This document shows, one piece after another, positions 1-34,014 of a DNA stretch of 34,014 bases. Source of the DNA: Paludibacteraceae bacterium. Its GTDB lineage: Bacteria > Bacteroidota > Bacteroidia > Bacteroidales > Paludibacteraceae. Position 1 is the stretch's first letter. Each line of letters starts with the position of its first letter. Both the position numbers and the translations under genes were made by a program. The notes under the pieces were generated by a model, which saw only the letters and a list, made by a program, of their open reading frames with translations, was not told the DNA's origin and ran no database searches. Location: positions 1 through 34,014 of the forward strand of contig JAKSLB010000032.1 in NCBI GenBank assembly GCA_024401435.1, in the 5' to 3' direction.

Positions 1-1822
1 TACCTGTGTAGTAAGCACCAGTATAGTTAGTCGCATCACAATCAGGACCAAAGTATGCACCGTTCTCGTCGAAGAATGAACTTACAGAAGCTGTCGGAGT
101 GTCACCAGGAGTATCACCAGGAGTATCACCAGGTTCTTCTTGTGAAGAACCACAGTTCTTTAATGTGATGGCAGAAGTAGAAACCATTGTTTTACCTTTG
201 TCATTTGTGATGGTTAGCATACCGGCACCTGTTGTGTTTGGTTTCCAGTTAACAGAACCACTTTGTTTGATACCAGTTTTAATTTCAAATCCGGCAACAC
301 CTGAGAATTCAACATAGTTGATGTTACAACCTTCACCTGCGCTCTTGATAAACAAACGCATTTTGGAAGTAGATACAGGAGAGAATGTCTTAGAGAAATC
401 ATGACCGATAGAAGTTCCTGAGAATGCGGTTTTCCATGTTCCGTTTTCGTCATATTGGATTTCGAAACTTGAAACCACATCATATTCAGTGCATTCATCA
501 ATTTTAACACCACCTACGGTTTGTGTCTTGCCTAAGTCAAACTCAACATATTCGTCCGAACCAGTCATTGAACCCCAACGACTGCTTCCACCGTGTTGTC
601 CGTCATCGGAAAGAATCTTATCGACTGTCCAATAAGCATTTCCGTTTTCACCCCACTCAGAAGAAGCTTTTACATTAGCAATGCTGATTTCAGTTGAAGA
701 AGAACCTGTACCCCAGTTAAGTGTATAAGATCTTTCACCTGGATCTTGAGAGTCAAGTTTCATAGTCCATGTAATGGTATAAGAAGAATCTTTACACCAA
801 GTTTCTGATTTGTCTGATGTTGTAAGCGTGAATTCAGGGTCTGGTATAGCTGGTGCGGCAGAACCTACAACGATGTTGCCACCGTTAGGAACAGCTTTGA
901 AATAAACATATCCGCCAGAAACACTAGATTCAATCTCTTCGTCATTTTGCAAAACTTTGATGTCTGACCATCCGTTTTGAACAGGAACTTTGATTGATAA
1001 TGGATAATCCCATTTACATATTTTATTATTTGTTAATTCTGATGAAAGTGTTAAACTATAAGTTTCACTTTTAGAATCACTACTAATCTTTTTTATACTT
1101 GCATTGTCGCGTTCACGGAAATACATGATAGCATCACGGAAGGTACATACCCAATAATCATTTTTATTGGAATCCAACCAATCCAATGCACCTGTAAAGG
1201 CTCCTTGGTCTGTTGGCGAGTAACTGCTGCCTCCTGCATAGCCTTGAATACCATGTATTAAGAATACAACCCAACCTCCATTGGCTTGTTGGCATTTGCT
1301 GGTGATTCCATTTGAACTATTGATACCTTGGTTACCACAAATAGAACAGTCCAAGGCAGTCAAGTTACCTGGCGAACTTGAATTGATTGAACCACCGCAG
1401 ATACGACCTCCAATGTAGTAGTTCAAAATCGAATTTCCTGGGTTGTTACAGTTAGGATAAGCAATTGTTAAACATGGTTGACCAATGTTTTGTTCAATGA
1501 TACTTTTGGATTCAGAGTGTCCACTATAGGCATCATGCTTGGTAGTATGGCTACCAATTTCATGACCTTTTTGTGCGAAACCTTTATATGTGCCCCAATT
1601 GTTACCTGCCCAATCGGTTACCATATAGAATGTGGCCTTAAATCCATGTTTGTCAAGTTGTTGTACTGCCCAACTATGAGAACTAACCTCATTGGCAGCA
1701 TCATCAAATGTGAATGTGACGGCTGATTTTTTAAAATCTTCCCACTTCGCAATTTCTTGTGCACATAATACACCCGTACCAAATGCACTTGCTACTAGAA
1801 ATGAAAGTAATTTACGTTTCAT
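1..1822 (-). CDS. Secreted CE4 polysaccharide deacetylase with discoidin-like domain (3' end outside window)
   Basis: Reading the minus strand from the ATG at 1820-1822 gives an open frame of about 607 codons to the window edge; it never meets a stop. Residues 1-21 look like a Sec signal peptide (MKRKLLSFLV...CA). A NodB/CE4 deacetylase domain follows: TFTFDD at about 36-41 (catalytic Asp and metal-ligand Asp), HTTKH at 92-96 (the H-S/T-x-x-H metal motif), an AYPN segment in the place of motif 3, and FLIHG near residue 200 as motif 5. CE4 enzymes remove N- or O-acetyl groups from chitin, peptidoglycan or xylan. Next come a beta-rich region and, at about 380-510, a segment resembling an F5/8 type C (CBM32-like) domain, then a short PGDT repeat linker into an unread C-terminal module. 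The window also holds a GH10 xylanase, so acetyl-xylan esterase activity is a reasonable guess, not shown. The domain call is firm; the substrate is not. Confidence 0.88.
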   Translation of the reverse strand, partial: MKRKLLSFLVASAFGTGVLCAQEIAKWEDFKKSAVTFTFDDAANEVSSHSWAVQQLDKHGFKATFYMVTDWAGNNWGTYKGFAQKGHEIGSHTTKHDAYSGHSESKSIIEQNIGQPCLTIAYPNCNNPGNSILNYYIGGRICGGSINSSSPGNLTALDCSICGNQGINSSNGITSKCQQANGGWVVFLIHGIQGYAGGSSYSPTDQGAFTGALDWLDSNKNDYWVCTFRDAIMYFRERDNASIKKISSDSKSETYSLTLSSELTNNKICKWDYPLSIKVPVQNGWSDIKVLQNDEEIESSVSGGYVYFKAVPNGGNIVVGSAAPAIPDPEFTLTTSDKSETWCKDSSYTITWTMKLDSQDPGERSYTLNWGTGSSSTEISIANVKASSEWGENGNAYWTVDKILSDDGQHGGSSRWGSMTGSDEYVEFDLGKTQTVGGVKIDECTEYDVVSSFEIQYDENGTWKTAFSGTSIGHDFSKTFSPVSTSKMRLFIKSAGEGCNINYVEFSGVAGFEIKTGIKQSGSVNWKPNTTGAGMLTITNDKGKTMVSTSAITLKNCGSSQEEPGDTPGDTPGDTPTASVSSFFDENGAYFGPDCDATNYTGAYYTG

Positions 1823-1880
1823 GGCTTTAATATTTATATAATAATGGTTAATATTTTTATTTGTTTCATTTAATATAGGG

Positions 1881-1901
1881 TGTAATGCCCTTTACATTAC
1901 A
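1881..1901. other. Inverted repeat in the deacetylase 5' leader
   Basis: TGTAATG at 1881-1887 and CATTACA at 1895-1901 form a perfect 7-bp inverted repeat with a 7-base spacer. It lies between the predicted -7 box (1932-1939) and the start codon (1822) of the deacetylase gene, so it would be in the mRNA leader. It could be an RNA hairpin or an operator; nothing here decides between them. Confidence 0.35.
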
Positions 1902-1931
1902 AGTCATTTTTCCCTTTCATGGTTATCTCGG

Positions 1932-1939
1932 CAAATATA
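1932..1939 (-). promoter_or_regulatory. Bacteroidetes -7 promoter box for the CE4 gene
   Basis: On the minus strand this reads TATATTTG, an exact match to the TAnnTTTG -7 consensus. The region about 20 bases upstream is T-rich but lacks a clean TTTG -33 box. The predicted transcript would have a leader of roughly 100 nt. Confidence 0.55.
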
Positions 1940-2024
1940 GATTTTTTTTTCTTAAAAAAACCTAAAAAGGGAAAAAACATTCTACTATTTCAATGAAATG
2001 AGAACAAAGTTTATATAAAAGAAT

Positions 2025-2032
2025 TATTTTTG
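2025..2032 (+). promoter_or_regulatory. Candidate -7 promoter box for the outer-membrane protein gene
   Basis: TATTTTTG matches TAnnTTTG and lies 113 bases before the start codon at 2146. No clear -33 TTTG is seen. The 1823-2145 gap is thus a divergent promoter region serving the CE4 gene on one side and this gene on the other. Confidence 0.45.
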
Positions 2033-2145
2033 CATCCGATTCCATTATAAACTTATACTCAAAGTTTTACAGAATTTTCGTAAAGAAAAAAATGCATAAA
2101 AAGACGATAATAAACGAATTTATTAATTGTTAAATATAAAAGTTG

Positions 2146-4917
2146 ATGAAACTGAGATTGTTATTTTTAGGATTTCTTTTAGTCCTATTTTCCGAATTCC
2201 GTATTTACGCTGTAGACCTTTCTGGTACGGTCATAGATAAAGTTGAAAACGTAACACTTCCTTATGCTACGATTGAATTATTAAATGTAAAAGACTCCTC
2301 TTTAATAAAAGGTGTCGCATGTACTCTTGATGGAGATTTTAAAATGAATGATGTTGCTGAGGGAGAATATCTGGTACGTACCTCTTTTATGGGATATAAA
2401 ACGCAGATTCGTAAGATGACTATCGCAGAAGCATCCAATAAGCCTATGCGTATTCGGTTAACTCCTGATAAAACAATGTTGGAGGAGGTGAAAATTCTTG
2501 CCGCTGCCACTCCGGTTGTGGTGAAAGAGGATACCTTGGTTTATAATGCTGATGCTTTTCGTGTAGCTGATGGTGCTATGTTGGAGGACTTGGTGAAAAA
2601 ACTTCCGGGAGCAACTTTGTCGAAAGATGGTAAACTGGTGGTGAATGGTAAGGAGATAAAGAAGGTCTTGGTCGATGGTAAAGAGTTCTTTTCGGATGAC
2701 CCTCAAGTCTCTTTGAAAAATCTTCCTGCTAATATGATTGAAAATATGAAGACCTATAATAAGAAGAGTGATGCTGCGACTTTGACAGGAATTGATGATG
2801 ATGACGATGAAGCTGTTTTGGATTTGACAGTGAAGAAGGGTATGAAGCAAGGTTGGATTGGTAACTTTACGGGTGGCGCTGGTCATGACTTATATGAAAA
2901 GAATCCAGATTTCCGTTATGGATTAGGTGCTAATCTCAGTCGATTCAAGGATGAAAGTAATTTTTCTGTCGTAGGTTCTTTGAATAATGTCAATAATACA
3001 GGTTTTTCAGATGCTAATTCCTCCTATGACTTTCAAAATCGTGGTGCGGGAAATGGTATCACAACTTCTGGTATGCTGGGTGTGACATTTGCTAAAAATA
3101 AAAATGAACATTATGATTATGGTGGAAATGTTCAGTATAAACATTCTAAAAATGATGTGGAGAGAAAAAGTAAAAATGAGACTTTTAGAACCTCTGGGTC
3201 AACATATAGAAATGATGAGACAAATTCCATCAGAAAAGGGGATGATATTTCTTCTAATTTCCGTTTCAAATGGCGTCCTGATTCTATGACTACCATTATG
3301 TTCCGTCCTAACATCTCATATTCTCATTCTAATATGGAGAGTGAAACGCATACACAAAATTTCACCACTACTCATTTTATGAATAATGAGAAAATGTCGG
3401 ATCAGACAACGGAAAGTGATCGATTTAATTTGAATGCTACTTTGCGTGCTGTCCGTAAGTTGAATAATAAAGGTCGAAACATCTCTCTCAATACGGGTGT
3501 TACATATGCCTATTCTCCATCTGACGTGTATAATAATGCCACAACTCATTTTTATACGTTGTTGGATGAGGAGGAAGAAGATGTGGATGATTCATTGATG
3601 GTAACGACACGTTATACGGATAAAAAAAGTAATAATCTTACATATTATATAGAGGGAGCTTATACGGAACCTGTCTTTAAGAATCATTACTTGCAATTCA
3701 AATATCGTTATCAGCATAGGAACTCTAACTCTTATTCTTATGTGTATAATAATGATGATTTGTCAAGATTTATAGATTCCTTGAGTAGTAAAATTGATAA
3801 TGATTATAATAATCATCAGGCAGATATTAGCTTACAAGGTAAATATGAGAAGGTAAGCTACAATGCAGGTTTCACTTTCCAACCTCAGATTTCATCAACG
3901 CATAATTTAGTAGGACGAAATGTGGGAAAAGATAAAAAACAGACAGTCTTTAATTTCTCACCTAATTTGAATTTGAAAATTAAGTTTGATAAGCAAAGCA
4001 ATTTGAATTTTAGATATAGAGGACAAAGTGCTGCACCTGATGTTGAGTATTTGCAAGAGGTGATAGATGAGTCGGACCCATTAAACCTACTGTATGGTAA
4101 TCCGAATTTGAAACCTACCTATACGCATAATGCATCGGTTCGTTTTAAAAAGTACGTCAGTGAATCTCAGCAAAACTGGATGACCAACATTTCTTATAGA
4201 ATGGTTCAAAATGCCATAATGAACAGATTGGTGTATGATACGAAGAGTGGTATTCAGAGAAGTTATAAGGAGAATGTGAATGGCAACTGGAATTTAAATG
4301 GATCTTTGGTATTCAGCACACCCTTTAGAAATAGAGATTTTTCTTTTAGTACATCTACCTCGGGAGGGTATGAAGAGAATGTTTCGTTGGAAAGTAGTCA
4401 ATCAATGGATGCTGAAATGTTAAAGAATTTAACGAGAGTGATGGATGCGTCAGAAAAGTTAACTTTTGCGTATAAAGGTGAAAAGTTTGATATGTCGTTG
4501 TCTGGACTTGTTGATTATCAGAAGAGTAAAAACAAGATGCGTACGAGTGGTAATTACGAGACGTTTGATTATGAGATTGAGTATGACTTGAATGTGAATT
4601 TACCATGGAATATGGTATTGTCATCAGATATTGAGTATCATATATATGATGGTTATTCGGATGGATTTGATAATCAAGAAGTCTTATGGAATGCGCAATT
4701 ATCGAAGAGTTTTTTGAAAAATAATGCTGGAATGTTACGCTTTAAAGTATTTGATTTGTTGGGACAACAAGAGAATCTTTCACGAAAAGTCAGTGATTCG
4801 TCAATCAGTGATACCGAATATAATACATTAGGTAGCTATTTTCTTCTCCAATTTACTTATAAACTTAATAATTTTCAACAAAGCGAACGAAAAGGACGAA
4901 AAATGCTTGATGATTAA
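2146..4917 (+). CDS. Outer-membrane beta-barrel protein with carboxypeptidase-regulatory and plug-like domains
   Basis: A protein of 923 residues. The start is taken as the ATG at 2146 (MKLRLLFLGF), one codon after an in-frame TTG at 2143. A signal peptide occupies about residues 1-23. Residues about 24-108 form a CarboxypepD_reg-like domain (DLSGTVIDKVENVTLPYATI, YLVRTSFMGYKTQ), followed by a plug-like segment (about 115-232: EDTLVYNADAF, VLVDGKEFF) and a long aromatic/Asn/Ser-rich barrel region with alternating strands to the end, resembling the OMP_b-brl_3 family. Such proteins are TonB-dependent-receptor relatives in the outer membrane. There is no SusD partner next door and no obvious SusC signature, so I do not call it a SusC nutrient transporter; the ligand is unknown. 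The gene stands alone, divergent from the CE4 gene, and no terminator hairpin is visible after it. Confidence 0.85.
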   Translation: MKLRLLFLGFLLVLFSEFRIYAVDLSGTVIDKVENVTLPYATIELLNVKDSSLIKGVACTLDGDFKMNDVAEGEYLVRTSFMGYKTQIRKMTIAEASNKPMRIRLTPDKTMLEEVKILAAATPVVVKEDTLVYNADAFRVADGAMLEDLVKKLPGATLSKDGKLVVNGKEIKKVLVDGKEFFSDDPQVSLKNLPANMIENMKTYNKKSDAATLTGIDDDDDEAVLDLTVKKGMKQGWIGNFTGGAGHDLYEKNPDFRYGLGANLSRFKDESNFSVVGSLNNVNNTGFSDANSSYDFQNRGAGNGITTSGMLGVTFAKNKNEHYDYGGNVQYKHSKNDVERKSKNETFRTSGSTYRNDETNSIRKGDDISSNFRFKWRPDSMTTIMFRPNISYSHSNMESETHTQNFTTTHFMNNEKMSDQTTESDRFNLNATLRAVRKLNNKGRNISLNTGVTYAYSPSDVYNNATTHFYTLLDEEEEDVDDSLMVTTRYTDKKSNNLTYYIEGAYTEPVFKNHYLQFKYRYQHRNSNSYSYVYNNDDLSRFIDSLSSKIDNDYNNHQADISLQGKYEKVSYNAGFTFQPQISSTHNLVGRNVGKDKKQTVFNFSPNLNLKIKFDKQSNLNFRYRGQSAAPDVEYLQEVIDESDPLNLLYGNPNLKPTYTHNASVRFKKYVSESQQNWMTNISYRMVQNAIMNRLVYDTKSGIQRSYKENVNGNWNLNGSLVFSTPFRNRDFSFSTSTSGGYEENVSLESSQSMDAEMLKNLTRVMDASEKLTFAYKGEKFDMSLSGLVDYQKSKNKMRTSGNYETFDYEIEYDLNVNLPWNMVLSSDIEYHIYDGYSDGFDNQEVLWNAQLSKSFLKNNAGMLRFKVFDLLGQQENLSRKVSDSSISDTEYNTLGSYFLLQFTYKLNNFQQSERKGRKMLDD

Positions 4918-4943
4918 AAAAAAATAAAAAAAAACAAAAAAAA

Positions 4944-4973
4944 TTTGCGTATTTAAAAAAAATGATATATTTG
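4944..4973 (+). promoter_or_regulatory. Promoter for the tandem crp/fnr-like genes
   Basis: TTTG at 4944-4947 and TATATTTG at 4966-4973 with an 18-bp gap fit the Bacteroidetes -33/-7 promoter closely. It lies 28 bases before the start codon at 5002, giving a very short leader. Confidence 0.7.
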
Positions 4974-5001
4974 TGATTGGAAAACTGAATTTAAACATAG
5001 A

Positions 5002-5598
5002 ATGAGTATGGAAAAAGGATTTTATGAACGCATTTTAAAATGCTTAAAAGAAGAACTTCCTGCAATGGCGTTGTCGGAAGATTCGATTAAGTTGTTGAAC
5101 TCAAAAACGAGAGTTATTCAACTCAATAAGGGTGAGTATCTTCAATTAGAAGGTGATGTGAGTCGTTTTTTGGGAGTTGTTGATACTGGATTAATCAGAA
5201 TCTTCTATCGTAAAGCAGGAGAGGAAATGACGGAGTATTTGGCTAGTGAGGATGAAATCTTTTACGATTGTGAAAGTTTCTTTCGCCAAACACCAAGTAA
5301 ACGTTACATTCAGATGTTAGAGCCCTCAGTGCTTTATCTGTGTACGAAGAGTGATTTGGATGAATTATGTAAGCAAAGTAAAGAAATTCGTATTTTCTAT
5401 CGTAATTTAACGGAACAGTTGTTACGTAAGATGAAGCAAAAAACTGTAGATTGTATTTTTGAGCCTGCAAAGGTTCGTTATGACAATCTTATTAACCGTA
5501 ATTCCGAGTATGTGTTACGTGTTCCTTCTATTTTCGTTGCATCGTATTTAGGTGTCACGCCAGAAACACTAAGCCGTATTCGCTCGAAGGTGAAATAA
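5002..5598 (+). CDS. Crp/Fnr-family transcriptional regulator (first of a tandem pair)
   Basis: A 198-residue protein with an N-terminal cyclic-nucleotide-binding-like beta-roll (about 20-125; LNKGEYLQLEGDVSRFLGVV, GLIRIFYRKAGEEM) and a C-terminal Crp-type helix-turn-helix whose recognition helix reads GVTPETLSRIRSK at the very end. There are no Fnr-type clustered N-terminal cysteines, so oxygen sensing through an iron-sulfur cluster is not supported. The effector is unknown. The start could be the ATG at 5002 or at 5008. It is followed 55 bases later by a paralogous gene in the same direction, so the two are probably co-transcribed from the promoter at 4944-4973. The family call is firm; the regulon is unknown. 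Confidence 0.85.
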   Translation: MSMEKGFYERILKCLKEELPAMALSEDSIKLLNSKTRVIQLNKGEYLQLEGDVSRFLGVVDTGLIRIFYRKAGEEMTEYLASEDEIFYDCESFFRQTPSKRYIQMLEPSVLYLCTKSDLDELCKQSKEIRIFYRNLTEQLLRKMKQKTVDCIFEPAKVRYDNLINRNSEYVLRVPSIFVASYLGVTPETLSRIRSKVK

Positions 5599-5653
5599 AG
5601 TATTGTTGGTATGGTATGGTTTTGTTTAACGAATTAAGAATTGAAATTTATAT

Positions 5654-6265
5654 ATGAAAAAAGTTGTCGTAAATAAAAGATTGGTTGCTGCAGAAATAGA
5701 ACATGTATTAGGCCATATAGAACTTTCCATAGAGGCAAAAAGAAAATTAAACTCTATTGTGGTTCAAGAGAAGGTTAAAAAACATGATTTGATTTTGAAG
5801 CCGGGTGAAGTATGTGATTTCTTTGGCGTTGTTCAAAAAGGAATTGTACAAGTATATCACTATAAGGATAAGAAACTTATTTCTGATTTCTTCGGAACCG
5901 AAGGGTATGGTTTCTTTGATGTGGAAAGCTTTATCACAGGAAAACCAACGGAAGCAACTATTGAGGCTTTAGAGCCTACAGTATATGTAAAAATAGATCG
6001 TAAGAAATTCTTAGCACTTTGCGATGAGGAAGAAGAATTAAATTCTGTATATCAAAAAATGTTAGAATTTGCTTTAATCTTAAGTCATAACAGATTAGAC
6101 TCTGTCTTGAACGATTCAGCAGAGGATAAATATGATAATTTGGAAAGACGAATTCCTGGATTGGCTTCCCGCATTAGCGCTATCAATGTAGCTTCTTACA
6201 TTGGTGTGACGCAGGAAACACTCTGTAGGATTAAGTCTAAACAAGAAGATTTCCTTCTTTTCTAG
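5654..6265 (+). CDS. Crp/Fnr-family transcriptional regulator (second of a tandem pair)
   Basis: A 203-residue paralogue of the preceding regulator with the same layout: a beta-roll sensor domain (HDLILKPGEVCDFFGVVQKG, IVQVYHYKDKKLISDFFGTE) and a C-terminal helix-turn-helix with the recognition segment GVTQETLCRIKSK. The sensor pockets of the two proteins differ clearly, so they may respond to different signals or form heterodimers; that is inference. It starts at the ATG at 5654 and has no promoter of its own that I can see. A small serine-rich protein gene follows, with a hairpin in between. Confidence 0.83.
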   Translation: MKKVVVNKRLVAAEIEHVLGHIELSIEAKRKLNSIVVQEKVKKHDLILKPGEVCDFFGVVQKGIVQVYHYKDKKLISDFFGTEGYGFFDVESFITGKPTEATIEALEPTVYVKIDRKKFLALCDEEEELNSVYQKMLEFALILSHNRLDSVLNDSAEDKYDNLERRIPGLASRISAINVASYIGVTQETLCRIKSKQEDFLLF

Positions 6266-6289
6266 AATAATAAGGTGTATTTTTTTTAC

Positions 6290-6310
6290 GGGGATACGTT
6301 TTGTATCCCC
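6290..6310 (+). other. GC-rich hairpin in the leader of the 149-residue protein gene
   Basis: GGGGATAC (6290-6297) and GTATCCCC (6303-6310) form a perfect 8-bp stem with a 5-base loop. On the plus strand it is not followed by a T-run; the run of eight Ts lies before it. It may stop some transcription after the second regulator gene or sit in the leader of the next gene (start 6344). Confidence 0.45.
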
Positions 6311-6343
6311 AATATATGTTTAACAAATTATTTCTTTTGGATT

Positions 6344-6793
6344 ATGTCACAAATTTCTGATTTGATTTTGAAGCAAGTACAAGCTGCTGCTTCTGGAAGT
6401 AACTTAAATAGCAACGTTTTGAATGGATTGTCAGATTCAATCTTAAATAGCTTGAAACAAACTGCTAAGTCTTCTAATGGTATTGAACAATTAACTAATT
6501 TGTTCACTGGAAAAACTTCAGCAGAATCAAGTCCAATTACTTCATTGGCTACACAAATCTTCTCTTCTCAGATTGCTTCTAAGTTGGGATTGAGTGCATC
6601 TGCATCTTCGACTGCTACTAGTTTGTTGCCAACAATTTTGAATAGCTTGGTATCTGTTGTTTCTAATAAAGGCGCAGGATTAGATCTTTCATCTATATTG
6701 TCAACTTTAGGTGCTGCAACTTCTTCTAATTCAACAGCAGGAAAATTAATTTCCGTTGCTTCAAAGTTGGGTGGACTTTTCAAGAAAAGATAA
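6344..6793 (+). CDS. Small serine/leucine-rich helical protein, DUF937/YidB-like
   Basis: The frame is open from 6275, but the start is best placed at the ATG at 6344 (MSQISDLILKQVQ), because the upstream extension would translate the hairpin at 6290-6310. This gives 149 residues, with no signal peptide and no transmembrane span. The sequence is rich in Ser, Leu, Ala and Thr and looks like a series of short amphipathic helices (TSLATQIFSSQIASKLGLSA, LLPTILNSLVSVVSNKGAGL), ending in a basic tail (GGLFKKR). The style recalls DUF937/YidB-like proteins, but I cannot confirm the family. Function unknown. It lies 78 bp after the second Crp-like gene and is followed by a strong terminator, so it may be the last gene of that unit. 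Confidence 0.7.
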   Translation: MSQISDLILKQVQAAASGSNLNSNVLNGLSDSILNSLKQTAKSSNGIEQLTNLFTGKTSAESSPITSLATQIFSSQIASKLGLSASASSTATSLLPTILNSLVSVVSNKGAGLDLSSILSTLGAATSSNSTAGKLISVASKLGGLFKKR

Positions 6794-6814
6794 AAAATAA
6801 CTCAATAGAAAATG

Positions 6815-6846
6815 AGGGCGCTATTTTTTTTAGCGCCCTTTTTTTG
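6815..6846 (+). terminator. Strong intrinsic terminator
   Basis: A perfect 9-bp stem, AGGGCGCTA (6815-6823) with TAGCGCCCT (6831-6839), with a T-only loop and a T-run after the stem. It ends the transcript of the small protein and isolates ilvE. Confidence 0.9.
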
Positions 6847-6886
6847 TTTTTTTTCTTTTTTATGGTAAACCTACTTTGAAAATCGT

Positions 6887-6894
6887 TAACTTTG
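6887..6894 (+). promoter_or_regulatory. Candidate -7 promoter box for ilvE
   Basis: TAACTTTG matches TAnnTTTG and lies 40 bases before the ilvE start, right after the preceding terminator. No well-spaced -33 TTTG is present. Confidence 0.5.
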
Positions 6895-6934
6895 GAACGT
6901 GTTTTAGAAAGAATATTATAAAACTTATAAAAAT

Positions 6935-7960
6935 ATGTCACAATTAAACATTGATTGGGCTAACCTTCCTTTTGGTTACATGCCTACAGATTACAACGTG
7001 CGTTGCTATTTTAGAAATGGCGCATGGGGAGAAATAGAGTTATGTTCGGAAGAGAACATCAACATTCATATGGCTGCAACTTGCTTGCATTATGGTCAAG
7101 AGGCTTTCGAGGGATTGAAGGCTTTCCGTTGTAAAGATGGTAAAATTCGTATTTTCCGTATGGAAGCTAATGCAGAACGTTTGCAATCTACATGTCGTGG
7201 TATTTTAATGCCTGAATTGCCTACAGAAAAGTTCTGCGAAATGGTTAAGAAGGTCGTTAAGATGAATGAACGTTTCATTCCTCCTTATGAGAGTGGAGCT
7301 TCTCTTTATATCCGTCCTCTTCTAATCGGAACGGGTGCTCAAGTTGGTGTTCGTCCAGCAAATGAATATTTGTTCGTTATCTTCGTTACTCCAGTAGGTC
7401 CTTACTTCAAGGGTGGTTTCGCAGCTAATCCATATGTTGTTATTCGTGAATTCGACCGTTCAGCTCCTCTTGGAACTGGTATTTATAAAGTCGGTGGAAA
7501 CTATGCAGCTAGTTTGTTGGCTAACAAGAAAGCTCATGATTTAGGCTATTCATGTGAATTCTATTTGGATGCTAAGGAGAAGAAATATATTGATGAGGCT
7601 GGTGCTGCTAACTTCTTCGGTATCAAAAATAATACATACATCACTCCAAAATCAACTTCTATCCTTCCTTCTATTACTAACCGTAGCTTAATGCAATTGG
7701 CTGAAGATTTAGGTTTGAAAGTTGAACGTCGTCAAATCCCTATCGAGGAGTTGGCTACATTCGAGGAGGCTGGCGCTTGCGGTACTGCTGCTGTTATCAG
7801 TCCAATCGAACGTATCGACGATTTGGAATTGAATAAGTCATACATCATCGCTAAAGATGGTAAACCAGGTCCTATCAGCAAGAAATTGTACGATAAGCTC
7901 CGTGGTATCCAATATGGTGATGAACCAGATGTTCACAATTGGGTAACTGTATTAGACTAA
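6935..7960 (+). CDS. ilvE: Branched-chain amino acid aminotransferase
   Basis: A 341-residue fold-type IV PLP enzyme that interconverts leucine, isoleucine and valine with their 2-oxo acids using glutamate/2-oxoglutarate, in the cytoplasm. Recognizable family landmarks are the N-terminal ATCLHYGQEAFEGLKAFR segment, SLYIRPLLIGTG, the PLP-lysine region GIYKVGGNYAASL (the likely Schiff-base Lys is near residue 185), and the C-terminal FEEAGACGTAAVISPI phosphate-binding segment. The length is typical for the long bacterial BCAT group. It is a single-gene unit between two strong terminators. Confidence 0.95.
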   Translation: MSQLNIDWANLPFGYMPTDYNVRCYFRNGAWGEIELCSEENINIHMAATCLHYGQEAFEGLKAFRCKDGKIRIFRMEANAERLQSTCRGILMPELPTEKFCEMVKKVVKMNERFIPPYESGASLYIRPLLIGTGAQVGVRPANEYLFVIFVTPVGPYFKGGFAANPYVVIREFDRSAPLGTGIYKVGGNYAASLLANKKAHDLGYSCEFYLDAKEKKYIDEAGAANFFGIKNNTYITPKSTSILPSITNRSLMQLAEDLGLKVERRQIPIEELATFEEAGACGTAAVISPIERIDDLELNKSYIIAKDGKPGPISKKLYDKLRGIQYGDEPDVHNWVTVLD

Positions 7961-7976
7961 TCTAATAATCACCAAA

Positions 7977-8006
7977 AAGGCGTCTCATATTGAGACGCCT
8001 TTTTTA
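7977..8006 (+). terminator. ilvE intrinsic terminator
   Basis: A perfect 11-bp stem, AAGGCGTCTCA (7977-7987) with TGAGACGCCTT (7991-8001), with a 3-base loop and a T-run. It lies between ilvE and the convergent GH43-like gene. Confidence 0.92.
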
Positions 8007-8086
8007 TTTCTTAAAAAAGAAATTTAATTTTTCAATTCAATACTATTGCTCAATTCTTTTGCTAAATCAATGGTTGTCAAATGGGA

Positions 8087-10918
8087 TTATTTTTTAATGA
8101 ACTTATAACCATTGATACTATAAATTCCACGAGAAAGCGGTATGTTTTGAATCTCTCCCTTGCTCATTGAGGTAGTATGAATAAGACGACCTGTTAAATC
8201 ATATATGGATATGTTTTGCTCTTTTAGGGAATGAAGAGTGATGTGTTCACCTTCTTCATATATTAATAATGCTATTTCTTGTTCTTCTTGATTGGTAAAT
8301 ATGAGGTCGTTTTCTGTGGTTAATTTATACCCTTTGGACTCTATCCATCGTTGATATGAGCCATCTGATTCGTCTGTAATGGTTGGATAGTTGTATTTTT
8401 TTGAATCGAAACAGAAAGCGAACTGACAAGCATTCACCTTTTCTAAGTTCCCAATACCTACAATTCCGTTAGTCGTTGGAGTGGCACTGAAATTAGTTAA
8501 AGCTTTTGATTCATTTCCTTTTGGCAAGAAGTAATAGTAACCATCATGAGTATTGGATGATACAATCTTCCAAAGTTGATTTTCGCTTCCCGTTGAGTCG
8601 GTCAAAGTGATTCCGTCGTTGCTGGTTGATAGGGCATCTCCCTCTTCTGTGGTTAGAATGTAATAGTTTCCTATGGATGAAATACGCATGGATAGGTTGA
8701 TGTTGTCATCATCTTCTGTCAGCATCATCTTTCCATCTTTGTTGGATAGTATTTTATTGGCATTTTTAGAAAGTAACAAATAAGTTTTCCCCACTTCAAA
8801 ATCAGCACACCTTCTGTATCTGTTTATCTTGTCAAAAATGGAAAGATCCCATTCTGAATAGAAATGAATGATGGGATATCCTGTTCGCATATCAATAGGT
8901 AACCAGATATGCCATGATTCTCCTACATTAGCATCACTGAAATAGTCGCCACCTTTCCATCTGTCTCCCATGAAAATATATGCGTCATATAGTTTAGGCA
9001 CTTTGAAAATATAGTTGCTTTGAGAGTGGTAACTGGTATTATAATCTCTATCTACACAAGGATTCCCCATATCATTCCAACCGCTTAGTGGCATTTGTGA
9101 ATAGGAGGAGTGTGCAGGATTAGGATCCCAACCTGTACATCCTGATGTGATGGCTACGAAGCGCTTATGATATTTAAAAATGGCAGGGGCTTCGTACTGC
9201 TTTTGAACGAACATTCGCTCCCATGTATTGCTCAGATCAAGGAAGTCGTTGGTGAGTAATGTGCCATGCATGGTCATATTCTCTTCTGCGGATCCGAAAT
9301 GGTATCCGGCATTGTAATCGGAATCGAACATGAGTGTTTGGTCGCGTGAACCAGATGGTTGTTCATCGCCACGTGGACGCATTGTCTTTAAGAAAGTATA
9401 GGGTCCTTCGATTTTGTCGCTATAAAGAATGGCTACGCGACTGGCAGCATAACCAGAGCCATTCTCCCAATGCACCCACATAACATACTTTCCAGTGTTT
9501 GGACAGTACATAACTTTCGGACGTTCCAATGTACGACCATAGTTCATATCTTGATAGTCATTGCGGAGTGCTGCTTCAGGACATTTGTAAGCCATGCATT
9601 CATATTTCCAGTTGTATAAATCTTTAGAGGTGTAGCAGACAATTCCATTACTTCGAACTGGTGATGGACGATAGTTTTCTCCAAACCAGTAATAAGTTCC
9701 ATTTTCATAAAGCACGCAGCCTCCATGAGCATTGATGTGATTGCCATCTTCGTCGTACCAATTCATTCCTAAACGAAGTGCAGAACTTCCTATATGGAAA
9801 GAGTGGTAAGGTTGCTCATTGGCATTATCCACACGAATCAAATGCCAATAATGTTTCCCGTCTGAACCATCTTTGTCGCTATACACGCCTTTAGCATCGG
9901 AGGTTCCATCTGTACCTAAGTATTTACTATTGGAACTGAATTGTAAGCGAACATAAAGATCTTCATTAGGCGCGTAAGCAATTTTAAAACGTGCTGAACT
10001 ATTAGAAGCGGAATTGACTAATTTGACACTATACTCGCCATCTGCACTCAAATAGGTGTTGGAAGCCACATTTTTGATGGCGTATGTTCCATTGCCAGCT
10101 TCTTCAAATGTGAATTGTTGCGCTGTGGTGAATTTCCTATTTTTGATCTGGATGCTATTGTTTTCGTTAGAAAGATATCGATTGCTGGCGTGCATAATGT
10201 AATATTTCACACCCGTAGTAAAGGCGGGATTCCTTTGCTCGTTATAATTTGAAAGTGCTGTGTTGAGCGCTTGAGTGGCAGAGATGACCTCTTGTTGCGA
10301 AGATGGGTTTTGTAACACATTGTCGGCATCGTTAATGGCATTTTGTAGTTTTTGTCGAACAGCATTGGTGAACTGACCTTCTCCGTCACCTGCAGAAGTT
10401 GAGGCTAAACGGTCTTCTGCTTTTGCAATGATGCTTTCCAATCCGTCGGTTACTATGTTGCTGCCGTTGGCTTCCCGTAGGAACCAATAGTGAAGTGTTT
10501 CCTTTCCATTCTTATCCGAATAGACACTGCTTCCTGCGGCAGTCCCATCTGTACCTAAATAAAGATTATTATCTGCACATTTGAATTTGACGAAATCACC
10601 ACCGCTACTCTCTATGGAAAATTTCGCCACATTGCTGGTTGAAGAGGTGTACTCGGTATTCCAAGTCTCCTTTTTGGCTACATTGGTTCCTGTTTTTTTA
10701 CTTCTGATAAGGTAATAATTGCCAGATTGAACAAATTGAAAAGTTTGACTCTCTGAACCATCAAAGGTGTGAAGGTTAGGTACGCCATCGACAGCAGAAA
10801 GAGACATTCCACTGGAGTGAAATATATAATAAGTGGTTTGTGTGCTTATGGCGAATATACAAGTTGAAAAAAATGAGAATGTACAAGTTAATAGCAGTAA
10901 TAATTTTTTGTGTATCAT
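8087..10918 (-). CDS. Secreted GH43-like (galactanase-type) protein with three beta-trefoil-like regions and a T9SS tail
   Basis: A 943-residue modular protein. Signal peptide at about 1-23. A ricin-like beta-trefoil region at about 27-150, a helical FIVAR-like segment at about 155-232, and a second trefoil-like region at about 233-365 that repeats the first (both contain the YLGTDGT and VYSDK phrases). A five-bladed GH43-type domain lies at about 372-700, opening with NAHGGCVLYENGTYYWFGEN. This opening lacks the Asp base usual in GH43 but is what I associate with exo-1,3-beta-galactanase-like GH43 (subfamily 24 type); Glu465 in ERPKV and Glu576 in YEAPAIF would be the modulator and acid. A third trefoil-like region occupies about 705-850, and the C-terminus (about 870-943, ISIYDLTGRLIHT, LSRGIYSING) is a T9SS type A sorting domain. 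Likely surface or secreted; probable substrate arabinogalactan side chains, by inference. Single gene, with no clear TAnnTTTG promoter seen upstream. Confidence 0.83.
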   Translation of the reverse strand: MIHKKLLLLLTCTFSFFSTCIFAISTQTTYYIFHSSGMSLSAVDGVPNLHTFDGSESQTFQFVQSGNYYLIRSKKTGTNVAKKETWNTEYTSSTSNVAKFSIESSGGDFVKFKCADNNLYLGTDGTAAGSSVYSDKNGKETLHYWFLREANGSNIVTDGLESIIAKAEDRLASTSAGDGEGQFTNAVRQKLQNAINDADNVLQNPSSQQEVISATQALNTALSNYNEQRNPAFTTGVKYYIMHASNRYLSNENNSIQIKNRKFTTAQQFTFEEAGNGTYAIKNVASNTYLSADGEYSVKLVNSASNSSARFKIAYAPNEDLYVRLQFSSNSKYLGTDGTSDAKGVYSDKDGSDGKHYWHLIRVDNANEQPYHSFHIGSSALRLGMNWYDEDGNHINAHGGCVLYENGTYYWFGENYRPSPVRSNGIVCYTSKDLYNWKYECMAYKCPEAALRNDYQDMNYGRTLERPKVMYCPNTGKYVMWVHWENGSGYAASRVAILYSDKIEGPYTFLKTMRPRGDEQPSGSRDQTLMFDSDYNAGYHFGSAEENMTMHGTLLTNDFLDLSNTWERMFVQKQYEAPAIFKYHKRFVAITSGCTGWDPNPAHSSYSQMPLSGWNDMGNPCVDRDYNTSYHSQSNYIFKVPKLYDAYIFMGDRWKGGDYFSDANVGESWHIWLPIDMRTGYPIIHFYSEWDLSIFDKINRYRRCADFEVGKTYLLLSKNANKILSNKDGKMMLTEDDDNINLSMRISSIGNYYILTTEEGDALSTSNDGITLTDSTGSENQLWKIVSSNTHDGYYYFLPKGNESKALTNFSATPTTNGIVGIGNLEKVNACQFAFCFDSKKYNYPTITDESDGSYQRWIESKGYKLTTENDLIFTNQEEQEIALLIYEEGEHITLHSLKEQNISIYDLTGRLIHTTSMSKGEIQNIPLSRGIYSINGYKFIKK

Positions 10919-11096
10919 GGTGTTGATGTTTTTTTTATTATGAGTAATGGTTTTTCGGGTGCTAAGATATAAATAATTAAGGAAAGAGAATAAATCTGTG
11001 TGAATAATTCGTGAAAGTATTTGGAATGATAGTGTTAATTGATGGGGTGCAAAATAGAAAAGAGTGTTTTCAAGGTTTCCTAGATATATATTGATT

Positions 11097-11256
11097 GAAA
11101 AGGAAGTGAATGTAGAGATAAAAAAGGGGGCGAATGTGGGGATAAAAAAGGAAGTGAATGTGGGGATAGAAAAGGAAGTGAATGTGGGGATAAAAAAGGA
11201 AGTGAATGTGGGGATAGAAAGGGGGGCGAATGTGGGGATAGAAAGGGGGGCGAATG
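11097..11256. repeat. 24-bp tandem repeat array, about 6.7 copies
   Basis: Units begin at 11097, 11121, 11145, 11169, 11193, 11217 and 11241 (the last partial), each exactly 24 bp. The unit is an A-run, a purine core, then GAATGTGGGGATA. Two core versions alternate irregularly: GGAAGTGAATG and GGGGGCGAATG. As 24 is a multiple of three, the array stays open in several frames (as 8-residue repeats), but no start context supports translation. It lies in the spacer between the GH43-like gene and hppA, upstream of the hppA promoter. Confidence 0.9.
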
Positions 11257-11266
11257 CAATTCGCCC
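11248..11266. repeat. Palindrome closing the 24-bp array
   Basis: GGGCGAAT (11248-11255) and ATTCGCCC (11259-11266) pair perfectly around a GCA loop. The left arm is itself part of the last tandem unit, so the array ends in a hairpin. Palindromes of this type are a common style of dispersed intergenic element; I infer a mobile or REP-like origin. Confidence 0.7.
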
Positions 11267-11339
11267 GTACGGAAGAAAATCTCATAAAAAATATGTAAAA
11301 AAATGATAAAAAAAAATTTCGTTTTGATAAAAAGAAATT

Positions 11340-11347
11340 TATCTTTG
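11340..11347 (+). promoter_or_regulatory. Candidate -7 promoter box for hppA
   Basis: TATCTTTG matches TAnnTTTG and lies about 100 bases before the hppA start. A TTTG at 11323-11326 is only 13 bp upstream, closer than the usual spacing, so the -33 element is uncertain. Confidence 0.5.
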
Positions 11348-11449
11348 CTAAACATGGAATTGAAAAACATATTAATTTGCTTTTTAGAAAACGGCAAAGA
11401 ATCTTTTAAACGTTGAAATATTGTTAAACTTAGATAAAATAGTGAGCTT

Positions 11450-13639
11450 ATGGAGAAATTGTTTTTATGTGTCCTATTAGCTTCAATCCTAGCATTAGGA
11501 TTTGCCTATATCTTCTATCGTTGGATGAAGAAGGAGGATGAAGGAACGGACTTAATGAAGAAAATCGCACAATATGTTCGAGAAGGTGCGATGGCGTATT
11601 TGAAACAACAATACAAGGTGGTGATAATTGTTTTTGCAGTGTTGGCGGTATTGTTTTCGCTTATGGCGGTCTTTGGATTACAAAACAATTGGGTTCCATT
11701 TGCATTCCTGACTGGAGGTTTCTTCTCTGGATTAGCAGGATTTTTTGGTATGAAAACTGCTACCTATGCATCTGCTCGTACGGCGAATGCTGCCAAAAAC
11801 TCTTTGAATAGTGGTTTGAAAGTTGCATTTCGCTCAGGCGCTGTTATGGGTCTAACTGTTGTTGGTCTTGCTTTGTTGGATGTGTCTGTTTGGTTTTTGA
11901 TTTTGGATCATTTTGTTGGCCCGGAACATCACTTGGTGACTATCACTACCACAATGTTAACTTTCGGAATGGGTGCTTCTACGCAAGCCTTGTTTGCTCG
12001 TGTGGGTGGTGGTATTTATACTAAGGCGGCTGATGTTGGTGCTGACCTTGTTGGTAAAACTGAATATAATATTCCTGAGGATGACCCTCGTAACCCAGCT
12101 ACTATTGCTGATAATGTAGGTGATAATGTGGGTGACGTGGCAGGTATGGGTGCTGACCTATACGAATCTTATGCAGGTTCTATTTTGGCTACTATGGCTT
12201 TGGGAGCATCAGCTTTTGCTACTTCAGCAGTGGAAGGTATGCAATTGAAAGCTGTCTTAGCACCAGCTTTAATTGCTGCTATCGGTGTATTATTGTCTCT
12301 TTTGGGAATCTTCATGGTGAAGACAAAAGAAGATGCTGGTATGAAAGAGTTGCTTGCAGCTCTTGGTCGTGGTACTAATACTGCTGCTGTCTTGATAGCT
12401 GTAGCCACATTTGGTGTGTTCGCATTCCTATTTGGTACAGAGAGTAATCAATGGTGGCAGGTTTCTCTCTCTGTTGTGGTTGGTTTGACTGCTGGTGTGA
12501 TTATTGGAAAGGCAACTGAATATTATACTTCTCAGAGTTATAAACCAACTCAGAAGGTTTCTGAAAGCTCACAAACAGGTCCCGCTACAGTCATTATCTC
12601 TGGTTTGGGATTGGGTATGTTGTCAACGGCTATTCCAGTTGTAACGGTAGGTGTGGCAATTGTTTTAGCTTATCTCTGTGCAAATGGATTCTCATTAGAG
12701 TTTAATGCGGCAAATCTTTCTATGGGATTGTATGGTATTGGTATCGCTGCAGTGGGTATGTTATCAACTTTAGGTATCACTTTGGCAACAGATGCATACG
12801 GTCCAATTGCAGATAATGCAGGTGGAAATGCTGAGATGAGCGGATTGGATCCTGAGGTTCGTAGACGTACAGATGCGTTGGATGCTTTAGGTAACACAAC
12901 TGCTGCAACAGGTAAAGGTTTCGCTATCGGTTCGGCAGCGTTGACAGCATTAGCATTATTAGCTTCTTATGTTGAGGAGATTAAGATTGCTTTAATCCGT
13001 ATGGAAGAAGCTCTTCCTAATGGAGTGGATGCTGCAGAGGCAACATTGGTTGATTTTATGAATGCATACAATGTTAATCTAATGAATCCAATTGTTTTAG
13101 TCGGTGTCTTTATTGGAGCTATGATGGCGTTTGTATTCTGTGGTTTAACTATGAATGCAGTTGGTCGTGCTGCACAAAAAATGGTAGAAGAGGTTCGCCG
13201 TCAGTTCCAAACAATCAAAGGAATTTTGGAAGGACAGGGTACACCAGATTATGCACGTTGCGTAGAAATCTCTACCAAAGGTGCACAACGTGAAATGTTA
13301 TTACCTTCCATATTAGCTATATTGGTTCCAATTATCACAGGTTTGATTCTTGGTATTGGTGGTGTACTTGGTTTGCTAATTGGCGGTTTAAGTACAGGCT
13401 TTGTTTTGGCTGTCTTTATGGCCAATGCAGGTGGCGCTTGGGATAATGCTAAGAAGTATGTCGAAGAGGGCAACTTTGGAGGAAAAGGTTCTGAGTGTCA
13501 TAAAGCAACTGTGGTTGGTGATACAGTAGGAGATCCTTTTAAAGATACATCTGGTCCATCTTTGAACATCCTTATCAAGTTGATGAGTATGGTTTCTATT
13601 GTGATGGCTGGTTTGACTGTATCATTCCATTTGCTATAG
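11450..13639 (+). CDS. hppA: Membrane-bound ion-pumping pyrophosphatase, K+-dependent type
   Basis: A 729-residue polytopic membrane protein that couples hydrolysis of pyrophosphate to pumping of Na+ and/or H+. Family signatures are present in order: DVGADLVGK and [13 protein letters not shown] near residue 200, DNVGDNVGD just after, [12 protein letters not shown] near 450, and [10 protein letters not shown] near 481. The Ala (not Lys) in [10 protein letters not shown] is the residue known to mark K+-dependent enzymes. About 16 hydrophobic segments are expected for the family, and many are visible, including the first at 1-22. Whether it moves Na+ or H+ cannot be settled by eye; many Bacteroidetes members pump Na+. 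Single gene from the 11340 promoter. No terminator directly follows; the next hairpin is at 13789. Confidence 0.95.
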
Positions 13640-13728
13640 AATAATCGAGGGTCCACAAGAGAAGAGTAATATTTTCTAAATGTGGAAAACTCATTAAAAA
13701 AAAGTATTTTTCATATTCATTTTTGTTC

Positions 13729-13736
13729 TATTTTTG
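13729..13736 (+). promoter_or_regulatory. Candidate -7 promoter box for pyrBI
   Basis: TATTTTTG matches TAnnTTTG. It lies 113 bases before the pyrB start, upstream of the terminator-like hairpin at 13789-13829. No promoter could fit in the 20 bases between that hairpin and pyrB, so this is the best candidate. Confidence 0.55.
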
Positions 13737-13788
13737 CAAATTGAAAATGAGTTTGATATGATGCGTAAAAAAGAAATATAAATAACAT

Positions 13789-13829
13789 AAAAAAACCAAT
13801 GCGACTTTGGCTCGTGTTGGTTTTTTTTT
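13789..13829 (+). terminator. Terminator hairpin in the pyrBI leader, candidate attenuator
   Basis: AACCAATGCGA (13794-13804) pairs with TCGTGTTGGTT (13812-13822) over 11 bp including two G-T pairs, with a 7-base loop; an A-run before and a 9-base T-run after (13821-13829) complete a textbook intrinsic terminator. It ends 20 bases before the pyrB start codon, downstream of the -7 box at 13729. A tiny reading frame (MMRKKEI, 13758-13781) lies just before the stem. It could alternatively be simply the terminator of hppA. Confidence 0.75.
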
Positions 13830-13849
13830 GAAAAAAAACATAGAACCTT

Positions 13850-14758
13850 ATGGCTATTCAAAGTTTAGTTTCTATTACAGATTATTCAAAAGAGAAGATT
13901 TTGCAGATTTTGGAAAAGGCTGCAAATTTTGAGAAGAATCCCAATCAGCAGATTCTGAATGGGAAGGTGATTGCAACGTTGTTTTTTGAGCCATCAACGC
14001 GTACGCGTTTGAGTTTTGAAACTGCTGTAAATCGTTTGGGCGGACGTATCATTGGATTCTCGGATGCTCGTACAACAAGTGGTACAAAGGGTGAAACCTT
14101 GAAAGATACTATCATTATGGTTAGCAATTATGCTGATCTGATTGTGATGAGAAATCCAATTGAAGGGGCAGCTCGTTATGCTTCTGAGGTTTCAAGTGTT
14201 CCTGTTATCAATGCTGGTGATGGTGCTAATCAACATCCGACACAAACGATGCTTGACCTTTATTCTATTAAGAAGACACAAGGTAAGTTGGAAGATTTGA
14301 AAATCTGTTTAGTGGGTGATTTGAAATATGGTCGTACCGTGCATTCTCTGATTCAGGCAATGTCTCATTTCAATCCAAAATTCTCCTTCATCGCTCCTAA
14401 AGAATTGGAGATGCCTGATGAATACAAATTGTTCTGCAAAGAACACAACATTCCGTTCGAGGAACATACAGAGTTGAATGAGGCTAATATAGCTGATGCC
14501 GATATCCTCTATATGACTCGTGTGCAAAAAGAACGTTTCACAGATCTTTTTGAGTATGAGAAGGTAAAGGATGTTTATACTTTGCGTAATAAATTGTTGG
14601 AAAACACGAAGCCTAATCTTCGTATTCTTCATCCGCTTCCTCGTGTCAATGAAATTGATTATGACGTGGATAATAATGAGAAAGCATATTATTTTCAACA
14701 GGCTAAAAATGGAGTATATGCTCGTCAAGCTGTGATTTGCGACTTGTTAGGCTTATAA
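13850..14758 (+). CDS. pyrB: Aspartate carbamoyltransferase catalytic chain
   Basis: 302 residues, the normal length. It joins carbamoyl phosphate and aspartate to form N-carbamoyl-aspartate, the committed step of pyrimidine synthesis. The carbamoyl-phosphate loop [12 protein letters not shown] is at about 47-58 (STRTR 49-53), the [10 protein letters not shown] motif near 129-138, and the HPLPRVNEI segment near 263. It is directly followed by pyrI 19 bp downstream, so the enzyme is the class B-type holoenzyme with regulatory chains. Expression is probably governed by the leader hairpin before it. Confidence 0.97.
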
Positions 14759-14777
14759 GGATACTGCTAAAAATTGA

Positions 14778-15236
14778 ATGACAATGGAAAAAGAATTAAA
14801 AGTAGCTGCCTTACGTAATGGCACTGTAATTGACCATATACCTTCCGAGAAGTTGTTTCAGGTTATCTCTCTCTTAGAGTTGAATAACGTAACGAACCAA
14901 GTGACATTCGGTTATAATTTAGAAAGCAAGAAATTGGGTAAAAAGGCTATCATCAAAGTCTCTGATAAATATTTGAGTCAAGATGAAGTGAATAAAATAG
15001 CTATCCTTGCACCAAAGGCTAAGATTAACATCATTAAAGAATATGAAGTGGCTGAGAAAATGCAACTTCAATTGCCTGATGAGATTCTTGGTGTAATTAA
15101 ATGCAAAAACCCTAAATGTATCACCAACAACGAACCTATGATTACTAAATTTCGTACGATTGACAAAACAAAGGCTTTGTTTAAATGTCATTATTGCGAG
15201 AGAATTGTGGAGGGGGAAAATGTGGAGATTATATAA
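14778..15236 (+). CDS. pyrI: Aspartate carbamoyltransferase regulatory chain
   Basis: 152 residues. It binds nucleotide effectors in its N-terminal domain (KVAALRNGTVIDHIPSEK, LLELNNVTNQVTFGYNLESK) and contacts PyrB through a C-terminal zinc domain, whose four cysteines are visible as CKNPKC and CHYC near the C-terminus. Start codons at 14778 and 14784 are both possible (MTMEKEL); the first is used here. Co-transcribed with pyrB. Confidence 0.96.
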   Translation: MTMEKELKVAALRNGTVIDHIPSEKLFQVISLLELNNVTNQVTFGYNLESKKLGKKAIIKVSDKYLSQDEVNKIAILAPKAKINIIKEYEVAEKMQLQLPDEILGVIKCKNPKCITNNEPMITKFRTIDKTKALFKCHYCERIVEGENVEII

Positions 15237-15344
15237 AAGAGCTAAGAATTAAGAACCTTCTTGGAATAAATACTGCTCGTCCGTACAGAAAGAGGTTCGT
15301 ATTATTAAAAGGGTAAATACAATACCCGCATATGATTAGTAAAA

Positions 15345-15914
15345 ATGTCAAAACAGTCTTTTAAACCAGGTACAATGATTTATCCGCTTCCTGCGGCAAT
15401 GATATCTTGTGGGAAATCGGAGGAAGAGTATAATATCTTTACTGTCTCTTGGATTGGAACCATTTGCTCTGATCCTGCCATGTGTTATATCTCTGTACGA
15501 CCAAGTCGCCATTCGTATGATATCATTAAACGTAATGGTGAGTTTGTGATTAATCTTACCAATGAAGCATTGGCTTATGCTACTGATTGGTGTGGCGTTC
15601 GTTCTGGTAGGGATTATAACAAGTTTAAGGAGATGAAATTAACACCTATGAAGACAGAAGTGATTGATTCTGTTATCATAGAAGAGTCTCCTCTTTCAAT
15701 TGAATGTAAGGTGAAACAAATCATACCGTTAGGCTCTCATGACATGTTTATTGCAGAGGTGGTAAATGTTATGGCAGACGAAAAATATATGGATAAAGAG
15801 ACGGGCGCTTTCTTATTGTCTGATGCAAAGTTGATGGCTTATAATCACGGAGCTTATTATAAAATCGGAGAGAAAATAGGAAAGTTTGGTTGGTCTGTTC
15901 AAAAGAAAAAATAA
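15345..15914 (+). CDS. Flavin reductase family protein (flavoredoxin-like, FMN-binding split barrel)
   Basis: 189 residues with the flavin reductase/flavoredoxin pattern: an N-terminal YPLPAAMISCG strand, FTVSWIGTICSDPAMCYISV, then RPSRHSYDIIKRNGEFVINL, which in this family forms the FMN-binding pocket. Such proteins bind FMN non-covalently and act as electron carriers or NAD(P)H:flavin oxidoreductases; the partner here is unknown. It lies 108 bp after pyrI in the same direction. The gap contains a small GGGTA/TACCC inverted repeat (15311-15325) but no T-run, so read-through from pyrBI is possible. A link to pyrimidine synthesis is not implied by the sequence. Confidence 0.85.
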   Translation: MSKQSFKPGTMIYPLPAAMISCGKSEEEYNIFTVSWIGTICSDPAMCYISVRPSRHSYDIIKRNGEFVINLTNEALAYATDWCGVRSGRDYNKFKEMKLTPMKTEVIDSVIIEESPLSIECKVKQIIPLGSHDMFIAEVVNVMADEKYMDKETGAFLLSDAKLMAYNHGAYYKIGEKIGKFGWSVQKKK

Positions 15915-15922
15915 AGGAGATT

Positions 15923-15955
15923 TTGATGAGGGTGAATTCGATTTGCCCTCATTAA
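15923..15955. terminator. Bidirectional hairpin terminator between convergent genes
   Basis: A 15-bp stem (15923-15937 with 15941-15955, including three G-T pairs) and a TCG loop lie exactly between the flavin reductase gene and the convergent radical SAM gene; the hairpin's right arm contains the latter's stop codon. It is T-rich on the plus-strand exit side. Confidence 0.65.
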
Positions 15956-16947
15956 TTTATCTTCATTTCGTATTTTGATAAAGATGAATCTCCTTGTAGT
16001 TTGACTGTTAATCCTTTTTCTTCGAATATCTTCTTGTTTTGACCCGCATATCCCCAAACAAAATTTATTTGCGAAGGATTTACTTCTAATCGTATTTCCT
16101 TGTTGCTGATTCCATTTAATTCCTTATTCAGGATCTCAGCCCAGATCTTTGTCATCATCAATTCCTTGAAAGATTTGTGGTAAGGTCCTGCCAAAAGAGA
16201 TTTCTCATGCGTCAGTTCTTCTGAGGCATGCAGTCCTACGCGCAAGATGGTGAGACCAGCAGACTCGAAACGCAAGTAGAAGTCTTTAGCCCATGCAACT
16301 GCCGTGTCAAGGTCCAATGGAGTGTATCGACCTAACTCAAATAGTTTGGCAAGTTGTGTCCCTTTGATAACGAGTGTAGGGTAAATACGTGTATTATCAG
16401 CTCCCAAACTGATAATGTCTTCTACTGTTTGTCGGGAACGTTCGTAAGTGTCGTGAGGTAATCCAATCATCATTTGCAGTCCGAGATGAAACCCTGCAGA
16501 ATGTATCATATCTGCTGCTTGACGGATAGCGTCGCTCTTATGTCCGCGACCTGATGCCATTAGTACATCGTCATTGGTAGATTGCGCTCCTAATTCGATG
16601 GTGGTCACACCATAGCGCTTCAGCAAATCGATGACACGTGGGTTGATATAATCGGGACGCGTAGAAAGCCGTATACCGCATATTTTACCTTCTTGCAAGT
16701 ATTTGTATGCTTTCTGTAGATATCGTTCCTGTAAATCGAGAGGAATGCCTGTAAATGACCCTCCGAAGAATGCAATCTCCACTTCACGACCATCATTCAT
16801 CGTGTTAAGGTAAGTGTCGACAATCGATGGAATATCCTCTGGTTGAGGAATTACCTGCTGACCGCTTATCTTAGCTTGATTACAAAAGATGCATTGATGG
16901 GGGCAAGCTAGTTCGGGAATGAATATGGGTATGTTGGAGTGTTTCAT
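15952..16947 (-). CDS. Radical SAM protein of the Elp3/YhcC-like type
   Basis: 331 residues from the ATG at 16945-16947 (MKHSNIPIFIPELACPHQ). An in-frame upstream ATG at 17004 exists, but it lies inside the ileS terminator, so the shorter start is preferred. Three cysteines in CPHQCIFC (C15, C19, C22) bind the [4Fe-4S] cluster; EIAFFGGSFTG, the strand with LSTRPDYI, and GLQMMIGLPHDT are typical SAM-barrel motifs of the Elp3/YhcC group. Members act on tRNA or are of unknown function. The C-terminal part (Ile/Asn/Lys-rich) matches the auxiliary region of the shorter family members, with no acetyltransferase domain as in true Elp3. Substrate unknown. Confidence 0.85.
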   Translation of the reverse strand: MKHSNIPIFIPELACPHQCIFCNQAKISGQQVIPQPEDIPSIVDTYLNTMNDGREVEIAFFGGSFTGIPLDLQERYLQKAYKYLQEGKICGIRLSTRPDYINPRVIDLLKRYGVTTIELGAQSTNDDVLMASGRGHKSDAIRQAADMIHSAGFHLGLQMMIGLPHDTYERSRQTVEDIISLGADNTRIYPTLVIKGTQLAKLFELGRYTPLDLDTAVAWAKDFYLRFESAGLTILRVGLHASEELTHEKSLLAGPYHKSFKELMMTKIWAEILNKELNGISNKEIRLEVNPSQINFVWGYAGQNKKIFEEKGLTVKLQGDSSLSKYEMKIN

Positions 16948-16991
16948 TTTCTTTATTGGTGTTCGGTCATATACAGCTTTTATGAAAGTAT

Positions 16992-17027
16992 AAAAAAGCC
17001 ACAAAACAATGAATGTCTTGTGGCTTT
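16992..17027 (-). terminator. ileS intrinsic terminator
   Basis: A 14-bp stem (16995-17008 with 17014-17027, one G-T pair) around a 5-base loop, followed on the minus strand by a T-run (complement of the A-run 16992-16997). It lies 18 bases after the ileS stop and ends ileS transcription before the radical SAM gene. Confidence 0.85.
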
Positions 17028-17044
17028 CGTGATTTGTTATTTTC

Positions 17045-20000
17045 TTAAGCTTTCTTTACTTCAATGTTAACTTTGAAATCATCAAAGTCTAACTCTGTAG
17101 GTTCTGCAACTTTATCTACTAATGTGATGCTGTTAGCCAATACTTGTGAAGCGATATACTCTTTGAAAGCTTCCACTGCATCGTTTACATTGTTGGATTT
17201 CTCAATTTCGATGAGAATTTTATCAGTGATTTCGAAACCGCTTGACTTACGGATGTTTTGAATACGATTGACGAACTCACGGGCAATACCTTCTTTTTGA
17301 AGTTCTGGAGTGATGGTTACATCCAAAGCAATGGTGATGGTTCCATTGTTAGCCACCAACCATCCTGGAATATCCTCTGAAAGGATTTCAACATCGCTCT
17401 TGTCGATAACGATAGCGTTACCATCTATATTCATTTCATAAACACCAGACTTCTCTAATTTTGAAATCTCTTCTTGTGACAACGCTTGCAATTGTGCAGC
17501 AACAGTCTTCATGTTCTTTCCACATTTAGGGCCTAACTTCTTGAAGTCTGGTTTAATCTTCTTGACCAAGATTCCTGTTGAGTCATCTACGAAGTTAATC
17601 TCTTTGACATTGACTTCGTTCATAATCAAATCTTTCACTGCCTCTACGTTCTCTTGCTCGTGTTCTGCGAGAATTGGCACCATGATTTGCTTCAATGGTT
17701 GACGAACTTTGATGTTCTCTTTCTTACGAAGAGACAATGTCATTGACGAGATGTCTTGTGCTAATTGCATACGCTCTTCCAATGTCTTGTCAATTAGCTT
17801 CTCATCGTATTTAGGGAAGTCTGCCAAGTGAACAGATTCGCTCTTGTCACATCCTGAAGCATTGTTCAAATCTAAGAACAACTGGTCTGCATAGAATGGA
17901 GAGATAGGAGCCATTAAGCGTGCTACAGTATCCAAACAAGTATAAAGAGTTTGGTAAGCAGCTAACTTGTCTTCTGTCAATGTGCCACCCCAGAAACGTT
18001 TACGATTCAAACGGACATACCAGTTACTCAAGTGATCGTTTACGAAGTTGGATATTGCACGACCTGCGCGAGTTGGCTCATAGTCGTTGTAGCTTTCATC
18101 CACTTCTTTGATGAGAGAGTTGAGTAATGAGATGATCCAACGGTCAATCTCAGGACGCTTCTCCAAAGGAACTTGAGGTTGGTCGTTTGTGAAGTTATCC
18201 ACATTCGCATATAGAGCGAAGAATGAATAAGTATTGTAAAGAGTACCGAAGAATTTACGACGAACTTCTTCAATACCTTCTGTGTCGAATTTCAAATTGT
18301 CCCAAGGTGATGCATTGGTAATCATATACCAACGTAATGGGTCAGAACCATATTTTTCGATAGCACCGAATGGGTCAACTGCATTACCAAGACGTTTAGA
18401 CATCTTGTTTCCATTCTTGTCAAGGACTAATCCGTTAGAGATGACAGCCTTGAATGCAACACTGTCTTTAATCATGGTTGAGATAGCGTGCAAAGTGAAG
18501 AACCAACCACGAGTTTGGTCAACACCTTCAGCGATGAAGTCGGCAGGGTAGAACTCGCCATTGTCAACCACTTCTTTGTTCTCAAAAGGATAGTGTTGTT
18601 GAGCAAATGGCATTGCTCCAGAATCGAACCATACGTCGATTAGGTCGGCTTCACGTTTCATAGGTTTCCCGCTGTCGGAAACCAAGATGATGCTGTCGAT
18701 ATAAGGACGGTGAAGATCGATGTTTTTAGGATCGTAGTTTTCCTTTGAATAATCACCCACTTTGAAGTTCTTCCAAGGATTTTCCTTCATGAAACCAGCC
18801 TTGATAGACTTGTCGATTTCCTCGAATAATTCAGCGATAGAACCAATGCATTTCTCTTCTGTTCCCTCTTCGTTACGCCAGATAGGAAGTGGAGTTCCCC
18901 AATAACGAGAACGAGATAGGTTCCAGTCGTTCAAGTTCTCCAACCATTTTCCAAAACGACCCGTACCTGTTGATTCAGGTTTCCATAGAATCGTCTTGTT
19001 TAGTTCCATCATGCGCTCGCGAGCTTTGGTGGATTTGATGAACCAACTGTCCAATGGATAGTAAAGCACAGGTTTGTCTGTACGCCAACAGTGAGGATAG
19101 TTGTGAACATGTTTCTCGATTTTAAAAGCTTGATTGTTAGCTTTCATATCCATGCAGATGGATATGTCGAGAGTTTCGTCTTTATCAGTTAATGTTGGAT
19201 CATATGCGTTCTTAACGAATCGACCCTCATATTTTTTGTAAGTTTCTACGTTGATATGAGACTTGATATATTCAGGGTCTAAGTCAGCTAACAGGTAGAA
19301 TTTACCTGTCAAATCTACCGAAGGACGGAGGTTTCCGTATTTGTCGACTAGTTGAAGAGGAGGAATGCCCGCAGCTTTAGCAACTTTAGCATCATCTGCA
19401 CCAAACGTAGGCGCAATATGGACGATACCAGTACCATCTTCAGTTGTTACGTAGTCACCTGGAATTACGCGGAATGCTTGGTCGGCATTTTCGGGTTTGA
19501 TCCAGTCGAGCAATTGTTCGTATTTCATACCGACAAGGTCAGTACCTTTATATTCGGCGATGACTTTGAATGGTACGAGTTTGTCACCTTCCTTGTAATC
19601 TTCCAAAGCAAGGTCAGCAGCTTTTGCATTAAAATGAGCGTTTAGCAAATCTTTAGCCAATACATAAGTTGCAGGTTTGCCTGTATATGGATTGTAAGAT
19701 TGAACGGCTACGTATGTGATGTTAGGACCTACGCAAAGAGCGGTGTTGGAAGACAAAGTCCAAGGAGTAGTAGTCCAAGCGATGAAGTAAGGAGTACCCC
19801 ATTGGGTCATCTCAGGCTTAGGGTCTAACATTTTGAATTGGGCTACGACGGTGGTGTCTTTCACATCGCGGTAGCAGCCAGGTTGGTTCAATTCGTGAGA
19901 ACTGAGTCCTGTACCAGCGGCAGGAGAGTAGGGTTGGATTGTATAACCTTTGTAAAGGTATCCCTTTTTGTATAACTCTTTTAATAAGAACCAAAGTGTT

Positions 20001-20476
20001 TCGATGTATTTGTTGTCGTAGGTGATATAAGGGTTCTCGAGATCTACCCAGTAACCCATCTTTTTAGTAAGATCGGTCCATTCTTTGGTGAATTTCATCA
20101 CGTTTGTACGGCAAGCATGGTTGTAATCGTCAACGGAGATTTTCTTTCCGATGTCTTCCTTGGTGATGCCAAGTTCTTTTTCGACGCCTAATTCAACAGG
20201 TAGTCCGTGAGTATCCCAACCAGCTTTACGCTTTACGTGGAATCCTTTCATTGTTTTATAACGACAGAAAATATCCTTGATAGAACGAGCCATCACATGG
20301 TGTATACCAGGCATTCCGTTTGCAGAAGGAGGACCTTCGAAAAAGACGAAAGAAGGAGCACCTTCTCTGATTTTGATACTTTTGTGGAATAAATCCTTCT
20401 CTTCCCATTGTTTCAATACCTCTTTGTTGATTTCTGAGAGGTTGAAATTGGAATGCTCAGCGAATTTTTTTGCCAT
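17045..20476 (-). CDS. ileS: Isoleucyl-tRNA synthetase
   Basis: 1143 residues, the normal length for the longer Bacteroidetes form. It charges tRNA-Ile with isoleucine and edits valine. The HIGH-type motif is GIHH at residues 57-60, the KMSKR motif lies at about 691-695 (KNGNKMSKRLGNAVDP), and the segment between holds the CP1 editing domain (TTPWTLSSNTALCVG, GTGIVHIAPTFGADD). The C-terminal part contains the anticodon-binding helices and a DUF5915-like extension. It has its own -7 promoter box (20548-20555) and terminator. Confidence 0.97.
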   Translation of the reverse strand: MAKKFAEHSNFNLSEINKEVLKQWEEKDLFHKSIKIREGAPSFVFFEGPPSANGMPGIHHVMARSIKDIFCRYKTMKGFHVKRKAGWDTHGLPVELGVEKELGITKEDIGKKISVDDYNHACRTNVMKFTKEWTDLTKKMGYWVDLENPYITYDNKYIETLWFLLKELYKKGYLYKGYTIQPYSPAAGTGLSSHELNQPGCYRDVKDTTVVAQFKMLDPKPEMTQWGTPYFIAWTTTPWTLSSNTALCVGPNITYVAVQSYNPYTGKPATYVLAKDLLNAHFNAKAADLALEDYKEGDKLVPFKVIAEYKGTDLVGMKYEQLLDWIKPENADQAFRVIPGDYVTTEDGTGIVHIAPTFGADDAKVAKAAGIPPLQLVDKYGNLRPSVDLTGKFYLLADLDPEYIKSHINVETYKKYEGRFVKNAYDPTLTDKDETLDISICMDMKANNQAFKIEKHVHNYPHCWRTDKPVLYYPLDSWFIKSTKARERMMELNKTILWKPESTGTGRFGKWLENLNDWNLSRSRYWGTPLPIWRNEEGTEEKCIGSIAELFEEIDKSIKAGFMKENPWKNFKVGDYSKENYDPKNIDLHRPYIDSIILVSDSGKPMKREADLIDVWFDSGAMPFAQQHYPFENKEVVDNGEFYPADFIAEGVDQTRGWFFTLHAISTMIKDSVAFKAVISNGLVLDKNGNKMSKRLGNAVDPFGAIEKYGSDPLRWYMITNASPWDNLKFDTEGIEEVRRKFFGTLYNTYSFFALYANVDNFTNDQPQVPLEKRPEIDRWIISLLNSLIKEVDESYNDYEPTRAGRAISNFVNDHLSNWYVRLNRKRFWGGTLTEDKLAAYQTLYTCLDTVARLMAPISPFYADQLFLDLNNASGCDKSESVHLADFPKYDEKLIDKTLEERMQLAQDISSMTLSLRKKENIKVRQPLKQIMVPILAEHEQENVEAVKDLIMNEVNVKEINFVDDSTGILVKKIKPDFKKLGPKCGKNMKTVAAQLQALSQEEISKLEKSGVYEMNIDGNAIVIDKSDVEILSEDIPGWLVANNGTITIALDVTITPELQKEGIAREFVNRIQNIRKSSGFEITDKILIEIEKSNNVNDAVEAFKEYIASQVLANSITLVDKVAEPTELDFDDFKVNIEVKKA

Positions 20477-20547
20477 GATATGTTAATTTTTCTGTTTTTT
20501 GCAAGAAATAGAAAGTCCGTTATATAGCGAATTTTCAAAATTTTTGG

Positions 20548-20555
20548 CAAAATTA
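20548..20555 (-). promoter_or_regulatory. Candidate -7 promoter box for ileS
   Basis: On the minus strand this reads TAATTTTG, matching TAnnTTTG, 72 bases before the ileS start codon. No clear -33 TTTG is seen. Confidence 0.5.
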
Positions 20556-20911
20556 GTGTTTTTCATGCAGAATTAAAAATGTTAAACCTATTAATTCAAA
20601 ATAAGTTATTCGTGGTAAGTGAATTATGAATTAAGAGGTGAGAATATTTTTTATTTTTGGATTCAATCATATTCCGAATGGAATGAAAAAATTTTCCTGA
20701 AAGAGATAGTTTTTGTAAAAAATTTGGTAATTGAAAAAAAAAGTTGTAAATTGCCGCCGATTTGTGATTTTTAAAGACACTATTTTTAATTTGAATTGCG
20801 AGAATGGAATTTGATTGAAGAAGAGACATCATAGACTGCAATTAAAGATTGAGAAAACCACAAATAAAAAAATAGAAAACGTAAAATTAAACCATTAAAA
20901 ACATAAAAACC
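20556..20911. other. Divergent spacer between ileS and the GH10 gene, no gene seen
   Basis: About 356 very AT-rich bases. I find no RNA gene or convincing reading frame; an 81-codon minus-strand frame at 20596-20841 has no family features and low-complexity composition. A sequence near 20710 (TAGTTTTTG) is one base off a -7 box and could serve the GH10 gene, but it is weak. Confidence 0.4.
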
Positions 20912-22972
20912 ATGAATAAGAAATTATTTGCACTAACGGCAGCTGCGCTTATGGGTGTAGGCATAGCAAATGCTCAGTTAAATCAAAATTCCTGCAAATT
21001 TTTAGGTAACATTACTACACGCGGACAAGTTCAACCGAATGTGGGTAATTTAAAGTATGAGGATTTGTGGGATCAGTTAACACCAGAGAACGAGACTAAA
21101 TGGGGCTCTATAGCAAATAAAGAGGTACAATCCGTTGATGAGGCTTTGTCTTCTTGGAACTGGAGATCGGCAGATAGTGAGTATCAATGGTGTAAGCAAA
21201 ATGGTGTACAATTTAAGTTCCACTGTTTGCTATGGACATCTCAGTACCCTTCCTATTTGGCAAATTTTACAGGAGACAGATTGAAGAAACAAATTGATAT
21301 TTGGTTCGAAGCTGTTTCTAGGAAATATCCTGATTTGACAGTTATGGATGTGGTGAATGAGGCTATCATTGGACACGCTGAGGGTGATAACAATGGTCAG
21401 GCTAAGACATTTAAGAATAACTTAGCTAATGCCATGTCTCCAGGAAGTCAACCAAGCGATTACAAATGGATTACAGAGGCATTTAAGTTGGCTCGTAAAT
21501 TCTTCCCTAATACAATATTAATCTATAACGATTATAACACTTTTACTTGGCAGAAAAATGATTTCATTAATCTTGTTTCTACATTGGTAAAACAAGGTGC
21601 TCCAATTGATGCTTACGGACACCAAAGTCACGACTTGGATGACTACTATAAGAATAATAACATTTCTAACTTCGGTAACACTTTGAAAGAAATCCACAAT
21701 AGTATTACACAACAAGGTGGTAGAGAGTTGCAATGCTATATCACTGAGTTTGATATTTCACAAGGTGATGAAAACACTTATGAAACCATCATGAAGAATA
21801 CCTTTAAACCAATGTGGGAAGCTGACTTCGTTGCTGGTATTACAATATGGGGATTTGTGAATGGTGCTACTTGGAGAGATAACACAGGCTTGGTAACTGC
21901 TCAAGGACAAGATCGTAGCGGTATGAAGTGGTTACGTAACTATATGGCATCTGATGAAGCTAAAAACGTAAAAGCTAAATTCTGTGGCAAATCAGCTGGT
22001 GGTCCATCTGCAAGTGTTGAAGTAAGCAAATCTACTATTGTTCTTGGTAACAGCGTAGATCTCTCTGTTACATTAAACAATGCTGAAGGTGGTGTTAGAA
22101 GCGTAACTTATTATGTTGATAACAATAAGATTGGAGAAGGTGAGAAATTTACTTGGACTCCAGATAAAGCTGGTAACTATTCAATCAGTGTGGTTGCTGT
22201 TACAAACAGTGGTGATGAGGTAAAAGGAACCGCTTCTGTAAATGTAGTTGAACCAAACAAACCTTATGGTGGAACTGCAGCTGTTATCCCAGGAAGAATT
22301 GAAGCAGAAAATTATGATGAAGGTGCTTCTGGTATGGCTTATTATGATCAATCATCGGGTAATGTTTGTGATGATTTTACAAATTTTTATCGTAAAGATG
22401 ATGTTGATATAAAGGAAATCGATGGTGGCGCTGCTGTCGGTTCGTTCCAAGAAGATGAGTGGATGTCTTATACTGTGGATGTACAAGAGGAGGGTGAATA
22501 CAATGTAGTCATCCGTTTGGGTGAAGGTAATGACTCTGGTTCATTGTCAGTTGAACTTGATAAGTCAAATGTAACCTTAAAAGCAAATGTTAAAAAATTG
22601 GGTGAATGGGGTACTTTTGAAGAGGTACAATTGGAATCTGTAAATCTTTTAAAGGGTGAGCAGACAATGGTTATCAAGAATACAGGAAGTTGGATTGATG
22701 TAGACTGGATTCAATTTGAAAAGGTCGGTGGATCTAATGTTACAGAGACTGTTGCTGCACCAATCACTATTGGTCCAAACCCAGCATCTTCTGTTGTTGA
22801 AGTATATGGTGTTACACCAGTTTGTGTTGAATTTGTTTCAGCATCAGGTGTGGTCGTAAAGAAGAGCAATGAAAACATTATCTCAATTGCAGATTTGCAA
22901 AGTGGTAACTACATTGTACGTGTTATCACAGAAAATGGTGTAACAATCAAGAAACTTCTTGTAGAGAAATAA
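20912..22972 (+). CDS. Secreted GH10 endo-xylanase with Ig-like, CBM6 and T9SS sorting domains
   Basis: 686 residues. Signal peptide at about 1-21 (ending NAQ). GH10 catalytic domain at about 25-365: the acid/base Glu150 is in VMDVVNEAI and the nucleophile Glu279 in CYITEFDIS, with the HCLLWTSQYP and GITIWGFVNG segments expected of the barrel. GH10 enzymes hydrolyse beta-1,4-xylan internally. An Ig-like domain follows (about 370-450), then a CBM6-type xylan-binding domain (about 455-605; IPGRIEAENYD, DEWMSYTVDV, WIDVDWIQFE), then a T9SS type A sorting tail (about 615-686; IGPNPASSVVEVYG, LQSGNYIVRV). It should be secreted or anchored on the outer surface. It stands alone with a strong terminator. 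Confidence 0.95.
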   Translation: MNKKLFALTAAALMGVGIANAQLNQNSCKFLGNITTRGQVQPNVGNLKYEDLWDQLTPENETKWGSIANKEVQSVDEALSSWNWRSADSEYQWCKQNGVQFKFHCLLWTSQYPSYLANFTGDRLKKQIDIWFEAVSRKYPDLTVMDVVNEAIIGHAEGDNNGQAKTFKNNLANAMSPGSQPSDYKWITEAFKLARKFFPNTILIYNDYNTFTWQKNDFINLVSTLVKQGAPIDAYGHQSHDLDDYYKNNNISNFGNTLKEIHNSITQQGGRELQCYITEFDISQGDENTYETIMKNTFKPMWEADFVAGITIWGFVNGATWRDNTGLVTAQGQDRSGMKWLRNYMASDEAKNVKAKFCGKSAGGPSASVEVSKSTIVLGNSVDLSVTLNNAEGGVRSVTYYVDNNKIGEGEKFTWTPDKAGNYSISVVAVTNSGDEVKGTASVNVVEPNKPYGGTAAVIPGRIEAENYDEGASGMAYYDQSSGNVCDDFTNFYRKDDVDIKEIDGGAAVGSFQEDEWMSYTVDVQEEGEYNVVIRLGEGNDSGSLSVELDKSNVTLKANVKKLGEWGTFEEVQLESVNLLKGEQTMVIKNTGSWIDVDWIQFEKVGGSNVTETVAAPITIGPNPASSVVEVYGVTPVCVEFVSASGVVVKKSNENIISIADLQSGNYIVRVITENGVTIKKLLVEK

Positions 22973-23024
22973 AAAACTAGTACTCTTAGTAGACTAGATT
23001 TACACTTTCTTATTATATCACAGG

Positions 23025-23057
23025 AAGCGGTTGCGGGTTGATCCCACAACCGCTTTT
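23025..23057 (+). terminator. GH10 gene intrinsic terminator
   Basis: AAGCGGTTGCGGG (23025-23037) pairs with CCCACAACCGCTT (23043-23055) with one mismatch around a 5-base loop, then a short T-run. The rest of the gap to the glycosyltransferase gene (23058-23268) shows nothing I can name. Confidence 0.85.
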
Positions 23058-23268
23058 GTTATTAATGTGCAACCTCTCGGGGTGTGTGCGTGTTACAATC
23101 TATGATTCTACAGATATGGAATTCCTCTGTGGTTCTGCGAATGCGCAATAAGGATATGAAAGGGTTGTGAGATGTGGAAGTGTAATTTAATAATGATATA
23201 ACAATTTAGCGAACTTGTTTTTACGTTTGGCGGACAGTAATAATAAATAATTGTTCTTGTGATATTTG

Positions 23269-24396
23269 TTACATATAACAACACTCTCGCCTGTAGACAT
23301 AAAAATTATCGGTTCTAAGTGCAGTTTCAAGTTCTTGTAATTCTTTTTTAGTCGTATGTTTATTGGGGAAGTATTGTGTTAGCAAATTCTTGGCAATAGT
23401 ATATACTGCATATTCTACGTCCTTGCCATGTATATATGTGCGATGCCAATTGTGTTGAAACATACCTAAAAAGAAGTTTATTGACGAATCGGCATTAAAG
23501 TCAAAATAACTTAGTTGACTTGCATCTTTTAACAATGATTGCGTAATATACAATGAATCGATGGATTTGACATTTCTTCTGAAATTATGTGTTATGCTAT
23601 TGGGATTTGTTCTGTAATAATAAACGTAATCAGTGATAGAGACATACTTATGTGCGTTAGCGAGTATCAAACCTATAACAGAATCTTCAAACCAATATTT
23701 TTCTGGGAAATGAATGTTTTGAAATAAATAGGGCTTATATATCCTTGTCCAAATAAAACCTGATTTTGAAGATTGAGAAGTGTGAACAAAACCGCCTTGC
23801 AATTTGCCTTTTGCTGTCATTCGACGATAACTGCCATCAACAATATCCGCATCTGTTTTGTATGCGTAATCAAGCCAGTTTTGAATCGCATTCGGTGCAA
23901 GCATATCGTCAGAATCTACAAATCCAATATATCTGCCAAAAATGGTTTTTAATCCTGTATTCCTTGCAGAAGAATGACCTTCGTTGTTTTGTGTATAAAT
24001 AATTATTCTATCATCGTTTTGGTGTTTTTTAAGTATTTCTCCGCATTTGTCTGGAGAACCATCATTTATGGCGACGATTTTAAATGTATAATTAGTTTGC
24101 TGGTTCAGAATTGATTGTAGACAACTATCTAAGTATTTTTCAACGTTATAAATGGGAACAATTATTTGCAAATCAACTGTTGGTTCAACGATTTTGTTTT
24201 CACAGATGGAAGAGGATTCAACATCTTTATGGATAGAGGAAAGATATGTTTTTGCGTCACCTTTATTGTAAGTCTTTTCTCCCTTTGTATTGAATATTCT
24301 AAATAATAAATTTCCTATGGATCGTCCGCAATGAAATTTAATGGATAATTTGTTCGCAATGCGTAATAATCTTACTGCTATGTAGTTTATTTCCAT
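23269..24396 (-). CDS. Family 2 glycosyltransferase
   Basis: 375 residues. A GT-A catalytic domain lies at about 74-180: LQIIVPIYNVEKYLDSCL, then VAINDGSPDKCGEIL, then ARNTGLKTIFGRYIGFVDSDD, where the DSDD near 160-163 is the metal/nucleotide-sugar site. It transfers a sugar from an activated donor to an acceptor, probably in envelope polysaccharide or glycolipid synthesis; the sugars cannot be read. The N-terminal 70 residues (basic, amphipathic) and the C-terminal half are less conserved. It is the last gene of a three-gene minus-strand run, 51 bp after the SUMF1-like gene. No terminator hairpin is visible after it. Confidence 0.88.
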   Translation of the reverse strand: MEINYIAVRLLRIANKLSIKFHCGRSIGNLLFRIFNTKGEKTYNKGDAKTYLSSIHKDVESSSICENKIVEPTVDLQIIVPIYNVEKYLDSCLQSILNQQTNYTFKIVAINDGSPDKCGEILKKHQNDDRIIIYTQNNEGHSSARNTGLKTIFGRYIGFVDSDDMLAPNAIQNWLDYAYKTDADIVDGSYRRMTAKGKLQGGFVHTSQSSKSGFIWTRIYKPYLFQNIHFPEKYWFEDSVIGLILANAHKYVSITDYVYYYRTNPNSITHNFRRNVKSIDSLYITQSLLKDASQLSYFDFNADSSINFFLGMFQHNWHRTYIHGKDVEYAVYTIAKNLLTQYFPNKHTTKKELQELETALRTDNFYVYRRECCYM

Positions 24397-24447
24397 ATGA
24401 ACATTAAACTTCTGCTTTTGATTCCTATTAATGTTTTCAATAGCAGA

Positions 24448-25338
24448 TCATTCTCCTTCTCCGTTATTTTCGCTGTTGTTGCTATTGTCATCGCTACCAT
24501 CTTTGTCCATTGCCAAACGTAGTCCAAAGATACTAGCTGCATAATCTGGTTTACTCTTGTTTCGACAGGATGTGCGACAGAAAAGGGCAGGACCTTCGAA
24601 ATATCCTCCACGTAATACACGTTCGGTTCCTGAGGGTGCCCCTTCAGGATTGATTAACTCAGTTTCGGTGTCTTCTGGATATGGTCCGTACCAGTCGGAA
24701 CACCATTCCCATACATTCCCACTCATGTCAAAAATGCCCAATTCATTTTCTTTTCGTTTGCCTCCGGGATGTGTTTGGTCGTCTGAATTGTCTTTATACC
24801 ATGCAAGGTAATAGATGTCGCTACCACCACTGTATTTCAATCCGTTGGCCATGGTTCCTCCTCTGGCGGCATATTCCCATTCTGCTTCTGTTGGGAGTCG
24901 GTACTTGGTACCTAAAAAGGCATTGAGTTTGCTGATGAACTTTTGTGCATCATTCCAAGAAATATTGGTGACCGGAAGATCATCATTGCGTATGTCACTT
25001 GGATTCTTTCCCATGACTTCTCTCCATTGCCGTTGTGTAACCGTATATTTACAGATGGCAAAACTATGGACGAAGACTGGGTGCGCAGGCTTCTCTGGTT
25101 GTAAACATTCGTCTGCTTGTTCTGCTGTACATCCCATTTCAAAGGATCCACCTTCAACGAAGGCCATTTTAAAGTTTAAAATTGCCTTTTTTCTTGCTAT
25201 CTGATCTTGTTGATAAGCGGATGTTTGATGTTGTTGCGCTGCTTGTTGTTGCGTTGCTTGCTTTTCTCCTTTCTTAGCGGAGGTGAGTAGCAATAGTAGA
25301 CTGGCGCTTGCCAATATGATTGCAAAAAGTTTTTTCAT
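24448..25338 (-). CDS. SUMF1/FGE-sulfatase-domain protein, exported
   Basis: 296 residues. A signal peptide at about 1-21 is followed by a Gln-rich linker and then a formylglycine-generating-enzyme-like domain (about 55-275): FVEGGSFEMGC, KYTVTQRQWREVMG, LPVTNISWNDAQKFI, YRLPTEAEWEYAARGG, FDMSGNVWEWCSDWYG, RVLRGGYFEG, SIFGLRLA. Two cysteines occur in FCRTSCRN where true FGE has its catalytic pair, but they are spaced one residue closer than in the well-known enzyme, so oxidase activity is doubtful. The acidic, Asn-rich tail is unusual. No sulfatase gene is in the window. In Bacteroidetes this fold is also used for non-catalytic surface roles. It starts 11 bp after the PepSY-like gene and is probably co-transcribed with it. 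Confidence 0.82.
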   Translation of the reverse strand: MKKLFAIILASASLLLLLTSAKKGEKQATQQQAAQQHQTSAYQQDQIARKKAILNFKMAFVEGGSFEMGCTAEQADECLQPEKPAHPVFVHSFAICKYTVTQRQWREVMGKNPSDIRNDDLPVTNISWNDAQKFISKLNAFLGTKYRLPTEAEWEYAARGGTMANGLKYSGGSDIYYLAWYKDNSDDQTHPGGKRKENELGIFDMSGNVWEWCSDWYGPYPEDTETELINPEGAPSGTERVLRGGYFEGPALFCRTSCRNKSKPDYAASIFGLRLAMDKDGSDDNSNNSENNGEGE

Positions 25339-25349
25339 GAATGTAGTGA

Positions 25350-26219
25350 TTATTCTATTTTTTCTGAATTGGAATCTGTATTCTCAGTGTTTTTGGATTC
25401 AATTCGTTGGAAATCGCCTGATTTAGAGAATGAAAGTTCAACGTTATTTGGTTTGTTCAGTTTTACACGATAACCATAACTTTTTTTCTCTATGCGGCGT
25501 ATGAATTGTTCAGGATAATTATTCTCAATGTATTGATTGATTTTTTTAGGAAGTAAATCCAAGACACTTCCTGGAAGTCTTTGTGATTTGGCAATTTTTA
25601 TTTCAAACCAGTTTCCTTTTCGATCGAATTCAATTTCCGTGTTTTCTTCCAAACGAACATCGTAGTCACCATCCACATCATTCACAATGGCTATGATGGC
25701 TTTGTCTGGATAATGCTTGTTAAGAAATGCTTTGGCACTGGATGGTAGACGTTTGCCTGTTGGGTCATCACTGATGATATCTCCTTCTTTCGTGAAACTA
25801 AGTTCTACCTCATCAGGCTTGTGAAAAGTGATACGATAGATGAAGTCGTTTCTTCCGAAGAATTTTTTTTCTATTTTATGAATAGTCTTATCAGAATAGT
25901 TTTCTGTAATAAATTGATTGATACTTACAGGAAGAGTTTGCATAAGGGAAGCAGGTACTTCGTTCCAGCGGAAATTGATGCTTTCCCATTCACCGGTATT
26001 GGCGAAGTCTATTTCTGTGCCATCGTTCAATGTGACGTTATAGTCCATTTGCATTTTGGTCTCTTCAATTTTGCTTATCTCTTTTTGTTGAAAATGCTCA
26101 GAAAGAAATGTCTTGGCATCTTTGGGTAGGTCATTGTTGTTACTGCTATTTCCGCAGGATGACAATGTTAGTGAGATTGCCAATGCTGCCAATGATGTGA
26201 ATAATGTGATTTTTTTCAT
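25350..26219 (-). CDS. PepSY-like (DUF2874) lipoprotein with tandem domains
   Basis: 289 residues. The N-terminus ends in LTLSSCGNSS, a lipobox that predicts anchoring to a membrane at the Cys near residue 22. Two copies of a PepSY-like module follow (about 34-155 and 157-275), each with the pattern LP..AK.FL...., I..IE, Y.V.L.....I.F...G.W, seen as LPKDAKTFLSEHF and LPSSAKAFLNKHYPDKAI. Such proteins are periplasmic or surface proteins of unknown biochemical function in Bacteroidetes. First gene of a likely operon with the SUMF1-like protein and the GT2 gene. A -7 box lies at 26241. Confidence 0.83.
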   Translation of the reverse strand: MKKITLFTSLAALAISLTLSSCGNSSNNNDLPKDAKTFLSEHFQQKEISKIEETKMQMDYNVTLNDGTEIDFANTGEWESINFRWNEVPASLMQTLPVSINQFITENYSDKTIHKIEKKFFGRNDFIYRITFHKPDEVELSFTKEGDIISDDPTGKRLPSSAKAFLNKHYPDKAIIAIVNDVDGDYDVRLEENTEIEFDRKGNWFEIKIAKSQRLPGSVLDLLPKKINQYIENNYPEQFIRRIEKKSYGYRVKLNKPNNVELSFSKSGDFQRIESKNTENTDSNSEKIE

Positions 26220-26240
26220 ATAATTAATTTATTAGTGGCT

Positions 26241-26248
26241 CAAATTTA
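26241..26248 (-). promoter_or_regulatory. -7 promoter box for the PepSY-like/SUMF1/GT2 unit
   Basis: On the minus strand this reads TAAATTTG, matching TAnnTTTG, 21 bases before the start codon at 26219. A T-rich stretch lies at the -33 position but is not an exact TTTG. Confidence 0.55.
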
Positions 26249-26386
26249 AGATTTTTTCTGAAAAACAGAATGATTCACTTGGTAAAATTCAGTGAGACTG
26301 CTTTAAATTCCTGTCAAATTGGGCAGAAGAGAAAAGAAAGGAGAATGGGAAAGAGTTTGAGAAGTGAATGATATGTTGAAAATAGA

Positions 26387-26426
26387 AGAGAACTCCGAAG
26401 GCTTGGGAAAACATTCGGAGTTCTCT
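26387..26426 (-). terminator. Intrinsic terminator after the 1156-residue protein gene
   Basis: A perfect 13-bp stem, AGAGAACTCCGAA (26387-26399) and TTCGGAGTTCTCT (26414-26426), with a 14-base loop; on the minus strand it runs into a T-rich stretch. It closes the two-gene unit 30451-26485. Confidence 0.8.
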
Positions 26427-26484
26427 ATAGGAGATTTCTAATAAAATCCAATGATATACTCTCTTCTTTATTTGGAATTAATGA

Positions 26485-29400
26485 TTAATTCAAGAATCCC
26501 TTGTCAAGTGATTTCAAAGGATAAGCTTCCCAAGAACCATTTGAGTGAACGATGATAGCAACACCAGACATGTAGTTGCACCAGTTAGAAGAGGTGATTT
26601 TTATGCTACCATTCGATGCCCATTCAATCAATGGAACCATTTCTGTATCGTGAGAGATAATGATGGATAATGGATGACCATCTGTTAAGGCACATAATTG
26701 ATTGATTCTCTTAAGTGATTTTGTGTTGACATCAGATTTGTTGTTGTCATAATAGTTGGCAACAGTATTCCAGTCGGTGGAACTACAGAAATTCTCTGTG
26801 GCGATTGATAAACGAGAGTCAACGGTTCTTGCTCCAGCTTCATTCGTGCTGGCAAGAACATCGTAGTAAGATCCCATTGAGTAGTTGCCTCTACCGTTTG
26901 CTAAGTAATAGGCTGTTTCCATTGTTCTCTTAACTCCTGTGGAAGCAAAGTAGTCATTCTCTGTGCTATTGAATGGGTAACCTTTTAGTTTAGCTCCAAC
27001 GTTCTTGGCAAGATTAATACCATTTTGAGTTAACCCACCATTTACTGAATAGTCTGAACCACGTTCTGAATGTCTCATGATCACGACCAAACGATCACCA
27101 TTACCAGTGTTGATTTTTTGATATACGTTTTGAATATCGTTAAAGTCGGAACGATTCAATTGTCCTGCATAGCTATAGTTGCTTGCTTGTGAGAAAGAAG
27201 TGGTTGGAGTAGTGTTACTACTATTGTTATTGTTGTTTGAAGATGTTGAATTATTTGTCTTATAGTGGTTGTAAAGAACATCGTCAAACCACAAGCAAGG
27301 TAATCCAGCAGGAGATTCTACTGATTGGATTCTTGTGCTATGTTCGCCATGACCTGAAGAAGTAGTGGTAAATCCATTATCCAATTTGGCAATCTTATTG
27401 TAGTTCTCTGCACCAGAGTAGTTGAACATTGCATAACTGCCTTGTGCTGCATTTGCATTATAGAATGCACCTACAATACCGATAAGATAGATGTGACCTG
27501 CTTTCAATGTAATCTTACCACCATTGTTCAATTTGGTAGTGTATTTATACATTGTTTGGTTACCGACTTGATAAGTTTGACCGTAAACTTTGTGTAGACC
27601 ACCATTGTTTGCAGATACACCTTGTCCTTTTGCTCCATCAAACCATGCTAATTGTTGTGCGTTGCCTGCCTTTTGTTGATCGGCGTTTGCATAACCTTGA
27701 ACCATGGCTGAGTTTAGAGAAACGATTGATGTTAAAGAAGCACTTGTTGTGTAGTCGCTTGCTTCGTATAGTTTATAAACACAGATGCTGTGGATATCGT
27801 TACTTGAAGAAGTTAAATATTCACGACCAGAAAGAACTGAGAATGTTGTAAATGTAATATCCTCGGATGGAGTGAACATATAATATGGAGCTGGGTTAGA
27901 ATGCATATCACCAGTTACGACTGATAGATTCTTTAATTCAATTCCTGGATCTTCAACAATTGGGTCTTCTACTGTTGGATCATCTGTTGAGGGATCATCA
28001 GTAGAAGGATCACCTGTTGAAGGGTCATCAGTTGAAGGGTCATCAGTTGAAGGATTATCAGTAGAAGGATCACCTGTTGAAGGATCGGTTGGATTATCCG
28101 TGGTAGGGTCCTCTGTGGCAGGGGTCGTGTTACCAGAACCATTGGTTTTGGTATTTAATGAATCAATAACAGTAGAAAGAGAATCGACTTTTGAAAGAAG
28201 TTGAGTGTTTTTCTCATTTAATTCAGTTAGTTGAGAAGCTAATGAATTAACAAGAGTAGCCAAGTTGTTGAGTTCAGCCTTGGTGATATATTCGGCATCG
28301 TTAGCGAATGAACTCACGTTGGCGGGAACTTCGTCTGGTTTTGCATTCCATTTTGCGACATCTTCTGCAGAAATAGAAGCGGCAGCGGATTGCGCGAACA
28401 GAGGATCGATTTCTTGTTCTGTTTTGTTGTTCCATTTTTCTATATCATCGTTGGTGATAGTAGAAGCAACAGAAGCATTGAAGATAGGATCTGTTTCTGC
28501 ACTTAGTTTGTTACCCCAACGGGTTGTGTCAGCTTCGGTAATGGCAGCAGCAACAGGAATGTCTGTCTTGGCAATATAGCTTTTGTCATTTTCCAAATCT
28601 GAAACTTTAGATGGAACTGTCACTTGAGGAACATCAGCTAAGGTGATGTAATTAGCATCGTTTGTAAGAGCGCTAACATTTGTGGGGATTTCGCTTTTCA
28701 TTGCATAACCTTCCAATGATTGGTGTTCTGTTAAATAGTCACCCTTAGGTTGGTAGGTAGCTTGTGCTTCCGTTGCACTTAGTAAGCCTTCGGTGCTTGG
28801 TATTTCGCTTGCTTTTACATAATTTGCATCGTTTTCAAGTTCTGAAACTTTTGTAGGAACGTTAGTCGTAGGAACATCATTTAATGTGATGTAGTTGGCA
28901 TCGTTTTCAAGTTCGCTAACTTTTGTAGGAATTTCTGTTTGAGGGATGTCGTTGATGGTGATGTATTCTTTATCGTTTTCTAACTCACTCACTTTGGTGG
29001 GAATGTTCAAATTCTTCAAAGAATCACGAGTCAAATAGTTGTTAGGAATTTCACTTTTCTTTGCATATTCATCTAAAGATTGATGTTCGGTAAGATAATC
29101 ACCTTTAGGTTGGTAAAGCGCTTGCGCTTCAGCTTCGCTTAGCATGTTGCCTGTTTCTGCTTGAATGCTTTCGATTGTACTTTGAATACCTTCGATAGTG
29201 TTTTGTAACTCATCAGTATTAGGAATTTCACTTTTCTTAGCATATTCTTCCAAAGATTGATGTTCGGTTAAATAGTTGCCTTTGGGTTGATAAGTAGCAG
29301 CAGCTTCTGCGGCAGTAATGCCGTTTGTGCTTGGTAATTGGCTCTTTTTAACATAGAAAGTGATGTATTCTTTTTCGTTGTCCAAATCACCGACTGTAGG

Positions 29401-29955
29401 TTGATAATTTGGAATTTGGTCGACAGTGACGTAGTTGGCATCATTTTCTAATTCGCTTGTCTTACTTGGAATGGTTGGCGTGTTTTGAATCTCATCGTAT
29501 TGATAGGTTGGCTTTTCCTCTGAAACCCATGAAGGAAGAGCGTCTGGAGAAACACGTTCTGCATAAAGAGCGTAAGGTACACTCATAATTTGGCTTGTGA
29601 GTGCCAATGTGTAGTTTGTACCAGCTTTTTTGTCGATTTCGCAACGTAAGAAGAATGGACCATCAGACCAGTCGATGTCGGAAATGTTGTAAGTGCTTGT
29701 TCCGTTGCCATCACCTATGGCGAAATCAACAAGACCGTTTGAATTGGTTCTCTCTTGGCGTGTTTCAGTGTATACGACACTACCATTTTCAGAATATTGA
29801 AGGATGGTAATTCTGACACCTACTGGAGTGTTAGCTAAAAGTGAACCAGTGTTGTCTTTTACAATTGCTTGATAACTGATAGTTTGCGGTGTTGCTGCAA
29901 AAGCAATAATGGTGAAAAATAACTCTAAAAAGATAGAGCAAAAAAACTTTTTCAT
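26485..29955 (-). CDS. Secreted tail-fibre-like repeat protein fused to a histidine-phosphatase domain
   Basis: 1156 residues. Signal peptide at about 1-21. An N-terminal domain (about 22-135; ISYQAIVKDNTGSLLANTPV, SQIMSVPYALYAE) of a type common at the start of Bacteroidetes tail-fibre-like proteins. Residues about 150-560 are repeats of two kinds, KVSELENDANYIT-like and QPKGDYLTEHQSLEEYAKKS-like, resembling phage tail-fibre repeats. A coiled coil lies at about 566-606, then a Asp/Pro/Ser/Thr linker (about 617-672), a beta-rich unknown domain (about 680-895), an Asn/Ser linker, and at about 945-1156 a histidine-phosphatase-superfamily domain: RHSERG near 961 (catalytic His), TGVKRTMETA, and SHDTEM near 1102. 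The HD pair recalls the acid phosphatase/phytase branch. No T9SS tail is present. It begins 4 bp after a small T9SS-tail protein gene. Confidence 0.8.
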   Translation of the reverse strand: MKKFFCSIFLELFFTIIAFAATPQTISYQAIVKDNTGSLLANTPVGVRITILQYSENGSVVYTETRQERTNSNGLVDFAIGDGNGTSTYNISDIDWSDGPFFLRCEIDKKAGTNYTLALTSQIMSVPYALYAERVSPDALPSWVSEEKPTYQYDEIQNTPTIPSKTSELENDANYVTVDQIPNYQPTVGDLDNEKEYITFYVKKSQLPSTNGITAAEAAATYQPKGNYLTEHQSLEEYAKKSEIPNTDELQNTIEGIQSTIESIQAETGNMLSEAEAQALYQPKGDYLTEHQSLDEYAKKSEIPNNYLTRDSLKNLNIPTKVSELENDKEYITINDIPQTEIPTKVSELENDANYITLNDVPTTNVPTKVSELENDANYVKASEIPSTEGLLSATEAQATYQPKGDYLTEHQSLEGYAMKSEIPTNVSALTNDANYITLADVPQVTVPSKVSDLENDKSYIAKTDIPVAAAITEADTTRWGNKLSAETDPIFNASVASTITNDDIEKWNNKTEQEIDPLFAQSAAASISAEDVAKWNAKPDEVPANVSSFANDAEYITKAELNNLATLVNSLASQLTELNEKNTQLLSKVDSLSTVIDSLNTKTNGSGNTTPATEDPTTDNPTDPSTGDPSTDNPSTDDPSTDDPSTGDPSTDDPSTDDPTVEDPIVEDPGIELKNLSVVTGDMHSNPAPYYMFTPSEDITFTTFSVLSGREYLTSSSNDIHSICVYKLYEASDYTTSASLTSIVSLNSAMVQGYANADQQKAGNAQQLAWFDGAKGQGVSANNGGLHKVYGQTYQVGNQTMYKYTTKLNNGGKITLKAGHIYLIGIVGAFYNANAAQGSYAMFNYSGAENYNKIAKLDNGFTTTSSGHGEHSTRIQSVESPAGLPCLWFDDVLYNHYKTNNSTSSNNNNNSSNTTPTTSFSQASNYSYAGQLNRSDFNDIQNVYQKINTGNGDRLVVIMRHSERGSDYSVNGGLTQNGINLAKNVGAKLKGYPFNSTENDYFASTGVKRTMETAYYLANGRGNYSMGSYYDVLASTNEAGARTVDSRLSIATENFCSSTDWNTVANYYDNNKSDVNTKSLKRINQLCALTDGHPLSIIISHDTEMVPLIEWASNGSIKITSSNWCNYMSGVAIIVHSNGSWEAYPLKSLDKGFLN

Positions 29956-29959
29956 AAGA

Positions 29960-30451
29960 TTACTCTTTTATGATTTTAATTGTGATAAATTCGTCTTTGT
30001 TTGAATTGATAAAGATTTTCAACAGATAAGAACCGATTGCCTGACCTGCTAATGAGAATTGTGCACTCTGTCTTATTTGACCCTGTTGCATGAGCTTACC
30101 CTCAACATTGGTGAGTGTGTAGGGATGTTCTTCCGAGTCGTTGACAGTGACTTGAAAGTTGTCTTTTGTTGGATTGGGAAATGCAGACACTTCGAATTTA
30201 ACGTAGTTTTCATTAGAGGAATGAGTGGTGCGAGCTAATTCACTGGCAGCTTGTTGTATACCTGCATTCACTTGTCCATCAGTACTGGATGTGTGCTTGA
30301 AATCTACTTGCCCGATTGAACAAGATAAACTTCCTTCTTCGGTCGTGATGTCGCCTCCTCCGGCTACAATACCAGATTGAGCAAATGCGCTTCCAAACAT
30401 TGTTAGCGGGATTATACAAGTTAACAATCCCCTTTTGCTAAAAAATTTCAT
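29960..30451 (-). CDS. Small secreted protein with T9SS type A sorting domain
   Basis: 163 residues. Signal peptide at about 1-24 (FGSAFAQ). A short N-terminal module (SGIVAGGGDITTEEGSLSCS, IGQVDFKHTSS, GQVNAGIQQ) is a motif I associate with small Bacteroidetes proteins encoded beside tail-fibre-like proteins. The C-terminal half (about 85-163; VSAFPNPTKDNFQVTV, YTLTNVEGKLMQQGQI, GSYLLKIF) is a T9SS type A sorting domain, so it should be exported by T9SS. It is the first gene of a two-gene operon with a clear -33/-7 promoter. Possible role: carrier or anchor for the large protein that lacks its own tail; this is inference. Confidence 0.82.
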   Translation of the reverse strand: MKFFSKRGLLTCIIPLTMFGSAFAQSGIVAGGGDITTEEGSLSCSIGQVDFKHTSSTDGQVNAGIQQAASELARTTHSSNENYVKFEVSAFPNPTKDNFQVTVNDSEEHPYTLTNVEGKLMQQGQIRQSAQFSLAGQAIGSYLLKIFINSNKDEFITIKIIKE

Positions 30452-30573
30452 AAGATAGTGATAGTTTTGTATAAACCTAAATTTAGTTCATCTCACAATT
30501 TCATCGTTTGATTTTCAATTCGAATGCAACAGCCAAATAAGTGTCATCAACAATGGTTTCAAATTTCGAGGTG

Positions 30574-30605
30574 CAAAATTATGATTAATTTTTTGTGTGA
30601 CCAAA
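30574..30605 (-). promoter_or_regulatory. Promoter of the T9SS-tail/phosphatase operon
   Basis: On the minus strand, TTTG (complement of 30602-30605), a 20-bp spacer, and TAATTTTG (complement of 30574-30581): the best full -33/-7 Bacteroidetes promoter in the window. The leader would be about 115 nt. Confidence 0.78.
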
Positions 30606-30610
30606 TAAAT

Positions 30611-30622
30611 TTATCATGATAA
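30611..30622. promoter_or_regulatory. Perfect 12-bp palindrome next to the promoter, candidate operator
   Basis: TTATCATGATAA is its own reverse complement and ends 5 bases upstream of the -33 TTTG of the operon promoter. This is the position of an activator or repressor site. The binding protein is unknown. Confidence 0.4.
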
Positions 30623-30853
30623 AACAGTGACGCCATATAGCGACGTCTCTGTAAAAAAATATCGGTGTCCGCTAAACGCAAAAACAAAATTATAACACAT
30701 TGAAAAACAGCGAATGAAGAGATAAAAGTTTGAGACAAGTCCCTGCTCGAAAAACACGATTGTTTGGGAACCTTTTTTATAACGTCCTCTACAAAATAGT
30801 CAAAGTCTTTCTATGAATGTTATAGGAATCATTGAACATAAAAGATAAGTCCA

Positions 30854-31055
30854 CGCCCTGAAAGGGCAACATTATACAGCCTAGGGCAACGTCCTAGGTA
30901 AAAATAACGACGAAAGACATTCCGCCCTGAAGGGGCAAAAGCACTTTCCCGTATTATTCTTTTGCCCTTTCAGGGCGTATGATAGCACACCAATCATTTT
31001 CCTAGGGTGTTACCCTAGGCTAAATGCTGTTGGGCTTTCAGCCTGTGACACATTT
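30854..31055. repeat. Inverted pair of palindrome-rich intergenic repeats (REP/MITE-like)
   Basis: Palindrome A occurs as GCCCTGAAAGGGC (30855-30867), GCCCTGAAGGGGC (30924-30936) and GCCCTTTCAGGGC (30964-30976), with a degenerate copy near 31031. Palindrome B occurs as CCTAGG...CCTAGG (30880-30898) and CCTAGGGTGTTACCCTAGG (31001-31019). The order is A-B-A then A-B-A in reverse, so the left and right halves are imperfect inverted copies of one unit of roughly 85 bp meeting near 30950. No reading frame is carried. The IS5 transposase remnant directly follows. Confidence 0.8.
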
Positions 31056-31119
31056 GTACGGTCATCAGTTGATTCTTTCTGTAAATTGAGATCTTTATTT
31101 ATTGTCCGTATGTCGGCTA

Positions 31120-31416
31120 TCAGATTACTCCGACGCACTCTATCCCAAGAAAATCCCGGAAGCTGGTCCTGTCCTTGATTTGATACTCTATCTGTTCGTC
31201 TCCGAGACCATAATAACGTTGAAGAACGATGATCTTGAACATTAGAACAGGATCGATGGGTGGTCATCCCGCATTGCTTTTCCTGTTCTTGGGGAGAATG
31301 ACGTTTTTTAGTATATTTCTAAATGCTTCAAAATCAACATATTCCTTTACTGTTTCCAACGGATTCCCCATATCGGACAAAGATTGAATCGTGTCTTGTG
31401 CGTCAAATAGATTCTG
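31120..31416 (-). pseudogene. IS5-type transposase, N-terminal remnant
   Basis: The minus-strand frame ending at the TGA 31120-31122 reads DAQDTIQSLSDMGNPLETVK, YVDFEAFRNIL, then an in-frame TGA (31264-31266) where the family has Arg in GRPP, then PPIDPVLMFKIIVLQRYYGL and IEYQIKDRTSFRDFLG, then stops. This is the conserved N-terminal region of IS5-family transposases; the DDE core is missing. The gene is dead (internal stop, 3' part lost). It is not the N-terminus of the fragment at 33704, because the orientation and order do not allow that. Confidence 0.75.
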
Positions 31417-31517
31417 ATTTTTTCAAGGATATATCGGAATTGTTAGATAACGAATAAGATTTTTGTTTAGAAAATCACCACAGAGATATTAATACCATAC
31501 GACTTTAGGCGTTTAAT

Positions 31518-31668
31518 GTCGGTAGACGAAAATGTGATAGATTTTAGTTTAGTCGTATAGAAAATGTGAAGAATTTGATGCTTTGTCCTCAAGAAAATGT
31601 GAGAAAATGAGTGAATAGTCCTCCAGAAAATGTGAAAGTTTAGTATATTTGTGGTCAAAAAAATGTGA
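31518..31668 (+). repeat. Five-unit, 33-bp-period repeat array before the ATPase gene
   Basis: An 18-bp repeat, best copy GTCCTCCAGAAAATGTGA, starts at 31552, 31585, 31618 and 31651, exactly 33 bp apart, with variable 15-bp spacers; a fifth, more divergent copy starts at 31518. The best-conserved part is GAAAATGTGA. The array ends 9 bases before the ATPase start codon, and a TAnnTTTG box sits inside it. Repeat and spacer are too short for CRISPR and there are no cas genes. Confidence 0.85.
31644..31651 (+). promoter_or_regulatory. -7 promoter box for the ATPase gene, inside the repeat array
   Basis: TATATTTG, an exact TAnnTTTG match, 26 bases before the start codon. The -33 region is occupied by the fourth repeat copy (31618-31635) and contains no TTTG, suggesting that the repeat takes part in promoter control. 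Confidence 0.55.
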
Positions 31669-31677
31669 ATTCTTGAT

Positions 31678-32985
31678 ATGTATAGAATTGTATTAGATAA
31701 ACTTAAAGAGTGGAAAGAAAAAAGTGATAGATTGCCACTTATTCTTTTAGGTGCCAGACAGGTAGGAAAAACTTGGCTTTTGAAAGAATTTGGCAAACAA
31801 TATTTCAATGATGTCTGCTATATAAACTTCGAACAACCGAATGATTTGGCTCAATTATTTGATGGCAGTATCAATGTGGAGCGCATTCTTGATTATCTCA
31901 GCACAATACATGGGAAAAAAATTGAGAAACAAAAAACACTTATCATTTTCGATGAGGTGCAGGAGGTGCCTCGAGCATTGACGTCGCTCAAATATTTTGC
32001 TGAAGAATCTCCTGAGTATGCTATTTGTTGTGCTGGTTCATTGTTAGGAATCACATTGCACGAAGGAACGTCATTTCCTGTCGGTAAAGTCGAATTTATG
32101 ACTTTGCAACCTCTTTCGTTTTATGAATTTTTGCTGGCAAATGAGGAAGAACAAACCATCGAATATATAAAAAAGTATTATAAGGATGGATTGCCAGCGA
32201 CGATTGTCGAGAAGATGAATGACTATTTGAAACAATATTTCATTGTTGGAGGAATGCCAAAATGTGTGGATACATTTATAAAAACCCACGATTATCCAAA
32301 AGTATCGAATATTCAGAAAGATATAATTGCGTCGTATCAAAATGATTTTTCAAAGCATGCTCCCAAAGGAATAGTTCCAAAGATTCATCATGTATGGGAC
32401 TCAATACCGAGCCAGCTTGCGAAGGAAAACAAAAAATTTATTTATGGAGTTGTGCGAGAGGGTGCAAGGGCAAGAGAGTATGAGGACGCTTTGATGTGGC
32501 TTAAGGATTGTAATGCTGTGCGACGTGTGGGGCTTGTGGCTGGAGGACGACTGCCGTTGAAGGCTTACGAAGAATTGAAATCTTTCAAAATATATCATTT
32601 GGATATAGGGTTGTTGCGTATGATGTGTGATATAGATCCCTCCGTTATTGTAAGCAAGGAAAAACTATTTATGGAGTTTAAAGGTTCTTTGACGGAACAA
32701 TTTGTATTGCAGGAATTGCAAAGTTTGGATATACTCAACAATATATATTATTGGTCAGAAGGTTCAATGTCTGAAGTTGATTTCTTATTCTCATATAAAA
32801 ACAAAGTTATTCCTTGTGAAGCAAAAGCAGGGTTGAATGTACATGCCAAGAGCCTAAAGGTATTCATGGAGAAGTATAAACCAGAAATGGCGATACGTAC
32901 TTCTCTCAAGAATTATCGAAAAGAAGATGCTCTTCTCAACTTGCCATTATATGAGATATGGCTATTGCCGACGCTATTATCGTAA
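31678..32985 (+). CDS. AAA_14/DUF4143 family ATP-binding protein
   Basis: 435 residues. The N-terminal ATPase domain has Walker A GARQVGKT (near 25-32) and Walker B LIIFDEVQE (near 88-96), then CCAGSLLGI as sensor region. The C-terminal DUF4143 region (about 210-435) ends in a nuclease-fold-like segment, EVDFLFSYKNKVIPCEAKAG, with the Asp and Glu-x-Lys spacing of PD-(D/E)xK-type folds. The family is widespread and often present in many copies in Bacteroidales; its role is unknown. It starts 9 bp after the repeat array. Flanking IS5 remnants and palindromic repeats mark this as an accessory region. Confidence 0.9.
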   Translation: MYRIVLDKLKEWKEKSDRLPLILLGARQVGKTWLLKEFGKQYFNDVCYINFEQPNDLAQLFDGSINVERILDYLSTIHGKKIEKQKTLIIFDEVQEVPRALTSLKYFAEESPEYAICCAGSLLGITLHEGTSFPVGKVEFMTLQPLSFYEFLLANEEEQTIEYIKKYYKDGLPATIVEKMNDYLKQYFIVGGMPKCVDTFIKTHDYPKVSNIQKDIIASYQNDFSKHAPKGIVPKIHHVWDSIPSQLAKENKKFIYGVVREGARAREYEDALMWLKDCNAVRRVGLVAGGRLPLKAYEELKSFKIYHLDIGLLRMMCDIDPSVIVSKEKLFMEFKGSLTEQFVLQELQSLDILNNIYYWSEGSMSEVDFLFSYKNKVIPCEAKAGLNVHAKSLKVFMEKYKPEMAIRTSLKNYRKEDALLNLPLYEIWLLPTLLS

Positions 32986-33005
32986 AATGTTGTTGATATT
33001 GACAA

Positions 33006-33419
33006 TTATTTAAATTTTTCTAACTTAGATAAACTTCCCTTTCCTATTAAATCGATTAAATAATCATTACTATAATTTTCATAAAAACCATAGACTTCTT
33101 TGAATGGATCAGAATCAATCACAGAGGAAAACACAACCGATTTTAAGGTGTCGTTCCATTCCGATGACTTGATTGATGTGTATGCATAATTTTTATACCA
33201 CAAGTAGATAAGATAGTAATCATCAACCAATTTAAATGTATGATTTTCTATAAAAATTGGTTCACTATATACAGTGTCTTTCCCAATACTCATACAAACC
33301 ATCACATTCCCAGTATAATCATTATCCATTCTGACCACATAACCTTTCGGTTCATGCTCAGTACAATCTTCTGGGCAACTACACAAAACAACAGGCATGG
33401 CGGTAATTGCCGCAAACAT
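33006..33419 (-). CDS. Small putative lipoprotein, function unknown
   Basis: 137 residues from the ATG at 33419. The N-terminus is hydrophobic and ends in VVLCSC, a possible lipobox with the Cys at 15; the rest is polar with many Tyr, Asp and Ser and no known motif. The usual positively charged start (MK...) is missing: an ATG-AAA lies 8-13 bases upstream (33427-33422), but one base out of frame. Removing one A from the AAAA-TTT run would join it as MKFMFAAITAMPVVLCSC. The gene may therefore be damaged at its start, or use the later ATG. Convergent with the ATPase gene, with no terminator between. Confidence 0.6.
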   Translation of the reverse strand: MFAAITAMPVVLCSCPEDCTEHEPKGYVVRMDNDYTGNVMVCMSIGKDTVYSEPIFIENHTFKLVDDYYLIYLWYKNYAYTSIKSSEWNDTLKSVVFSSVIDSDPFKEVYGFYENYSNDYLIDLIGKGSLSKLEKFK

Positions 33420-33425
33420 AAATTT

Positions 33426-33703
33426 TCATAACACTTTCATATAACATAAATACGGGTTCCGCAGGTTGTTTATTTTCCGATTCCAGCAAAACCCACAAAA
33501 GGAGTCGAAAAATTTCTTTTCACTCAAGGAGGGTTCTATAAATCACCATTTCTCCGTCCGAACCCGTTAAAACGAGAGCCATGGACACCCTATAACGACT
33601 AGGATAATTCACAAAATTAGTATATTTCGTATTGTTTACACCTGTTTGTTGACAGAAATATTTACCCTAAAAAATTATTGATAAACATCAATGATATTTG
33701 TTT
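33426..33703. other. Spacer between lipoprotein gene and transposase fragment
   Basis: No gene seen. It contains TTGATAAACATCAA (33678-33691), an exact inverted repeat with the Fnr/Crp-type half-site spacing (TTGAT-N4-ATCAA). Read on the minus strand it is followed by a T-rich stretch, so it may equally be a weak terminator at the end of the insertion sequence. The pair ACGGGTTC (near 33451) and GAACCCGT (near 33569) is an 8-bp inverted repeat of unclear meaning. Confidence 0.4.
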
Positions 33704-34014
33704 TTAAAACGCAGTTTTTCGATTGACCAACTGCGTATATCTGAAAATGTTGTACACAAGATTAGTCAATCCGATGTTGAAGGTGGCTTTCACGATTCCT
33801 ACGCCTCTAAAAATCAAACCTTTCATGCTCTGTTCCATAAAGCCGAACACATGTTCCACTCTAGACCTGACCTTGGACTTCAATCGGTTCGAATCTTTCT
33901 GTGCATCAGTTAAAGGGTGATTTCGGAACCCCTTCTCGCAAATGATTGGAGTCACATTTTTCTCCATTCTTTATCTTCTTGTTCTCTTCATGCGTGTTTC
34001 TTTGGCGAGGCACA
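33704..34014 (-). pseudogene. IS5-type transposase, C-terminal part, frameshifted, runs off window
   Basis: The minus-strand frame from the ATG at 33967 gives IICEKGFRNHPLTDAQKDSN, then SKVRSRVEHVFGFMEQSMKG, then ATFNIGLTNLVYNIFRYTQL, the conserved C-terminal region of IS5-family transposases. In this frame a TAA stands at 33971-33973; the neighbouring frame upstream reads EENKKIKNGE in a way that fits the family, so a frameshift near 33965 is likely. The remainder lies beyond 34014. It is transcribed in the same direction as the N-terminal remnant at 31120 but is a separate copy. Confidence 0.75.

Follow-up and report, generated by a model that had tools for sequence, protein, structure and literature searches.

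Among described systems, the closest to the locus reported here are the MAT fibers of Bdellovibrio bacteriovorus, which are prey-recognition fibers at the cell surface with adhesive tips and a beta-rich N-terminal domain of ~130 amino acids right after the signal peptide (PMC10769870). That report describes the partner of these fibers on the predator surface as not identified, and its Supplementary Tables 3 and 4 are said to cover additional domains from other bacteria. Our literature search found no T9SS-linked MAT-like fiber, and those same two tables of PMC10769870 may hold Bacteroidota members. In the adhesin pairs of another system, which use a type B C-terminal domain (CTD) and a PorP/SprF shuttle, the CTD resides on the adhesin (PMC12618676), whereas at the locus described below it resides on a small partner.

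We examined a 34,014-nucleotide stretch of DNA from a Paludibacteraceae bacterium (hereafter called the window) that carries a gene for a small T9SS protein followed by a gene for a long fiber. The fiber resembles the MAT fibers in having a signal-peptide-like start, a beta-rich N-terminal domain of ~120–130 amino acids, and great length. Moreover, the Bacteroidota set and the MAT set both place differing C-terminal tips, including S74 tips, on a shared N domain. Unlike Bdellovibrio MAT proteins, the window fiber scores under the family cutoff, has a T9SS partner gene, contains a VSELEND-type stalk, and ends in a tip with an enzyme fold. The small protein is a T9SS type A substrate (TIGR04183) by domain content, whereas the fiber lacks a CTD. 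The preliminary description knew of no described system of this make-up. For a MAT-like fiber with a T9SS partner or an enzyme tip, we likewise found no earlier description, but the fiber half is homologous to the known MAT fibers of Bdellovibrio.

The tip shares its fold and its RH...R...H core with the histidine phosphatase superfamily, which includes PGAM5, SixA, RosC, and acid phosphatases. Two branches of this superfamily are distinguished by size, by an HD motif that marks the acid phosphatase branch, and by RHxxR. The window tip has the size of branch 1, the HD motif and RHxxR of branch 2, and a position at the end of a fiber. Like the window tip, the Bacteroides MINPP-type InsP6 phosphatase combines membership in this superfamily with an origin in gut Bacteroidota. 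However, the MINPP-type enzyme belongs to branch 2, and the window tip matches the branch 2 profile His_Phos_2 with an E value of only 0.18.

A small T9SS protein gene next to a fiber gene

The preliminary description had correctly placed both open reading frames, the 4-bp gap between them, the T9SS tail, and the phosphatase motifs (Table 1). The small-protein gene precedes the fiber gene on the minus strand. The small protein begins with a signal-like segment recognized by eye and ends in a type A T9SS sorting domain, which scores 31 bits against Pfam Por_Secre_tail (cutoff 27) and 33.7 bits against TIGR04183 (cutoff 23). The latter model is matched at E ≤ 0.01 by all 30 aligned small proteins, including that of the window. 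Twelve of these 30 also match NF050177, perhaps via the shared CTD only, and a link to TapA/TapC of Porphyromonas gingivalis was dropped. The genome itself encodes the T9SS translocon protein SprA (2373 bits versus a cutoff of 200). As the preliminary description had proposed, the 1156-residue fiber protein carries no T9SS tail: no CTD family matches it at E ≤ 1.

A single promoter serving both genes, which had also been proposed, is not borne out. The Bacteroidales-type pattern used for the scan occurs four times in the window versus 3.98 matches expected by chance, and its lone upstream match on the right strand is a weak candidate at this chance level. The scan for terminators returned no entry at the inverted repeat located downstream of the fiber gene.

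Table 1. Features of the gene pair, with window coordinates
Feature	Position	Strand	Basis or remark
Candidate promoter of the pair (TTTG/TAnnTTTG), weak	30574..30605	-	pattern at chance frequency in window
Small T9SS protein gene, first of pair	29960..30451	-	163 aa; ORF
Mature N-terminal part of small protein, ~residues 25–90, SxSxxVGQ motif	30182..30379	-	alignment A5
T9SS type A C-terminal sorting domain, small protein residues 91–162	29966..30181	-	TIGR04183
Fiber gene	26485..29955	-	1156 aa; ORF
Signal-peptide-like start, fiber residues 1–20	29896..29955	-	by eye; helix 2–17 in model
MAT-like N-terminal beta-rich domain, residues 21–140	29536..29895	-	NF053851 match; structure model
Repeat stalk, residues 141–555, VSELEND and YQPKG..YLTEHQSL repeats	28291..29535	-	sequence reading
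Coiled coil, residues ~556–612	28120..28290	-	heptad pattern by eye; weak coiled-coil-family matches
Acidic DPST-rich linker, residues ~613–672	27940..28119	-	composition
Beta-strand-looking region, residues 690–905	27241..27888	-	found only in window copy
Histidine phosphatase tip domain, residues 931–1156	26488..27165	-	AlphaFold2, Foldseek, alignments A1 and A2
RHSER: R961, H962 (expected phospho-acceptor), R965	27061..27075	-	invariant in A1 and A2
R1010, second conserved arginine (VKRTMET)	26926..26928	-	invariant in A1 (12 rows) and A2 (17 rows)
H1102-D1103 (SHD)	26647..26652	-	[ST]HD in 27/27 sequences
Inverted repeat, 12-bp arms, downstream of fiber gene, possible terminator	26388..26425	.	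read from sequence

A MAT-like base, a repeat stalk, and a phosphatase tip

Residues 1–150 of the fiber match NF053851 (Bdello_MAT_N) with E = 1.4e-12 and 47.7 bits, which falls below the curated cutoff of 60 bits. Because homology to this model is clear at the sequence level while the score lies under the cutoff for formal membership, we call the domain “MAT-like.” The same model is matched by all 38 N domains compared (best E = 5.8e-15), and its curated cutoff is exceeded in none of the 296 genomes of the phylum sample. A predicted model of residues 1–160 (pLDDT 76, pTM 0.64) places six strands between positions 26 and 122 with moderate confidence, giving a beta-rich domain of ~130 residues right behind the signal-peptide-like start. 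This model finds nothing in the PDB at E ≤ 0.001, which agrees with the description of MAT N domains in PMC10769870. A phage origin of the domain was rejected because it has no match in phage records.

The stalk contains six VSELEND-type and three YQPKG..YLTEHQSL repeats. Their likeness to phage fibers, suggested earlier from the repeats, is reinforced by a match to phrog_24103, a family of unknown function (E = 5.5e-10), and by a tblastn match to a phage tail fiber protein (E = 2e-6). A stretch similar to the coiled coil is kept in four named relatives. Of the 75 residues from position 609, 21 are D or E, and 49 of the 60 linker residues are D, P, S, or T, compared with at most 28 of 60 in 14 other phosphatase-fiber ORFs. 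Thus, among the phosphatase fibers compared, the acidic linker is found only in the window copy. The beta-looking region that follows lacks a counterpart among the named phosphatase loci and finds nothing convincing in the PDB. Beyond the window, it gives one weak match in 200 family genomes (E = 0.0016) and two in 295 class genomes (E = 0.0017 and 0.0078).

By profile, predicted fold, and conservation, the C-terminal domain is assigned to the histidine phosphatases, with scores that lie under the Pfam cutoffs (His_Phos_1, 16.8 versus 21.7 bits; His_Phos_2, 11.6 versus 23.6 bits). Seven of the 12 members of alignment A1 match His_Phos_1 at E ≤ 1, and a Fibrobacter relative reaches 42 bits, which is above the cutoff. 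The AlphaFold2 model of residues 925–1156 (pLDDT 84.2, pTM 0.86) agrees with the fold that had been anticipated. Its ten best Foldseek matches are PGAM5 (2.9e-6), RosC, and an acid phosphatase, SixA is also found, and these matches reject any other fold. TM-scores are moderate, at 0.39–0.52 by query length among the 50 PDB matches listed. Among viral structures, the matches to the tip are histidine phosphatases from giant viruses and from phages, and none is a fiber.

The predicted catalytic motifs, RHSERG, VKRTMET, and SHDTEM, begin at fiber residues 961, 1008, and 1101. The model places RH where the first strand ends and Arg1010 where a helix starts, with HD flanked by a strand and a helix, which is the usual order in the superfamily. 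The proposed RHxxR...R...HD signature, whose HD is that of acid phosphatases, is conserved in A1, where R31, H32, R80, and H172 (alignment numbering) are invariant. In addition, RHxxR and [ST]HD are both present in all 27 sequences, that of the window among them. The His_Phos_2 result led us to reject a good match to the phytase-containing branch, and phytate as the substrate has no specific support. The PmrG/Ais LPS heptose phosphatases (NF052369) show a weak profile likeness over residues 933–1021, at 18.1 bits versus a cutoff of 170, and the tip is not a member of that family.

Recurrence of the pair and distribution of the tip

The preliminary description suggested looking for the gene pair in other genomes, and it does recur there. 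A CTD gene is located directly upstream of 34 of 38 readable family fiber genes, and within 100 bp of 30 of those 34. Among 300 other genes, four are CTD genes, a background rate that may be too low because the CTD profile of the family count derives from these same small proteins. Of the remaining family fibers, three have another upstream gene and one lies behind a fiber. The small gene is present for all eight phosphatase fibers with a contig that extends to the 5′ end; a further seven, cut at a contig end, are outside this count. In the phylum set, 14 of 33 fiber ORFs lack a CTD gene directly upstream, with five of these being second in a fiber tandem and nine having neither a CTD gene nor a fiber upstream. 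A chance neighborhood was rejected, as the pairing recurs in both sets. Overall, the observation exceeds chance because the phosphatase profile, fold, catalytic motifs, and gene pair all recur in relatives.

In the phylum sample, SprA is present in 50 of 50 genomes that have a MAT-like N domain versus 178 of 246 that do not (Fisher p = 6e-7, from a test that ignores shared ancestry, and with 16 of the 20 listed SprA-negative genomes belonging to one family and 48 unlisted). Correspondingly, a MAT-like fiber is found in none of the 68 genomes without SprA. In the family sample, three of six SprA-negative genomes (G066, G081, and G100) have a fiber match; these are drafts that are 88–94% complete, and an assembly gap is possible.

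As with MAT fibers, 29 complete fibers carry differing tips (phosphatase, S74, Lcl_C, InlB repeat, BclA_C, and others) on the type of N domain that they share. In the N-domain tree, we had expected to see the phosphatase tip at scattered positions, but a branch (95/94) separates its eight rows from 23 others, in a comparison that left out eight rows of unknown tip, including L086, which has a phosphatase in the next ORF. Since the phosphatase rows are all on one side of this branch, repeated swapping of this tip is not supported. The phosphatase family of the tip also occurs in a Gracilibacteria-type SLH protein, in Fibrobacter lipoprotein-like proteins, and on a phage contig. In the best tree, the Gracilibacteria-type tips are nested among Bacteroidales tips, but the AU test does not reject a topology with the Bacteroidales tips as one group (p = 0.107, or 0.052 without the phage row). 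The fiber-like neighbors on the phage contig match no Pfam family and almost nothing in PHROGs. No lead came from single-sequence scans of genome and viral contigs, from viral scans with A1 or the phage-contig homolog, or from searches of phage records with this homolog, the tip, and the N domain.

Proposed function and alternatives

We consider that the pair is a Bacteroidota relative of MAT fibers, in which a T9SS-partnered surface fiber presents a phosphatase tip, and give this explanation as a whole a probability of roughly 0.6. Domain identities, fold, conserved catalytic motifs, pairing, and co-occurrence with SprA are computed; from these we infer a surface location, escorting or anchoring, a trimer, activity, and a substrate. 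Sec signal peptides would bring both proteins into the periplasm, where the small protein would use its type A CTD to cross via the T9SS and end on the cell surface. The fiber, lacking a CTD, would be carried out with the small protein or held outside by it, with its MAT-like domain contacting the mature part of the small protein, the proposed docking part. The fiber would then project as a stalk, probably a trimer, and present the phosphatase. By analogy with the superfamily, His962 would take the phosphate, Arg961, Arg965, Arg1010, and His1102 would bind it, and Asp1103 would likely act as the acid. The enzyme may act on phosphate groups of something that the cell touches, with phosphorylated glycans, whether from other cells or from plant matter, as our best guess.

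It is improbable that the two proteins have separate jobs, with the small protein being an independent T9SS cargo and the fiber remaining periplasmic or using another route. The family fibers with another upstream gene or behind a fiber, and the nine phylum fibers with neither type of neighbor, are consistent with such independence. To our knowledge, Bdellovibrio has no T9SS. Its MAT fibers are reported at the surface (PMC10769870). However, the pairing extends across the phylum, mostly within ~100 bp, and in the phylum sample the fibers are in SprA genomes only.

A somewhat unlikely alternative is that the surface phosphatase is a nutrient enzyme that frees phosphate from plant matter, such as inositol phosphates (phytate), in herbivore guts. 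This differs from our preferred reading in purpose, while the anatomy is alike. Several phosphatase-fiber records have titles naming horse, water buffalo, goat, and yak guts, and one Fibrobacter succinogenes genome has ten matches to the phosphatase family of the tip. In contrast, the poor match to His_Phos_2 speaks against this purpose, as does the absence of a phosphate-uptake gene among the eight window proteins scanned (fiber and neighbors included), while the long fiber and the relatives on a phage contig and in an SLH protein point to contact with other surfaces. We regard it as quite improbable that the tip is a binding module, in which the phosphatase fold holds a phosphorylated ligand and turnover does not matter. 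An adhesive role is described for MAT tips (PMC10769870), but the catalytic motifs are kept in all 27 sequences, even though identity to the window tip is only 28–41% across the 16 other members of A2.

Returning to the T9SS-partnered surface fiber, we tentatively entertain a wider idea. Across Bacteroidota, a two-partner T9SS route might exist in which a small CTD protein acts as both escort and surface anchor for a separate MAT-like fiber that has no CTD of its own and carries differing tips. In gut lineages, a phosphatase family moving between Bacteroidales fibers, Gracilibacteria, Fibrobacter, and phages might then serve as a tool that alters the phosphorylated surface of other cells.

Thus, the gene pair of this gut bacterium probably puts a long fiber with a phosphatase tip on the cell surface, with a small partner carrying or holding it. 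A homologous N domain beside a T9SS cargo in many Bacteroidota provides a candidate fiber partner in that phylum, and the pair offers a way to ask how MAT-like fibers are held. Should the fiber move out along with its partner, the T9SS would be exporting proteins without the T9SS signal, and an enzyme tip would widen the use of such fibers from gripping to altering what is touched.

Pairing of the fibre gene with a T9SS gene

The locus contains two adjoining ORFs on the minus strand, separated by 4 bp (table). Consistent with the preliminary description, the upstream ORF encodes a small protein whose type IX secretion system (T9SS) type A C-terminal sorting domain (CTD) scores over the cut-off, and the 1156-residue product of the downstream ORF lacks a T9SS sorting domain. 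The proposal that one promoter serves both genes was not borne out, given that the upstream promoter pattern occurs in the window at chance frequency.

Features of the fibre locus and of related loci
Feature	Location	Strand	Remarks
Small T9SS protein gene	window 29960-30451	-	163 aa
Fibre gene	window 26485-29955	-	1156 aa
Signal-peptide-like start	fibre N-terminus		
N-terminal (N) domain	fibre residues 21-140		
Repeat stalk	fibre residues 141-555		six VSELEND-type and three YQPKG..YLTEHQSL repeats
Coiled coil	fibre residues about 556-612		judged by eye
Acidic linker	fibre, between coiled coil and 690-905 region		
Beta-rich-looking region	fibre residues 690-905		
Phosphatase-like end (tip)	fibre residues 931-1156		
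FGE-sulfatase-like and PepSY-like genes	window 24448-26219		beside fibre gene; 73-80% identity in loci of two other same-genus genomes
GH10 xylanase with CBM6 and T9SS tail	window 20912-22972	+	
Split phosphatase-tipped fibre	locus L086, 6078-8660		ORFs of 469 and 354 aa, through either a frame break or an error of assembly
SLH-phosphatase protein	Gracilibacteria-type locus L089, 7284-8702	+	472 aa under code 25 (TGA = Gly)
Phage-contig tip relative	locus L060 (contig C35, own genome bin), 7310-8239	+	309 aa

Among 150 genomes of the family, that of the window included, the N domain is found in 53 and the phosphatase domain in 11. Pairing was computed from 40 of these loci plus the window. The gene directly upstream could be read for 38 fibres (three further ones lack upstream sequence) and is a CTD gene in 34 cases, another fibre gene in one, and some other gene in three; the gene pair thus recurs in other genomes of the family. 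The corresponding background rate is 4 of 300 other genes. This contrast is somewhat flattered: two of the 34 upstream genes code for a long CTD protein and not for the small partner, one small gene is split over two ORFs, and the search profile itself derives from the small proteins. All eight phosphatase fibres with a reachable 5′ end (the window copy, L086, L088, L092, L093, L097, L099, and L100) are accompanied by the small gene; the remaining 7 of the 15 are cut at a contig end. Across the phylum sample, the 29 best-matching loci hold 33 fibre ORFs, 19 of which have a CTD gene upstream; among the 14 without one, 5 come second in a tandem of fibre genes.

The computed co-occurrence of the N domain with SprA, the T9SS translocon, points in the same direction. 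Within the phylum sample, all 50 genomes (of 296) that carry the N domain also carry SprA, and the domain is found in none of the 68 SprA-less genomes (Fisher p = 6e-7, shared ancestry ignored; 16 of the 20 SprA-negative genomes listed belong to one family). However, in the family sample a fibre match is present in 3 of 6 SprA-negative draft genomes. We propose that the small protein travels through the T9SS as cargo and that the fibre, docked onto it by the N domain, is carried along or held in place, presumably at the cell surface.

A histidine phosphatase domain at the fibre tip

Structure prediction and comparison support the earlier assignment of the tip to the histidine phosphatase fold. 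An AlphaFold2 model computed from 17 sequences (pLDDT 84.2, pTM 0.86) matches 102 PDB chains in Foldseek at E<=0.001. PGAM5, RosC, and an acid phosphatase make up the top ten and SixA ranks lower; normalized by query length, the TM-scores are moderate, at 0.39-0.52 for the best 50 of the 102 chains. Taken alone, the window domain falls under the Pfam cut-offs for His_Phos_1 (16.8 vs 21.7) and His_Phos_2 (11.6 vs 23.6), and a Fibrobacter relative exceeds that of His_Phos_1 with 42 bits. A 12-sequence tip profile searched against the PDB retrieves the putative phosphoglycerate mutase 3eoz (2.9e-6) and PGAM5 (E=0.28).

The RH...R...H arrangement is the core of the histidine phosphatase superfamily, and HD is the mark of its acid phosphatase branch (branch 2). 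Both RHxxR and [ST]HD are present in all 27 tip sequences, window included, and R961, H962, R965, R1010, H1102, and D1103 are invariant in alignments of 12 and 17 rows. The tip has the size of branch 1, yet carries the HD of branch 2. We propose that the fibre displays an active phosphatase; phytate is a possible substrate, to which no specific observation points.

Two features are peculiar to the window copy, the locus being otherwise shared with two other same-genus genomes. D, P, S, and T account for 49 of the 60 residues in the acidic linker, compared with at most 28 of 60 in the 14 other phosphatase-fibre ORFs, most of which join a coiled-coil-like stretch directly to the tip. No counterpart of the 690-905 region was found in the other phosphatase-fibre loci; searches of 200 genomes of the family and 295 of the class gave weak matches only, and the PDB yielded no convincing one.

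Relatives of the tip outside the fibres

Named relatives of the tip are mostly from Bacteroidales, and several record titles name horse, water buffalo, goat, and yak guts. One Fibrobacter succinogenes genome holds 10 tip-profile matches, several of which, as judged by eye, resemble lipoproteins and contain Ser-rich stretches. The Gracilibacteria-type protein combines the phosphatase domain with an SLH match over its cut-off (24.3 vs 20.8), and the long genes adjoining it are likewise open under code 25 only. A second genome of this type also carries a relative, for a total of two strong and two weak matches in 192 searched. In the tip tree the Gracilibacteria-type rows are nested among Bacteroidales rows, with the alternative not rejected. 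The relative in the genome bin of the window lies on a phage contig, marked by baseplate wedge phrog_219 and clamp loader phrog_225; a patatin-like gene follows it, and its upstream neighbours are fibre-like by eye alone.

Kinship with mosaic adhesive trimer fibres

The NCBIfam model NF053851 for the N domain of Bdellovibrio mosaic adhesive trimer (MAT) fibres matches the window N domain with E=1.4e-12 (47.7 bits, under the cut-off of 60), and it matches all 38 aligned N domains, a set chosen by likeness to that of the window. The predicted structure is beta-rich at moderate confidence (pLDDT 76, pTM 0.64), and a comparison with PDB structures returned nothing at E<=0.001. In both respects the domain agrees with the N domains of Bdellovibrio MAT fibres, which are reported to be beta-rich and without a PDB match (PMC10769870). 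The window fibre is probably a trimer, too. The stalk bears weak likeness to three phage records (best E=6e-7), one of which is annotated as a tail fiber protein (E=2e-6).

Tips vary among fibres that share this N domain. For 29 complete family fibres, Pfam identifies InlB repeats in three, Lcl_C in three, His_Phos_1 in three, S74 in two, and BclA_C in one, in a census of the best 25 of 62 families, many of which are coiled-coil models; direct comparison places the phosphatase tip in 6 of the 29. Same-genus loci (L070-L075) encode fibres with the same N domain and a different C-terminal domain, the small T9SS partner lying 73-83 bp upstream in six of seven and the seventh (L074) starting at a contig end. 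In the N-domain tree, one branch separates the eight phosphatase-tipped rows from 23 others, and thus a single origin of the phosphatase tip suffices.

A literature search, with the supplementary tables of the MAT paper outside its scope, found no description of a T9SS-linked or enzyme-tipped MAT-like fibre. The window fibre is of the MAT kind, and is apparently new in its link to the T9SS and in its enzyme tip.
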